A DNA stretch of 64,000 nucleotides from Bacteroidota bacterium (GTDB lineage: Bacteria > Bacteroidota > Bacteroidia > Chitinophagales > Chitinophagaceae). Positions 1-64,000 of the stretch are shown here, piece after piece. Position 1 is the first letter of the stretch; the number at the start of each line of letters is the position of its first letter. Location: the NCBI GenBank assembly GCA_947461125.1, contig CANHHX010000004.1, positions 1-64,000 of the forward strand. The letters run 5' to 3'. A model generated the notes under the pieces. The model was given only the letters and a program-made list of their open reading frames with translations, did not search any database and had not been told where the DNA came from. Both the position numbers and the translations under genes were made by a program.

Positions 1-1112
1 GTATTTAAATAGAGCGGATTGTTAGGCTCAATAGCGCCAAGGTATGGAAGGGATAATAATGAAGGAACATTGGCATCATCCATCATATGAAAACTACCAT
101 AACCATTTACTTCAAAACCAATAATTTTTCCAAACTGCTGGTGTTGAATAATACCATGTTGTTTGAAGGCAGCTTCTACCTGTGCTTTTAATGCAAGTGC
201 TCTTTTAGCAAGTGCTGGCTCATTAACAGCAGGTAGTTGCAATAACTCCGCCATCTTACCTAAAATATTAATCGCAAACATATTGCTAGGTACGAGGTAA
301 GGAAGTAAAGTACAATCGTCACTTGGTCTAAAGGTTGAAACAATTAAACCACATGGTTTTACTGGATACCCATATCCACTTAATGGCACACCATCGGTGG
401 CCCATGCCGTTGTGCGCTGAAAGGTATAAGGTCCATTCCCATTAAAGCGCTGCTGTTCGGTAAAAGTATCTAGAATTAATTTTTGAGCAGCTTTCCAATC
501 GGCGTCAAATACAGAAGTGTCGCCTGTTTGTTTGTAATAACCATGCGCGAGTCTTACGGGATAACAAAGGCTATCAATCTCCCACTTGCGTTCATGAATA
601 CCAGGTTGCATTTTAGTGAGATCATCTTTCCACTCACTTACTTTATTGACATCTTTATAAAATGCGTTGGCGTATGGATCCAGTAAAATACATTTTGTTT
701 GTCTATTGATAACACCTGCAATGAGTGTTTGTAGTGGCTTATCATTTTTAGTAAGTGGCAAATAAGGCCAAACCTGCGCCGTACTATCCCTAAGCCACAT
801 AGCATCAATATCCCCTGTTATCACATAGGTATCTGGCTTTCCATTTACCATTTCAAAATCGACGGTGGTGTCTAACGTGTTTGGAAAACAGTTCTCAAAC
901 AACCAACCCAGTTCTTTATTGGGCAAGTCTTTTTTAACTTGCTCAATCACTGCCTCAACAGCTGCGCTTTTAAAATTTCTATCGGCAACAGCTGGTCGAT
1001 TACTCGTATAGCTTTGTGTAAGTGGCGGCATTGCAAATCCTGTAGCTTTTTGAAGTAAAAAACCCATGCCTAATAGCGAAGACTTTTGTACAAATTGACG
1101 GCGATTGGTCAT
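1..1112 (-). CDS. GH125-like exo-alpha-mannosidase (metal-independent), 3' end truncated by window edge
   Basis: Open minus-strand frame from ATG at 1112 to the window edge. Begins MTNRRQFVQKSSLLGMGF (Tat-like RRxF) and contains EMVNGKPDTYVITGDIDAMWLRDSTAQ, the GH125-type motif. Missing from the ORF track because it has no stop inside the window. Confidence 0.85.
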   Translation of the reverse strand, partial: MTNRRQFVQKSSLLGMGFLLQKATGFAMPPLTQSYTSNRPAVADRNFKSAAVEAVIEQVKKDLPNKELGWLFENCFPNTLDTTVDFEMVNGKPDTYVITGDIDAMWLRDSTAQVWPYLPLTKNDKPLQTLIAGVINRQTKCILLDPYANAFYKDVNKVSEWKDDLTKMQPGIHERKWEIDSLCYPVRLAHGYYKQTGDTSVFDADWKAAQKLILDTFTEQQRFNGNGPYTFQRTTAWATDGVPLSGYGYPVKPCGLIVSTFRPSDDCTLLPYLVPSNMFAINILGKMAELLQLPAVNEPALAKRALALKAQVEAAFKQHGIIQHQQFGKIIGFEVNGYGSFHMMDDANVPSLLSLPYLGAIEPNNPLYLN

Positions 1113-1128
1113 AGAAATAGTATTAAAA

Positions 1129-3441
1129 TTATTTTAATTGAAAAGATACTGAATTTTCAACTGCGGCGTTCGTGCCAATATAAACTTGAAAACTTCCTTT
1201 CTCACTAATATGCTTTAGATCTGCATTATAAAAACGAAGTAAATTTTCATCGATAGTGAAAGTTACTGTTTTTGTTTCTCCTTTTTTCAAAAATACTTTT
1301 TGGAAACCTTTTAATTCATTTAAGGGTCTTGTGATGCTTGCTACATCGTCTTTGATATACAACTGGACCACTTCTTCACCATCATAATTACCGGTATTGG
1401 TAAGGGTAACGGATGCTGTTATTGCTTTGGCGGCAGTAAGGGTTGGAGCAGACAAAACAGGTTTTCCATAACTAAATGTAGTATAGCTTAACCCATATCC
1501 AAAAGGCAATAAAGGTGAATTTTCAAGGTCTAAATAATTGGATTTATATTTTCCAAAAACATCGCCACCATTGGGTCTACCAGTATTGCGCACACTATAA
1601 TAAATAGGAATTTGTCCTACATTACGCGGAAAACTCATGGTTAATTTTCCTGCCGGATTGTAATCGCCATATAGTACCGATGCAACCGCATTACCAGCCT
1701 CAGTACCAGCGTGCCATACATCTAAAACTGCAGTAGCAGCATTTAATTCTTTGGCAATTGTTAATGGTCTACCATTCATGAGAACGAGTACGAGTGGCTT
1801 ACCCGTTTTAGATAATGCTTCAATTAATTTTTGTTGACTTTCTGGAATATCTAAACTAGTTCTACTCGCTGCTTCACCACTCATTTCACTAGCTTCACCT
1901 ACTACTGCAACTATAACATCAGATGCAGCTGCTACGGCTAGCGCCTCTGATAATAATGCTTGCGGCGTTCTAGTATCAATAGAAATTTTTTCACCAAACA
2001 CATTAATTTTTGCTGCAAAAACAGGATCATCAGAAATATTAGCTCCCTTTGCATACACTACCTTAGAAGCCATACCGGCTCGGTTATTAAAGCCTTCTAA
2101 CACAGCAACTGCTTGCTTGGCATCGGCATTGATAGACCAAGTACCTGGCATGTTTGAACGGTCATTAGCTAGCGGTCCAATAAGTGCAATTTTTTGACCC
2201 TGCTTCAATGGCAATACCTGATTGTCATTTTTTAAGAGTACAAAAGAACGCATGGCAGCCTCTTTTGCAAAAGCACGCTTGTCTGCACTTAACACCTCAG
2301 AAGCTCTTTCTTGTTTGAGGTATTTAAATGGATCTTCAAATAAACCCAAATCATATTTAGCTTCGAGTATTCTTTTACAAGCTGCATCAATAGCGGCCAT
2401 TGACACTTTACCTGCTTGTAATGATTTTTGCAGGGTATTTAAAAACCCTTCACTCACCATATCCATATCTAGACCTGCATTTAATGATAATGCCGATACG
2501 GTTGTTGTATCTCCCATGCCATGATTAATCATTTCGGTAACAGAAGTATAATCAGAAACAACAAAACCTTTAAAGCCCCACTGATTTCTTAAAACATTTG
2601 TAAGCAACCATTTGTTACCTGAGGCAGGAACCCCATCTACATCATTAAAAGAAGTCATCACAGAACCAGCACCTGCATCCACGGCCGCTTTATACGGCGG
2701 AAAATAATCGTTGTACATTTTGAGCTTACTCATATCTACACTGTTGTAATCTCTGCCAGCTTCTGGCGCACCATAGAGTGCAAAATGTTTTACACAAGAA
2801 AGTAATGAATAACCACTGGCAAGATTTGCATTACCCGTACCGCCCTGATACCCAACTACCATGGCTTTTGCAATAGCACTTCCTAAAAAAGGATCTTCGC
2901 CTGAACCCTCTGCAACCCTTCCCCAGCGTGGATCACGCGCAATATCCACCATGGGAGAAAACGTCCAGTTTAAACCATCGGCAGTAGCTTCTAATGCAGC
3001 CATTTTAGCCGATTTTTCTATCATTGCCAAATCCCAACTTGCAGATAATGCAAGTGGAATCGGAAACGCTGTTTTATATCCGTGAATAATATCGGAACCA
3101 AATAACATAGGAATACGTAGCCTCGATTCTCGCACTGCTAATTCCTGTACCTTTTTAATTTTTTCTAATCCGGCAATACCAAACATGCCACCTACTAAAC
3201 CTCTTTTTATTTTTCCTTCTACATCATTACTTACAACAGTACCTGTTACGGAACCATCTCCCGGAATAATTAAATTAAGTTGGCCCAGTTTTTCTTGCAG
3301 GGTCATTTTTGTCATTAAAGACCCAATGAACTGTGCCTTTGTTTGCTTTTGCGCAATACTGGGTGTAGCGACTATCAGGGCAATAAAAAACAAAAAATTA
3401 GGAATAGAAATCAAACGCATAAAGTGATTATTATTTAACAA
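1129..3441 (-). CDS. bglX: Glycoside hydrolase family 3 beta-glucosidase (BglX-like) with fibronectin III-like C-terminus
   Basis: 770 aa; signal peptide; GH3 motifs (KHFALYGAPEAGRDYN, GFVVSDYTSV nucleophile region, C-terminal PFGYGLSYTTF and FN3-like domain). Confidence 0.93.
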   Translation of the reverse strand: MLNNNHFMRLISIPNFLFFIALIVATPSIAQKQTKAQFIGSLMTKMTLQEKLGQLNLIIPGDGSVTGTVVSNDVEGKIKRGLVGGMFGIAGLEKIKKVQELAVRESRLRIPMLFGSDIIHGYKTAFPIPLALSASWDLAMIEKSAKMAALEATADGLNWTFSPMVDIARDPRWGRVAEGSGEDPFLGSAIAKAMVVGYQGGTGNANLASGYSLLSCVKHFALYGAPEAGRDYNSVDMSKLKMYNDYFPPYKAAVDAGAGSVMTSFNDVDGVPASGNKWLLTNVLRNQWGFKGFVVSDYTSVTEMINHGMGDTTTVSALSLNAGLDMDMVSEGFLNTLQKSLQAGKVSMAAIDAACKRILEAKYDLGLFEDPFKYLKQERASEVLSADKRAFAKEAAMRSFVLLKNDNQVLPLKQGQKIALIGPLANDRSNMPGTWSINADAKQAVAVLEGFNNRAGMASKVVYAKGANISDDPVFAAKINVFGEKISIDTRTPQALLSEALAVAAASDVIVAVVGEASEMSGEAASRTSLDIPESQQKLIEALSKTGKPLVLVLMNGRPLTIAKELNAATAVLDVWHAGTEAGNAVASVLYGDYNPAGKLTMSFPRNVGQIPIYYSVRNTGRPNGGDVFGKYKSNYLDLENSPLLPFGYGLSYTTFSYGKPVLSAPTLTAAKAITASVTLTNTGNYDGEEVVQLYIKDDVASITRPLNELKGFQKVFLKKGETKTVTFTIDENLLRFYNADLKHISEKGSFQVYIGTNAAVENSVSFQLK

Positions 3442-3503
3442 TATTAAGAAGCTTTAATGATAATTAAGTTAAATACCCGCTTAACTTTACACAAAGCAAA
3501 CGA

Positions 3504-4388
3504 ATGAAATTTTTTTTAATACCGATACTATGCATCGTAGTTGGCCATAGCAATGTACAGGGTCAAACATCGACCGCATACACCGCTTCGATAAAGTATT
3601 TTGACAGTTTACGTGTCAAAGCTTTAACAGCACAAAATGGATGGCTTAATTTAGCTGGCCTTTACTGGTTAAAGCCAGGTGATAATTCATTTGGAAGCGC
3701 TCCAAGTAACCAACTTGTTTTTAAGCATAAAAATATGCCTGTTGTTTTAGGAAAATTTAAAGTGGCAGGAACCAGGGTAAGCTTTGAATTTGATAAAGCC
3801 GTTACTAAATTTCCTAACGATTATTCAGAAGAGCTTGTACTTTTTGATCCAACAAATAAAATAGATACAAGTGTACACTTTAATCAGTTTATGTGGAGCG
3901 TAATAATACGAGAAGATAAAATTGGAGTGCGCTTTAGAGACTTAAAAAATCCGGCACTTGCAGCTTTCAAAGGCAATAAAAGATTCGCCATTAATCAAAC
4001 TTGGAATTTACCAGCAAAACTACTACCGCCAAATCCAAGTGGACTTTTTATCACCAATGTTTTAGGACAAACTACTGCCGAGGATTATGCAGGTAAAATA
4101 AGTTTTGAATACCAAGGAAAAAATTATGTACTAGACGCTATTAGTGAAGGCCCCGGAGATTTATTTGTTGTTTTTGGAGATGCTACCAATGGAATAAACA
4201 CCTACCACACGGGAAGATTTATGTATGTGCCAAGGCCCGATAATAATGGGAATACTTTTATTGATTTTAATAAAGCGTTTAATCCACCTTGCGCTTATAC
4301 CCCATATGCAACTTGCCCCATTCCACCCAAGCAAAACATACTACCATTTAAAGTAACAGCAGGTGAGTTATCAGATAAACATAAGTAA
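3504..4388 (+). CDS. DUF1684 domain-containing secreted protein
   Basis: 294 aa; signal peptide; LNLAGLYWLKPGDNSFGS and FNPPCAYTPYATCPIPPKQN match my memory of DUF1684. Confidence 0.85.
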   Translation: MKFFLIPILCIVVGHSNVQGQTSTAYTASIKYFDSLRVKALTAQNGWLNLAGLYWLKPGDNSFGSAPSNQLVFKHKNMPVVLGKFKVAGTRVSFEFDKAVTKFPNDYSEELVLFDPTNKIDTSVHFNQFMWSVIIREDKIGVRFRDLKNPALAAFKGNKRFAINQTWNLPAKLLPPNPSGLFITNVLGQTTAEDYAGKISFEYQGKNYVLDAISEGPGDLFVVFGDATNGINTYHTGRFMYVPRPDNNGNTFIDFNKAFNPPCAYTPYATCPIPPKQNILPFKVTAGELSDKHK

Positions 4389-4407
4389 GGGGTTAAAATT
4401 AAAGCAT

Positions 4408-4443
4408 AAAAAAAGGGCGAACCGTTGGTTCGCCCTTTTTTCT
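4408..4443. terminator. Bidirectional intrinsic terminator between convergent genes
   Basis: AAAAAAGGGCGAACC-GTT-GGTTCGCCCTTTTTT; perfect stem flanked by A-tract and T-tract. Confidence 0.9.
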
Positions 4444-4456
4444 AAACTATATACTA

Positions 4457-5836
4457 CTACTTTCTAGTAAATGAATAGGTATAGTAACCACCATTTGAAA
4501 GATTAAGCACTACATCGTAGGTACCGGCTTTCATGGCAAGGTTATCGCCACCAAATTCAAGTAGGCCATCTCCACCGTTATCTCCTAGGTTTACATCCCA
4601 AGCACTGTTAAATCTAAATTTAAGTTCAGAATCTGAGGCAAGTGTAAACGTTGTTTTCCAAACCTGACCACTTCTGTCATAAGTAAGCGCCACATCTGGT
4701 GTACCATTACCCCAATTAGTAAATCCACCAACAATACCAACACCAGTTACGCGGAAATTAGACCAAGTACTATTTTTTGTATTGGCTCTTACTAAGTAAT
4801 AACCACTTGGGACGCTTAAATTACCGCCGCTTGTGCTAATAGTTGTAGCTGTTCCACCATAATTGTTACCATTCCAATCTGGTTGGCTGGTAAATTTAAA
4901 AAGTGCGCTAGATGTACCAAAGTCAATAAAGCCATGGAAATCTTCGTCGTTTTTAATAGAACCTAGTGAAGGTGCTTTATCTGGAGCCCATCCTTGATAA
5001 TCACCAGCAACAAACAACATTCCAAAAGGAACGGCTGTAACGGTGAATTTACCACGTTGGAAATCTAAACGAATTCTGTACATGCCTGTCTTTGAAGGAC
5101 CAGGGAAGTTGTCGTTAAAATTGAATCCAAAATCACCACCTAAGTTTAAATCGGTTAGTGAATTATTCGCAACTGAGTATTTATTACTCCAATCACCATT
5201 TACTGGTAATGCTAAATACTGCTGTCCACCTTTTAGGTAAAATGTACCCTGGTAAGTAACAGAATCCACTCTTGTAAACTCTTGTGTAGGAACTGGAACA
5301 GGATTGTTCCAACCGCCAATGGTTGCAGATCCTACTAAGAATAATCTTCTAGAAGTAGGAGGTTGCACGCGTGGAGGAATTACATATGGAGTAGCTGTTA
5401 ATGTTAACACATTTGATGTTAACTGATCGTTGTTGTTTCCGTATGAAGAAATAATACGTGCATCAATTTTATAAGCAACATTATAGTTAAAGCCAAAGCC
5501 TAATAAAATAGCGTTTAAGTCTCTACCTAAAAATGCATAACTCAGTCTGCCATTTAAGACAATAGAAGCCGCTTTAGAAAAATTTCTTCCTGATGAATCA
5601 ATTTGCAAAATGTATTTTACACTATTATCATCTGTAGCGTATTGTGGGTTAGTCCAAGTGAACAACACCGCAGTACTTAATGAATCTGCTGTTCGAGTAG
5701 CAATGGTTGTTGTAGAAGCTTGTAATACAACACTCTTTCCTGGTTCATACACAGTAAGAGGTGCCACTTTTTCACAAGACCACAGTGCAACTGCAAATGT
5801 GGCCGTGAAAAGCAATGTTTTTAAAATTTGTTTCAT
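4457..5836 (-). CDS. SusE/SusF-like outer-membrane starch-binding lipoprotein
   Basis: 459 aa; lipobox (ALWSC); N-terminal SusE-like domain followed by several carbohydrate-binding-like beta modules. Confidence 0.85.
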   Translation of the reverse strand: MKQILKTLLFTATFAVALWSCEKVAPLTVYEPGKSVVLQASTTTIATRTADSLSTAVLFTWTNPQYATDDNSVKYILQIDSSGRNFSKAASIVLNGRLSYAFLGRDLNAILLGFGFNYNVAYKIDARIISSYGNNNDQLTSNVLTLTATPYVIPPRVQPPTSRRLFLVGSATIGGWNNPVPVPTQEFTRVDSVTYQGTFYLKGGQQYLALPVNGDWSNKYSVANNSLTDLNLGGDFGFNFNDNFPGPSKTGMYRIRLDFQRGKFTVTAVPFGMLFVAGDYQGWAPDKAPSLGSIKNDEDFHGFIDFGTSSALFKFTSQPDWNGNNYGGTATTISTSGGNLSVPSGYYLVRANTKNSTWSNFRVTGVGIVGGFTNWGNGTPDVALTYDRSGQVWKTTFTLASDSELKFRFNSAWDVNLGDNGGDGLLEFGGDNLAMKAGTYDVVLNLSNGGYYTYSFTRK

Positions 5837-5860
5837 TTTTTACAATTTTAGTTGTTGTTC

Positions 5861-6691
5861 TTATTGTCTAGTTACAGTATAGGTTCCTGCTTGGAAATCC
5901 ACTGAAATTTTATAATTACCCGGAGTAGACGGACCATCAAATCCTGGATCCGCATCCTTCTTTTCTAGTGTACCAGAAAATGCATCGCCAGCTAATTTCT
6001 TATACTGTGTACCCCAAACGCCATTTTCTTGGATCATCTTGTAATTTCCACCACCTACAAAAGCAACAACGCCTTCATAAAGTGTTTCAGTTACTCTGGC
6101 CAAACGCTGAGAAGTAACAAATGGAGCGCCAAGAGGGTTAGACCAACCAGATGCAAATGCATTACCGGTTACCCATAATGTTCCTGCAGTAGGTACTGCA
6201 ACTTTTGGTGGCGGCGCATAAGGTAGAACTCTAAATGCTAAAACATTTGAAACTAATTCAGTTTGTGCAGCACCTAATGTAGCGATAACACGCACTTCAA
6301 TTCTTGCAGGTCGTCCTGGTCTTAAATTTAAATCAGAAATAACTATGTTGAAAGCCTTTTGCGTATAGGATACAGACAAGTCTTTACTAATAGATATAGA
6401 TTTTTTTCTAGCGCCTCTAAAATTAGCACCAGCAGTGTCAATTTCTAAGGTGTAATTAACGTTTTGAGAACTTACACCAGAAGCAAATTTGTAATTAGGG
6501 TTTGTCCAATTAAAGGTAACGCCCAAATTATCTTCTGTTAAAAAGTTTAGTGCAATGCTATCGCTAGAAGTGGCAGTAAGCACTGGAGCCTTACCACCCA
6601 TATAGGTATCTTTTGCCTCGTCTTTTTCACAAGCAGCAAAGAATACGATTGCAAGGCTCACGTAAACTAGTGATTGAATTATTTTTTTCAT
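5861..6691 (-). CDS. SusE domain-containing lipoprotein
   Basis: Start set at MKKIIQSLVYV (track ORF begins at 6718); lipobox FFAAC; SusE-like domain homologous to the N-terminus of the next gene. Confidence 0.87.
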   Translation of the reverse strand: MKKIIQSLVYVSLAIVFFAACEKDEAKDTYMGGKAPVLTATSSDSIALNFLTEDNLGVTFNWTNPNYKFASGVSSQNVNYTLEIDTAGANFRGARKKSISISKDLSVSYTQKAFNIVISDLNLRPGRPARIEVRVIATLGAAQTELVSNVLAFRVLPYAPPPKVAVPTAGTLWVTGNAFASGWSNPLGAPFVTSQRLARVTETLYEGVVAFVGGGNYKMIQENGVWGTQYKKLAGDAFSGTLEKKDADPGFDGPSTPGNYKISVDFQAGTYTVTRQ

Positions 6692-6721
6692 ACAATTGAT
6701 TTTAAATGTTTCAGACAAGTA

Positions 6722-8299
6722 TTAATAACCTGTGTTTTGAACTAAATTAGGATTAGATGAAATGTCTGCAGAAGGAATAGGATACAATCTTCTAAATGCA
6801 TCTACATTGGTTCCACCTCTAACACCACCTTTCCAAGGCCATAGATAAGAAGATTCTACAAATCTATTGTAACGGATAAGGTCTGTTCTTCTAAATCCTT
6901 CCCAATATAATTCTCTTGCACGCTCATCTAAAATGAAATCTAAATTTAATTGTGATGCGGTAATAGTGCTTGCACCAGCTCTTGTTCTTAACGCATTGAT
7001 ATAGCTTAAAGCAGTACCTGCATCACCTGTTCCACCTCTTAATACCGCTTCGGCGTATACCAAGTTCATTTCTGCAGAACGGAAAATTGGGAAATCAATA
7101 TCTACCCAAATTAAATTTTTACCTGGGGTACCATTCATATTGATATTTCTATATTTAGTAATGGCATAACCATCTGTAAATTTAGTTAAGTCATTGATAT
7201 CTGCAGATTGACCACTGGTATGAAACTGAGAACGCTTATCGGCAGTACCTGTTAAGTCAGGAAACTTACTAGACAATGCAGTTGTGGTTCTTAAACCACC
7301 CCAACCACCATCAACACCAAATTGTGCAGCAACCATGTTGCCACCTACCGGTGCGTGTGTTAAGAAGGTAGTACCACCCCAGTTTTGTGTTCTTAAACCA
7401 TCATAGTTAATGGTTAAAATAAACTCAGAAGTGTTTACGTTGTTGTCTGCACGCATTAATTTAGTGTAGTCACTGATTAAAGAATAACCAGCATCTAATA
7501 CTCTTTTTGCATAGGTAGCAGCATCTGTATTTCTAGCAGTACCTGTATACACTTGTGCATTCAAATATAAACGAGCAAGTAATGCCCATGCAGCAGCTTT
7601 ATCTGCACGACCATATTCATTTCTACGCGCATCTACTAAATCAGCGTCGATTGCTCTTAGTTCAGATTCAACGTAAGCAAAAATTTGAGCACGTGTTCTT
7701 TGCTTTGGCATTACAGAACCTAAGGCTTCTGCATCCGTTACAAAAGGAATGTTACCGAATAAATCCATCAAAATAGAATATTGGTAAGCACGTAAGAATC
7801 TAGCTTCTGCTCTGTATCTCTTAATTGCCTCTGCATCTACACCCGTAATTCCTTTAGAAGCAACATTCGCATCTGATGATTGACGAATAAAGTCGTTTGC
7901 TAAAGTGATTTGATAGTAAGAACGATAGTAAAGACCTGTTAACATTGGATTGCTCGCAGACCAGTTCATGTTATGGAAGTCTTGAATACCTGGATCACCC
8001 CAAGAAACAACCGCTTCATCGGTACTTAATTCTTGAGCTTTCCAATAAAGGCGTAAGAAGTCAGAAGTACCTTCATCGATACCCTGTATATCTCCATTAC
8101 CTGAAGGACCAGCATTTCCTGTTAATGCATAGCTCGCATATACTTTTGCGAAAGCTTGCCTATACCCATTTGCGTCGGCATAAACGGTTGCTGATGTAAC
8201 ATCATTGGTAGGTAACAAATCCAAAGTTTTGTTACAAGATGTCAACACAACAAACGCTCCAACGATGGCTATGATTTGTTTGTATAGATTATTTTTCAT
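6722..8299 (-). CDS. SusD/RagB family nutrient-binding outer membrane lipoprotein
   Basis: Start set at MKNNLYKQ (track ORF begins at 8338); lipobox VLTSC; ILDERARELYWEGFRRTDLIRYNRF and LYPIPSADISSNPNLVQNTGY are SusD signatures. Confidence 0.95.
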   Translation of the reverse strand: MKNNLYKQIIAIVGAFVVLTSCNKTLDLLPTNDVTSATVYADANGYRQAFAKVYASYALTGNAGPSGNGDIQGIDEGTSDFLRLYWKAQELSTDEAVVSWGDPGIQDFHNMNWSASNPMLTGLYYRSYYQITLANDFIRQSSDANVASKGITGVDAEAIKRYRAEARFLRAYQYSILMDLFGNIPFVTDAEALGSVMPKQRTRAQIFAYVESELRAIDADLVDARRNEYGRADKAAAWALLARLYLNAQVYTGTARNTDAATYAKRVLDAGYSLISDYTKLMRADNNVNTSEFILTINYDGLRTQNWGGTTFLTHAPVGGNMVAAQFGVDGGWGGLRTTTALSSKFPDLTGTADKRSQFHTSGQSADINDLTKFTDGYAITKYRNINMNGTPGKNLIWVDIDFPIFRSAEMNLVYAEAVLRGGTGDAGTALSYINALRTRAGASTITASQLNLDFILDERARELYWEGFRRTDLIRYNRFVESSYLWPWKGGVRGGTNVDAFRRLYPIPSADISSNPNLVQNTGY

Positions 8300-8327
8300 T
8301 GTTATATTTTTTGTACAATTGATTGAA

Positions 8328-11315
8328 TTAGAAATCAAGATTTATACCCAATACAATGGTTCTTGGACGAGGATAAAAATTATTATCAATACCGCCGTTC
8401 ATTTCAGGATCTAAACCAGTATACTTAGTAATGGTTAATAGGTTTTGTACAGTTGCATTAATACGTAAAGAAGCTTTGTTTTTAAATACATTACCAACAT
8501 TATAACCTAAGTTAAGATTGTCAATACGTAAGAAAGAAGCATTTTGTACATAGTAATCAGATAGGTAATAGTTAGAACCGTTACCGCTAAATCCTGAATT
8601 TAAATAATCTCTTGAACCGTTATTGATATAACCAATTGGATTTAAGATATTTCTTAAAGTACCTGAACTAGATGCGACGTTATTGTACAAGTAGTTACCA
8701 ATGTTAGCACGCATTACAATACCTGCGTTCCACTTCTTGTGTGTTACACTTGAACTAAAACCAAAAAACATTTGAGGATCTATACCTTTGTACTGATACA
8801 AATCTCTTTCATTAATAAGACCATCTCTATTTAAGTCTGCAAACAATCCATCGATAGGCTTATCGTTGGCATCATAAACTTGCTTGAATACAAAGAAAGC
8901 ACCTCTTTGGTATCCAACAGAGTGGATTAAAATATTGTTTCCGGTACCACCACTAATGCCACCAAAACGAGCACCTGCATAACCTGGATCATCAGAGATG
9001 GTTAATTTAGTGATTCTGTTTTGGTTATAGGTTGCGTTAAACGCGATATCCCAAGTTGTGTTTTTGTTACGGATAGGTTGGATATTTAAAGTAAATTCAA
9101 TACCCTTATTTTCCATCGTACCTACGTTTGCAACAATCTTATTGCTAAAGTTAGTACCAGCTGGCTGGTTTACTTCATTCAACAAATCAGAAGTTTCTCT
9201 TCTGTAGGCTTCAATAGTACCCGTAATTCTATTATCAGCAAATCCAAAGTCTAATGCTAAGTTGGTTGTTGCTGTTTGCTCCCACTTACGGTTAAAATAA
9301 TAACCATTAGGACGAGAAATTGGGGTGAACGTATTACCAAATTGGTACTGCGCTGTGTTTGAACCTAGGTTGTAATAAGAGATATAGTCATAATAACCGA
9401 TGCCATCTTGTTGACCAGTTACACCATAACTCGCACGTAATTTAAGTTCTGATAAAGATTTCATATTCTTAAACAATCCTTCTTCTTTTAACTTCCAAGC
9501 AACAGCTCCCGAAGGGAATACTGCGAAACGGTTATCTGGATTGAATTTAGAAGATCCATCTTGACGAAGAGAAGCCGTAAATAAATATTTACCTTTTACA
9601 GAAATATTCATTCTTCCTAAATAAGAACTTAAACGGTATTCAGGTTTATCAAAGGCAAAAACCGGCGTGTTAACAACAGTGCCATTAAACGTTTGATCAT
9701 TAAAGCTGTAATTCGTTGTTAAATAATTTTGATATTCATAACCACCGGTAAGTTCCACTCTTGTTGATAAGAAAGGAATTTCTTTGGTATAGTTTAAATA
9801 AGCATTCAAATAGGTGTTGTTTCTAGTTTGACGGTACTGATTATTTACACCGCTATGAAATACACCTGCTGCATCTTTAAAACGCATAAAAGTAGTTGCT
9901 GCTTGATCATTGATCACAGTGGTACCTTTACCTTCTGCAAGATCCATACCCGTATTTACAACAACGTGTAAATCAGGAATGAAATGCACTTTATAGTCTA
10001 CTACTGCATTTGCAATATGACGGGTAACATTACTTTGATCGTTTTTATCTAACAAGATACCAAGTGGGTTTCTTGGCGCTAATGCACGAAGACCATTTGA
10101 TGAAGTAGCATCTAACCAGTTCCAATATCCATTGAACGCCTGTGTACCAGAATAAACGGGTTTGGTAGGATCAAAAGAAGAGGCTGCACCAATCGCACCT
10201 TGATCTGCAAAGGTTGTTTGACTAGAAGCTAACTTATAGTTGATGTTAACCGAAAGGTGGTTATCAAAAAGTGTAGGACTCACATTTACGCCAACCGTTG
10301 TTCTGTTTAGTTTATCAGATCTTAAAACACCTGACTGCATTAAATTACCGAGTGAAAGACGATACGGTAAATTTTTAATGGCTCCAGATACAGAAAGGTT
10401 ATTATCGGTAGCAAGCGCTGTTTGATAAATCTCATCCTGCCAATCGGTAGAAGCTGTACCTAACATAGACGCATAACTAGGGCCTTTTGTTCTTACAATA
10501 TCTCTGATTTCATCGGCAGAAAATACATCCGCTTTTTTAGTAACATTTGAAACACTCAATTGAGAGCTAAATGCATATTTAGGAGCACCAGATTTACCTT
10601 TTTTAGTGGTAATGATGATAACACCATTTGACGCTCTTGCACCATAAATAGCTGTTGCAGATGCATCTTTTAAAACTGAAAAAGATTCGATGTCGTTAGG
10701 GTTGATTAAGGCAAGCGCATTGGCTTGACCAGAAATACCACCACCATCGATAGGCATACCGTCCACAACAATAAGTGGATCGTTACTTGCATTTAAAGAT
10801 GCACCTCCTCTAATACGAATGGTACTTCCTGATCCAGGTGCACCATTGTTACTAGTGATTTGTACACCCGCTACTTTACCTTGAATAAGTTGCTCTGGTG
10901 TTGAGATAACACCTTTGTTGAAGTCTTTAGAAGACACATTCACAACAGATCCAGTGAGGTCCTTTTTACGAACGCTACCATAACCAATTACCACTACATC
11001 ATTAAGCTGATCAACAGCCGGAGATAGTGCAACTGATACGGTGTTGCCGCTAAGGGTTACTTCTTTGGTTTCAAAATTCAAAGAAGATACAACTAGTGTA
11101 GTTGCGTTAGCAGGAACTTTCAAACTAAATGACCCATCGGCATTTGTTTGTGCTCCAACGCCAGATCCTTTTACAAGGACACTAGCAGCCGCTAACGGCG
11201 AACCATCTTTTGCATTGGTTACTTTTCCCGTAACCGTACGGTCTTGTGCAATTGATGGCAAACAGAAAACTGTTAGCATCATCAGCATTGCAACAAGTGC
11301 TTTTTTAATGTTCAT
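8328..11315 (-). CDS. SusC/RagA family TonB-linked outer membrane protein
   Basis: 995 aa; CarboxypepD_reg-like N-terminus, plug with IRGGASLNASNDPLIVVDGMPI and SFSVLKDASATAIYGARASNGVIIITTKKG. Confidence 0.97.
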   Translation of the reverse strand: MNIKKALVAMLMMLTVFCLPSIAQDRTVTGKVTNAKDGSPLAAASVLVKGSGVGAQTNADGSFSLKVPANATTLVVSSLNFETKEVTLSGNTVSVALSPAVDQLNDVVVIGYGSVRKKDLTGSVVNVSSKDFNKGVISTPEQLIQGKVAGVQITSNNGAPGSGSTIRIRGGASLNASNDPLIVVDGMPIDGGGISGQANALALINPNDIESFSVLKDASATAIYGARASNGVIIITTKKGKSGAPKYAFSSQLSVSNVTKKADVFSADEIRDIVRTKGPSYASMLGTASTDWQDEIYQTALATDNNLSVSGAIKNLPYRLSLGNLMQSGVLRSDKLNRTTVGVNVSPTLFDNHLSVNINYKLASSQTTFADQGAIGAASSFDPTKPVYSGTQAFNGYWNWLDATSSNGLRALAPRNPLGILLDKNDQSNVTRHIANAVVDYKVHFIPDLHVVVNTGMDLAEGKGTTVINDQAATTFMRFKDAAGVFHSGVNNQYRQTRNNTYLNAYLNYTKEIPFLSTRVELTGGYEYQNYLTTNYSFNDQTFNGTVVNTPVFAFDKPEYRLSSYLGRMNISVKGKYLFTASLRQDGSSKFNPDNRFAVFPSGAVAWKLKEEGLFKNMKSLSELKLRASYGVTGQQDGIGYYDYISYYNLGSNTAQYQFGNTFTPISRPNGYYFNRKWEQTATTNLALDFGFADNRITGTIEAYRRETSDLLNEVNQPAGTNFSNKIVANVGTMENKGIEFTLNIQPIRNKNTTWDIAFNATYNQNRITKLTISDDPGYAGARFGGISGGTGNNILIHSVGYQRGAFFVFKQVYDANDKPIDGLFADLNRDGLINERDLYQYKGIDPQMFFGFSSSVTHKKWNAGIVMRANIGNYLYNNVASSSGTLRNILNPIGYINNGSRDYLNSGFSGNGSNYYLSDYYVQNASFLRIDNLNLGYNVGNVFKNKASLRINATVQNLLTITKYTGLDPEMNGGIDNNFYPRPRTIVLGINLDF

Positions 11316-11343
11316 AGAATTACAATTTCAATTTGAATAAATA

Positions 11344-14208
11344 CTAATTAGTGATTAAAAATGTTTGTATTTTTTGTTTTTGATTTGATTGAATAGATAT
11401 ATGATAAACGCCCGGAGGGAGTCCTTTCTTATTGATTATGAGTTGTTGTTGACCTTTATTTTGCCATCCATTAAATATGCCGTCTACTATAACACCGGCC
11501 TGATTTAAAAGTTTAACTTGAACCTTCCCTGATTCAGGCAATTGATACTTGACAATCGCTGCTTGGGTTACAGGGTTAGGGGAAATAGATATGGTTGTAT
11601 TTAATAACGGTAAGCTAATATTTGGTGTAGCAGTAACCACAGCATTATTGAGGTTTTTATTGGAATACACATAGTACTCGCCTGGTTGCAAAGAAATACT
11701 TGCAGATCTACCGGAAACCAACTGGAACTTGTTAGAATATAAACTATACCAAAAACCATCTGTTGGGAAGCTAACGGTAGCCGTTTGCGGCGTAACATCA
11801 AAATTACCAAGCACAACAAGTTTAATAGAGTCTCCGTTAAGCTGCATAGACTTAATGGCACCAGCGGTATTTAAGGTATATTTATTAGACCCAAAATCAT
11901 TTACAAACGCAGGCGTTGCACGCAGCTTAAAAAATTTAGCATAGGCATCAAACAACGCTTTACGATTAGCATCCTGTAAATAGTCCCATTTAATGGGTTT
12001 TTCTGCCAAACGGCAATTGGCATCCACCGTTAAATTGGTACAGGTATTAATACTAAAATCGTAACCGAGCTCACCAAACTGCCACATTAATTTTGGACCT
12101 GGTGTAAGCGCCCAGATAGCAGCCGCCATTTCATTTCTTTTTAAACCTGTTACCGGATTTCTGGCACTATAACTACCGGATCCATTCCCGAAATTTAAAT
12201 TTTTATATTGAAGTCTTTCCTCGTCATGGCTTTCCATATAGGTTACCAAATGCTGCTGTGCAAAATTTCGCGCATTTGAAAAACCAGTGCCAAAATTTGA
12301 AGTAGAAGTATACCCCATGGTAGCTTCTGTAAAACTATGGTTAGCATTGCCCCACAATAGCATACCGTAATCAGCTAATTCTTTTTCTTCGGAATTGTCT
12401 GCAAAATGTTCAAGCATGCAGTAGCTTCCAGGGCTAGTCGCTTGCATGGTATCATATATAGCTTTCCAAATTTTGATGCGGGAAGCGTCGTATGCACCCC
12501 ATGCGCCAACATTGGTTGGATTGTTTACCTGTGTAAATCCTTTTGATAAATCCCATCTATATCCATCTATATGAAATTCTTGTAACCAATATTTAGTAAC
12601 CCTGTTTACAAGATCTTTGGTGGCCATAGATTCATGATTAAAATCGTAACCAACATTAAAAGGATGTCTCGCATCTGGGTTTAACCAAGGGTTATTAGTT
12701 GCAGGCTTATTATTTGCACCATCCCAGTACATTCTTGCAAGTGGAGAAGAACCAAACACATGGTTTAACACCATATCCATAATTACAGCAATGCCTTGTT
12801 GGTGCGCTGCATCAATAAATTCTTTGACTGCTTGTGGTGTGCCATAATATTTATCGGTAGCAAAAAAGAAATTAGGATTGTAACCCCAACTACTATTGCC
12901 TTCAAATTCAGAAAATGGCATTAACTCAATGGTGTTGATACCTAACTTTTTTAAGTAAGGCAGCGTGTCTTTTAATGTTTGAAAATCATGCTTAGCAACA
13001 AAGTCACGAAGCAAAAGCTCATACACCACTAAATTATTTTTTTTGGGACGTACAAAGCCTGCATCCTTCCATACATACTTAGGTTGTGCAGTTTGAAGCA
13101 CACTTACAATACCGGTAGTTTTACCTACTGGATAAGGTTTTAAATTGGGGAAGGTAGATGGAGCAATGAATTCATCATTCCAAGGATCGAGCACTTTGTT
13201 TGTATTATAATCTGCTACTTTTAAAGCGCCATCAATAATATATTGATACGCATATTCTACGCCAGGCGTTAAACCCGTAATGCGCGTCCAAAAACGCAAA
13301 CTATCTGGCGTCATTTTCATAACATGAGAAAGCCCAGGTGTCCAATTATTAAAATCACCAGTAACAGTGATAGAAGTTTTTTTAGGGGCATATAAAACCA
13401 GCGTTACCGATGTATCACCTGGCTCATAATTAATACCATCTTTAACACCAGCAGGTAATCCAACTAAACTTGTAGCGCCTGTTACCAAAAATGAAACAGA
13501 ATCTCTACGCGTTGCAGATCCACTCACGCCTTGTATAACAATTTTTTGGGTACCTACTTTTTGTAAGATAAATTTTTGCGCAATGCTTGTTCCGGTTGTT
13601 GTTGCGATGAGTGAATCATTCACAAAAAGAGATAACGCAGTGGAGGAACTAGCAACGCCTGCAATAGATATGGTATCCCCAACAGCCTGTGAAAGTGGCT
13701 CCAATACTGGAATAAACATAGGTTGTGTAAGTGGCGAATCGATGCGAACCGCTAAATTGTTATCATACACAGAAATGTACATATCAGATGCATCTGCATT
13801 ACGCAGCACTTGTGTACCGCTTGCATCTCTAAATAAAATAGCAATTTTTTGAATGGTTTCAGAAGCGTTTGTAATACCAAAAAAATTACGCAGCCCCCCA
13901 CTTATTGTAAACGACCAAACATTATTAGGAAGTTTAGTGCATTTGATTTTATTATCTGAAACACCCCAGGCCACTGGAACATATCTCCAACTGCTACTTG
14001 AAGTACTCACTGAAGTGATAACACCGATATGCACAAATATATCTCCGGTAACATTTAAGATCCCCTTGTTTCCTCTTGTAGCATCTGCAAAAATGGTAAC
14101 CGAACTTGAAGTCTCTGTAACAAACGAAGGTGTTGTACGCAACAATTGTGCATGTGCCGACACAGCGGCTAACAAACAGCATAGCAGTACAAAAATTCTC
14201 ATAAACAA
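11344..14208 (-). CDS. GH13 alpha-amylase with CBM48-like module and T9SS type A sorting domain
   Basis: 954 aa; signal peptide; GH13 motifs MDMVLNHVFG, DGYRWDLSKGF, CMLEHFADN, YMESHDEERL; C-terminal ISPNPVTQAAIVKYQLPESGKVQVKLLNQAG...VYHISIQSNQKQKIQTFLITN (T9SS tail). Confidence 0.93.
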   Translation of the reverse strand: MFMRIFVLLCCLLAAVSAHAQLLRTTPSFVTETSSSVTIFADATRGNKGILNVTGDIFVHIGVITSVSTSSSSWRYVPVAWGVSDNKIKCTKLPNNVWSFTISGGLRNFFGITNASETIQKIAILFRDASGTQVLRNADASDMYISVYDNNLAVRIDSPLTQPMFIPVLEPLSQAVGDTISIAGVASSSTALSLFVNDSLIATTTGTSIAQKFILQKVGTQKIVIQGVSGSATRRDSVSFLVTGATSLVGLPAGVKDGINYEPGDTSVTLVLYAPKKTSITVTGDFNNWTPGLSHVMKMTPDSLRFWTRITGLTPGVEYAYQYIIDGALKVADYNTNKVLDPWNDEFIAPSTFPNLKPYPVGKTTGIVSVLQTAQPKYVWKDAGFVRPKKNNLVVYELLLRDFVAKHDFQTLKDTLPYLKKLGINTIELMPFSEFEGNSSWGYNPNFFFATDKYYGTPQAVKEFIDAAHQQGIAVIMDMVLNHVFGSSPLARMYWDGANNKPATNNPWLNPDARHPFNVGYDFNHESMATKDLVNRVTKYWLQEFHIDGYRWDLSKGFTQVNNPTNVGAWGAYDASRIKIWKAIYDTMQATSPGSYCMLEHFADNSEEKELADYGMLLWGNANHSFTEATMGYTSTSNFGTGFSNARNFAQQHLVTYMESHDEERLQYKNLNFGNGSGSYSARNPVTGLKRNEMAAAIWALTPGPKLMWQFGELGYDFSINTCTNLTVDANCRLAEKPIKWDYLQDANRKALFDAYAKFFKLRATPAFVNDFGSNKYTLNTAGAIKSMQLNGDSIKLVVLGNFDVTPQTATVSFPTDGFWYSLYSNKFQLVSGRSASISLQPGEYYVYSNKNLNNAVVTATPNISLPLLNTTISISPNPVTQAAIVKYQLPESGKVQVKLLNQAGVIVDGIFNGWQNKGQQQLIINKKGLPPGVYHISIQSNQKQKIQTFLITN

Positions 14209-14360
14209 GCGTTAGTTGGTATCGTACACCAAATGTGTAATTTTTACACGAAGTAAATTTAACTCATTTTCGTTTATGTAGAAACTACACTATATCTTAT
14301 TTATTTATTTATTATGTGTTAATCGTTGATTTTTAATATAAATATTTCTGAGAATACATA

Positions 14361-14390
14361 AAAAATGCCGGATATTTATCCGGCATTAAC
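14361..14390 (-). terminator. Intrinsic terminator of the GH16 operon
   Basis: AATGCCGGATATTTATCCGGCATT hairpin; on the minus strand it is followed by a T-run (complement of ACATAAAAA). Confidence 0.8.
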
Positions 14391-14426
14391 CAAAAACAGA
14401 CCTAAACAAAATTGGGGGGATATGAT

Positions 14427-15236
14427 CTATTGAAACACTTTCACCCAGTCTACCTTCATTTGTGCCGGGAAAATGGCATCGTCTATTCCAAACTTGCCAC
14501 CTAGATTTCCTCCAACAGCAATGTTTAAAATCAAATGAAAAGTTTGATCAAATGGCCAAGCACCTGAACCAGTATGCTCGTTTTTGAAAGTGTTGTATAA
14601 TTTGTTGTCGATGTAAAAATCAATTTTTTCGGGTGTCCACTCAATTTCATAATCATGAAACTGTGTAGATAAATTTGGAACAATTAAAGTAGCCGTTCTT
14701 TGTGTTCCAATCATACCGTTGTAACGTTCTGTGTGAACACTACCAAATGCAGAGTCGGGTGCAAAACCAACAGCTTCTAAAATATCTACCTCACCACTTT
14801 TAGGCCACTCACCATACACTTTATGGGTTGGCAAAATCCATCCAGCAGGCCACAATCCTTTACCAGTAGGTATTTGAGCCCTTATTACAAGTCTTCCATA
14901 TTTCCAATCACCCTTGTTTTTTGTAACCAGTCTCGCAGAGGTATAATTCGCACCTTCAAATTTTTCTTTGCGCGCTTCGATAATTAAATATCCATTTTCG
15001 ACGCGCGCGTTTTCTTTGCGTGCATTGGTATAATATTGAGCCTCATTATTTCCCCATCCACAAATTCTGGGACATCCTGTGCCAATATCATAACCCCATT
15101 TTGCAGAATCTGGCAAACCGTTTATCAAAAAATTATCTTGCCACACTAATTTGGTATATGCTCTTTTTTGAGCATGAGTAACGACAGCTACAAATGAAAA
15201 AAACAAAACCAATCCTATATTTCGAAACGTACGCAT
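14427..15236 (-). CDS. GH16 endo-beta-1,3-glucanase (laminarinase-like), Sec signal
   Basis: 269 aa; GEVDILEAVG catalytic ExDxxE motif; W-rich jelly-roll with WPAGWILP and DYEIEWTPEKIDFYIDNK. Confidence 0.92.
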   Translation of the reverse strand: MRTFRNIGLVLFFSFVAVVTHAQKRAYTKLVWQDNFLINGLPDSAKWGYDIGTGCPRICGWGNNEAQYYTNARKENARVENGYLIIEARKEKFEGANYTSARLVTKNKGDWKYGRLVIRAQIPTGKGLWPAGWILPTHKVYGEWPKSGEVDILEAVGFAPDSAFGSVHTERYNGMIGTQRTATLIVPNLSTQFHDYEIEWTPEKIDFYIDNKLYNTFKNEHTGSGAWPFDQTFHLILNIAVGGNLGGKFGIDDAIFPAQMKVDWVKVFQ

Positions 15237-15256
15237 AAATTACTTGTATTTAAATT

Positions 15257-16282
15257 CTACTGATACACCCGCACATAATCTACCTCGTATGTGGCACTTG
15301 TAAGGCCAGCATCAACAGGCCCACCAAAGGTTCCACCCATGGCTAAATTTAAAAGCACGAAAAAATTTTGGTTAAACGGTAACGTATTATTGTTAGCAAA
15401 AGAGAAATACTGTGTCCCATCTACGAAAAATTTGATAGAAAGCGCCGTCCATTCGCATGAGTACACATGAAATTCGGTAGTTGCTCCGGTGATTATTCGA
15501 GTGGCCCCCACAGCATTCCCACCAAAATTACCTGGGAAATGGAGGGTTCCATAAATTTTATTGACGTCACTACCCTTGTGCTCAACGATATCAATTTCGC
15601 CACAATTAGGCCAATTAACCGTATTGATATTTGCACCTAGCATCCATGCAGCAGGCCAAGTACCAGCACCCACCGGCATCTTAGCGCGCACTTCAATTTT
15701 TCCGTACTTGAACGAAAACTTATCCTTTGTTAAAAGTCTAGCAGAAGTATAAGCACTACCGCTGAAATTTTCTTTCCTGGCAATAATTTTTAATGTACCG
15801 TTTGAAACAATCGCGTTATCTGTCCGGCTGGTATAAAATTGTACTTCTTGATTACCCCATCCGCCAGCACCAAGGTCATAATTCCATTTTGCTGGATTGG
15901 GTGCACCAGGCACATCAAATTCGTCGGACCAGATTAAAGATTGAGCTACCGTAACAGCAACATCAATTGATTTTGATATCGTTTGCCCTCCTGCACTTTT
16001 AGCAATAACATTGACCTTATAATTTCCAGATGCAGGATATTTATACATTACAGTTCCAGAAGGAACCGTTTGAAATACACCATTTCCAAAATCATAATCA
16101 TAGGTCGTAGCATTTGTAGCAGAGGCAACAAAATTTACATTGCCACTATTATCAGCACTAACTGTTGCAGTAACTGTTAAATTACTGGGCGCTGGATTTA
16201 CAACAGGTGCACCATCCTTTGAGCAAGCCCAAAAAGATGATGCACTTGCAAATAAGATCAATAATAAATAGTTGAAACGCAC
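15257..16282 (-). CDS. GH16 laminarinase-like lipoprotein with N-terminal PKD domain
   Basis: 341 aa; lipobox SFWAC; PKD-like YDYDFGNGVFQTVPSGTVMYKYPASGNYKVNV; GEIDIVEHKG catalytic motif. Confidence 0.92.
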   Translation of the reverse strand: MRFNYLLLILFASASSFWACSKDGAPVVNPAPSNLTVTATVSADNSGNVNFVASATNATTYDYDFGNGVFQTVPSGTVMYKYPASGNYKVNVIAKSAGGQTISKSIDVAVTVAQSLIWSDEFDVPGAPNPAKWNYDLGAGGWGNQEVQFYTSRTDNAIVSNGTLKIIARKENFSGSAYTSARLLTKDKFSFKYGKIEVRAKMPVGAGTWPAAWMLGANINTVNWPNCGEIDIVEHKGSDVNKIYGTLHFPGNFGGNAVGATRIITGATTEFHVYSCEWTALSIKFFVDGTQYFSFANNNTLPFNQNFFVLLNLAMGGTFGGPVDAGLTSATYEVDYVRVYQ

Positions 16283-16292
16283 TGTCTAATTA

Positions 16293-17189
16293 TTATTTTA
16301 CCTTTAATTTTTGGTACCATGAATTACCATCGGCACCAATATTTCTTAAATGAATACTCGTAGCAGTTGCGCTCAAAATTTCATAGGTTGTACCACCAGT
16401 TCCAAAATTGATGATGCCATTACCTGGAACCATAAATTGAATTCTCGTAGACTCGGAAGGAGTAGACGCAGAAGTAGCATCCATGAAAGATAATTTTTTA
16501 GTGCCAGTTGTTACAATGTTAAAACATGCGTCACCGCCACCAAAACCGTAAAAAGTACTTGCTGCACCAATAGAAAATGACTGTCCCTTATTATTAATCG
16601 TCATTGAAATATTGTTCAGCGCATCTTTCGTGAAAGTAATTTCATCATCATAGGCACATGCTTCTCTAGAATTAGGCGTTGCCGCATACCAGATTGGAGC
16701 AAAGCCATCAGCAGGGCCTACACCAAAATGTCCTGGTGCATCTCTATCTGTCATCCAAGTACGAGAACCTGTTCCAGTAAGTGCATCTAAAATGGCTTGA
16801 GGAATTGTAAACGCAACAAACACGGTAACTTTTCTGCTGATCACAGAAACAGCTCCACCCGTACCAATTGCACGAACGGTAATATTATAATCATTAACAC
16901 CAGGTGTCGCATATTTATACGTAATAGTACCGGAAGGAACAACCTGTGTTTTACCATCCCCAAAATCAATGTTGTAGGTTAACGCATCTGTTGCTTTGGC
17001 AGTAATGGTTACTGATCCTGTTCCGTTACCATTAGGGTTTGTAGCATCTACTCCCACTACTGCTGCAGTGAGTGTTAAGCCTGTTGGCGTTTTAATATTA
17101 CCAAAACTATATTCAGTTTTTTGACAAGAAACAAAACCAATAGTTGTGATAAACAAAACCGCAACAATATATTTTAAATTATTTTTCAT
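16293..17189 (-). CDS. PKD domain-containing lipoprotein with uncharacterised C-terminal domain
   Basis: Start set at MKNNLKYI (track ORF begins at 17207); lipobox GFVSC; PKD-like YNIDFGDGKTQVVPSGTITYKY; C-terminal TGSRTWMTDRDAPGHFGVGPADGFAPIWYAA domain not recognised. Confidence 0.8.
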   Translation of the reverse strand: MKNNLKYIVAVLFITTIGFVSCQKTEYSFGNIKTPTGLTLTAAVVGVDATNPNGNGTGSVTITAKATDALTYNIDFGDGKTQVVPSGTITYKYATPGVNDYNITVRAIGTGGAVSVISRKVTVFVAFTIPQAILDALTGTGSRTWMTDRDAPGHFGVGPADGFAPIWYAATPNSREACAYDDEITFTKDALNNISMTINNKGQSFSIGAASTFYGFGGGDACFNIVTTGTKKLSFMDATSASTPSESTRIQFMVPGNGIINFGTGGTTYEILSATATSIHLRNIGADGNSWYQKLKVK

Positions 17190-17208
17190 AATTGTAGGTT
17201 TTATCAAA

Positions 17209-19287
17209 TTAATTTAAGGTGATATCATCAAATAAGAACGTAAAGTTTGCAGAGCCATCACCCACTGTTCCAAAATCAAAAATCAATACGATTTTTTGAT
17301 AGGTATTAGATGTATTGATGGCACTGTAATCAAACGTTAAGGTTTCCCAAGCACCGGCAACGGTCGTTGTTGCTTCTTTTTCAAAACTGATACCACCGTT
17401 GTTTTGGTTTTCTACTTTTAATAAAAGCTTAGCACCAGCTCTTGGAGAAAATACTTTAACTCTAAATGTTTTCTTAGTTGAGAAATCAATTGGAGCCGCT
17501 AAACCAATCCAGCTTCCACCCCAAATTTGACCTCCATTTTTAACCATTCTACCAACTTTAGCACTTGTGTTATTACCGCTAGATTGAGGGTTATTAATAA
17601 CAGTGGCAACACCACCATCAAAATTGTTGAAAGTGTAAGTAAGTGAACTTGATTCAAATGTTAATGGAAGACTCACTGTTTCAACAAAATTGGTTGCCAA
17701 TTTTCTAACATCATCCCAGAAAAATACTTTACCGTTTCCAGCATTACCGAAATCAAAGAATATGGATGCCATGGTATAGGTCGTATTTGGATTGAATGCA
17801 GGCGTATTAGGCGCATGATTGTTAAAATCAAAAATCAATGTTTCCCACTCACCTGAAGTTGTTGTAGTTGCAAAAGTTTCTACAGAACGCTGATTATTGG
17901 TGTGGTCTTCTACTTTCAATAAAACTCTAATGCCCGCAGCTGGTGAATATACCCTTACGCTCATTTGAGAAGCAGAAGCTGTTAAAGGAATGGCTGTTGC
18001 AAAACCTATATTGGTTCCAATCGTAGTTCCTGCCCAAGTTTCAGCACCATTTACTTTGGTGGTTTTTTTAACCTTATTGTTTGCATTGGTAGGATCCACT
18101 GCATCTACAGTTTGGTTATTACCAAAATCAGTGACTGTATAATTTACACCAGGTTCATCAAATGTTACAGGTAAATCTATTTTAGAATTAGGCATTGCAT
18201 CTGTTAGTCTAATATCATCCATGAAAAAAGTGAAATTAGCAGAGCCGTCACCAGGGGTGCCATTGTCAAAAATAACAACGATGTTGTGGTACTGATTAGA
18301 AGCATTTATTGTTCTATAATCGAACGCTAAATCTTCCCAAGCATTTGCAACTGTTGTCAATACTTCTTTCTCAAAAGAAATACTTCCATTACCAGCATTT
18401 TCAACCTTAAGCAATACTTTGGCGCCTACTCTTGGAGAAAATACCTTCATACGAAATACTTTATTAGCAGAAAAATCAATTGGACCACCAAGACCAATCC
18501 AGCTTCCACCCCAAGGATCGCCAGCATTTTTAACCATTCTAGCTACACGCGTAGAAGGATTTGCAGCATTGTTATGCGGATTAGCAACAACCGTTACATT
18601 TCCACCACTAAAATCATTCCATGCATAATTAATTGATGTAGATTCAAAAGTAACAGGAAGTACAACAGGATCTACAATTGTAATCACTCTTGTAGATGTA
18701 GTTGTAGCAGCACCTCCACTTAATGCTACAACCCTTACAGTGTAAGAGCCAGTTCTAGCATATGTCTTAGAAATAGTTTGACCTTCTAAAAAGTTAGTAG
18801 GAACTTCATTGGCTACATCCCCAAAATATACTTGGAAGAAAGTTTCATACAATGCTTTTGCAGAAACATTTACTTTGTATTTATTAGCAGGATCTATCAC
18901 TGCTGTTACCTCTAAATTTTCGGGTGCTCTAAAAGTTACCGTTAACTTTTGAGTTACAGTTGTAGAAACACCAGCAACGTTTGTGCCTGTAATTTTTACA
19001 TCGTATACCCCTTCTGGATACACTTTTGAAGTGCTAGCACCAGGTAAAACTTTAACAGGACCAGCAGTTCCATGTCCATAAGCAATTTCAAAACTTGCAA
19101 CACCTTCACCATTAGGTGTAATGGTTACAAGTCCTGAATTATCTTGGGTAATGGTAAACATGGCACCCAATTTTGCAGATGTCGCAGTCGTTTGTACGAA
19201 AGAAACATCATCATTGATTTCTTTTTTACATCCTGAGAATGTAGCAATGAGTATCAAGCAACTCAATATGTATTTTAATGTTTTCAT
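17209..19287 (-). CDS. PUL surface glycan-binding-like lipoprotein: PKD-like N-terminus plus three tandem jelly-roll-like modules
   Basis: 692 aa; lipobox ATFSGC; three repeats starting LPVTFEST, LPVTFDEP, LPLTFESS and ending in FxxDDIR/DDVR/DDITLN. Confidence 0.8.
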   Translation of the reverse strand: MKTLKYILSCLILIATFSGCKKEINDDVSFVQTTATSAKLGAMFTITQDNSGLVTITPNGEGVASFEIAYGHGTAGPVKVLPGASTSKVYPEGVYDVKITGTNVAGVSTTVTQKLTVTFRAPENLEVTAVIDPANKYKVNVSAKALYETFFQVYFGDVANEVPTNFLEGQTISKTYARTGSYTVRVVALSGGAATTTSTRVITIVDPVVLPVTFESTSINYAWNDFSGGNVTVVANPHNNAANPSTRVARMVKNAGDPWGGSWIGLGGPIDFSANKVFRMKVFSPRVGAKVLLKVENAGNGSISFEKEVLTTVANAWEDLAFDYRTINASNQYHNIVVIFDNGTPGDGSANFTFFMDDIRLTDAMPNSKIDLPVTFDEPGVNYTVTDFGNNQTVDAVDPTNANNKVKKTTKVNGAETWAGTTIGTNIGFATAIPLTASASQMSVRVYSPAAGIRVLLKVEDHTNNQRSVETFATTTTSGEWETLIFDFNNHAPNTPAFNPNTTYTMASIFFDFGNAGNGKVFFWDDVRKLATNFVETVSLPLTFESSSLTYTFNNFDGGVATVINNPQSSGNNTSAKVGRMVKNGGQIWGGSWIGLAAPIDFSTKKTFRVKVFSPRAGAKLLLKVENQNNGGISFEKEATTTVAGAWETLTFDYSAINTSNTYQKIVLIFDFGTVGDGSANFTFLFDDITLN

Positions 19288-19318
19288 ACTATTTAATTCA
19301 ATAGATTATACAATGAGA

Positions 19319-20830
19319 TTAATATCCAGCATTTTGTGTTAAACCAGAAATATCAACCTCTTGTTGAGGTATTGGGAACACTTCATGCTTACCTACTCTA
19401 AAGCCAGTAATTCTTGAAGCCGCTTGTCCAGTTCTTACTAGGTCAAAGAAACGATCTCCTTCCATGGCTAGTTCTAGTCGACGCTCATCCCAAATTGCTT
19501 GACGAAGTGCAGTTCCGGTTGCAGTACTATTATTAGAAGCATTACCAAATGCTCTTTGTCTTACTTGATTTAAATAACCCTGTGCCTTAGCATCATTTGG
19601 AGCAGTAGCTCTATTAAACGCTTCGGCAGCCATCAATAAAACATCGGCATAACGGATAATTCTGAAGTTATTTAAGTAGTTTAATTCTACTTGACCAGAG
19701 GTTTCTCCTTTGCGTGGCAAATACTTTTGATTGTACAAACCTGTGTTTTTAAATGGAGCTACTTGATACGTAATATTAAAGGAAGGATTTGCCGCTTTGT
19801 ATGCTTCAATATCCAACACCGTTACGTTTTTACGTCTGTCAGTAGCAGTATAAGCAGCTGCTAAATTTTGCGTAGGCAAATTGGTGCTCCAACCAGCTGC
19901 ATAAGGCATCTGTGCAGAACCATTTAAACCTCTAATACCACACTGTTGAACCGCATAGTTACCTTGACCGCGTGTTACACCACCCCAGTTATAGTAAGGA
20001 GAAACATTAGAATACTGAATTTCAAAAACAGATTCTGGACCGTTTTCTCCACTTGCTAAAAACATAGCACCAAAATCAGAAACGAGTGTAAATGCATTCG
20101 CAGTAATGATGCTTTCTAACGTGGTAGCAGCTGCATCAAATTTGTTTTGATAGAGGTATACTTTACCAAGTAAAGCTTGTGCAGCATACTTTGTAATTCT
20201 ACCTTTTTGAACTTGAACTGCTGGAAGGGCTGTTACAGCCGCAGTTAAATCTGCTTCGATTTGCTTATATACATCTGCTCTGGGTGAACGCTTTAAACTT
20301 CTTGATTGCGCAAGACTTAAACGCCTTTCTGTAAAAAGAGGCACATCACCAAACATTCGTACGAGTGTAAAATAGTAGTACGCACGTAAAAAATGAACTT
20401 CACCATACAATGCTTCTTTACCGGCAAACTCAATTTTCTGACCCGCTAAATTAGCCGTTTTGTACTGGGTCATATAATTAGCACGATTTACCCCTTCGTA
20501 TGCAGAAACCCAAATTTCTTGAAGGGTTCCGTTTACTGGTGTATGCGTATAATCGTCAATTTGTTGCAAGGATAAAACGTCAGAAGCATTTTCTCCACCA
20601 GACACTGCATTATCAGATGCAATATCACCAATTGGAACAACCTGGTTAATCCATTGCAGAGGCGTGTAAACACTCACCAACATATTTCTATAATCAGAAG
20701 CAGACTTTAAATAGTCTTGTTCCGTAATAATAAAATCTTCATGGGGATTGTAATCGACCCACTTAGTACAAGATATAAGCGTGGTAATAACTAAAACCAG
20801 GCCTACTATTTTTATTGAATTGATCTTCAT
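19319..20830 (-). CDS. SusD/RagB family nutrient-binding outer membrane lipoprotein
   Basis: 503 aa; lipobox LISC; IWDERRLELAMEGDRFFDLVRTGQA and VFPIPQQEVDISGLTQNAGY. Confidence 0.96.
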   Translation of the reverse strand: MKINSIKIVGLVLVITTLISCTKWVDYNPHEDFIITEQDYLKSASDYRNMLVSVYTPLQWINQVVPIGDIASDNAVSGGENASDVLSLQQIDDYTHTPVNGTLQEIWVSAYEGVNRANYMTQYKTANLAGQKIEFAGKEALYGEVHFLRAYYYFTLVRMFGDVPLFTERRLSLAQSRSLKRSPRADVYKQIEADLTAAVTALPAVQVQKGRITKYAAQALLGKVYLYQNKFDAAATTLESIITANAFTLVSDFGAMFLASGENGPESVFEIQYSNVSPYYNWGGVTRGQGNYAVQQCGIRGLNGSAQMPYAAGWSTNLPTQNLAAAYTATDRRKNVTVLDIEAYKAANPSFNITYQVAPFKNTGLYNQKYLPRKGETSGQVELNYLNNFRIIRYADVLLMAAEAFNRATAPNDAKAQGYLNQVRQRAFGNASNNSTATGTALRQAIWDERRLELAMEGDRFFDLVRTGQAASRITGFRVGKHEVFPIPQQEVDISGLTQNAGY

Positions 20831-20854
20831 AATGGTATATTTAAGTAGTGAAGA

Positions 20855-23800
20855 TTATAGTTTAATATCAAAGCCAAATGCAAATGTTCTGGCCTGAGGA
20901 TATGCACCACGATCGATACCTGTATCTAAAATGCCACCCGCAATTTCCGGATCAAATCCAGTGTACTTTGTAAATACAAAAGCATTTTTCACTTGTGCAT
21001 ATACGCGAATACTGTTGAACCATTTTTTGGAAGCTGGCGTATTAAAGGTGTAACCGAGTTGAATATTCTTGATTTTTAAGAAAGAACCATCTTCAACATA
21101 TCTGTCAGATACTCTAATATTACTATTGGCATCCACAAAAGAATATCTTGGTAAACGCGCATCGTTTGTAGTACCCTCACCAGTCCAACGACCAAGAACA
21201 GAACGGTCTTTGTTAGAGAAGTTTGCATTACGCTCATAGGCTCTATAAATATCGTTTCCTACAGAAGCATACCAAAATGTGTTGAAATCGAAATTCTTGT
21301 AGCTTACATTAAAGCTCCACCCCATCGTAAACTTAGGGAATGGATTACCAATATTTGTTTGGTCTGATGCATTGATAACACCATCACCATTCACATCTAC
21401 ATATTTGATATCACCTGGTTGTGCACCTGGCTGTCTAGGAGACGCTGCAATGTCTGCGGCATTTTGGAAAAGACCCGCTGTTTTGTAGCCATAAAAATAA
21501 CCTGGTGCAAATCCTTTCTCAAAAACAGTAACGCTTTGTGATTGACCATTGAAATAATATCCGCCTAAAATTTTAGCAGTACCATTATCATTGGTAGCAG
21601 TTACTAAGTTGGTTGCAGTAGTGAAAGTTAATGCTGTATTAAATTTCAAATTCTTACCAATAGATTCGTTGTAATTTAAAGTAAAGTCAAAACCACTGGT
21701 TTTAGTAGCTCCAATATTTGCAATTGGGCTAGGTACCGTTCCTAAATACAATGAAGCGGATGGTGTAAATAACAAACCATCTACTGTTTTTTGGAAATAG
21801 TCAGCGTTGATAGAGAACTTATTATTTAGAACTACTAAATCAAAACCAATGTTTGATTGAATTTGCTTTTCCCATCTAAGTGTAGTATTAGCAGCAGAAC
21901 CCACTGTAGAACCTGGATAAAACACATCGTTAAATGTATATCCATTACTATTTGCAGTAGGGCCGTAACTAGGTCCACCAGTAACAATACTCACAAATTG
22001 TGGGTTTACATTTTCGTTACCAATGCTACCATAACTACCTCTAATTTTTAATTGATCTACCCAGTCTGCTTTAAAGAATTTTTCTTTAGAAACAACCCAT
22101 CCAAGAGATCCAGAATAGAAGTTACCAAATTTGTTGTCTACACCAAATGCATAAGAACCATCTCTACGTGCACTAAATGAAGCTAAATATTTGTCTTTGT
22201 AATCGTAGTTGAGACGAGAAAAATAAGAAAGATTTCTTCTAAAATATTGGTAGTAGTAACCTGCAAGTGCATTTGTATTGGTTGCTATGTTATTACCCGT
22301 TGCAGCCGTAAAGTCTGCAAATTCCCAACTATTAAATGGAACATCTTGACGCGTTGCGCCAGCTGCATTTCCACTTACTTTTGCTAATGAAAAACCAAGA
22401 ACTGTTTCAAAGTTGTGGTCTTGCTTAAATTTAAAGTTATAGTTTGCAAAAGACTCCCAAGTGTAATTGAAGTTGCTCACTTTTTCGTGTGCCACACTAT
22501 TAAATCTTCCCACTACTGTAGAACCATCCGCATTCATAGAATTGTCTACGTTTTGCGGGCCATAGAAAACAAGTGGGTTAAAGCTTTTAGCATTGCCATC
22601 ATATTTTGTATAACCAAAACGAGAAGACAATGTAAGGTTGTTTAAGACCTTGTATTGTAACTCAAATTTTCCATAGATTTTAGAACCTACGTTTGAGTTA
22701 TATGTATTTTCTAATTTAGTAAGTGGATTAAAAATTTCAGATAATAATAAATTACTGAAACCATATCTACCAACTGTATTAGGAACATTGTTTAATACGC
22801 TAACAGTAGGATCAAAGTTAATCGCACTACCAATAACACTATTAAATGAATTCTCTTGAATTCCTTTAGAGTTCAATGTAACTGCTGTAGTATTCAATAA
22901 GAATTTAAGTTTCTTAGAAATATCAAAAGTTAAGTTGGCAGAAAAGTTACCTCTATCAAAACGAGATTTATCATTTCCTCCTACAATACCACCTTGGGTC
23001 AAATAACCCGCAGATAAAAAGTAGGTCATATTTTCACTACCGCCTTGCGCTGCAATTGTATGAGATTGCAAAGCAGCTCTTCTAAAGATTTGATCCTGCC
23101 AATTGGTACCCACCCCTAATAAAGAAAGGTTTGGAAACACAATAGGGCCGCCTGCTGTGGTACTACCCTCATTAATCATGGCACCATATTCTGTTGCGTT
23201 TAAAACACCAAGGGTATTCATTACCTCTTGCACACCATAGTTACTATTAATAGTAATAGCTGCTTTTTGGCTTTTTCTACCGCCTTTGGTGGTAACTACA
23301 ATTACACCATTACCACCTTTAACACCAAAGATGGCTGTGGTGGCCGCGTCTTTTAACACGTTAATTGACTCGATATCCGCAGCGTTAATCGCATTAAGAT
23401 CGGTAAGTGTTTGAGGTACACCATCAATAATTACAACTGGGTCAGTACCAGAAAAAGAAGGAATACCTCTAATTAATACCGTTGGTTTAGCACCAGGTGA
23501 ACCAGATTGAATCACATTAACACCAGACGCCTTTCCTTGAAGGGCCTCTTCCGTTCTAACGGGTTTTAGTTTTTCAATATCACTTGACTTTACAGTTGAA
23601 ATAGCACCAGATATTTTGGTTACCTTTTGGGTACCATAACCTACTACTACTACATCACCAAGTGTGTTTGCTGGATTTTGCTCTAACGAAACCTCTAGGT
23701 CACCTGCTTTTACCACCGTAACCTTGGAAGTAATTAAGCCTGTGTAAGTGATTTCTAAAACAGAACCTACAGCTGTGTTGAGTGAAAACCGACCATTAGC

Positions 23801-23971
23801 GTCGGTGAGGGCAAGTGATTTGCCCTTAACAGAAACAGAAGCCCCTACTAGCAGTTCGCCAGTATTTTTGTTTTTAACGCTACCGGTAACGGCAATTGAC
23901 TGAGCGTAAAGCGTTTCTACGCCAAGCCCGAGCATCAAAACAAGGCACATAAGAATAAATCTTATTTTCAT
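20855..23971 (-). CDS. SusC/RagA family TonB-linked outer membrane protein
   Basis: 1038 aa; NTGELLVGASVSVKGKS N-domain; VLIRGIPSFSGTDPVVIIDGVPQ; SINVLKDAATTAIFGVKGGNGVIVVTTKGG. Confidence 0.97.
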   Translation of the reverse strand: MKIRFILMCLVLMLGLGVETLYAQSIAVTGSVKNKNTGELLVGASVSVKGKSLALTDANGRFSLNTAVGSVLEITYTGLITSKVTVVKAGDLEVSLEQNPANTLGDVVVVGYGTQKVTKISGAISTVKSSDIEKLKPVRTEEALQGKASGVNVIQSGSPGAKPTVLIRGIPSFSGTDPVVIIDGVPQTLTDLNAINAADIESINVLKDAATTAIFGVKGGNGVIVVTTKGGRKSQKAAITINSNYGVQEVMNTLGVLNATEYGAMINEGSTTAGGPIVFPNLSLLGVGTNWQDQIFRRAALQSHTIAAQGGSENMTYFLSAGYLTQGGIVGGNDKSRFDRGNFSANLTFDISKKLKFLLNTTAVTLNSKGIQENSFNSVIGSAINFDPTVSVLNNVPNTVGRYGFSNLLLSEIFNPLTKLENTYNSNVGSKIYGKFELQYKVLNNLTLSSRFGYTKYDGNAKSFNPLVFYGPQNVDNSMNADGSTVVGRFNSVAHEKVSNFNYTWESFANYNFKFKQDHNFETVLGFSLAKVSGNAAGATRQDVPFNSWEFADFTAATGNNIATNTNALAGYYYQYFRRNLSYFSRLNYDYKDKYLASFSARRDGSYAFGVDNKFGNFYSGSLGWVVSKEKFFKADWVDQLKIRGSYGSIGNENVNPQFVSIVTGGPSYGPTANSNGYTFNDVFYPGSTVGSAANTTLRWEKQIQSNIGFDLVVLNNKFSINADYFQKTVDGLLFTPSASLYLGTVPSPIANIGATKTSGFDFTLNYNESIGKNLKFNTALTFTTATNLVTATNDNGTAKILGGYYFNGQSQSVTVFEKGFAPGYFYGYKTAGLFQNAADIAASPRQPGAQPGDIKYVDVNGDGVINASDQTNIGNPFPKFTMGWSFNVSYKNFDFNTFWYASVGNDIYRAYERNANFSNKDRSVLGRWTGEGTTNDARLPRYSFVDANSNIRVSDRYVEDGSFLKIKNIQLGYTFNTPASKKWFNSIRVYAQVKNAFVFTKYTGFDPEIAGGILDTGIDRGAYPQARTFAFGFDIKL

Positions 23972-24058
23972 AATGCAATCGTTTATGTGAAAGAAAAAAA
24001 ATGATTTTTTGGCAACGTAAAAGTAGTAACAGACACTACAAAATCTTTGTTGTTTAAC

Positions 24059-24128
24059 ACTTCAATACTACATCACTATTTTTAACTAATTGATTATCAA
24101 TAATGTAAATTACTTCAATACTACATCA
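24059..24128. promoter_or_regulatory. Two 17-bp direct repeats (ACTTCAATACTACATCA) flanking a 13-bp palindrome; candidate regulator-binding site
   Basis: Identical 17-mers at 24059-24075 and 24112-24128 (53-bp period); ATTGAT-T-ATCAAT at 24089-24101 lies between them. Confidence 0.65.
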
Positions 24129-24171
24129 ACAAATATTTCATATATTTAGTTTAAAATAAAATCTTTGAGCA

Positions 24172-27054
24172 GTGAAAAAAATACTCTTTTTACTACTTCT
24201 TCCAATATATGCAAGCAGCCAAAACACTATTGGCCTTCCAGATATTATAAATTATTCTAAATTATCCTATAATGCGGGACTTCAGAACTGGGATGTCAAA
24301 CAAGACAAAAACGGGGTTGTTTACTTTGCTAACAATGAAGGCTTATTAAGTTTCGACGGGAAAAACTGGAAACTTTACCCACTGACAAATAAAACCATTG
24401 TAAGATCAGTAGCAATAGGAAGCGACCATAAAATATACGTAGGCGGTCAGGATGAACTTGGCTATTTTGCCCCTAATCCGAACGGCAACCTAGTTTATAA
24501 CTCACTTACCGCATTAATTCCTGCTAAATACAGGTCTTTTGAAGATGTTTGGGACATTGTTTCATTGGGCTCCTCACTTTTTTTTAGATCTCCCAATAAA
24601 ATTTTCCAATACAACGGAAACAACATCACAGTATTTAAAGCTCCTTCCGAATGGTCTTACCTAACCAGTTGTAACGGAAAACTATATGCCCATGATTACC
24701 AAACAGGCCTAATGACATTTGAAAATGATGTTTGGCAGCCATTAGTGACAAATTATAGTTTTTCAAAAACCGACCCCATTACCGGAATCATCCCAAGTGG
24801 CTCGGGAGCAATGATTACAACCCTTAAAAGCGGAATTTTCTATTTTGAGAATCATATCATAACCCCAATCAAATCGGGAGCTGCCAGTTTTATACAAAAT
24901 GAACGAATCTACGGTGCCATAGCCATCAATAAAGACTGGACAGCCCTGGCAACAAGTAATAGTGGCGTATACATCATTAATAATAGAGCCGAAATCATCC
25001 AAAAGTTTTCAAGCACCGAAGGATTGCAGAGTAATAATATTTTAAGCATCTTTTTAGACAACAAACAAAATTTGTGGCTTGGATTAAATAATGGGCTGGA
25101 TTTCATCGCCTACAACAGTGCGATTAAACACATTTCTCCCAAATTACTCGACGAATCTGGCTACACTTCCATGATTCAAAACCAGCAACTCTATATTGGA
25201 ACATCCAATGGACTTTATACGGTTGCGCTTCAACCCTTAAAAGATTTAAGTTTTAGTAAAGGCGATTTTTCGTTGGTGCAAAACACAAGTGGGCAAACTT
25301 GGGGACTATCTCTTATTAATAATAAACTGCTTTTAGGTCATCACGAGGGTGCTTTTTATGTAAACAATAAGATAGCAACATCTTTTTCGACTAAACCAGG
25401 GTTTTGGAACTTCACACCACTTGGTAATATGTCACCTGCACGCATCGTTGTGGGTGGCACTTATAGAGGTCTTACCATTTTTGATGCAAAAGCCAATCAA
25501 CTTTTGCAAACATTAGATATTCCAAACTTTATTGAATCTTCTAGGTATGTAACCATTGATGCAGAAGAAAATATATGGGTGTCTCATCCTTACCATGGTA
25601 TATATAAAATTGAAAAAAATAGTAACGGACAGTACACTACCAAGCAATATCAGAAAAAAGAAGGACTACCCGCTTTGCTAAATAATCATATCTACAAAGT
25701 AAAAAATAGAATTGTAGTGGGTACTGAAAAAGGCGTTTATGAATACAACATCGAAAAAGATAAATTCGAAGTAGCTTCAAGTTATGCATCACTTATTGGA
25801 AACCAAAGTATTCGCTATCTAAAAGAAGACAGAGAAGGTAACGTCTGGTTCATACATGAAAAAGAATTGGGCGTTATTGACTACACCAGTAACCAACCAC
25901 AAGTCATTTATATTCCTGAACTAAGCGCAAAAATGTTAAGTGGATTTGAATACATAAATGCAATAGATGGTAGCAATATCTTTTTAGGGGGTGAGAAAGG
26001 ATTTTATCATATCAATTATGAAAAATATAAAAAGCTTGCACCCGCATTAAATGTTCAAATCAGATCGGTACATATTATTGATAATTTAGACAGTACTTTA
26101 TTTGGCGGCTACTTTAAAAACGTAAACGAAAATCAAGTACAGGAGCAAGCAACCATTCCCGAAGTTGCTTATCATTTTAAAACCATGCGCTTCGATTACA
26201 CATCAGTTGCATTTGGTTACCAAAACAATTTAGAATACAGCTATCGACTAAAGGGACTAGACAACAAATGGTCTGCGTGGACAAGAAGAACAGAAAAAGA
26301 ATATACCAATTTAATACCTGGCAACTATACATTTGAAGTGAAAGTTAGAAACAACTTGGGGAATGAATCAGCGGTATCTAGCTACCAATTTAAAATTAAT
26401 GCGCCATGGTACCGAACACTATTTGCGTATCTACTTTATTTCATTGCTATTGGTTTTGGCTTTTATAAACTTCATATATATCAACGTAAAAAGTTTAAAG
26501 CGCAACAGCAAAAATATGAGCAGGAGCAACAAAGATTGAGGTACATTCACGAACTAGAAATAAACAAATCAGAAAGTGATTTAGTGACGCTGCAAAATGA
26601 AAAACTAGAAGTTGAAATCGAATATAAAAATTCTGAACTAGCCTCTTCGGCTATGCATATCGTAAAAAAAGGCGAACTGCTTACTAAAGTTAAAAGCGAA
26701 CTAGCAAGCATCATTAAAAAAATAGACAACGAATATGCTATTACCGAATTAAAGAAAATGGTAAAAGCTTTAAATGAAGATGAAAATTTAGACCAAGAAT
26801 GGGAGTACTTTACCAAACATTTTGACAAAGTGCATTCCGATTTTATTGTCAAGCTCAAAGAAAAGCATAGTAATATAAGCAACAACGAATTAAAGTTATG
26901 TGCCTATTTGAGAATGAACCTGTCAACTAAAGAAATTGCCCAACTTATGAATATTTCTGTGCGGGGCGTAGAAATTAGTAGGTATCGACTTCGAAAAAAA
27001 TTAAACCTCGCTACCGATGTCAACTTATTTGATTACCTGATTAGTATTGGCTAA
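24172..27054 (+). CDS. Two-component-regulator-propeller / Y_Y_Y domain transmembrane transcriptional regulator with LuxR-type HTH
   Basis: GTG start; 960 aa; signal peptide, propeller-type repeats, Y_Y_Y-like domain (YSYRLKGLDNKWSAWT...YTFEVKVRNNLGNES), TM (LFAYLLYFIAIGFGFYKL), coiled coil, HTH (LSTKEIAQLMNISVRGVEISRYRLRKKL). No histidine kinase seen. Confidence 0.9.
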   Translation: MKKILFLLLLPIYASSQNTIGLPDIINYSKLSYNAGLQNWDVKQDKNGVVYFANNEGLLSFDGKNWKLYPLTNKTIVRSVAIGSDHKIYVGGQDELGYFAPNPNGNLVYNSLTALIPAKYRSFEDVWDIVSLGSSLFFRSPNKIFQYNGNNITVFKAPSEWSYLTSCNGKLYAHDYQTGLMTFENDVWQPLVTNYSFSKTDPITGIIPSGSGAMITTLKSGIFYFENHIITPIKSGAASFIQNERIYGAIAINKDWTALATSNSGVYIINNRAEIIQKFSSTEGLQSNNILSIFLDNKQNLWLGLNNGLDFIAYNSAIKHISPKLLDESGYTSMIQNQQLYIGTSNGLYTVALQPLKDLSFSKGDFSLVQNTSGQTWGLSLINNKLLLGHHEGAFYVNNKIATSFSTKPGFWNFTPLGNMSPARIVVGGTYRGLTIFDAKANQLLQTLDIPNFIESSRYVTIDAEENIWVSHPYHGIYKIEKNSNGQYTTKQYQKKEGLPALLNNHIYKVKNRIVVGTEKGVYEYNIEKDKFEVASSYASLIGNQSIRYLKEDREGNVWFIHEKELGVIDYTSNQPQVIYIPELSAKMLSGFEYINAIDGSNIFLGGEKGFYHINYEKYKKLAPALNVQIRSVHIIDNLDSTLFGGYFKNVNENQVQEQATIPEVAYHFKTMRFDYTSVAFGYQNNLEYSYRLKGLDNKWSAWTRRTEKEYTNLIPGNYTFEVKVRNNLGNESAVSSYQFKINAPWYRTLFAYLLYFIAIGFGFYKLHIYQRKKFKAQQQKYEQEQQRLRYIHELEINKSESDLVTLQNEKLEVEIEYKNSELASSAMHIVKKGELLTKVKSELASIIKKIDNEYAITELKKMVKALNEDENLDQEWEYFTKHFDKVHSDFIVKLKEKHSNISNNELKLCAYLRMNLSTKEIAQLMNISVRGVEISRYRLRKKLNLATDVNLFDYLISIG

Positions 27055-27076
27055 CAACTAGATTCAATCTTTATTG

Positions 27077-27114
27077 TAAAAAAAATGGAACCTACATAAA
27101 AAGTGTAGATTCCA
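27077..27114 (-). terminator. Intrinsic terminator downstream of the hmuY-like gene
   Basis: TGGAACCTACA-N7-TGTAGATTCCA (one mismatch); T-run on the minus-strand 3' side (plus-strand A8 at 27078-27085). Confidence 0.65.
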
Positions 27115-27146
27115 TAGAACGGGGGGCTTATTAAACAAACTAAATA

Positions 27147-27797
27147 TTAGAATGACTTACTGCCATTAGGCTGGTAACTATATCTAAATGTATAGTAACG
27201 TTGATCTCTCATTTTTACATTATCAGATGCTGTTGCAGCAGGTGTTACACCACCTTTGTAATAATTTAATATTTCAACTTTTGCAAACTTTCCAGTTGCG
27301 GTTCTGATAACTAAAACACGACCAGGAATTGGAGTCACCAAGTTTTTTAACCCGTCATATACATACCAACCTCTGTTGCTGCCAAATGGAATGGCATAAG
27401 CAGTAGGAATATTTTCTGTTCTGAATGTTGAATCTGAATGAATTGTTTTTAAATCTTCAAAAAGACCAACAAAAACAAAACCACCACCAGCACCTGGTCC
27501 ACCATTACCACTATTGGTTATGATAGCAGTACCTCTAAATGCGATATCCCATTTATTAGTTGCACTATCGGTAGATGGCACAATCACACCTCTTTCAAGA
27601 CTATAAAAAGTATACTTACCAGCACCAAAAGGCATTCCTCCAAGTGGCGGCACACCAGGTGTGATACCAATAATGGTATCGGCAGGTAGGTCTTTTACAG
27701 TTTTAGAAACAACTGGCTCTACCTTCGTCGTATTATTTTCTTTTGTACAAGCGGCAAATAATAAAAAAGCAAAAATTGTGTAGATGATCTTTTTCAT
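27147..27797 (-). CDS. HmuY family heme-binding lipoprotein
   Basis: 216 aa; lipobox LFAAC; YTFYSLERGVIVPSTDSATNKWDIAFRGTAIITNSG is HmuY-like. Confidence 0.85.
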   Translation of the reverse strand: MKKIIYTIFAFLLFAACTKENNTTKVEPVVSKTVKDLPADTIIGITPGVPPLGGMPFGAGKYTFYSLERGVIVPSTDSATNKWDIAFRGTAIITNSGNGGPGAGGGFVFVGLFEDLKTIHSDSTFRTENIPTAYAIPFGSNRGWYVYDGLKNLVTPIPGRVLVIRTATGKFAKVEILNYYKGGVTPAATASDNVKMRDQRYYTFRYSYQPNGSKSF

Positions 27798-29908
27798 GGT
27801 GTTGATTTTTCGATTGATTGTTTAAGTGAAAAGTTGATGCTTATAAATCCAGTACGTCCCATAAAATTGGGCATATTAATAGGGTCTCTATAATTGAAAA
27901 TATTATTACAACCTGCTTGCATGGTAATATTTTTTGTAAGCGGAAGCCCGATGGTTGCATTGAATTGAACAAAGCCTAAAGCCTTGCTATCATTGGTATT
28001 GTAGAGGCCGTTACCATCAGTGTCCGTTACATACCAGCTACTTCTATAAAGTGCACGCACCGTTGCAAATACCTGCTCTTTTTGATACTGCAATTTTAAA
28101 TTAAACTGATGTTTACTTCTATTGGGTAAACCAACATACTCGGAAGCATGTAAGCGCTTACTATATCCATTTGCATCACGGGTAAACACTTTTCCTTCTT
28201 CAATTTTATCTAGTTCAGAAGCATCGCCTGATAATAAAAATTGATACCCGCTACTTATTAAATAATATTTTCCAAATTTATGTTCACCGTTAAATTCCAA
28301 CCCTTTTGTAAATGCTGTTTTTACATTGAGGTAGCTAAATATTTGAGCGCCGCCTGGCCTATAGGCGACCAATCTACTATCAATTAAATTATTGATGTTA
28401 TTATAAAAGAGCCCTACCGAAAAATTATGTTTTGCAGATGGTGCATAATCAAAACTTGCATGATAGCCTGTAGAAAATTCTGGTTGCAATGCAGCAAGGC
28501 TGTAATAATCCTGCTCGATACTTGCAATTTGTCCTATGCCTTTAAGTGCAGAAATAATTTTTTGTGCTTCAATAGCACCAAACACACTATAACCACCAGC
28601 AGCAGTGTTTGTGAAATTCAAATAAAGCTGTCTAAAATCCGGAGCTTTAAAACCTCGGCCTACACTTGCCTTAACATTAATCTTATTGGTAATTGAATAC
28701 TTTAAAGCGAGCTTTGGACTAAACGCTGCTGCAAATAGCGCGTTGTGATCATAGCGTGCACCGCCAATTATAACAAGCCTTTCTATTGGCTTCCATTCCG
28801 ATTGAAAAAAAGCATAGCCTACCGAATTTTCCTTGGTGCTTTCTCTTTTATCGTACCTTGTGCTATTGGCCCTGTCTACTAAATAACCTGCACCAATAGA
28901 GGTTTCAAGGTTTTTTGAAACAACAATATCTGTTTGTGTTTCGAACCTTAAAAAATGTTGCTTAAAATAATCGGTGTAGGGTGCTCCAGATGTAGTAGCT
29001 AGCTCCTGCTCACTCATAAATGTTGTTGCATACAGCTTAGCACTGGTTCTAACGCTGCTATTAAATTTATGCAGTAAGGTTGCCGAAAAATTGGCGTCAT
29101 CATTTGATTCTTTTCCTTGGGAGTTTACTATAACACCATTATTTTCTACTGCGATTTCATTGGTAATACGCTCCCTATTGAATCTTACCGATCCCAACAG
29201 TTTTGTTTTGTCTGAAATTTGATAACCCAGTTGATGTTGCTGTGTAAATCTATTAATGGGCGTTACAAAACTAGTTTGACTATTGGGGCGCAAACTAAAT
29301 CCATTGGTATGGTAATTATTGACAAATCCTTGGTAGGTAAATTTATTTTTAGAAATATTGAACGTAGCATTAACATCGGAAGTATTAAAACTTCCATATC
29401 TAGCACTAAGCGCTAACTCATTTTTTATAGGGGTTGTGGTAATTATATTAATCACACCAGCCATTGCTTCACTTCCATATAAACTAGAAGAAGGGCCTTT
29501 TACAATTTCAATTTGCTTGATATTTCCAACCGTGATTCTATTTAAATCTAGTATACCAGCGGTTCTTCCTACCAGTGGCTCTCCGTTTAATAATATTAAG
29601 GTGTAATCAGGATTCAACCCCTGCATTTGAACACCTGCACCAAAACCACTCGTTAAAAATAAACCTGTTTGTTCTTGTAAAATATCTGCGAGTCTAACTG
29701 AACCCGCTTGTGCAATTTGCTTACTTGAAATAAGTGTTACCGGAACGGCAACATTACCTAACTTTTTTTCGGTTCTAGTGGCGGTCACTACGATCTCATC
29801 GGCCGAACCATACAATGTGTCTGCGCTAGGTATTGTACCCACCTGCCCGTTAGCAGCTGTAAAGCCAAAAAACAAACCCGCTATCAAACCGCTAAACCGC
29901 ATCTGCAT
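27794..29908 (-). CDS. TonB-dependent receptor (HmuR-like)
   Basis: ORF runs to 29947; start placed at MQMRFSGLIAG before the signal peptide. Plug motifs VTATRTEKKLGNVAVPVTLIS, IEIVKGPSSSLYGSEAMAGVINIIT; 4-nt ATGA overlap with hmuY-like gene. Confidence 0.88.
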   Translation of the reverse strand: MQMRFSGLIAGLFFGFTAANGQVGTIPSADTLYGSADEIVVTATRTEKKLGNVAVPVTLISSKQIAQAGSVRLADILQEQTGLFLTSGFGAGVQMQGLNPDYTLILLNGEPLVGRTAGILDLNRITVGNIKQIEIVKGPSSSLYGSEAMAGVINIITTTPIKNELALSARYGSFNTSDVNATFNISKNKFTYQGFVNNYHTNGFSLRPNSQTSFVTPINRFTQQHQLGYQISDKTKLLGSVRFNRERITNEIAVENNGVIVNSQGKESNDDANFSATLLHKFNSSVRTSAKLYATTFMSEQELATTSGAPYTDYFKQHFLRFETQTDIVVSKNLETSIGAGYLVDRANSTRYDKRESTKENSVGYAFFQSEWKPIERLVIIGGARYDHNALFAAAFSPKLALKYSITNKINVKASVGRGFKAPDFRQLYLNFTNTAAGGYSVFGAIEAQKIISALKGIGQIASIEQDYYSLAALQPEFSTGYHASFDYAPSAKHNFSVGLFYNNINNLIDSRLVAYRPGGAQIFSYLNVKTAFTKGLEFNGEHKFGKYYLISSGYQFLLSGDASELDKIEEGKVFTRDANGYSKRLHASEYVGLPNRSKHQFNLKLQYQKEQVFATVRALYRSSWYVTDTDGNGLYNTNDSKALGFVQFNATIGLPLTKNITMQAGCNNIFNYRDPINMPNFMGRTGFISINFSLKQSIEKSTP

Positions 29909-29949
29909 TGATTTCAAGTGCAAATGTGGCTTATAGCAAGGGTGCAATT

Positions 29950-29991
29950 GTCATAGAATTGTAGAACGGCATGGTGCTGTTCTTTTATGAC
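29950..29991. promoter_or_regulatory. Nested inverted repeats upstream of the HmuR-like gene
   Basis: GTCATA (29950-29955)/TATGAC (29986-29991) and AGAAC (29963-29967)/GTTCT (29979-29983). Confidence 0.35.
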
Positions 29992-30012
29992 TTTTTAATG
30001 ACAAAAACGACC

Positions 30013-30885
30013 TTATTGTATAACAACATAGTTCCATTTATACGCTGTAGATGAAACAACCGCTGTTGCATTGGTATTAATGGTAAACCCTGTTGTTGTT
30101 AAATTAACCCAAACGGCTTGTGCAGCAGCTAAACTCGCTGTTGCAGCATTAGCTGGCGTGATGACTACAACAGGCGCTGTTGAAAAAGCAGTATTATAAG
30201 TAATAGTAGCTAATACTGCATTAACGGAAGGGCTTGTACCCGTTGTTATTGCTACAACACCACTCATATCTGTTCCTGTTACAGAAACTGCTGATGGCGA
30301 TGTACCCGCACCGGTAGATGCTGCAATACTTAAAGCGCCAGAATTTCCTTTGATGTGTTTAGCAGTGATATCATTTGTTGTAACGATCGCTCCCGATGTA
30401 CTCACACGCGTAATTGATCCATTACCTAATACAATCGTGTTCGATGTTGAGTTCGTTGATCCCTGACCAATCGCTACCGCATTACTCACACCTTCTCCAA
30501 TATTTGTACTAAATCCTATCGCAACATTATTACTACCCGTACTATTTGATGACATCGTATTATACCCTATACCCACATTGTTACCGCCCGTACTCAAACT
30601 CCTCAACGCATACATACCAACACCCACATTATTATTACCCGTCGTGTTCGATAACATCGCCTCATAACCTACCCCCGTATTATAATAACCCGTCGTGTTC
30701 GATAACATCGCACTCGTTCCATAACTACTATTACCAAATCCTGTCGTCGTATTCTTTAATGCCTGATAACCCACTGCCGTATTATTGGTGCCCGTATTCG
30801 CAGACGCTGTCGCTGATCCTTGCAACGCCTGATAACCCACAGCCGTGTTGTACGTGATAAAAGGTACACTACCATTCGCCCCTTA
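30013..30885 (-). pseudogene. 5'-truncated head-repeat (YadA-head/tail-fibre-like) protein
   Basis: Frame carries ~23-aa repeats (NTAVGYQALKNTTTGF...NTGVGYEAMLSNTTGNNNVGVGMYALRS) and a beta-rich C-terminus. Coding pattern continues upstream of the GTG at 30840 (GANGSVPFITYNTAVGYQ) to a TAA at 30883-30885; no ATG or signal peptide. Confidence 0.6.
30560..30843 (-). repeat. Tandem degenerate ~70-bp coding repeats
   Basis: Recurring CGTGTTCGATAACATCGC-type blocks (e.g. near 30643 and 30693) encoding VGYxAMLSNTTG. Confidence 0.7.
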
Positions 30886-30952
30886 TAAATCATTCAATAT
30901 CGTATTACAAATTGACTGCATGTCAAAAACATACAGGTATACGCTTAAATGT

Positions 30953-31022
30953 CACTTAAATAAGTGTGGTGGGGCTACAACATAGTGGCACAATCTGTAA
31001 TATACAGTGCTTAAATGTTGTA
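30953..31022. repeat. Cluster of three short inverted repeats in noncoding DNA
   Basis: CACTTA-AA-TAAGTG (30953-30966); TACAACAT (30976-30983)/ATGTTGTA (31015-31022) enclosing CTGTA-ATA-TACAG (30995-31007). Confidence 0.6.
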
Positions 31023-31087
31023 AGAAAGCAAAGGAGACAACGATATTGACCGATTTTACGGCAAATTCAAGCTTGAACCTAATTGTG

Positions 31088-32170
31088 TTATGAACTAGCT
31101 TGCTTCAAGGTTGCCAGTACTTCATCAGTAACACTGCCAAAAAAACAAATACCCGCAGCTTGATTTTGTAAGGCATATTTGATACCTGAAGCTAACTCGG
31201 TTTGGTTATTAAAGTCTGGTAAAAATAAGCCAGCATAAAGAGGCACACCATCTTTTAGGAACCTTACACCTTCTGCAACGGCGTCACCAATCCAGGTCAC
31301 ACCCTCTTGATAAAACCCATGATAAATCATTGGGAAAACCATATCTAAATTCCAATTGGTCCAATCTTGTCTTACTATTCGGCGTGCAAGTTCAGGCATT
31401 GGAAAAACGGCAGCACTAATTTTTTTATGGTGCTTATGTGCTACAACCGCTAATTCATTTACCACATTATTAATTGCTTGGTATCTAAATAAACGCCAAG
31501 ATACCTGCGCATCCGGATATCGAAGTGACAAGGGATCATTTCCGGTTTTTGCAACATACGCATCTCTACACGTTTTGCAATAACAAAAATCATATGCAGG
31601 AAGCTCGGTACGCTGATCTAGTTTGTACGTATCCCATAAATTAAGCGGCAGTATCACATCACAAAAACGAATATAATCGAGGTGTAAACCATCAATATAA
31701 TTTTTTGATAAAATAGTATCTGCTTCGTTTTTTAAAAAATCCTGCACTTCTGGTTTTGAAGGACATAACCATTTGTAATATCCAACATAAGGTGGCTTGG
31801 TAGCACATGAATCACCGGAACGAGAAATGGCCGACCATTCTGGATGTTGTTTTAATACATCCCCTCTATTCATCGTCCAATTCCAGCGGTGCGCTTCTAG
31901 TCCTGCATTTTTTGCTTCGGTAAAATGTTTTTCGCTATCAGCTTCAAATAAAAGTCCTCTGATACCTGCATCATAATATGCTTTATATCTTTTTTTGAGT
32001 GCACTAACTTCATCTTTTTTATCTGGATTGATCCAAATCCAGTGTTTATTTTTTTGCTTTTTTACATCCTTGCCTACAGGCATATTAGCAATAGCAGGTA
32101 GTGTCGCAAAGCCAGCAGCAGCAGCGGTTACAATACTATTTTTTAAAAATTGTCTACGATTATTTGACAT
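31088..32170 (-). CDS. Glycoside hydrolase-like protein (GHL10/DUF4015-like TIM barrel), Tat-type signal
   Basis: Start set at MSNNRRQFLKNSIV (Tat-like); NYIDGLHLDYIRFCDVILP and CPSKPEVQDFLKNEADTIL typical of family-10-like glycosyl hydrolases. Confidence 0.75.
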   Translation of the reverse strand: MSNNRRQFLKNSIVTAAAAGFATLPAIANMPVGKDVKKQKNKHWIWINPDKKDEVSALKKRYKAYYDAGIRGLLFEADSEKHFTEAKNAGLEAHRWNWTMNRGDVLKQHPEWSAISRSGDSCATKPPYVGYYKWLCPSKPEVQDFLKNEADTILSKNYIDGLHLDYIRFCDVILPLNLWDTYKLDQRTELPAYDFCYCKTCRDAYVAKTGNDPLSLRYPDAQVSWRLFRYQAINNVVNELAVVAHKHHKKISAAVFPMPELARRIVRQDWTNWNLDMVFPMIYHGFYQEGVTWIGDAVAEGVRFLKDGVPLYAGLFLPDFNNQTELASGIKYALQNQAAGICFFGSVTDEVLATLKQASS

Positions 32171-32179
32171 ACAATACAT

Positions 32180-33010
32180 TTAGTTTTTAAAATACAAATA
32201 GCCCCATTTTACCGGCACGTGCATATCAATAACGCCGGTTGGATTCCATACCCAATTGTGTTCCGAAATAGGCTTATTATTTTCATTTAATTTTTTCCGG
32301 TACGATTTTCCATCAGGCTCTAGCGTCCACTGCACGCGCGAAAAATTGATGCGCCAAGGATTTGTAGAAGAAGGTGACGCGGTTCTATTGTTTCTTGAAA
32401 TAGCTGTAAAGGGAATGGCCATTTCAACAGTCCAACCACTATCAATATCGGAATTATCATTGATGGTTCCATTTGCAATTATCTTGGATAGCATACCATT
32501 TGTATTCCATCCCATATCAAAGGTTCCTCCTTTTTTATAAGGCTTATTCATAAATAAATCCATGATGGTTCCAAGCACATTTATTTCAATTTCAAAATAC
32601 TGTTCACCATCACCCATGGGATCAATAAAAACTTCAAAATCATGATCGCGATATATGATGTCGTCGTGTTTTTTTAAAGTACCCCATAAATGCGGTTCTT
32701 CCAAAACAGCGCCAATGTATAAATATTGACTATCCCACATCATTTTAACAGTAGTACTAAAAGCTGGCTTGGGCTTACTAGCACCTTCAATATCTTCAAA
32801 ATCTGAAATTAGTACCGCTTGTTTCCAATCATGTTCCTTTAATTTTCCATCCACCTTAATTGGCCGCTTTGCCATTCGGGCTTTATACTTTTTTTCGGAA
32901 TGAAGCGAAGAAGAAAGAACCGTTTGAGCTACTAGATGCGTGCAAAACAACACAAGCAATAGGGCCATTAAAGCACTCGTTTTTTGCTGAAAAAGCTGTT
33001 TTGATGGCAT
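32180..33010 (-). CDS. CBM9-like carbohydrate-binding secreted protein
   Basis: 276 aa; KVDGKLKEHDWKQAVLISDFEDIEG, YLYIGAVLEEPHLWGTLKKHDDIIYRDHDFEVFIDPMGDGEQYFEIEIN. Confidence 0.85.
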   Translation of the reverse strand: MPSKQLFQQKTSALMALLLVLFCTHLVAQTVLSSSLHSEKKYKARMAKRPIKVDGKLKEHDWKQAVLISDFEDIEGASKPKPAFSTTVKMMWDSQYLYIGAVLEEPHLWGTLKKHDDIIYRDHDFEVFIDPMGDGEQYFEIEINVLGTIMDLFMNKPYKKGGTFDMGWNTNGMLSKIIANGTINDNSDIDSGWTVEMAIPFTAISRNNRTASPSSTNPWRINFSRVQWTLEPDGKSYRKKLNENNKPISEHNWVWNPTGVIDMHVPVKWGYLYFKN

Positions 33011-33288
33011 AACTGTTTCTTTCTGCTTAAAAATAAATCAAAATTGCGGATACCGATTCAACAGAATAGGCATTTTACACATCAAAATTAACGCAAAATA
33101 TACGATTGATTATTTTTAAAATATTATTTATTAATGTTTTATGAATTATATTTTATTTACATTTATAATTAAAACACCTCTTATTTAGCCTTTTCCTGCA
33201 CTTTTTTATCTACCCAACATATTACTAGAAAAATGGGCCTATAAAGAAGTATATTTAAGTACTGATTTGCTATTATAAATGTGTTCAT

Positions 33289-35610
33289 ATGATTAACAAA
33301 CGACTCTTCATCTTAACAGGCGTTTGCCTTGTTGTTGGTGTATTAGCTTACTACTCTTTTAGAACCACTGCTGTGGATGATGTAAGAGTGCCAGATGTTG
33401 TAAGCTATAATTATGATGTAAGACCTATTTTATCAGACAAATGTTTTAGTTGTCATGGACCAGATCCTAAAAAAAGGGAAGCTGGTTTACGCCTTGATAT
33501 AGAAAGCGAAGCCTACAAAGCTTTACAAGATCACCCAACCAAACGAGGCATTGTTCCTGGCAAACCAGAACTATCAGAAGTATTTCAAAGAATAACAACA
33601 ACAGATTCTAGTCTTGTAATGCCTGTGGCATCCAGCAAATTACCGAGGCTCACAGACAATGAAGTAGCTATTATAAAAAAATGGATTGAACAAGGTGCGA
33701 AATATGAAAAGCACTGGGCTTTTACGATTCCACAAAAACAAGCACTACCAAAAGTTGATGAAGAAAGTTGGCCTAAAAATGAAATCGACTATTTTATTTT
33801 AAATAAAATGGAAGAAAAAGGTTTGACGCCCAACGAAGTTGCAGATAAAGAGCGCCTTGTAAAACGTGTATACATGGATGTAGTGGGTGTATTACCTACC
33901 GAAGCCGAAACAAAAGCTTTTGTAAATGATAATAGCGATAACGCTTACGAAAAGTTAGTAGACCGTTTATTAGCCATGCCACAGTACGGTGAAAAAATGG
34001 CGATTAGCTGGCTCGATATTGCACGCTATGCAGATAGCCATGGTTATCAAGACGATAATTATAGAAGTCAGTGGCCTTGGAGAGATTGGGTAATTCATGC
34101 ATTCAATAAAAATTTATCGTACAACGAATTTATAACTTGGCAATTAGCTGGAGACTTAATACCAGGTGCCACCAAGGAACAAATTTTAGCAACGGGCTTT
34201 AATAGAAATCATAAAATCACGGAAGAAGGTGGTGTCATTGATGAAGAATACCGAATCGAATACGCATCAGATAGAACGAACACATTTGGCCGTTCGGTAC
34301 TTGCACTCACTGTAGAATGTGCAAAGTGTCACGATCATAAATATGATCCTATTTCACAAAAAGATTACTACCAACTCTTTGCGTTTTTTAATAACGTGAA
34401 TGAAGTTGGTTTAGAATCTACTGTTGGTGGACCTGTTACCTATGCAAAAAATCCACGCATGGACATCACCAACGAAGATGTCAAAGGGATTTTAAAATTC
34501 ATCAACAAATTAGATACCAATAAACTTGAAGTATCTGTAATGGGTGATTTAGACACCCTTCGTAAAACCTATATTTTAGATAGAGGTAGCTATGCAGCAA
34601 AAACAGTTGAAGTAGAAGCTGGTACACCGGCTGCTGTTTTACAATTTGATGCATCCCTGCCAAAAAATAGACTAGGATTGGCAAAATGGTTATTTGATAA
34701 AAGAAATAGTTTAACAGCACGTGTGTTTGTAAATAGAATGTGGCAGGAATTTTTTGGTAGAGGCCTTGTAAAATCTGCAGCAGATTTTGGTATGCAAGGA
34801 AACCTTCCCACACACCCTGCATTACTAGACTGGTTAGCCGTAGATTTCAGAGACAATGGATGGGATATGAAAAGGCTTGTCAAACAAATATTAATGTCGG
34901 CAACCTACCAGCAATCAAGTGAAATTTCTGAAAAAAAGCAAAGAGTAGATCCTCTAAACACCTATTGGTCTTATGCGCCAAGAGTTCGTTATTCTGCAGA
35001 ACTTGTAAGAGACATGCTACTATCTAGCAGTGGCTTACTCAATAAAACAATTGGTGGACCTAGTGTAAAACCATACCAGCCACCAGGACTTTGGGAACTT
35101 GCTACTTCTGGCCGAGGTATTTTAAATAAGTACATGCAAGATACCGGACAAGCGCTTTATAGAAGAGGCATGTACACATTTATAAAACGTACTGTACCGC
35201 CACCCTCTATGATGATGTTTGACGGAAGCAATAGAGACGAGTGTCAAGTAACAAGGTACCGTACCAATACGCCACTGCAAGCGCTTATCATGCTCAACGA
35301 CCCAACCGTACTAGAAGCATCAAAAGCACTTGCCGATAAATTATTACAACAAAAAGCGGGTGCCAATACGTTTGTCGAAAAAGCTTTTAGATCCATTTTG
35401 TGTAGACAAGCAAGTAGTAAAGAAATTGAAACGCTTGTTGCTTTTTACGACGAAATAAAAAAAGAATTAGCAAAGGATCAAAAAAAGGCAGCAACACTTG
35501 TTGAGCCAGGCACCTATAAACCAAGAACAAAACAAATCGTTGATCTCGCTGCTGCTATGCAAACCATTCAGGTTATTTATAACATGCAAGAAGCGATCAC
35601 AAAAACATAA
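33289..35610 (+). CDS. Planctomycete-type cytochrome C / DUF1549 / DUF1553 protein
   Basis: 773 aa; heme motifs CFSCH and CAKCH; ISWLDIARYADSHGYQDDN (DUF1549) and NRLGLAKWLFDKRNSLTARVFVNRMWQEFFGRGLV (DUF1553). Confidence 0.93.
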   Translation: MINKRLFILTGVCLVVGVLAYYSFRTTAVDDVRVPDVVSYNYDVRPILSDKCFSCHGPDPKKREAGLRLDIESEAYKALQDHPTKRGIVPGKPELSEVFQRITTTDSSLVMPVASSKLPRLTDNEVAIIKKWIEQGAKYEKHWAFTIPQKQALPKVDEESWPKNEIDYFILNKMEEKGLTPNEVADKERLVKRVYMDVVGVLPTEAETKAFVNDNSDNAYEKLVDRLLAMPQYGEKMAISWLDIARYADSHGYQDDNYRSQWPWRDWVIHAFNKNLSYNEFITWQLAGDLIPGATKEQILATGFNRNHKITEEGGVIDEEYRIEYASDRTNTFGRSVLALTVECAKCHDHKYDPISQKDYYQLFAFFNNVNEVGLESTVGGPVTYAKNPRMDITNEDVKGILKFINKLDTNKLEVSVMGDLDTLRKTYILDRGSYAAKTVEVEAGTPAAVLQFDASLPKNRLGLAKWLFDKRNSLTARVFVNRMWQEFFGRGLVKSAADFGMQGNLPTHPALLDWLAVDFRDNGWDMKRLVKQILMSATYQQSSEISEKKQRVDPLNTYWSYAPRVRYSAELVRDMLLSSSGLLNKTIGGPSVKPYQPPGLWELATSGRGILNKYMQDTGQALYRRGMYTFIKRTVPPPSMMMFDGSNRDECQVTRYRTNTPLQALIMLNDPTVLEASKALADKLLQQKAGANTFVEKAFRSILCRQASSKEIETLVAFYDEIKKELAKDQKKAATLVEPGTYKPRTKQIVDLAAAMQTIQVIYNMQEAITKT

Positions 35611-35613
35611 ACC

Positions 35614-37068
35614 ATGGAAAAAGAATTACTCGAACACGGCCTTAACGCAAATCGAAGGAAATTTATTTCTAGAATGAGCCTTGGATTAGGTAGTGCAGCC
35701 CTTGGCTCACTCCTCATTCCAGATTTATTTGGTGGAAAGGAAAGTGCAGAAGATGCCATCATGAAAGCAGTGCCGCATATTGCACCAAAAGCAAAGCGCG
35801 TTATTTATTTGTTTCAAAATGGCGCACCATCGCAACTCGAAACATTTGATTACAAACCCATGCTTCGTGAAAGAATGGGTGAAGATTTACCAGAGTCCAT
35901 TAGAAATGGTCAGCGTTTAACAGGCATGACAGCGGGTCAAAGTAAATTCCCACTCATTGGGTCTTACTACGACTTCAAACAATATGGAAAATCAGGTGCG
36001 TATGTAAGTGATTTGTTTCCGCATATGGCATCGGTAGTTGACGATTTATGTATTATTAAATCGATGCACACCGAGGCTATAAACCACGATCCAGCATTAA
36101 CATTTTTTCAGTCGGGCGCACAACAAGGCAACAGGCCTAGTATGGGTTCTTGGGTGAGTTATGGACTTGGTACCGAAAATAATAACCTGCCTGCATTTTG
36201 TGTACTCTTATCAAGAGGTAAAGGAAATGGACAGGGTGTTTATTCTAAATTATGGACGAACGGATTTTTAGATTCGGTGCACCAAGGTGTTCAATTTAGT
36301 AGTGGCGATAATCCTATTTTATATTTACAAGATCAAGCTGGCATGGATAGAAATGCGCGCCGCAAAATGCTTGATAAAGTAGCGACACTTAACAATTTAG
36401 AATACGAACAATTTGGTGATCCAGAAATTGCTGCTAAAATTCAGCAATATGAAATGGCCTACCGCATGCAAACAGCTGTTCCAGAAATCATTGACACTTC
36501 TAAAGAATCAGATAGTGTGATAAAAATGTACGGACCAGATTGTTTAGTGCCAGGCACCTACGCAGCAAACTGTTTACTAGCACGTAAATTATCTGAAAGT
36601 GGGGTTCGCTTTATTCAACTCTATCACCAAGGTTGGGATCAGCACGGAAATTTACCAAACGAAATGCGCGGGCAAGCCAAAGATGTAGACCAACCATCGG
36701 CAGCGCTTATAAAAGATTTAAAACAAAGAGGCTTACTCGACGAAACACTTGTTATATGGGGTGGTGAATTTGGAAGAACCAATTTCTGCCAAGGCCCAAT
36801 GACCGTGGATAATTATGGACGTGATCACCACCCACGCTGCTTTAGTATTTGGATGGCAGGTGGCGGTGTAAAACCTGGTATTGTGCATGGAGAAACAGAT
36901 GACTTTGGATACAATATTATCAAAGACCCAGTGCACGTGCATGATTTTCAAGCTACCGTTTTAAACTTATTGGGATTAGAGCATGAACAATTAACTTATA
37001 AATTCCAAGGAAGAAGATACCGTTTAACAGATTTATACGGAAACGTTGTCAATAATATTATCGCATAA
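35614..37068 (+). CDS. DUF1501 domain-containing protein, Tat signal
   Basis: 484 aa; NRRKFISRMSLGLGSAALGS; FQNGAPSQLETFDYKP, ETLVIWGGEFGRT, GRDHHPRCFSIWMAGGGVKPG. Confidence 0.94.
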   Translation: MEKELLEHGLNANRRKFISRMSLGLGSAALGSLLIPDLFGGKESAEDAIMKAVPHIAPKAKRVIYLFQNGAPSQLETFDYKPMLRERMGEDLPESIRNGQRLTGMTAGQSKFPLIGSYYDFKQYGKSGAYVSDLFPHMASVVDDLCIIKSMHTEAINHDPALTFFQSGAQQGNRPSMGSWVSYGLGTENNNLPAFCVLLSRGKGNGQGVYSKLWTNGFLDSVHQGVQFSSGDNPILYLQDQAGMDRNARRKMLDKVATLNNLEYEQFGDPEIAAKIQQYEMAYRMQTAVPEIIDTSKESDSVIKMYGPDCLVPGTYAANCLLARKLSESGVRFIQLYHQGWDQHGNLPNEMRGQAKDVDQPSAALIKDLKQRGLLDETLVIWGGEFGRTNFCQGPMTVDNYGRDHHPRCFSIWMAGGGVKPGIVHGETDDFGYNIIKDPVHVHDFQATVLNLLGLEHEQLTYKFQGRRYRLTDLYGNVVNNIIA

Positions 37069-37078
37069 AATAAAACCT

Positions 37079-38104
37079 ATGAACCGTAAAAAATTTATTC
37101 AAACTTCTGCTATTGCAGGCGCTAGTTTTTTTATCACCAAAGATTTACTGGCAAAACCAAAAGGACCTATTTACGGTCATAACGATAAAAAGTATTTTTT
37201 GGATACTAAATGGGGCACTTTAAACACCGATAAAACACCGGTAAATGATTGTCATGAAATGGTGCAGGATAGTAAAGGTCATATCGTGCTACTTACCAAC
37301 GAAACAAAAAATAATATCATCATTTACAATAAGTCTGGTAAACTAAAAGGAAGTTGGGGTACCGAGTTTCCTGGTGCACATGGTTTATCGATTCAAAAAA
37401 CGGGTAAAGAAGATTTTTTGTTTATTACAGATACCAATAGACACCAGGTATACAAAACAACCATGGACGGCAAGATTTTATTTACCATTGATCCACCAGC
37501 AGAGGTTGGTCCTTATGCGAGCAAAGATAAATTTGTGCCTACCGAAACCGCTGTTTTAGAAAATGGAGAATTTTACATTGCAGATGGTTATGGTGCGCAA
37601 TATATTTTACACTATGACGCTAACGGAAAATTAAAGAATGCATTTGGCGGCAGAGGCGAAGGAGAACAATACCTTGACAACGCGCATGGTATTTGTATCG
37701 ATTATAGAAATGCAACACCTACCCTTATTGTAACGGATCGAAACAGAGCTTGCTTTAAAAGGTTTTCTTTGGATGGAAAATTATTAGAAGTAATTCATGT
37801 ACCAGGCGCTGGCGTGTGTAGACCCGTTATAAGTGGCGACTATTTATATGCTGCCGTTTTACGTTCACCAAACATGGGCGTAGAAGCAAGCGGCTTTGTT
37901 ACTATTTTAAATAAAGAAAACAAAGTGGTATCAAACATTGGAGGTTCTGAACCTATTTATACGAACGGAAAATTAAACACCCTTCAACAAACCGAAAAAA
38001 TATTTGCACATCCACATGATGTTTGTGTGGATGATGAAGGTAGCCTTTATGTGGCACAGTGGGCTTCTGGAAAAGTGTATCCGTATAAATTAACCCAAGC
38101 ATAG
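37079..38104 (+). CDS. NHL/6-bladed beta-propeller secreted protein
   Basis: Start set at MNRKKFIQTSAIAG (track ORF begins at 37046); repeats such as ENGEFYIADGYGAQYILHYDANGK and DEGSLYVAQWASGKVYPY. Confidence 0.83.
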   Translation: MNRKKFIQTSAIAGASFFITKDLLAKPKGPIYGHNDKKYFLDTKWGTLNTDKTPVNDCHEMVQDSKGHIVLLTNETKNNIIIYNKSGKLKGSWGTEFPGAHGLSIQKTGKEDFLFITDTNRHQVYKTTMDGKILFTIDPPAEVGPYASKDKFVPTETAVLENGEFYIADGYGAQYILHYDANGKLKNAFGGRGEGEQYLDNAHGICIDYRNATPTLIVTDRNRACFKRFSLDGKLLEVIHVPGAGVCRPVISGDYLYAAVLRSPNMGVEASGFVTILNKENKVVSNIGGSEPIYTNGKLNTLQQTEKIFAHPHDVCVDDEGSLYVAQWASGKVYPYKLTQA

Positions 38105-38110
38105 TGAACT

Positions 38111-40249
38111 ATGAAATGGATTGAGAAAGTAGCAAGCTCGCTTGCATTTGCAGGACTATTTTTATTAGGTATTGTTTTTGTATTTGATGATAAACTTCAA
38201 ATACCCGTATGGCTTCAAGTTGCGGGCAGAATGCATCCACTACTTTTACATTTACCGATTACGCTCTTACTCTTTTCCATTATTTCATATTTTATTCCGA
38301 GTAACACCTCAACCAACCATATCTTTAACTATGTTAGACTGTTTGGCGCTTTAACAGCGATTTTCACGGCTATCATGGGTATTTTACTAGCTACCGAAGA
38401 AGGCACAGAAGGAGATACATTGCAGTGGCACAAATGGTCTGGAACAGCAATCGCTGTGTTAGCTTGGATACTTTATAGTTATGCTAGTTTTATTCAATCC
38501 AATAAAAAATTAGCCATTTCAAGTGGGGCACTTCTGTTTTTTTTAACCATCACAACGGGTCATTTTGGTGCTACCCTAACACATGGCGAAGGATTTTTAA
38601 CAGCGCCCCTTTATAAAAACGAACCAAGTACATTAACACTAGCAGAAGCGCGCATTTATCCAAATGTGGTAGCCACCATATTTAAAGAAAAATGTGGCAC
38701 TTGCCATAACAACAGCAATAAAAAAGGTGGATTATCATTAAGCGATTCGGTAGGCATTATGACGGGAGGAAAATCTGGAAAAGCAGTGGTAGCTGGCGAC
38801 TTACTTAAAAGTTTAATCATCACAAGGGCGCATCTACCGCTCTCTGATAAAAAACATATGCCACCCATTGACAAGCCGCAATTAACAGCAGCAGAGCTTG
38901 CTATTTTAGAAGCTTGGATTCAAAAAGGAGCACCCTTTGATACAAAAATAACAAGTATTAATAGCGCGGATACCCTTCGCATATTAGCAGAAGAATACAT
39001 TAAACCGTATTTAGCCAAAGAAGAAAAATATGACTTTGATGCTGCGAGTGAATCAACCATAGATAAACTCAAATCAAATTACAGGGTGATCAAGCAGTTG
39101 GGCGAAAAGTCCCCGGCACTCGCTGTTTCTTTTTATGGTCAAACACAATATAATGCTAGCAAACTCACAGAACTAGACCCAATCAAAGAACAAATTGTTC
39201 ATCTATATGCTGCAAAAATGCCTGTATCTGATGCAGACGTTACATGGATTAGTAAACTGCCCAATCTCAAAAGATTAAATATTAACTATTCAAATGTTAC
39301 AGATAAAAGCATGGCCGAAATTGCTGCGATGAAAAAAATCAATTCCGTTTCTGTTGCAGGAACAGCCATTACCATGCAAGGGTTAAAAACACTGCTTGGC
39401 AATAAAAATATTACAGAGATTTTTGTTTGGGATACCAAAATAAAACCTTCCGATATTAAGGCCATTAGCAAGCAGTATACACAAATAAAAATAGACTACG
39501 GTTTTGATGGGGCAGACACACTCATCATTACCCTTAATGATCCCGTTATCTCATTGCCAAGTGGTTATTTTAAAGAAAATCAACCCATAGAAATTAAGCA
39601 TGTGATCAAAGGCGTTACCATCAGGTACACAATAGATGGCACAGATCCGGATAGCAGTACAAGTTTAGTATATACAAAACCAATTGTGCTTAATAATACC
39701 ACAACCCTAAGCGTTCGTGCATTTAAGGCCGGCTGGAAAGGAAGTGCTACTGTAAGAAATTTTTATATGAAAGCTGGCCTACCAATAGCAGGATACAAAT
39801 TAACTACACCGCCTGATGCAAAATACAATATGAACGCGGCTACAGTTTTAACGGATTTAGATTTAGCAGACTATACTGATTTTTCAAGTAGATGGCTTGG
39901 CTATCAAAACAATGAAGCCACAGTAGTGCTTGATATGGGCAGCAGTATACCAACCAGCAGGATAATGGTGAATATTCTTCGTTCTACTACCTCTTATATA
40001 TTACCACCTGTATCTCTTTTGGCCTGGGGAAGCAACGATAATATAACCTGGAAGCCAATAGCAAATATCAAACCTGAAATGCCTACTATGAATGATGCGC
40101 CATTTGCTCAAATGCTTGAGTTAAAATATCCTACTGCATCATTTAGATATTTGAAAATAACTGGTCAGCCAATTAAGAAATTACCAAGTTGGCATCAAGG
40201 AAAAGGTACGCCAGGCTGGTTTTTCATGAGTGAAATAACGGTGAACTAA
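38111..40249 (+). CDS. Multidomain membrane c-type cytochrome: DUF2231-like TM domain, PSCyt1, LRR-like, CHB_HEX_C-like and C-terminal discoidin-like region
   Basis: 712 aa; TM helices with RMHPLLLH, WHKW, TGHFGATLTHG; KEKCGTCHNNSNKKGG heme site; LRR-like segment; VIKGVTIRYTIDGTDPDSSTSLVYTKPI; C-terminal beta domain with RYLKITG. Confidence 0.8.
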   Translation: MKWIEKVASSLAFAGLFLLGIVFVFDDKLQIPVWLQVAGRMHPLLLHLPITLLLFSIISYFIPSNTSTNHIFNYVRLFGALTAIFTAIMGILLATEEGTEGDTLQWHKWSGTAIAVLAWILYSYASFIQSNKKLAISSGALLFFLTITTGHFGATLTHGEGFLTAPLYKNEPSTLTLAEARIYPNVVATIFKEKCGTCHNNSNKKGGLSLSDSVGIMTGGKSGKAVVAGDLLKSLIITRAHLPLSDKKHMPPIDKPQLTAAELAILEAWIQKGAPFDTKITSINSADTLRILAEEYIKPYLAKEEKYDFDAASESTIDKLKSNYRVIKQLGEKSPALAVSFYGQTQYNASKLTELDPIKEQIVHLYAAKMPVSDADVTWISKLPNLKRLNINYSNVTDKSMAEIAAMKKINSVSVAGTAITMQGLKTLLGNKNITEIFVWDTKIKPSDIKAISKQYTQIKIDYGFDGADTLIITLNDPVISLPSGYFKENQPIEIKHVIKGVTIRYTIDGTDPDSSTSLVYTKPIVLNNTTTLSVRAFKAGWKGSATVRNFYMKAGLPIAGYKLTTPPDAKYNMNAATVLTDLDLADYTDFSSRWLGYQNNEATVVLDMGSSIPTSRIMVNILRSTTSYILPPVSLLAWGSNDNITWKPIANIKPEMPTMNDAPFAQMLELKYPTASFRYLKITGQPIKKLPSWHQGKGTPGWFFMSEITVN

Positions 40250-40337
40250 ACAGCCAAGTGTTTACAATGTTAAGAGCAAATTAGAAGTACAAGATATCAT
40301 CAGAGATAAATACCTTAGATCCATTAAAGAATCAATT

Positions 40338-41921
40338 ATGCTTAAAAAATTAATGAGCAGCATCCTATTCGTACAACTTTGTTTTGTAGTAGGTGCCCAA
40401 ATTACCAAAGCGCCACTTGTTAAGGAAGGCGATGGTCCGTACACACAACTTATAATTAGAGGTGTAACACTTATTAATGGCACCGGTGCTCCCCCATTTG
40501 GTCCTGTCGATATTGTGATTGAAAAAAATAGAATTGTAAAAATTCAAAACGTTGGTAGCCCAAGCCTACCCATCAATGCTGCACGCCGACCTGCCTTAAA
40601 AGAAGGCGGTAAAGAAATTAATTGCGAAGGCATGTATGCGATGCCTGGATTTATTGATATGCATGGTCATATTGGTGGAAAAGAGCAAGGTACACCCGCA
40701 GAATATGTTTTTAAATTATGGATGGCACATGGCATCACCACCATTAGAGACCCGTCGGCAGGTAATGGTCTTTCATGGGTACTAGATCATAAAACAAAAT
40801 CTTTGGAAAATACCATTACGGCTCCTCGCATATTTGCCTACACTGTTTTTGGCCAAGGAAGTAAAACGCCTATTACGAATGCCGAAGAAGCAAGAACCTG
40901 GGTAAGAGAAAATGCAAAAAATGGCGCCGACGGTATAAAATTTTTTGGCGCACCTCCAGAAGTAATGGACGCTGCAATCAGAGAAAATAAAGCACTCGGG
41001 CTTCGTTCTGCATGCCATCACGCACAAGTAGATGTTGCAAGATGGAACGTCGTTAACTCTGCTAAGGCGGGCATGACAAGTATGGAACACTGGTATGGTT
41101 TACCAGAAGCTTTATTTGAAGATAAAACGGTGCAAAATTTTCCAGCAGATTACAATTACAACAACGAAGAGCACCGTTTTGAAGAGGCTGGTAAATTATG
41201 GAAGCAAGCGGCTGCTCCGTATACACCACACTGGAATAAAGTAATGACTGATTTATTAGCCGTAGATTTTACGCTCGATCCAACTTTTAATATTTATGAC
41301 GCCAATAGAGATTTACACCGCGCGCGTAGAGCGGAGTGGCACGAAAACTATACGCTTCCATCACTTTGGAAATTTTATGAACCTTCTTTCCAATCACACG
41401 GTTCCTATTGGGTGAACTGGGGTACAGAACAGGAAGTAGAATGGAAAAACAATTACAGACTCTGGATGACTTTTGTAAATGAATACAAAAACAGAGGTGG
41501 TCGTGTAACAGCAGGATCTGACAATGGTTTTATTTATGAAACCTATGGCTTTGGATATATTAGAGAATTAGAATTACTCCGTGAAGCTGGATTTCATCCA
41601 TTAGAAGTAATCAGATCGGCTACCTTATATGGTGCACAAGCACTTGGTCAAGAAAAGGATTTAGGTAGTGTAGAAGTAGGTAAATTAGCAGACATCGTTA
41701 TTGTAAATGCGAACCCACTTAAAAATTTACAAGTACTTTATGGAACAGGTGCTGTGCATTTAACACCTGACAATAAAATTACAAGAATTGGAGGCGTGCA
41801 ATACACCGTCAAAGACGGTATTGTATATGACGCTAAAAAATTACTACGTGATGTAAAAAATATGGTGGACGTAGAAAAGAAAAAAACAAACTGGCAGCTA
41901 AAACAACCAGGCGTAGAATAA
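40338..41921 (+). CDS. Secreted metal-dependent amidohydrolase family protein
   Basis: 527 aa; signal peptide; MYAMPGFIDMHGHIGG; TAGSDNGF; GSVEVGKLADIVIVNANPLKNL. Confidence 0.9.
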   Translation: MLKKLMSSILFVQLCFVVGAQITKAPLVKEGDGPYTQLIIRGVTLINGTGAPPFGPVDIVIEKNRIVKIQNVGSPSLPINAARRPALKEGGKEINCEGMYAMPGFIDMHGHIGGKEQGTPAEYVFKLWMAHGITTIRDPSAGNGLSWVLDHKTKSLENTITAPRIFAYTVFGQGSKTPITNAEEARTWVRENAKNGADGIKFFGAPPEVMDAAIRENKALGLRSACHHAQVDVARWNVVNSAKAGMTSMEHWYGLPEALFEDKTVQNFPADYNYNNEEHRFEEAGKLWKQAAAPYTPHWNKVMTDLLAVDFTLDPTFNIYDANRDLHRARRAEWHENYTLPSLWKFYEPSFQSHGSYWVNWGTEQEVEWKNNYRLWMTFVNEYKNRGGRVTAGSDNGFIYETYGFGYIRELELLREAGFHPLEVIRSATLYGAQALGQEKDLGSVEVGKLADIVIVNANPLKNLQVLYGTGAVHLTPDNKITRIGGVQYTVKDGIVYDAKKLLRDVKNMVDVEKKKTNWQLKQPGVE

Positions 41922-41955
41922 TATATACCAACGCAGCTATTGGAATCTTGCTGAA

Positions 41956-43743
41956 TTATTCGGCATAAATACTTTCAATAGCTGCTTTGTAATTTTCCAT
42001 CACTACTTTTCGTTTCAGGCTTAATTTAGGCGTCATTTCACCTGACTCTACCGTCCACTCTTTATTTAGTAAAGCAAACTTTTTTACCTGCTCTACGTGG
42101 TTAAATAAAGTATTATACTCGGCTATAATACTGGTAAAAAGTTCAATTACTTTTGGATGCGCTACCGCTTCGGCGTTTGTTGTATACGTCATACCCTGCT
42201 CTTCCATCCAAGTTTTTAGCGTTGCAAAAGAAGGTACAATCAGCGCTCCTACAAATTTACGATCGGCACCTACCACCATAAACTGCTCAATAAACTGACT
42301 TTCTTTACATTTGTTTTCGATAGGCTGCGGGGCTACATATTTACCACCACTTGTTTTAAAGAGTTCTTTTTTACGGTCTGTAATTTTTAAGAAAATATCA
42401 TTTTCAAAAACACCAATATCCCCAGTATGCAGCCATCCATCAATAACAGCTTCTGCGGTTAAATCCGGGCGTTTATAATAACCGACCATCACACTTTCAC
42501 CCGCTACACATATTTCACCATCCGCTTCTATTTTAACTTGTATGCCATTAATAACAGGACCTACGGTACCAAATTTAGTGCCGCCTTTTGTTTTTCTGTT
42601 CACACTAATTACCGGACTGTTTTCGGTAGGACCATATCCTTCAAACACAGGAATATTGGCTGCATTAAATATGCGGAGTAGTTTTACCTGACAAGCAGCG
42701 CCACCGGTAACAATAAATGAAACATTACCGCCTAGTGCTTCACGCCACTTAGAAAAAATGAGTTTATTGGCAATGGCCAATTGCAAGTTGTACCAGAAAC
42801 CACCACTTTGGATATTATCATATTTTTCGCCAAGTGCTACTGCCCAAAAAAATAATTTTTTCTTGATGCCAGTTTGCTCGGCACCCTTGGCCATTATTTT
42901 TTCAAACACTTTTTCAAGCAGGCGCGGAACGGTCGTAAATCCATCTGGCTTAATTTCTTTTAAATTATCACCAATGGTTTCAAGGCTTTCGGCGTAATAA
43001 ATAGAAATGCCACTGTACAAATAAATGTACGTAACCATTTTTTCAAAAATATGATTGAGGGGTAAAAAGCTAAGTACTTTAGAATCTGGCGCATCTTCAA
43101 AAGGAAAACTCTCTTTTGAATACATCACATTGCTGTAAATATTTTGATGGCTAAGCATCACTCCTTTTGGCACACCGGTAGTTCCAGAGGTATAGATGAT
43201 AGTTGCTAACTGTGTAACCGGAATTGACTTTTTAATTTGTGCCACTGCATCTAGGAGTGCCGGTGTTGCTTTTGCAGTTAAATCGGTCCAATGTGTAGCT
43301 CCTTCAATGGTATCAAATGTAAAAATACCTTTAATAGAAGGCACTTTTGAAGCAACTGATTTTACTTTTTCATACAACTCCAAATTACTTACAAAAACAT
43401 ACCCAACCGCAGCATCATTTAAAATAAATTCTACTTCGATAGGGTTTGTAGTGGGATACAATGGTACCAAAATAGCACCAATTTGTTGGCAGGCAAGGTC
43501 TGTAAAAACCCACTCTGGCCGGTTGCCACTCATGATGGCTATTTTATCACTCCCTTCTGGTGTAAAATCTTTACCAGAAATACCAAGTGATAATAAGCCC
43601 GCACTTAATTTGTTTACAGTATCTGCAACATCAGCAGTGCTATATGGTGTCCAAACACCTTTTTCTTTGGCAGCCAACATATCCTTTTTAGGAAAATGAG
43701 CTAGCTGATGATCGAGGCAATCAAATAGTCGTTTCATTTGCAT
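41956..43743 (-). CDS. AMP-dependent long-chain acyl-CoA synthetase
   Basis: 595 aa; TIIYTSGTTGVPKGVMLSH, EGYGPTENSPVISVN, GWLHTGDIGVFEND. Confidence 0.95.
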   Translation of the reverse strand: MQMKRLFDCLDHQLAHFPKKDMLAAKEKGVWTPYSTADVADTVNKLSAGLLSLGISGKDFTPEGSDKIAIMSGNRPEWVFTDLACQQIGAILVPLYPTTNPIEVEFILNDAAVGYVFVSNLELYEKVKSVASKVPSIKGIFTFDTIEGATHWTDLTAKATPALLDAVAQIKKSIPVTQLATIIYTSGTTGVPKGVMLSHQNIYSNVMYSKESFPFEDAPDSKVLSFLPLNHIFEKMVTYIYLYSGISIYYAESLETIGDNLKEIKPDGFTTVPRLLEKVFEKIMAKGAEQTGIKKKLFFWAVALGEKYDNIQSGGFWYNLQLAIANKLIFSKWREALGGNVSFIVTGGAACQVKLLRIFNAANIPVFEGYGPTENSPVISVNRKTKGGTKFGTVGPVINGIQVKIEADGEICVAGESVMVGYYKRPDLTAEAVIDGWLHTGDIGVFENDIFLKITDRKKELFKTSGGKYVAPQPIENKCKESQFIEQFMVVGADRKFVGALIVPSFATLKTWMEEQGMTYTTNAEAVAHPKVIELFTSIIAEYNTLFNHVEQVKKFALLNKEWTVESGEMTPKLSLKRKVVMENYKAAIESIYAE

Positions 43744-43757
43744 GGCATAAGTTTATA

Positions 43758-44993
43758 CTACTCGTAAATAAGATGGGTTAATAAACCATCGCGTAATTTT
43801 GGCTCAAACCAAGTACTTTTAGGAGGCATGACATTTCCCGTATCCGCAATTGCAAATAGTTGATCAATGGTTACAGCATACAAACTAAATGCTGCTGCAA
43901 ATTGACCAATATCGACCCTGTCCGCTAAAACCTGCAGTCCTCGAATACCGCCCACAAAATCTACACGCGCATCGGTTCTTGGATCCGAGATACTAAGTAT
44001 TGCAGCCAAAATATTATTTTGTAAAATCGTTACATCTAAAATGCCAATTGGATCTTCGGTATACGTGCCAGGCAGTGCAGTGAGCTTATACCAGCTCCCA
44101 TTTAAATACATACCTATTTCATGAAGTGCTGCTGGCTTATATGGCTCTTTTGCTAACTGCTCAACATCAAATTTTTCGGAAACCGCTTCAATAAAAGCAG
44201 CAGGTGTTAATCCATTTAAATCCTTAACCACACGGTTATAATCCATGATGTACAACTGATTGGACGGAAATAAAGTAGTTAAAAAATAATCGGCATTTTT
44301 ACTAGCATTAGCACCTAGTGCAGCACGTACTTTCGCAGCAGAAGCAGCCCTGTGATGCCCATCGGCAATATAGGTAGAAGGAATTTCCTTTTCAAATATC
44401 GAAGTAATATTTTGAATGGTGGACGCATCATTGACCACCCAAATAGTATGCCGAATTTCATCATCGGCAACGAAATCGTAAACGGCTTTTTTTGTTGTTT
44501 TCCAATTTTCGATGAGTAGATCTATAGTAGGGTTATTGCGATAAGCTAAAAATACATTACCTGTTTGAGCTCCCGATGTTTTGATATGATTGATACGATC
44601 TAGTTCTTTTTCAGGTCTTGTAAATTCATGCTTTTTAATAATATCATTTTCATAATCATCCACACTACTTACACAAACTAGTCCAGTTTGAGACCTGCCA
44701 TGCATAATTAATTGATAGATATAGTAGCAATCTTTAGATTCCCTAAAAAGTACATCGCGTTTTATAAAAGCGGTTAAGTTTTCTTTTGCTTGTTCATATA
44801 CCTGAGTATCATGAATATCTATGGATTCAGCTAAATCAATTTCACTTTTAGTGACGTGTAAAAAAGAGGCTGGATTTCCTGCTGCTTCTTTTTTTGCTTC
44901 GCTGCTATTTAATACATCGTAAGGTCTACTAGCCACTTGTTTTGCTAGTTGAGGCTGCGGTCGCAAAGCCTTAAAAGGTTGAATCATTGACAT
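43758..44993 (-). CDS. DUF1015 domain-containing protein
   Basis: 411 aa; IQPFKALRPQPQLAKQVASRPYDVLNSSEA; YIADGHHRAASA. Confidence 0.95.
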   Translation of the reverse strand: MSMIQPFKALRPQPQLAKQVASRPYDVLNSSEAKKEAAGNPASFLHVTKSEIDLAESIDIHDTQVYEQAKENLTAFIKRDVLFRESKDCYYIYQLIMHGRSQTGLVCVSSVDDYENDIIKKHEFTRPEKELDRINHIKTSGAQTGNVFLAYRNNPTIDLLIENWKTTKKAVYDFVADDEIRHTIWVVNDASTIQNITSIFEKEIPSTYIADGHHRAASAAKVRAALGANASKNADYFLTTLFPSNQLYIMDYNRVVKDLNGLTPAAFIEAVSEKFDVEQLAKEPYKPAALHEIGMYLNGSWYKLTALPGTYTEDPIGILDVTILQNNILAAILSISDPRTDARVDFVGGIRGLQVLADRVDIGQFAAAFSLYAVTIDQLFAIADTGNVMPPKSTWFEPKLRDGLLTHLIYE

Positions 44994-45020
44994 GCCTCAA
45001 ATATCGGCAATTCTCGTGAA

Positions 45021-45578
45021 TTAAGGCTTGAATTTGTAGGAAATTGTAGTGCCCCCATATTCATCTTTTCCATTGAGTTCCATGTAAATTACGTTCGGTA
45101 CCCAAAATGTACCACCTTCAATTTTTACAAATAATTTTTGCAAAAGATACTCTTTGTTATTTAGGATAAAATAAACTTTGTACTGATTGTCTTTGAGAGA
45201 ACGCTTTAAATAAAAGACTTGTTTTTTATAGGAAACAAAATGAAGCTTATATATGCCGCTTGACATTAACTCATGCTTAATTCCGTAAGCAAAGGTTTGT
45301 TGAATATAACTTAATTCTTTTTTTTCTCCACCCTCGTCATATCGGATCCAATACACATGTACTGGGTTGTCTTTAACGACTTGCCCTTTTGCATCAATGT
45401 TTAAATCACAAATAATGGTGTTGCTATTGGTGGATCTTTGTAAATAAAAGAGTTGTTTGGGACCTGTTTTAGGCACCGGAAAAGAATCCAGAACAGCAGC
45501 TGCACTGGTATTTGAGCTATGTAAGACCATAGCTGCAACTATAAGCATTATATATATCTTACACCTGTATGTCTTCAT
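45021..45578 (-). CDS. DUF4833 domain-containing protein
   Basis: 185 aa; FYLQRSTNSNTIICDLNID...NPVHVYWIRYDEGG. Confidence 0.85.
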   Translation of the reverse strand: MKTYRCKIYIMLIVAAMVLHSSNTSAAAVLDSFPVPKTGPKQLFYLQRSTNSNTIICDLNIDAKGQVVKDNPVHVYWIRYDEGGEKKELSYIQQTFAYGIKHELMSSGIYKLHFVSYKKQVFYLKRSLKDNQYKVYFILNNKEYLLQKLFVKIEGGTFWVPNVIYMELNGKDEYGGTTISYKFKP

Positions 45579-48127
45579 TAAAAATCAAATCTAAATCTTG
45601 TACGAATCCCTAGTTTGGTAATATAAGGATTGTTGGTATAGGTAAACCTTTTAACAAGGTCAACGCGCAAAAACTTGAATATATTTCCAATGCCTACGCT
45701 GCCTTCAAAATACGGCCCCTGATTGAGGCTAAAACTTGTAACAGCCCCGTTTAAATTTTGAAATGCAATTAAGTCAGGATTTTTTGAAGGATCATTTTCA
45801 TCCCGTAAACTTCCGTAAATAACCCTTGCTGCTAATTGCTCACGCAGTTTAAGTTTTTTGAATAAGGGAATACGGTTAAAAATCAAACCATTAAAATAAT
45901 GTTCGACAAATATAGAAGCATATCGATCACTCACAAACTCTTGGAAATTCATAAGGTTATATGAATTTAATTGGTAGGCGTATGTTTGATTCGCGCGCGG
46001 AATACTTAATAACGGATAAGGAATTTTTCCAAACATAGTGCCGGCTTCAAAGTTGATATCCGTAAATCCAAGTTGAGATAAATAAAAACGTTTATCAAAA
46101 GTGAAACTAATTTTTTGGTAATTGTAATTGCTACCCATCACCCCTTTTATCCCAGCAGTATAATTGAGCGAAAGAATAGGGTATTTATTGACCATTGCAA
46201 TGCGGTACACTTTTCCTTGAAAAAACTGCTCATGAGGCGCCCATCTAATTTGTCCCGTAATTTCTGAGGTATTAACCTCGGGAACCACAACCGTTTGACC
46301 ATTTTTTATTGTTTGGTACACAAGTCCACCCGCTGCTTCATGTCTCCAATTTCTAAATCCAATGGTATAAGATAACCTACTAGGTAATTCATGAACATAG
46401 TCAATCCTTAAATACTTATTATAAGTCCACTTGTCATTGAGTCCTCTTTTTAGAGATAGTAAAATATTATCCTCCGAGACAAACTCTAAATCTTGTCCAG
46501 GTATTTTAGTTTCTTTTTGATAACTGGCGCGCACAAAATGCATTGGAAACGCATAGATTGATTGATTGTTGAGGGAGTATGTTACGCCACCATAGTACTT
46601 CCATCTTTCATCCTTAAAACCATAAGCACCATATCCTTCAAAATAAATTCGCTTGCTTAATTTGGGCGTAGTACGTCCACCCAATCTAAGTCTAAATCCT
46701 TCTACGGGATTAAAACTATAAAAAGTAGCAGCAGGGCCCATATCGACAGGGCCAATGGCTGTATACCCAGCTACCAAAAGTGTTACTACCGCCATGGTTC
46801 TTCTAAATGATGGCATTTTTTCGAGGCTATCAATATTCCTATAAACCTTAGCTTCTGCTTTTGTTAATGTGTCATGCCTGCTAGCATTCCAAAATGATTC
46901 ATTATAAGACGCCGCATCCCCTTTAACAACGAGTGAAGGGCCTGTGTAGATTGAGTCCGGCAATGCTTTATTAATCGTATAATTTTTATAAGAAACGGTT
47001 CGACCACCAAACACACCCCCTTTGCTATTTTTTGTTAAGGCGGCTTCTGTAAATGCAGTGCTCTTAATTAAGTGATATCTGCTATCATTACCTTGTTCAA
47101 AATCTAAATCAATATTTAATTCCCTTACAAAATTTACGTTGGCATTTTTACTAATGAACATGGTCATTTTTTGCACCCCATAATTACCATCAAGTGTAAT
47201 ATACATAGTACCTCTAAACAACAAATCGTTGGTATTACGCGGCGTAAAATAAAGCTTGACTAATTTTAATCCATTGGCATCGGTTATGGTATCCCTAATA
47301 TAATACATGTAAAATGTAGGCGCTACATCTGCAATGGGACTTAAAAATTCGTGGGTAAACAAAGGGATATTATTTTCATAAATATTAATATCCATTACTA
47401 GCCTATTTAAATAGGTGCTTACACCATCGTTGTCTACGTAGTCTCCAAAGTTTACCCGCTTTTGCGCAAGTACAATGTCTTTTGTTTTTTCTGGTGATTT
47501 TCTAAAATAATGTGTAGATAAACGCTCCTCTAAATAAATGGGGATGAGTGCTTTGCCAGCTATTTTTTGCGTGTCCTTATTGTCTAGTAAAAACTGATAT
47601 TTTTTAAGTAGTTTATTATTGGTAATTTTTTCTGGAATTTTACTTAGTGATAATTCTACCTTATCATATTCGTCGTACTGGATATAATCATAACTGTCAG
47701 GCTTATTTAGGGGCTTATTCGCAATCACTCTTTTAATAAGATCAACTGCTGGATTGTTTTTATTTTTATAAGGCGCGCGCTTGTTAGTGGAAACGGTTAC
47801 ATTATTGGAAAGCAAGGGATCTACTTCCATAATAATATCAATCACTTGTGATTTACCTACTAGGATATTTTTTGTAACTGTTTTATAGCCAACATAGGAA
47901 ATTTTAATGCTATTGATTTGGTTGGTGCCTGCCAATTTATATTTTCCTGTACTATCTGTTACCGTTCCACGTCCACCTCTAAATACCACAGTTGCATATG
48001 GTATGGGAGCACCACTATTTAAATCTGTTACGATACCTGTAACAACAGTTTGTTGCGCAAAAGCAACAGAATATAAAAAGAGTAAGCTGCTTAATAGAAA
48101 AAAATACTTGATACTTTTTTTAACCAT
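45578..48127 (-). CDS. DUF5686 and carboxypeptidase-like regulatory domain outer membrane protein
   Basis: Start set at MVKKSIKYF (track ORF begins at 48139); VVTGIVTDLNSGAPIPYATVVFRG N-domain, long beta-barrel-like C-terminus ending RTRFRFDF. Confidence 0.88.
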   Translation of the reverse strand: MVKKSIKYFFLLSSLLFLYSVAFAQQTVVTGIVTDLNSGAPIPYATVVFRGGRGTVTDSTGKYKLAGTNQINSIKISYVGYKTVTKNILVGKSQVIDIIMEVDPLLSNNVTVSTNKRAPYKNKNNPAVDLIKRVIANKPLNKPDSYDYIQYDEYDKVELSLSKIPEKITNNKLLKKYQFLLDNKDTQKIAGKALIPIYLEERLSTHYFRKSPEKTKDIVLAQKRVNFGDYVDNDGVSTYLNRLVMDINIYENNIPLFTHEFLSPIADVAPTFYMYYIRDTITDANGLKLVKLYFTPRNTNDLLFRGTMYITLDGNYGVQKMTMFISKNANVNFVRELNIDLDFEQGNDSRYHLIKSTAFTEAALTKNSKGGVFGGRTVSYKNYTINKALPDSIYTGPSLVVKGDAASYNESFWNASRHDTLTKAEAKVYRNIDSLEKMPSFRRTMAVVTLLVAGYTAIGPVDMGPAATFYSFNPVEGFRLRLGGRTTPKLSKRIYFEGYGAYGFKDERWKYYGGVTYSLNNQSIYAFPMHFVRASYQKETKIPGQDLEFVSEDNILLSLKRGLNDKWTYNKYLRIDYVHELPSRLSYTIGFRNWRHEAAGGLVYQTIKNGQTVVVPEVNTSEITGQIRWAPHEQFFQGKVYRIAMVNKYPILSLNYTAGIKGVMGSNYNYQKISFTFDKRFYLSQLGFTDINFEAGTMFGKIPYPLLSIPRANQTYAYQLNSYNLMNFQEFVSDRYASIFVEHYFNGLIFNRIPLFKKLKLREQLAARVIYGSLRDENDPSKNPDLIAFQNLNGAVTSFSLNQGPYFEGSVGIGNIFKFLRVDLVKRFTYTNNPYITKLGIRTRFRFDF

Positions 48128-49190
48128 GTTTAGACGCAAAATGTTTCATAAGGTCACAAAATATTTGAACACTAGATAGTGGCATGGCGTTGTACATACT
48201 TACACGTACACCCCCTACGGTCCTATATCCTTTAACCCCAACCATACCTTCTGCTTTACAAAGACTTAAAAAAGGGTCTTCTAAACTTTGATCTTTTAAA
48301 AAGAAAACGGCGTTCATCAAACTTCTATCTTCTTTGGCGACACGTGCTTCGAAAACTGGAAGTGAATCAATGGTTTGGTATAACAAATTTGATTTTGCAG
48401 TATTACGGAGTTGCATTTCAGGTAGGCCACCTTCCTCAATAATCCAACGGAGCGTTAATAAGCTTACATAGATGGCAAAAACGGGTGGCGTGTTCATGAG
48501 TGAACCTGCTGCAATATGTTTTTGATAATCCATGATAGTAGGAATTTTTCTGGATATTTTTCCGAGGATTTCTTTTTTTACCACTACCATGTTTACACCA
48601 GCAGCTCCCATATTTTTTTGTGCACCTGCATATATCAGTGAAAACTGATTAAAGTTTCGAGGTGCATAAAAAATATCACTACTCATGTCTGCAACGAGCG
48701 GTGTACTTGTGTTTGGAAGGGTATGCCACTGTGTTCCTTCTACAGTATTGTTGGTCGTAAAATGCAAATATTTAGATGCGGTATCAACCACAAAATTTTT
48801 ATCGATGTGTGTATGATTGTTGCTCGTACTATCTGTTACGACTTGTACATTTCCAAAATTCGCTGCTTCTTTGATGGCTTTATTACCCCAAATTCCATTG
48901 TCACAATAGGAAGCTGTTTCATGAGTGTCGAGTAAATTCATAGGTACTTGCATAAACTGCGTGGTAGCCCCTCCATGTAAAAACAACACTTCATACGCAT
49001 CCCCAATTTGCATCAGAGATTTTACAGATTGAACGGCTTCCTGCATCACCTCTTGAAACATTGAAGTACGGTGTCCTATTTCTAAAATAGATAAACCAGA
49101 ACCCTCAAAATCCATGATGGCTTCCGATGCTTTTTGCATTACAACCGGCGGTAAAATCGAAGGCCCAGAATTAAAATTATGCAGTTTCAT
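48120..49190 (-). CDS. serC: Phosphoserine aminotransferase
   Basis: 356 aa; MKLHNFNSGPSILP, EIGHRTSMFQEV, GAQKNMGAAGVNMVVV, GGVRVSMYNAMPLSSV. Confidence 0.96.
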   Translation of the reverse strand: MKLHNFNSGPSILPPVVMQKASEAIMDFEGSGLSILEIGHRTSMFQEVMQEAVQSVKSLMQIGDAYEVLFLHGGATTQFMQVPMNLLDTHETASYCDNGIWGNKAIKEAANFGNVQVVTDSTSNNHTHIDKNFVVDTASKYLHFTTNNTVEGTQWHTLPNTSTPLVADMSSDIFYAPRNFNQFSLIYAGAQKNMGAAGVNMVVVKKEILGKISRKIPTIMDYQKHIAAGSLMNTPPVFAIYVSLLTLRWIIEEGGLPEMQLRNTAKSNLLYQTIDSLPVFEARVAKEDRSLMNAVFFLKDQSLEDPFLSLCKAEGMVGVKGYRTVGGVRVSMYNAMPLSSVQIFCDLMKHFASKHG

Positions 49191-49860
49191 TTTCTTTGAG
49201 GTCTATGATAACGTTATCGTCATGAACATCTGTTACGCCACCCGAAACAGTATATTTCATGGCATCGGCCGCAGATACATTATCCAATACTTTAATATTT
49301 GTTTTTGGAACGATATACGTAATCCCTGAAATAGCATAAGAGTGAGGAACGTAAACCGTAACATGATCCGGCAACCCAAATTCTCCATTTGAGGGTTGTG
49401 TGATAAAACCAATTCTCCAAACGCCAGATGCATCCACATTAACGAGTACGGGCTTGTCAAATTTCCTTTTATTGCCTGCAAATGCTTCTAAAAAATCTTT
49501 AACAGAAGAATAAATGAATTTAATACCCGGGGTATTTTCAAGTATAGTATCAAAAACGGAAACCAACCTGCCTACCACAAATAAAGACGAAAGCCAACCC
49601 ACTAGGAGTACCAATAAAACCACCACCACAAAACCTAAACCTGGAATTTTACGTAGGGAACCGTCCAAGTTTTTATCTAAAGCACTGGGAAACAATGTGT
49701 TAATAAGATTAGGCAAAAAACCATCCACCCATTGAAATAACCCAAGCACCACCCATAAGGTTACCGCTATGGGGGCTAAAACAATTAGGCCCTGAAAGAA
49801 AAATTGGAGCAAGCGCTTGAAAGTCACCTGGGCTCTAAGCTGCTTATACCTAGTATTCAT
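49177..49860 (-). CDS. DUF502 domain-containing membrane protein
   Basis: 227 aa; FFQGLIVLAPIAVTLWVV; PGIKFIYSSVKDFLEAF; VYVPHSYAISGITYIVPKTNI. Confidence 0.93.
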   Translation of the reverse strand: MNTRYKQLRAQVTFKRLLQFFFQGLIVLAPIAVTLWVVLGLFQWVDGFLPNLINTLFPSALDKNLDGSLRKIPGLGFVVVVLLVLLVGWLSSLFVVGRLVSVFDTILENTPGIKFIYSSVKDFLEAFAGNKRKFDKPVLVNVDASGVWRIGFITQPSNGEFGLPDHVTVYVPHSYAISGITYIVPKTNIKVLDNVSAADAMKYTVSGGVTDVHDDNVIIDLKENETA

Positions 49861-49888
49861 GGTTGAAATTTGGGTGCAAGTTAATGGA

Positions 49889-49904
49889 TAGTTTGCGCAA
49901 ACTA
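49889..49904. promoter_or_regulatory. Perfect 16-bp palindrome TAGTTTGCGCAAACTA
   Basis: Self-reverse-complementary sequence in the divergent DUF502/tetR intergenic region. Confidence 0.6.
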
Positions 49905-49934
49905 CCGTTCAACAAAATTACGGTTAATTTTTTA

Positions 49935-49966
49935 ATGGAAACTTTGATTACATAAAAAGTTTCCAT
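49935..49966. promoter_or_regulatory. Candidate TetR operator: ATGGAAACTTT-N10-AAAGTTTCCAT
   Basis: Perfect 11-bp arms at 49935-49945 and 49956-49966. Confidence 0.75.
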
Positions 49967-49973
49967 AGTTTTG
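49943..49973 (+). promoter_or_regulatory. Bacteroidota-type promoter TTTG-N19-TAGTTTTG
   Basis: -33 TTTG 49943-49946, 19-bp spacer, -7 TAGTTTTG 49966-49973, matching TTTG/TAnnTTTG; 16 bp upstream of the tetR-like start. Confidence 0.7.
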
Positions 49974-49989
49974 CGCCCTCAATTAGAAA

Positions 49990-50604
49990 ATGGAAACGCA
50001 AATAAGAATCTTAACTAAATCACATGAGCTTTTTATGCTATATGGCATTAGAAGCGTTAGTATGGATGAAATTGCCAACCACTTGGGTATGAGCAAGAAA
50101 ACCATCTATCAATACTTTAAAGATAAAGATGCGCTCGTAGAAGGTGTAATCAATATAGAAATAGAAATGCACCAAGATGAATTTAGCAAGTACGCGGCGA
50201 TCAGCGACAATGCAATTCACGAAATCTTTTTAACCCTCGATACAGTAGAGGAAATGCTCAAACATATGAACCCTTCCGTAATGTTTGACTTACAAAAATA
50301 CCATAGTACTGCTTTTGAAAAATTTAGAACACACAAGAATACCTTCTTTTACAAGATCATAAAAGCAAATATCGAAAGAGGTAAACAGGAAGGATTATTT
50401 AGGGCTGACATAGATATTGATGTGCTCACGAGATACAGGCTTGCCAACATGTTTTTGATGTTTGACTTTGAACATTTCCCATCCAACAAATTCACACCCA
50501 TTCAAATTATTAGTGAAACAACCGATAATTTTTTACACGGCATGTCTACGCAAGCTGGATTAAAAGCAATTGAAGTATATAAGCAAGAAAGAAAAAATAA
50601 ATGA
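49990..50604 (+). CDS. TetR/AcrR family transcriptional regulator
   Basis: 204 aa; ELFMLYGIRSVSMDEIANHLGMSKKTIYQYFKDKDALV. Confidence 0.95.
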   Translation: METQIRILTKSHELFMLYGIRSVSMDEIANHLGMSKKTIYQYFKDKDALVEGVINIEIEMHQDEFSKYAAISDNAIHEIFLTLDTVEEMLKHMNPSVMFDLQKYHSTAFEKFRTHKNTFFYKIIKANIERGKQEGLFRADIDIDVLTRYRLANMFLMFDFEHFPSNKFTPIQIISETTDNFLHGMSTQAGLKAIEVYKQERKNK

Positions 50605-51947
50605 AAATGAACACGAAAAGGATGTTGGCAGCCAGTTTTATTCTAACGCTCCTAGCGTTTACAAATAAAATTACTGCACAAACTAAAAATGAGTTTAGCA
50701 TAACACAGTGTGTCGATTATGCATACAAAAACAACCAACAAGTAAAAAATGCATTGTTGGCGATTAAAAGTCAAGAAGCCATTAACAAAGAAGTAACGGC
50801 TTCTGCATTACCTAGTGTAAGCGCAACACTGGGTGGTATTAATTATTTGCAACTTCCCGTTTCTCTACTACCAGGTGAAATTTTTGGAGGCACGGCTGGA
50901 ACCTTCATACCCGTAAGGTTTGGTACCAATTACAATGTCAATGGAAGTTTACAAATGCAGCAACTGCTTTTTGATGGTCAAGTATTTGTAGCGCTCCAAG
51001 CGCGCAGAACAACCATCGCCCTTCAACAAAAAACAGCTGAGGTGACTGAGGAAATGATTAAAACCAACATTCATAAAATTTATTACCAACTCGTTGTTAG
51101 TAAAACACAAATTGGATTATTAGATGCTAATATCGAAAGACTTCAAAAACTAGAGCACGACTCTAAAGAGTTATACAAAAACGGATTTGTAGAGAAATTA
51201 GACCTCGATAAAATTGCGGTACAAATTGCCAATTTACAAACCGAAAAATTGAAGGCATCTAACGCAATAGAACTGGGATATATTGGTCTTAAAACTTTAA
51301 TGGGCATGCCTGTACAAGATACCCTTGTATTAACAGACAAAATTTCTGAAGATCAAATCACCTCAGATATCGCTAGCAACCAGGAGTATCAATATAACGA
51401 CCGTAAAGAATTTCAAGCAGTTAGTTTAGGTAAAAAATTAAACGAATACAATATCAAAAGGTATCAACTAAGTTATTTACCAACAATTGCAATGTCTGGG
51501 GCTTACACGAAAAATGCGCAAAGAAATCAGTTTGACTTTTTCAAAGGAGGCGATTGGTTTACCACCAGCTTTATTGGACTCAATATTAGTGCACCCATTT
51601 TTGATGGTTTTGCCAGAAAAGCAAGGATTTCAAAAGCGAAGATTGATTTACAACAAACCGAAAACCAATTACAAAACTTAAGACTCACCATTGACGCAGA
51701 AGTAACCCAGGCTAAAATGAATTTTGCCACGGCAATTAGCACCCTTAACAATCAAAAAAAGAATATGCAATTAGCAGAGTCAGTATATGCACAAACTAAA
51801 AAGAAATATGAAATAGGAACTGGCTCTAATATGGAAATTACAGGTGCGCAAACAGATTTGGTAACTGCTCAAACCAATTTTATTGGTGCGATGTACAATG
51901 CCATCATTGCGCGTGTTGATTATTTAAAAGCAACAGGAAAATTATAA
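50601..51947 (+). CDS. TolC family outer membrane efflux protein
   Basis: 448 aa; signal peptide, paired alpha-helical repeats; 4-nt overlap with tetR-like gene. Confidence 0.94.
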   Translation: MKMNTKRMLAASFILTLLAFTNKITAQTKNEFSITQCVDYAYKNNQQVKNALLAIKSQEAINKEVTASALPSVSATLGGINYLQLPVSLLPGEIFGGTAGTFIPVRFGTNYNVNGSLQMQQLLFDGQVFVALQARRTTIALQQKTAEVTEEMIKTNIHKIYYQLVVSKTQIGLLDANIERLQKLEHDSKELYKNGFVEKLDLDKIAVQIANLQTEKLKASNAIELGYIGLKTLMGMPVQDTLVLTDKISEDQITSDIASNQEYQYNDRKEFQAVSLGKKLNEYNIKRYQLSYLPTIAMSGAYTKNAQRNQFDFFKGGDWFTTSFIGLNISAPIFDGFARKARISKAKIDLQQTENQLQNLRLTIDAEVTQAKMNFATAISTLNNQKKNMQLAESVYAQTKKKYEIGTGSNMEITGAQTDLVTAQTNFIGAMYNAIIARVDYLKATGKL

Positions 51948-51975
51948 TTTAAAAAAATAAGTAAATAGATATACC

Positions 51976-53145
51976 ATGCAAGCAATCATTAAAATCTCAC
52001 TTGTAAGCGTTTTAGCAGCTTTTATAGCATGTAACGGAAGCGAAAAAAGTGGAAGTATAAACGACAAAAAAAATAAATTAGCTGCGCTTAAACAAGAGGT
52101 AAGTGCGCTTGAAACAGAAATCGCGACACTTGATACAGCAGCTGCCAATCAAGCAACAGGTAAGCTTGTTGTAACAGCGGTGCTTGCGGCACAAACATTC
52201 AATCACTACATTGATTTGCAAGGTAAAATTGAATCTGAAAGCGTATCGTATGTAACTGCGCGCAGTGGTGGTGGGCAAGTAAAAGGGTTGTTTGTAAAAA
52301 GAGGCGATGTTGTGCCTAAGGGGAAACTACTTTTAAAATTAGATGACGCCATTCAACGTCAAGCTTTAATTGCAGCAGAACAAGGGTTAGAAGCTTTAAA
52401 GACACAATTATCTTTTGCGAAAACACTTTATCAAAAACAAAAGAATTTGTGGGAGCAAAATATAGGCACAGAAGTACAACTTATTTCAGCCAAAAACAAT
52501 GTTGAATTACTAGAAAATCAACTCAAAACAGCGCAAGAGCAAGTAAAAATTAGTCGTGAGCAAGTGCAATTTACTTCGGTGTATAGCGACGTAGAAGGCG
52601 TGGTAGAAGAGGTGAACGTTCGAGTGGGTGAAATTTTTGCTGGTGCAGGTCAAATTAAAATAGTAAACACCAACAAATTAAAATTGACCGCCGAAGTACC
52701 TGAAAACTACAGTCAACGTGTTAAAACAGGAACCAAGCTTACCATTCATCTTCCTGATTTACAAAAGAATATCCAAGCGCCTATTTCGGTGGTTGGAAAA
52801 ATTATCAATCCGAATAGCAGAAGCTTTTTTATTGAAGCAAAAGTGGCTGCCGATAAAGATTTGAGACCCAATCAAATTGCACTTGTACAAATTTTAGATT
52901 ACAGCATTTCAAATGCCATTGCAATACCAGTGAACACCTTACAAAATGACGAAACTGGCAAATACGTAATGGTAGCAGTAGCTGAGAAAGGTAAATTAAT
53001 TGCACGCAAACGCATGGTAACAGTAGGAGAATTTTACAAAGATCAATTAGAAATCAAAACGGGTTTACAAGCAGGTGACCAAATTGTAACAGAAGGATTT
53101 CAGAGCTTATACGATGGTCAATTGATTGTTCTTGCTAGTAAATAA
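51976..53145 (+). CDS. Efflux RND transporter periplasmic adaptor lipoprotein
   Basis: 389 aa; lipobox AAFIAC; coiled coil, lipoyl-like VKGLFVKRGDVVPKGKLLLKLDD. Confidence 0.94.
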   Translation: MQAIIKISLVSVLAAFIACNGSEKSGSINDKKNKLAALKQEVSALETEIATLDTAAANQATGKLVVTAVLAAQTFNHYIDLQGKIESESVSYVTARSGGGQVKGLFVKRGDVVPKGKLLLKLDDAIQRQALIAAEQGLEALKTQLSFAKTLYQKQKNLWEQNIGTEVQLISAKNNVELLENQLKTAQEQVKISREQVQFTSVYSDVEGVVEEVNVRVGEIFAGAGQIKIVNTNKLKLTAEVPENYSQRVKTGTKLTIHLPDLQKNIQAPISVVGKIINPNSRSFFIEAKVAADKDLRPNQIALVQILDYSISNAIAIPVNTLQNDETGKYVMVAVAEKGKLIARKRMVTVGEFYKDQLEIKTGLQAGDQIVTEGFQSLYDGQLIVLASK

Positions 53146-53169
53146 TTAGAATACGAATAAAAATATTGT

Positions 53170-56100
53170 ATGCAATTCACAGAAAATATAAAAGCCAAAA
53201 TCAAAGAGTTTGGCCCTACCACTTGGAGTATCAAAAATAAAACATCCATTTATTTGGTGATTTTATTTGTGAGCCTTGCTGGTATTTATCAGTTTGTTAC
53301 CCTTCCAAAAGAGCAGTTCCCAGATATCGTAATTCCTACTATTTATGTACAAACTGTATATGTAGGTAATTCACCAAAAGATATTGAGAATCTTGTAACA
53401 AGGCCCATCGAAAAGCAAATCAAAAGTATTACTGGTGCGAAAATTAAAAAATTCACTAGTAACTCACAGCAAGACTTTTCGGCTATCATGGTAGAATTTG
53501 ATACCGAGGTTAAAACCGAAGTTGCCCTACAAAAAGTCAAAGATGCAACAGATAAAGCCAAGCAAGATCTTCCCAAAGACTTAACCATAGAACCAACGGT
53601 GTTAGAGGTAAGCTTTAGTGAACAACCCATCATGTCTGTGAACGTAAGTGGCGATTTTGATTTACCCCGTCTTAAAAAATATGCTGACGACCTAAAAGAT
53701 AGACTTGAAAATTTACCTCAAATTAACAGGGTAGATATTGTGGGTGCGCCAGAAAGAGAATTTCAAATCAATCTAGACAATTACCGTGCACAAAGTGCTG
53801 GTGTTACTTTTGATGATATTACTTATGCCATCCAAAGAGAAAATATGGATATCTCTGGTGGTTTACTAGAAGTAGGTAATATGAAAAGAACCCTTCAACT
53901 TAAGGGACAACTTAAAACAGCGAGTGACATTGCAAATATTATTGTAAGAAACACAAGTGGTGCCCCTATTTACCTTAAAGACATTGCTACGATTGCCGAT
54001 ACCACCAAAGAGCGCGAGAGCTATGCGCGACTTGATGGGAAAAACGTAGTAACGCTTAACATCATAAAAAGAAGTGGCGAAAATTTAATTGAAACTTCGG
54101 ATGGTGTAAAAAAGATTGTTCAGGAAGGAAAAGGAAAAATTTATCCGAATAATTTAAAAGCCGTGATTTCGGGCGATCAAAGTATTGCAACAAGAAGTTC
54201 ATTTAATGAACTTGTAAACTCTATCATCATTGGATTTATTTTAGTTTTAATTGTTCTCATGTTTTTCATGGGTGTAGTAAACGCATTTTTTGTGGCGCTC
54301 TCGGTACCACTTAGTATGTTTGTTGCGTTTGTGTTTTTACCAGGTGCCGATTTAATTGTTGGCACACATGTAACCCTCAATTTTATTGTACTATTTGCCC
54401 TATTATTTGGACTTGGAATTATTGTGGACGACGCCATAGTAGTGATAGAAAACACCCACCGTATTTTTGTAGAAGGAAAAGGAAAGTTAAATGTTAACAA
54501 TGCTGCAAGAATGGCAGCTGGCGAGGTTTTCATCCCTGTACTAGCGGGAACCATTACAACGCTTGCGCCATTTTTCCCTCTCCTCTTTTGGCCAGGAATC
54601 ATTGGTAAGTTTATGGTGTACCTACCCACCATGCTCATATTTACGCTTACAGCATCACTTGTGGTTGCATTTATCATGAACCCTGTTTTTGCGGTTGATT
54701 TTATGAATCACCCAGAAACAGATAGCAAGGAGCCAAAATCTGCCATCTTTAAAAAGAAAGGATTTTGGATTGCTATTGGACTAGGCATTTTATTAGATAT
54801 AGCTGGAGCTCCATTTTTTGGAAACTTGTTAATTACATTCATGCTACTTGTTGTATTAAACAGGTATTTCATTACGGATGCCATTCACAATTTCCAAAAT
54901 AAAGCCCTTCCTTGGATCATGAATCATTATGAGTCATTGTTACAGTGGGCTTTAAAAGGTTGGAGACCTGTTCAATTACTTATTGGCGTGATTGCACTAT
55001 TTTTTGTTTCCTTGTTTGTATTTGTAGCATCGATTATTGGAGGCAGAATACCGGTAACGTTTTTCCCCAAAGGAGATCCTAACCAATTATTTGTATACCT
55101 CAAATTACCAGTAGGATCTGACGTGCGTTACACCGATTCTATTACGCGTGTATTAGAAGGAAGGGTTAATAAAGTTTTAGGTACCGAAAATGGTAAAACA
55201 AATCCAATTGTAGAAAGTGTTATTAGTAACGTAGCTGTTAATGCCGCAGACCCTACCAGCGGTGACCGTACTACAAGAAGTGAACTTGGTCGTATACAGG
55301 TGTCGTTTGTAGAATATGAAAAAAGACATGGAAAAAGTACGGCACCTTACTTAGAGCAAGTAAGGCAAGCGGTTCAGGGTATTCCTGGAACAGAAATAAG
55401 TGTAAACCAAGAAAGTGGTGGACCACCAACCGATCCTCCCATCAATATTGAAATTGCCAGTGAAGATTTTGATGCCATGATTAAAACAGCTTCTTCACTC
55501 AAAAACTATTTAGATTCGATTCGTGTTCCTGGTGTAGAAGAGCTTAAAATGGATGTGGATTTAAAAAATCCCGAAATCACATTAAGTATCGATAGAGAGC
55601 GCGCTTTAATTGAAGGCGTTTCTACGGCACAAATTGGTATGCAAATTAGAACGGCACTTTTTGGTAAAGAAATATCTAAAATCAAAGAGGGTAAAGAAGA
55701 GTATAAAATTCAGTTACGAAGTAATGCTGTTCAACGTAAAAATTTAACAGATTTATTAAACATGCGTTTATCTTTTAGAGATATGGCTTCCGGCGGTGCT
55801 GTAAAAAATATTCCTATCAGTGCACTTGTAAAAGTAGATCCTACTAGCACACTTGGAAGTGTAAAAAGAAAAAATCAAAAGCGTTTAATTACACTGCGCT
55901 CTAATGTGTTAACCACCGAAGGCTATAATGCAACGGGTGTTAACCAAGTGATTGGAAAACACATTGAAAACTTCAAAGGTGTAACAGACGCTGTTACCAT
56001 TAAGCAAACCGGAGAAGGGGAACAACAAGCTGAAACCGTTGCCTTTTTAGGAAAAGCACTATTAATTGCGCTCATGCTTATTTTATTTACCCTTGTTTTA

Positions 56101-56760
56101 CAATTTAATTCGGTAAGTAAATCGGTAATCATTTTAAGTGAAATCTTATTTAGTGTGATTGGTGTGTTTTTAGGTTTTGCAATTACAGGCATGGAAGTTT
56201 CAGGCCTCATGACAGGACTTGGCATTGTGGGTCTGGCAGGTATTGTGGTTAAAAACGGAATTCTAGTAATCGAGTTTGCCGACGAATTAAGAAGCAGGGG
56301 TATGAAAACCAGAGATGCGATTATTCAGGCAGGAAAAACCAGAATTATTCCGGTACTACTTACTGCTGTTGCAGCGATACTTGGTTTTATTCCAATTGCC
56401 ATTGGCTTTAACATCAACTTTATCACTTTATTTTCGGAATTAAATCCGCATATATTTTTAGGGGGTGATAGCGTTGCGTTTTGGAAACCACTTAGCTGGA
56501 CTATTATATTTGGACTTGCATTTGCGTTTTTCATGACACTCATTATTGTGCCAAGTATGTATTTAATTGCAGAGCGCCTTCGCAGACCGATGCGTAAAAT
56601 GTTTGGTGGAACCTGGATTAGCTTTTTAGGTATCCCTCCATTTACATTTATCTTCTTATTTTTAATGGTGGTTGCTATGATTAAGCAAAAAATAAAAGTG
56701 AAAGCAAGAAAAAATAAATTACAAAACGCTAACGAAACATTTGTAGGTAGCTGGTTTTAA
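53170..56760 (+). CDS. Efflux RND transporter permease subunit (AcrB/MexB-like)
   Basis: 1196 aa; LPKEQFPDIVIPTIYVQTVYVGNSPKDIENLVTRPIE; FGLGIIVDDAIVVIENTHR; GLGIVGLAGIVVKNGILVIEFADELR. Confidence 0.96.
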   Translation: MQFTENIKAKIKEFGPTTWSIKNKTSIYLVILFVSLAGIYQFVTLPKEQFPDIVIPTIYVQTVYVGNSPKDIENLVTRPIEKQIKSITGAKIKKFTSNSQQDFSAIMVEFDTEVKTEVALQKVKDATDKAKQDLPKDLTIEPTVLEVSFSEQPIMSVNVSGDFDLPRLKKYADDLKDRLENLPQINRVDIVGAPEREFQINLDNYRAQSAGVTFDDITYAIQRENMDISGGLLEVGNMKRTLQLKGQLKTASDIANIIVRNTSGAPIYLKDIATIADTTKERESYARLDGKNVVTLNIIKRSGENLIETSDGVKKIVQEGKGKIYPNNLKAVISGDQSIATRSSFNELVNSIIIGFILVLIVLMFFMGVVNAFFVALSVPLSMFVAFVFLPGADLIVGTHVTLNFIVLFALLFGLGIIVDDAIVVIENTHRIFVEGKGKLNVNNAARMAAGEVFIPVLAGTITTLAPFFPLLFWPGIIGKFMVYLPTMLIFTLTASLVVAFIMNPVFAVDFMNHPETDSKEPKSAIFKKKGFWIAIGLGILLDIAGAPFFGNLLITFMLLVVLNRYFITDAIHNFQNKALPWIMNHYESLLQWALKGWRPVQLLIGVIALFFVSLFVFVASIIGGRIPVTFFPKGDPNQLFVYLKLPVGSDVRYTDSITRVLEGRVNKVLGTENGKTNPIVESVISNVAVNAADPTSGDRTTRSELGRIQVSFVEYEKRHGKSTAPYLEQVRQAVQGIPGTEISVNQESGGPPTDPPINIEIASEDFDAMIKTASSLKNYLDSIRVPGVEELKMDVDLKNPEITLSIDRERALIEGVSTAQIGMQIRTALFGKEISKIKEGKEEYKIQLRSNAVQRKNLTDLLNMRLSFRDMASGGAVKNIPISALVKVDPTSTLGSVKRKNQKRLITLRSNVLTTEGYNATGVNQVIGKHIENFKGVTDAVTIKQTGEGEQQAETVAFLGKALLIALMLILFTLVLQFNSVSKSVIILSEILFSVIGVFLGFAITGMEVSGLMTGLGIVGLAGIVVKNGILVIEFADELRSRGMKTRDAIIQAGKTRIIPVLLTAVAAILGFIPIAIGFNINFITLFSELNPHIFLGGDSVAFWKPLSWTIIFGLAFAFFMTLIIVPSMYLIAERLRRPMRKMFGGTWISFLGIPPFTFIFLFLMVVAMIKQKIKVKARKNKLQNANETFVGSWF

Positions 56761-56771
56761 ACTAAAATGTT

Positions 56772-57566
56772 ATGATACAGAATCACGAAATCGATTACAA
56801 AATCTATGGAGAAGAAATGCAGTATGTGGAGGTAGAATTAGACCCAAACGAATCTGCAATTGCCGAACCTGGTGCTTTTATGATGATGGAGGATGGTATC
56901 CAAATGGAAACATTATTTGGTGACGGTAGCGGCGCGCAATCAGGGTTTTTAGGCAAACTAATGAATGCTGGAAAACGCTTATTGGTAGGTGAAAACCTTT
57001 TCATGACCGCGTTTACCAATACTTCGGGTGGCATTAAAACCGTAAGTTTTGCATCACCCTATCCAGGTAAAATTATTCCGCTTGATTTATCGAGATACCA
57101 AAACAAAATTATTTGTCAGAAAGACGCATTTTTATGCGCTGCAAAAGGCGTTAGTGTGGGTATCGAATTTCAGCGCAAATTAGGCACTGGCTTATTTGGC
57201 GGTGAAGGGTTTATTATGCAAAAATTAGAAGGTGATGGCATGGCATTTTTACATGCCTGCGGTCATGTGGTTCAAAAGCAACTACAAGCTGGCGATTTAT
57301 TAAAAATTGATACCGGCTGTATTGTGGGTTTTACGTCTGGTGTTCAATATGATATTGAATTTATTGGGGGTATTAAAAACAGCATTTTTGGGGGCGAAGG
57401 TTTGTTTTTTGCAACCCTCAGAGGACCAGGTACTGTTTGGATTCAAACCCTACCTATTAGCCGTTTAGCTGGCCGCATTTTACAATACGCTACCACATCT
57501 CGTAGAGAGGAAGGTAGTGTACTTGGTGGCATTGGTAATATATTAGATGGCGATGGCTGGAGATAA
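56772..57566 (+). CDS. TIGR00266/AIM24 family protein
   Basis: 264 aa; Gly-rich beta protein with FGGEGFIMQKLEGDGMAFLHACGHV and FGGEGLFFATLRGPGTVWIQTLPISRLAGRI. Confidence 0.92.
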   Translation: MIQNHEIDYKIYGEEMQYVEVELDPNESAIAEPGAFMMMEDGIQMETLFGDGSGAQSGFLGKLMNAGKRLLVGENLFMTAFTNTSGGIKTVSFASPYPGKIIPLDLSRYQNKIICQKDAFLCAAKGVSVGIEFQRKLGTGLFGGEGFIMQKLEGDGMAFLHACGHVVQKQLQAGDLLKIDTGCIVGFTSGVQYDIEFIGGIKNSIFGGEGLFFATLRGPGTVWIQTLPISRLAGRILQYATTSRREEGSVLGGIGNILDGDGWR

Positions 57567-58335
57567 ATCCAACATACCATCTCTTAAAACATTTTTTGAT
57601 AGCAAGGTTGCGGTATACAATCAGGTAAGTTTTATTAAAGACGACCCTATTTGTATACCGCATTTGTTTTCAAAAAAACAAGACATTGAAATTGCCGGTT
57701 TTTTTGCAAGCATATTTGCATGGGGCAATAGAACTACCATTATACAAAAGTCCAAAGAGCTGATGCAGCTAATGGATAATGCGCCACATCAATTTTGTAT
57801 AGGGCACGAGGAGTCTGACCTTAAAAAACTACTAGCGTTTAAGCACCGCACATTTAATACCACCGATCTACTTTATTTTATCGAATTTTTAAAATCGCAT
57901 TATAATACACACGAAAGTTTAGAAACTGCTTTTTTATTAAGTCCCGACAAAGATCCAGCAGCTAGGCTTCATCATTTTCACCAATATTTTTTTTCACTTC
58001 CCGATGCACCTCTCCGCACCAAAAAGCATATTGCCACCCCTATTAAGGGATCTACCTGTAAACGTTTAAACATGTACCTCAGGTGGATGGTACGTAAAGA
58101 CAACAAAGGCGTTGATTTTGGCATTTGGAACCAAATTAAACCCAGCGAGCTCATATGTCCCATAGACCTTCATGTTGCGCGGGTTGCCAAAAGATTTCAA
58201 TTACTAGACCGCACCAACATAGATTGGCAAGCAGGACTTGAACTTACCCAGTATCTTAAAACGCTGGATCCAAAAGATCCCGTAAAATATGACTTTGCAT
58301 TATTTGGACTAGGTGTCATAGAAAAGTATGTGTAA
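57547..58335 (+). CDS. TIGR02757 family protein
   Basis: 262 aa; IEIAGFFASIFAWGNRTTIIQKSKELM; MYLRWMVRKDNKGVDFGIWNQIKPSELICPIDLHVARV. Confidence 0.9.
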   Translation: MAMAGDKSNIPSLKTFFDSKVAVYNQVSFIKDDPICIPHLFSKKQDIEIAGFFASIFAWGNRTTIIQKSKELMQLMDNAPHQFCIGHEESDLKKLLAFKHRTFNTTDLLYFIEFLKSHYNTHESLETAFLLSPDKDPAARLHHFHQYFFSLPDAPLRTKKHIATPIKGSTCKRLNMYLRWMVRKDNKGVDFGIWNQIKPSELICPIDLHVARVAKRFQLLDRTNIDWQAGLELTQYLKTLDPKDPVKYDFALFGLGVIEKYV

Positions 58336-58344
58336 TTTAATAGT

Positions 58345-58623
58345 ATGGAATTAAGCCTCGAAACCATCGAAAAACTGGACCGCGCTGCGTTAATTCAATT
58401 AATTAACGAATGGATCACCCAAGACTTTAAAAAGCTGCTGCTCGTGCTTTACCGCCTGGACGTGAGTGAGAAAAAACTGAGTCAATTATTAGCTGAAAAT
58501 AAGGGTGTAGACGCCGCCAATATTATAGCTGCCCTTATTATTGAGCGCATCGCAGCGGCAAAAGCTTCTAGGGAAAAGTACAAAATGGACCCTTCTACCA
58601 TTCCGGATGAGGAAAAATGGTGA
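58345..58623 (+). CDS. Small conserved hypothetical protein
   Basis: 92 aa, helical; 9 bp downstream of the TIGR02757 gene. Confidence 0.65.
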   Translation: MELSLETIEKLDRAALIQLINEWITQDFKKLLLVLYRLDVSEKKLSQLLAENKGVDAANIIAALIIERIAAAKASREKYKMDPSTIPDEEKW

Positions 58624-58702
58624 TTTTCACATAAAACCAAGGGCTAAATCTCCAATTTTGTATAACTTTATAATTCAATTCAAAAACACTAAAACACTTA
58701 TT

Positions 58703-58879
58703 ATGAAAAAAATAATGATGCTTGCTGTTGCAGCTTTACTAACTACAGGTGCTGTATTTGCTTGTGATGGTAAAAAAGATTGCACTAAATGTAAAAAAGA
58801 AGAAAAGAAAGCTTGTGGTAAAGACTGCAAGAAAGATTGCAAAAAATGCAAGAAAGATCCAAAAACTGCAACTCTATAA
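58703..58879 (+). CDS. Secreted Cys/Lys-rich mini-protein
   Basis: Start set at MKKIMMLAVAALLTTGAVFA (signal peptide; track ORF begins at 58541); mature CDGKKDCTKCKKEEKKACGKDCKKDCKKCKKDPKTATL with 7 Cys; followed by a strong terminator. Confidence 0.75.
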   Translation: MKKIMMLAVAALLTTGAVFACDGKKDCTKCKKEEKKACGKDCKKDCKKCKKDPKTATL

Positions 58880-58905
58880 ATTTGTATTTATAAACAAACG
58901 TTTTC

Positions 58906-58936
58906 AAAAAAGCCGCTTCACTATAAGCGGCTTTTT
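58906..58936. terminator. Bidirectional intrinsic terminator
   Basis: AAAAAGCCGCTT-CACTAT-AAGCGGCTTTTTT between convergent genes. Confidence 0.9.
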
Positions 58937-58952
58937 TATTTTCACGAATTAC

Positions 58953-59648
58953 TTATAATAATTTGGCGATTGATGGTAAATCAAAAACTTCGTGTGTTGC
59001 TTTTACATGCGGCGTTGCACCTATATGATTTACAAAAATAGTATCCATGCCAGCGTTGATACCTCCTTTAATATCTGCATCTTGGTTATCGCCAATCATA
59101 ATACTATTACTAGCAGTGGCGCCTGTTTTGGCAAACGCATAATCAAAAATTTCTTTGTTGGGCTTTAAACTATTACTTGCTTCGGAAGTAATAACGGCAC
59201 CAAAATAGGGTGCAATACCAGCATGCTTAATTTTTTGGTGCTGCACATTTTCAAACCCATTGGTTACTAGGTGCATCTGATACCCTTTCCCTTGCAAATA
59301 AGTGAGTAGCTCGGTAGCGCCATCAAACAAGGCTTTTTTGGTAGGTAATACTTCTAAAAAATCAAGTGACATTTGCCTCGATAATGTTTCGTCGGCTATT
59401 TTATATTCTAAAAGTGCCAACCACATCCGTTTCCACTTTAATTCTTCTTGCTTAATAAAACCCTTGGTATATCTGTCCCATAAGCGGTGGTTGTGCGCGC
59501 TGTAATGATCAAAAAAATGATCAAAACTATCTACACCCCTACCCGCTAAGTTGTGCGAAGTATATAAATCTTGCAGGCTTTCTTTGGCATTGGTTTCAAA
59601 ATCCCAAATAGTATGATCGAGGTCAAAGAAAAGGTGTTGGTATTTCAT
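58953..59648 (-). CDS. YjjG-family noncanonical pyrimidine nucleotidase (HAD hydrolase)
   Basis: 231 aa; HLFFDLDHTIWDFETNA, LVTNGFENVQHQKI, SIMIGDNQDADIKGGINAGMDTIFVN. Confidence 0.93.
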   Translation of the reverse strand: MKYQHLFFDLDHTIWDFETNAKESLQDLYTSHNLAGRGVDSFDHFFDHYSAHNHRLWDRYTKGFIKQEELKWKRMWLALLEYKIADETLSRQMSLDFLEVLPTKKALFDGATELLTYLQGKGYQMHLVTNGFENVQHQKIKHAGIAPYFGAVITSEASNSLKPNKEIFDYAFAKTGATASNSIMIGDNQDADIKGGINAGMDTIFVNHIGATPHVKATHEVFDLPSIAKLL

Positions 59649-59696
59649 GACTCAAAGTTAAACTAGTTTTACACAAAAAATATGTTACTTCGCAGT

Positions 59697-60395
59697 ATGA
59701 TAGTTGTAATTACAGGCGCCTCAAAAGGTATCGGAAAAGCAGTAGCTACCGAATTTGCAAAAAAAGGATATACCCTTTTACTATGTAGTAGAGGTGAGGC
59801 AGCCTTATACAATACGGTTTCTGAATTACAAACTGCCTACCCGGATGCCAGCATTAAAGCAAGGCCCACCGATATGTCCAACGAAGCAGATGTACTTGCT
59901 TTTGCAACCTGGTGTTTAGAAAAAGGAACACCCGATATTATCGTAAACAATGCGGGGCATTTTGTACCCGGCAGCATTTACAACGAAGCGCCTGGTACAC
60001 TTGCAACTATGATAGAAAGCAATTTGTATAGCGCTTACCATCTAACAAGAGCTTTACTTACACCCATGATGGCCGCAAAAACCGGACACATTTTTAATAT
60101 TTGTTCCATTGCTTCGCTTAACGCATATGCCAATGGCGGTAGTTATAGCATTAGCAAATTTGCCCTTGCAGGTTTTACAAAAAATTTACGCGAAGAATTA
60201 AAGCCGCATGGCATTAAAGTAACCGGCGTATATCCGGGCGCTGTTTATACGGCTAGTTGGGATGGATCTGGCGTAGATCCTAAAAGAATTATGGAAGCAC
60301 AGGATGTTGCCACCATGATTGTAGCAGCAGCCTCCTTATCTATCACAGCAGTGGTAGAAGATATTGTATTAAGGCCTCAGTTAGGCGACTTATAA
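59697..60395 (+). CDS. SDR family oxidoreductase
   Basis: Start set at MIVVITGASKGIGKAV; NNAGHF; SYSISKFALAGF (YxxxK). Confidence 0.93.
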   Translation: MIVVITGASKGIGKAVATEFAKKGYTLLLCSRGEAALYNTVSELQTAYPDASIKARPTDMSNEADVLAFATWCLEKGTPDIIVNNAGHFVPGSIYNEAPGTLATMIESNLYSAYHLTRALLTPMMAAKTGHIFNICSIASLNAYANGGSYSISKFALAGFTKNLREELKPHGIKVTGVYPGAVYTASWDGSGVDPKRIMEAQDVATMIVAAASLSITAVVEDIVLRPQLGDL

Positions 60396-60409
60396 TACTG
60401 GATTAGTAA

Positions 60410-61069
60410 TTAAGCCCAAGTAGCAAGTACGGTAACACCACCCTTTACCACTTCATTGAGTGCCACATTAATTTTAGTACCAACTGGTAATAAAATATCT
60501 ACGCGGCTACCAAATTTAATAAAGCCGTATTCGTCGGTTTGCTTTACTTCTTGACCAACACTTGTATAATTACAAATACGTTTTGCAAGCGCACCCGCAA
60601 TTTGTTTGTATAAAATAGTACCGTGGCTATTTTCTACCGCTACACTCCATCTTTCATTTTCGGTAGAAGATTTTGGATGCCATGCTACCAAGTACTTTCC
60701 TTTGTGGTACTGGTTATACACCACTTTACCGCTCATTGGATTTCTATTCACGTGCACATTGGCTGGGCTCATAAACACACTCACCTGAATGCGTTTGTCT
60801 TTAAAATATTCTTCGTCTGTAATTTCTTCTATGACTACTACTTTACCATCGGCAGGACAAATAATTTGATTGTCATTGATGGTTAAGGTTCTATTCGGAA
60901 TTCTAAAAAAAGAAATAATAAATAAAAAGAAGAAAAGTGTTAGACCAAAAATAGCTCCAGCAACTCTTGGGCAACAGGTTCCGAGATAAGAAATTGAAAT
61001 TAAATTAATCACGCCAAAAATTAAGGCAGTGATTCCTATGGTACGGTAACCTTCGCGGTGAATTGTCAT
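60410..61069 (-). CDS. psd: Phosphatidylserine decarboxylase family protein
   Basis: 219 aa; ICPADGKVVVIEE, SVFMSPANVHVNRNP, FIKFGSRVDILLPVG (GS processing site). Confidence 0.94.
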   Translation of the reverse strand: MTIHREGYRTIGITALIFGVINLISISYLGTCCPRVAGAIFGLTLFFFLFIISFFRIPNRTLTINDNQIICPADGKVVVIEEITDEEYFKDKRIQVSVFMSPANVHVNRNPMSGKVVYNQYHKGKYLVAWHPKSSTENERWSVAVENSHGTILYKQIAGALAKRICNYTSVGQEVKQTDEYGFIKFGSRVDILLPVGTKINVALNEVVKGGVTVLATWA

Positions 61070-61103
61070 AATGCTAATTTGTGGTGCAAATGTATAGTAA
61101 AAT

Positions 61104-61796
61104 CTATTGCGTAAAAAGTGTTAGCATCAGCCAAACACTTGGGCCTGCTAGTAACAATGAATCAAAACGATCAAAAAAACCACCATGCCCTGGTAAAATA
61201 TGGCCACTATCCTTTACACCGGCCATTCTTTTAAATTTACTTTCTATCAAATCACCAATGGTACCTGTTATGGCAGCCGTTGCACTTACAATAACAAGTG
61301 TTTGATAAGAAAGATTTGTGAACTCCCTTCCTAATAATACCACTGCCACTACCGCAAGTAGGGCGCCACCAATGGTTCCCTCCCATGTTTTTTTAGGAGA
61401 CACCACAGAAAGGGGCGTTTTGCCAATGAATGAACCAACAACATAGGCCATGGTATCATTGATCCAAATACTTACGATCACAAGCATGGGTAATACATAA
61501 TACGCTGTGGTACCTAATACTGAGGCCCAATGTGCAGATGCTAGATGCATAATAGCAAAAAAGCTAATGGTCATATACGCAAGTCCCAAGAAGCTAAATA
61601 ATACGTGAGCAGTTTTAGTATGAATGGTTGGGGTGTTTTTTGTAAGCTTAGTGTATTCAATCAAGCAACCTGTATGCACAATTAAAAAAAGTATAATAAA
61701 ACTATTGATGCTGTAAAAAATAGCACCGAGCATCACCACAACAAAAACGATAGCCGATAATGCCCTTGTTTTAAAAGTTTGAATATCAAATGCCAT
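61104..61796 (-). CDS. cdsA: Phosphatidate cytidylyltransferase
   Basis: 230 aa; polytopic; VSPKKTWEGTIGGAL...GDLIESKFKRMAGVKDSGHILPGHGGFFDRFDSLL. Confidence 0.96.
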   Translation of the reverse strand: MAFDIQTFKTRALSAIVFVVVMLGAIFYSINSFIILFLIVHTGCLIEYTKLTKNTPTIHTKTAHVLFSFLGLAYMTISFFAIMHLASAHWASVLGTTAYYVLPMLVIVSIWINDTMAYVVGSFIGKTPLSVVSPKKTWEGTIGGALLAVVAVVLLGREFTNLSYQTLVIVSATAAITGTIGDLIESKFKRMAGVKDSGHILPGHGGFFDRFDSLLLAGPSVWLMLTLFTQ

Positions 61797-61803
61797 ACAA
61801 ATA

Positions 61804-62022
61804 TTATACGGTAAAGTCTAAATGTTCGGACTGCTGATCAATAAGTTCGCGCGCAAATAATACCATATCATGAGGCACGTAGAGTTGTATATCACCAAAC
61901 ATGGGATAACTACTGTCTTGTTTATTTAAAAGTTGAACAGGCACATCATTATCAGCAAGTAAGCCCTCAATAATAGAAGCTTCTGCAAAAACACGAGTGC
62001 TAAATATTTTTTCCCAAGACAT
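61804..62022 (-). CDS. DUF2007 domain-containing protein
   Basis: Start set at MSWEKIF (track ORF begins at 62049); EASIIEGLLADNDVPVQLLNKQDSSYP. Confidence 0.85.
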   Translation of the reverse strand: MSWEKIFSTRVFAEASIIEGLLADNDVPVQLLNKQDSSYPMFGDIQLYVPHDMVLFARELIDQQSEHLDFTV

Positions 62023-62063
62023 AATAAATGATTCAGTAAATGAGACCAACTACAATTGTAAAG

Positions 62064-62969
62064 TTACAATGGTTTAGCCAATGTAGCGTTATACTTTTTA
62101 AGTGCATTAAACGAGAACCACAGTATCATGAGCCCATTAAGCCCGGATAAAATGGAAAAGTAGTTTTCATCCATGGCTTTTTCAAGTGATTTGCCTTGTA
62201 TTGTAACTATATAAAGCTGCGTTACAATAAGTCCGTTGTTTAAAAAATGCATTAAAATACTAAGCCAAATATTTTTAGTATGATAAAAAAGTAACCCAAG
62301 TACAATACCTAGTGCTGCCCTAGATAAAAAACCAAAAAATGAAAAATGTATCGCACTAAACAAAACACTCGTTATGATAATGCCTACCCAAACATTTTTT
62401 GTCCATCCAATAAACAGCGGTTGAATGGTAGATCTAAATAATATTTCTTCAAAAATAGCGGGCGCTAATGCCATTACAAATAATGCCGTAACATAATCTA
62501 GCACGCTATCCATGCGTGCCATATTGAGCATAAGTGTTTTATAGGTTTGCTCCAATGCTTTTGCTTGTTCTAATAATCGTGCAGGTAAATAAATATGCTG
62601 GTTCATTTCTGCAAGTGCGCCACTGATTAAAATACCACCAAGCGTAATAAACGCTGTATACAATACTAATTTTGGGCCAGCAATCCGTGAAAAGCCTAGG
62701 GCCTCCATAGTAGTTTGTGACTCCTTTTTATTAATACGCGTAAAAATGATAGCAGGAAATAGAAAAGCAATAAGTGTAGCACCCAAATTGAGGATTTTGG
62801 AAAGACCCGCATTGGCTGGTAAATTAAGTAGCGCTGGCACTTCGAGCAACTTACAATCAAGTAATTGACTGCCCACAATGGACAACAAAAAGGTGCCCAC
62901 AATCATAAATACCCCCAAAAGCCCCATTAAAAAAACAAATTGAACCGGATAACTATAGGTTTGTTTCAT
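62064..62969 (-). CDS. CPBP family intramembrane glutamic endopeptidase
   Basis: Start set at MKQTYSYPVQFVFLMG (track ORF begins at 63062); APAIFEEILFRSTIQ and SILMHFLNN motifs. Confidence 0.9.
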   Translation of the reverse strand: MKQTYSYPVQFVFLMGLLGVFMIVGTFLLSIVGSQLLDCKLLEVPALLNLPANAGLSKILNLGATLIAFLFPAIIFTRINKKESQTTMEALGFSRIAGPKLVLYTAFITLGGILISGALAEMNQHIYLPARLLEQAKALEQTYKTLMLNMARMDSVLDYVTALFVMALAPAIFEEILFRSTIQPLFIGWTKNVWVGIIITSVLFSAIHFSFFGFLSRAALGIVLGLLFYHTKNIWLSILMHFLNNGLIVTQLYIVTIQGKSLEKAMDENYFSILSGLNGLMILWFSFNALKKYNATLAKPL

Positions 62970-63074
62970 GAGTTGAAAAATAAGCTTGTAAATTTGTGCG
63001 CCGCCTTTATTGTTGAGAGAACTAAGATAACACTTGAACTGTTTGTAGCAAAGAGTGGACAAATAAATAAACAG

Positions 63075-64000
63075 ATGGTAAAAATAGATACAATAGAACT
63101 GCCCGATTTTCCGCTTTTGTTAGCGCCCATGGAAGATGTGAGCGACCCTCCCTTTCGAGTGGTATGTAAAGAAAACGGAGCAGATTTAATGTATACCGAA
63201 TTTATTAGCAGCGAAGGCCTGATTAGAGACGCTATTAAAAGCCGTAAAAAGCTAGATATTTTTGATTACGAAAGACCCGTGGGGATTCAAATATTTGGTG
63301 GAGATGAAGACAGTTTGGCACTTGCTGCAAAAATTGTAGACGTAACCAACCCCGATTTACTAGATATTAATTTTGGTTGTCCTGTAAAAAAAGTAGCCGG
63401 CAAAGGAGCGGGCGCTGGTGTTTTAAAAGACCTTGATTTAATGGTACGCTTAACATCTGCGGTTGTAAAAGCTACCAAATTACCCGTTACAGTTAAAACA
63501 AGACTGGGTTGGGATGAAGACAGTAAAAATATTGAAGAAGTAGCGGAGCGCCTACAAGACGTAGGTATTAAAGCACTCAGTATTCACGGACGTACCCGCG
63601 CACAAATGTATAAGGGCGAAGCCGACTGGACTTTAATTGCCAAAGTAAAAAATAACCCACGCATTCATATTCCTATTTTTGGAAATGGAGATATTGATAG
63701 TCCTCAAAAAGCAGTGGCTTATAAAAATAAATATGGCGTTGATGGCGTCATGATTGGTAGAGCAGCGATTGGTTATCCATGGATTTTTAGAGAAATCAAG
63801 CACTATATTAAAACCGGCGAAATCATGGCAGCGCCAACGGTAGCGGAGCGTGTAGCGGTTTGCAGACAACACTTGATACAGTCCGTTGCATGGAAAGGTC
63901 CTGTGGTGGGTATCAACGAAATGAGAAGACATTACGCCAACTATTTAAAAGGATTACCAGGCATTAAAGATTACAGAAATAGACTCGTTACTATTAAAGA
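63075..64000 (+). CDS. dusB: tRNA-dihydrouridine synthase (DusB-like), truncated by window edge
   Basis: Open frame from ATG 63075: FPLLLAPMEDVSDPPFRVVCKENGADLMYTEFISSEGLIRD...DINFGCPVKKVAGKGAGAG...TVKTRLGWD. Confidence 0.93.
   Translation, partial: MVKIDTIELPDFPLLLAPMEDVSDPPFRVVCKENGADLMYTEFISSEGLIRDAIKSRKKLDIFDYERPVGIQIFGGDEDSLALAAKIVDVTNPDLLDINFGCPVKKVAGKGAGAGVLKDLDLMVRLTSAVVKATKLPVTVKTRLGWDEDSKNIEEVAERLQDVGIKALSIHGRTRAQMYKGEADWTLIAKVKNNPRIHIPIFGNGDIDSPQKAVAYKNKYGVDGVMIGRAAIGYPWIFREIKHYIKTGEIMAAPTVAERVAVCRQHLIQSVAWKGPVVGINEMRRHYANYLKGLPGIKDYRNRLVTIK

Follow-up and report, generated by a model that had tools for sequence, protein, structure and literature searches.

A psd-linked family of exported cysteine- and lysine-rich mini-proteins in Chitinophagales with a putative role in thiol or metal buffering

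The window, a stretch of 64,000 nucleotides from contig CANHHX010000004.1 of a Chitinophagaceae genome (assembly GCA_947461125.1), contains an ORF on the + strand at 58703–58879. We confirmed that it runs from an ATG at 58703 to a TAA stop codon and encodes a product of 58 amino acids (MKKIMMLAVAALLTTGAVFACDGKKDCTKCKKEEKKACGKDCKKDCKKCKKDPKTATL). The features of the locus are as follows.

58624–58631, + strand: degenerate copy (TTTTCACA) of the promoter element TTTTAACA, with one mismatch and at the family spacing
58663–58670, + strand: TAACTTTA, a -7-like box of the Bacteroidota type, matching TAnnTTTR
58703–58762, + strand: Sec signal peptide, residues 1–20 (MKKIMMLAVAALLTTGAVFA), with the n, h and c regions assigned by eye
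58763–58876, + strand: mature chain of 38 residues, with 7 Cys, 15 Lys and 1 aliphatic residue
58877–58879, + strand: stop codon TAA
58906–58937, no strand assigned: bidirectional intrinsic terminator, an inverted repeat with 13-bp arms, a 6-nt loop and a T-run in both directions

An earlier note, made from the sequence alone, had described a secreted, Lys-rich mini-protein with seven Cys residues followed by a bidirectional terminator. The ORF and its product are supported by the sequence, by inspection of the signal peptide and by the orthologs, and the terminator by the inverted repeat and the T-runs that flank it. The signal peptide ends in AVFA, and all seven Cys residues lie after it; CxxC and CxxxC are both present in this copy and C-x-C is absent. 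The terminator sits between the mini-gene and a convergent gene for a YjjG-type nucleotidase (58953–59648), and the genome (2.24 Mb in 112 contigs, 87% complete) yielded a single copy of the mini-gene. Just upstream, a conserved ORF of 92 residues (58345–58623), 92–94% identical within the clade of the window, abuts the promoter region and is itself preceded by a TIGR02757/DUF2400 gene.

Among eight near-identical orthologs from the same genus, the changes were mainly synonymous and the pairwise dN/dS values ranged from 0.0 to 0.26 (mostly 0.03–0.2), which indicates that the gene is under purifying selection. The low dN/dS and the presence of orthologs across the Chitinophagales rule out a chance ORF. 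A structured RNA was also considered and was dropped, since no Rfam match was found within the window. The earlier note would have given up the gene if homologs or a translation signal were missing or if dN/dS were high; in addition to the low values above, 57 relatives were found, and the selection makes translation of the mini-protein probable.

Public records matching the protein carry the labels Sediminibacterium or uncultured Bacteroidetes. Profile A1 gave matches in 77 of 147 genomes of the genus at an E-value of 0.01, of which we kept 71 as holders by leaving out weak matches to the signal peptide only and counting in the genome of the window. The same profile gave matches in 73 of 299 genomes of the order, with many of the weakest covering the signal peptide only. 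The family set that we read comprises 57 distinct members from the fetched loci. The family is defined here by an MKK start, a small residue ending the signal peptide, a Lys-rich mature chain, 3–7 Cys residues and a convergent YjjG-type gene downstream, all of which are found for the window protein. No match pointing to a function was obtained in Pfam, NCBIfam, PHROGs or PDB, in line with the earlier note, which could not place the protein in a named family, and no publication on the family was found in the literature searched, which covered few subscription papers. We regard as confirmed that the protein belongs to an unnamed, conserved family of exported mini-proteins.

The family is linked to psd and occupies one chromosomal spot in many Chitinophagales. 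In about 44 of the 57 relatives (counted by hand), psd lies immediately upstream on the same strand, and a YjjG-type gene lies convergently downstream in 46 of the 57. The link to psd holds at L018, L063 and L068, which come from another family of the order, and at L029, with psd only about 53% identical. In the clade of the window, the place and strand of psd relative to the mini-gene have changed, and psd lies not upstream but about 1.5 kb downstream on the opposite strand (60410–61069 in the window).

Twenty genomes of the genus that do not hold the mini-gene were examined, and psd was present in all of them. In 18 of the 20, psd and the YjjG-type gene are adjacent, 11–119 nt apart, without an ORF of the mini-gene kind; in L098 psd is followed by a different gene, and the sequence of L116 stops shortly beyond psd. 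On the YjjG tree, a single branch (support 100/99) sets the 18 empty rows apart, and these are nested among the holders under a midpoint root, which serves for drawing only. Since the empty sites form one clade, one loss is enough, and a single loss of the mini-gene is the simplest reading.

A second exported Cys/Lys peptide, designated group B (NCGKKDCKDCKKEAKAHKCDKKCMKDGKCAEMKKK), was observed at L120 (1501–1695) and at L118–L129, flanked by two genes that were identified by eye, one phosphatase-like (pafA) and one for isocitrate dehydrogenase. Group B occurs in 33 of the 147 genomes, none of which is among the 71 holders (Fisher 5e-12). This exclusivity is confounded by the same empty clade and is thus not evidence of replacement. 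Functional replacement of the mini-protein by group B was therefore rejected as an explanation, since the pattern is possibly one historical event.

The region before the ATG carries a recurring pair of elements, TTTTAACA-N30-TAnnTTTR. Most of the 57 relatives have the box TAnnTTTR at 25–50 nt before the ATG, and TTTTAACA occurs in 27 of the 57 upstream regions against 1.3 expected. The strict pair TTAACA-N29..32-TAnnTTTR was found in 25 of the 57, compared with 0.06 in shuffles, a comparison made on related sequences. In the window, TTTTCACA stands 37 nt before the -7-like box, which is exactly the family spacing. The pair is kept in the clade of the window despite a different upstream gene and is absent from the empty psd/YjjG sites, which indicates that it most likely belongs to the mini-gene itself. 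The element TTTTAACA may be a regulatory element bound by an activator. We rejected it as the marker of a large regulon, since TTTTAACA-N29..31-TAnnTTTR was not clearly enriched genome-wide in six genomes (18 sites against 13 in the reversed control). At the other end of the gene, 49 of the 57 relatives have a hairpin with a score of at least 7 after the ORF.

Sec export followed by cleavage by signal peptidase I is predicted from inspection and conservation of the signal peptide. The last position of the signal is Ala in nearly all relatives read and Ser in L078, whereas the residue at +1 is H, Q, G, N, D, R, Y or C, and this variability argues for processing by signal peptidase I and not for lipidation. 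The earlier note had raised the possibility of a lipidated cationic peptide with Cys21 as the modified +1 residue (VFAC), which the relatives do not support. The clade of the window does carry Cys at +1, and the Pfam lipoprotein attachment profile matches 9 of 45 members weakly (best E 0.0022). However, Cys at +1 is confined to this clade and a few others, so that the orthologs show no lipobox with an invariant Cys; most orthologs at the same locus carry H, Q, G, N, D or R there, and VFAC is without the usual Leu at -3. A lipoprotein is accordingly unlikely, and we give it very little weight.

The mature chains are almost without hydrophobic residues across the family. An AlphaFold2 model of the mature chain of the window protein, calculated from an alignment of six sequences only, gave a mean pLDDT of 51, which is consistent with disorder. 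We determined the spacing of the Cys residues in 51 members, with the clade of the window collapsed to one, and compared it with shuffled chains; the script trimmed the signal 2 or 3 residues early in many rows, which slightly affected the shuffles. CC pairs numbered 65 against 22.6 expected (z 10, the z-scores being inflated by kinship), C-x5-C numbered 42 against 13.2, and a spacing of 6 between Cys residues occurred 25 times against 12, the last two counts also being drawn from related sequences. C-x-C was found 0 times against 20.5 expected, and CxxC 5 times against 18. Despite the kinship of the members, the placement of Cys is clearly not free, and the family rule is C-x5/6-CC. The chain outside the Cys positions varies among members. 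The number of Cys residues is 3–7 (five is commonest, in 26 of the 51, and the number is odd in 32 of the 51), and this variable and often odd count argues against a fixed disulfide fold. The Cys content of the mature chain is about 11% for the family and 18% for the window protein.

In regards to the motifs named in the earlier note, CxxC and CxxxC are indeed present in the window copy, but they are peculiar to its clade, which is a variant without CC. A conserved spacing does exist in the family, in the form C-x5/6-CC and not as the CxxC of the window copy. The internal repeat is present as a four-residue unit, KDCK, which is missing from L033 and L031 of the same clade.

The same note had called the composition metallothionein-like. 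C-x-C is typical of metallothioneins. Similar to these proteins, the family is short, rich in Cys and Lys and poor in hydrophobic residues, and it has vicinal Cys residues with adjacent Lys. In contrast, its members are exported (signal peptide by inspection) and not cytoplasmic, C-x-C is absent, CxxC is depleted, and the Cys share is lower, as given above for the family. The likeness thus stands for the composition and fails for the absent C-x-C and the export signal. The metallothionein family models of Pfam and NCBIfam gave no match, and membership was rejected on these three grounds. The pentapeptide MXKDX repeat proteins (TIGR02953) likewise are small and exported and have a low-complexity chain rich in Lys and Asp; this model matches 7 of 45 members weakly (best E 8.7e-4), whereas the window protein gives no match and has no MXKDX repeat. 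Weak and not confident matches to the HYC_CC_PP family (NF047658) were obtained for 6 of the 45 members (best E 0.0022), and the window protein gave none.

In a distant genus that belongs to the same class, profile A2 weakly picks out exported peptides, or segments, of the Cys/Lys type. The E-values are 1e-4 to 1e-7 on low-complexity sequence, and we take these matches as a likeness of composition without claiming homology. The peptides lie beside a multicopper oxidase at L093 and L180, beside an HMA-MauE protein and an AraC-type regulator at L153, beside an HMA protein at L182, and near an OsmC gene at L161. At L092, L158, L159 and others, at least ten besides L092, the peptides adjoin a DUF3347 protein whose HMA-like motif reads CDMCKSK. 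At L092 (1300–1671), L158, L159, L170 and L173, we also observed an exported protein of about 123 residues that contains CC-Lys segments, shares the motif IWL-PKIS/G as a conserved C-terminal feature and lies next to a DUF3347 protein with an HMA-like CxxC motif. At L156 (1–1683) and L165, one apparent operon groups an exported Cys/Lys peptide with rhodanese, thioredoxin and a small membrane protein. By analogy, these neighbours would tilt the interpretation toward soft metals or reactive sulfur.

We propose, as a plausible reading that falls somewhat short of probable, that the protein is a disordered, Sec-exported thiol peptide that acts on metal or redox chemistry as a putative soft-metal (perhaps copper) buffer in the periplasm. 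The gene, which is small and has a promoter-like region and a terminator of its own, would encode a Lys-rich mature peptide of about 30–55 residues with 3–7 Cys; Sec export and cleavage by signal peptidase I would yield a disordered peptide in the periplasm (or outside), where thiolates flanked by Lys may coordinate ions of soft metals, for example Cu(I) or Zn(II), and the peptide would serve as a dispensable metal or thiol buffer. This reading draws on the composition, on the similar peptides beside copper genes in the distant genus, and on the constrained placement of Cys in a mature chain that is otherwise variable. Against it, the family adjoins psd and a nucleotidase-like gene and not metal genes, there is no match to a metal family or structure in the libraries searched, and C-x-C is absent.

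Two rivals to the metal buffer are live. It is unlikely, but worth weighing, that the peptide is a cationic envelope peptide, in which the disordered chain, rich in Lys, associates with polyanions (LPS, DNA or anionic membrane lipid) and Cys residues crosslink it by disulfides into multimers or to envelope proteins. Lys accounts for about one third of the mature chain, every member carries a net charge of +6 to +11, many members have C-terminal tails of the KTTAKPAAKA type, odd Cys counts suit intermolecular disulfides, and the product of the conserved neighbour psd synthesizes PE, a membrane lipid. However, the spacing of Cys, the CC pairs above all, is kept tighter than charge alone requires, and psd is not directly upstream in the clade of the window. 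Rather unlikely in our view is a sacrificial thiol peptide, whose Cys residues would serve in the periplasm as targets for oxidants, hypochlorous acid, electrophiles or reactive sulfur and thereby shield other proteins. The rhodanese-thioredoxin operon (L156, L165) and the OsmC gene (L161) of the distant genus point in this direction, as do the weak matches of some members to the MXKDX repeat family, whose name reportedly turns up in a hypochlorite-resistance study; the distant-genus peptides are a resemblance and not established homologs, and the locus of the family itself lends no support.

Precursors of bufferins and other MNIO-modified exported peptides contain Cys and carry a Sec signal peptide (PMC12452194), and both features are present in the window protein. 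The family also resembles bufferins and chryseobasin in its short Cys-containing mature chain and in the proposed buffering of soft metals, and one distant-genus peptide matches the chryseobasin precursor model weakly, below the cut-off (E 6e-5). These likenesses would suit a RiPP precursor, modified as bufferins and chryseobasin are, or a secreted bacteriocin. On the other hand, the family has no EGKCG motif and no DUF2282 match, no member matches the chryseobasin model at E 0.1, and no modification, export or immunity genes are adjacent. The MNIO enzyme (DUF692, PF05114) is absent nearby, from the genome of the window (87% complete) and from 143 of the 147 genomes of the genus (71 of the 147 carry the peptide), in a search whose control was positive in Caulobacter. 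Bufferin identity was rejected on this absence; an MNIO RiPP is unlikely, and the chance that the peptide is a RiPP or bacteriocin precursor is slight.

A wider form of the metal-buffer reading, which we consider doubtful, would place the psd-linked family as the Chitinophagales core of a putative Bacteroidota-wide style of exported Cys/Lys peptide, unmodified and independent of any RiPP enzyme, that would buffer soft metals in the periplasm, with a dedicated activator-dependent promoter. If binding of Cu or Zn is true, the family would be an enzyme-free counterpart of bufferins and a simple test bed, with holders and natural non-holders within one genus. Small exported proteins are badly under-annotated. 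The present gene bears the marks of a genuine one (selection, synteny, a promoter-like element, a terminator and one clean absence), yet the libraries searched hold no family model for it. Should it bind neither metal, the family would still be a clear case of constrained CC pairs within an otherwise freely drifting chain.
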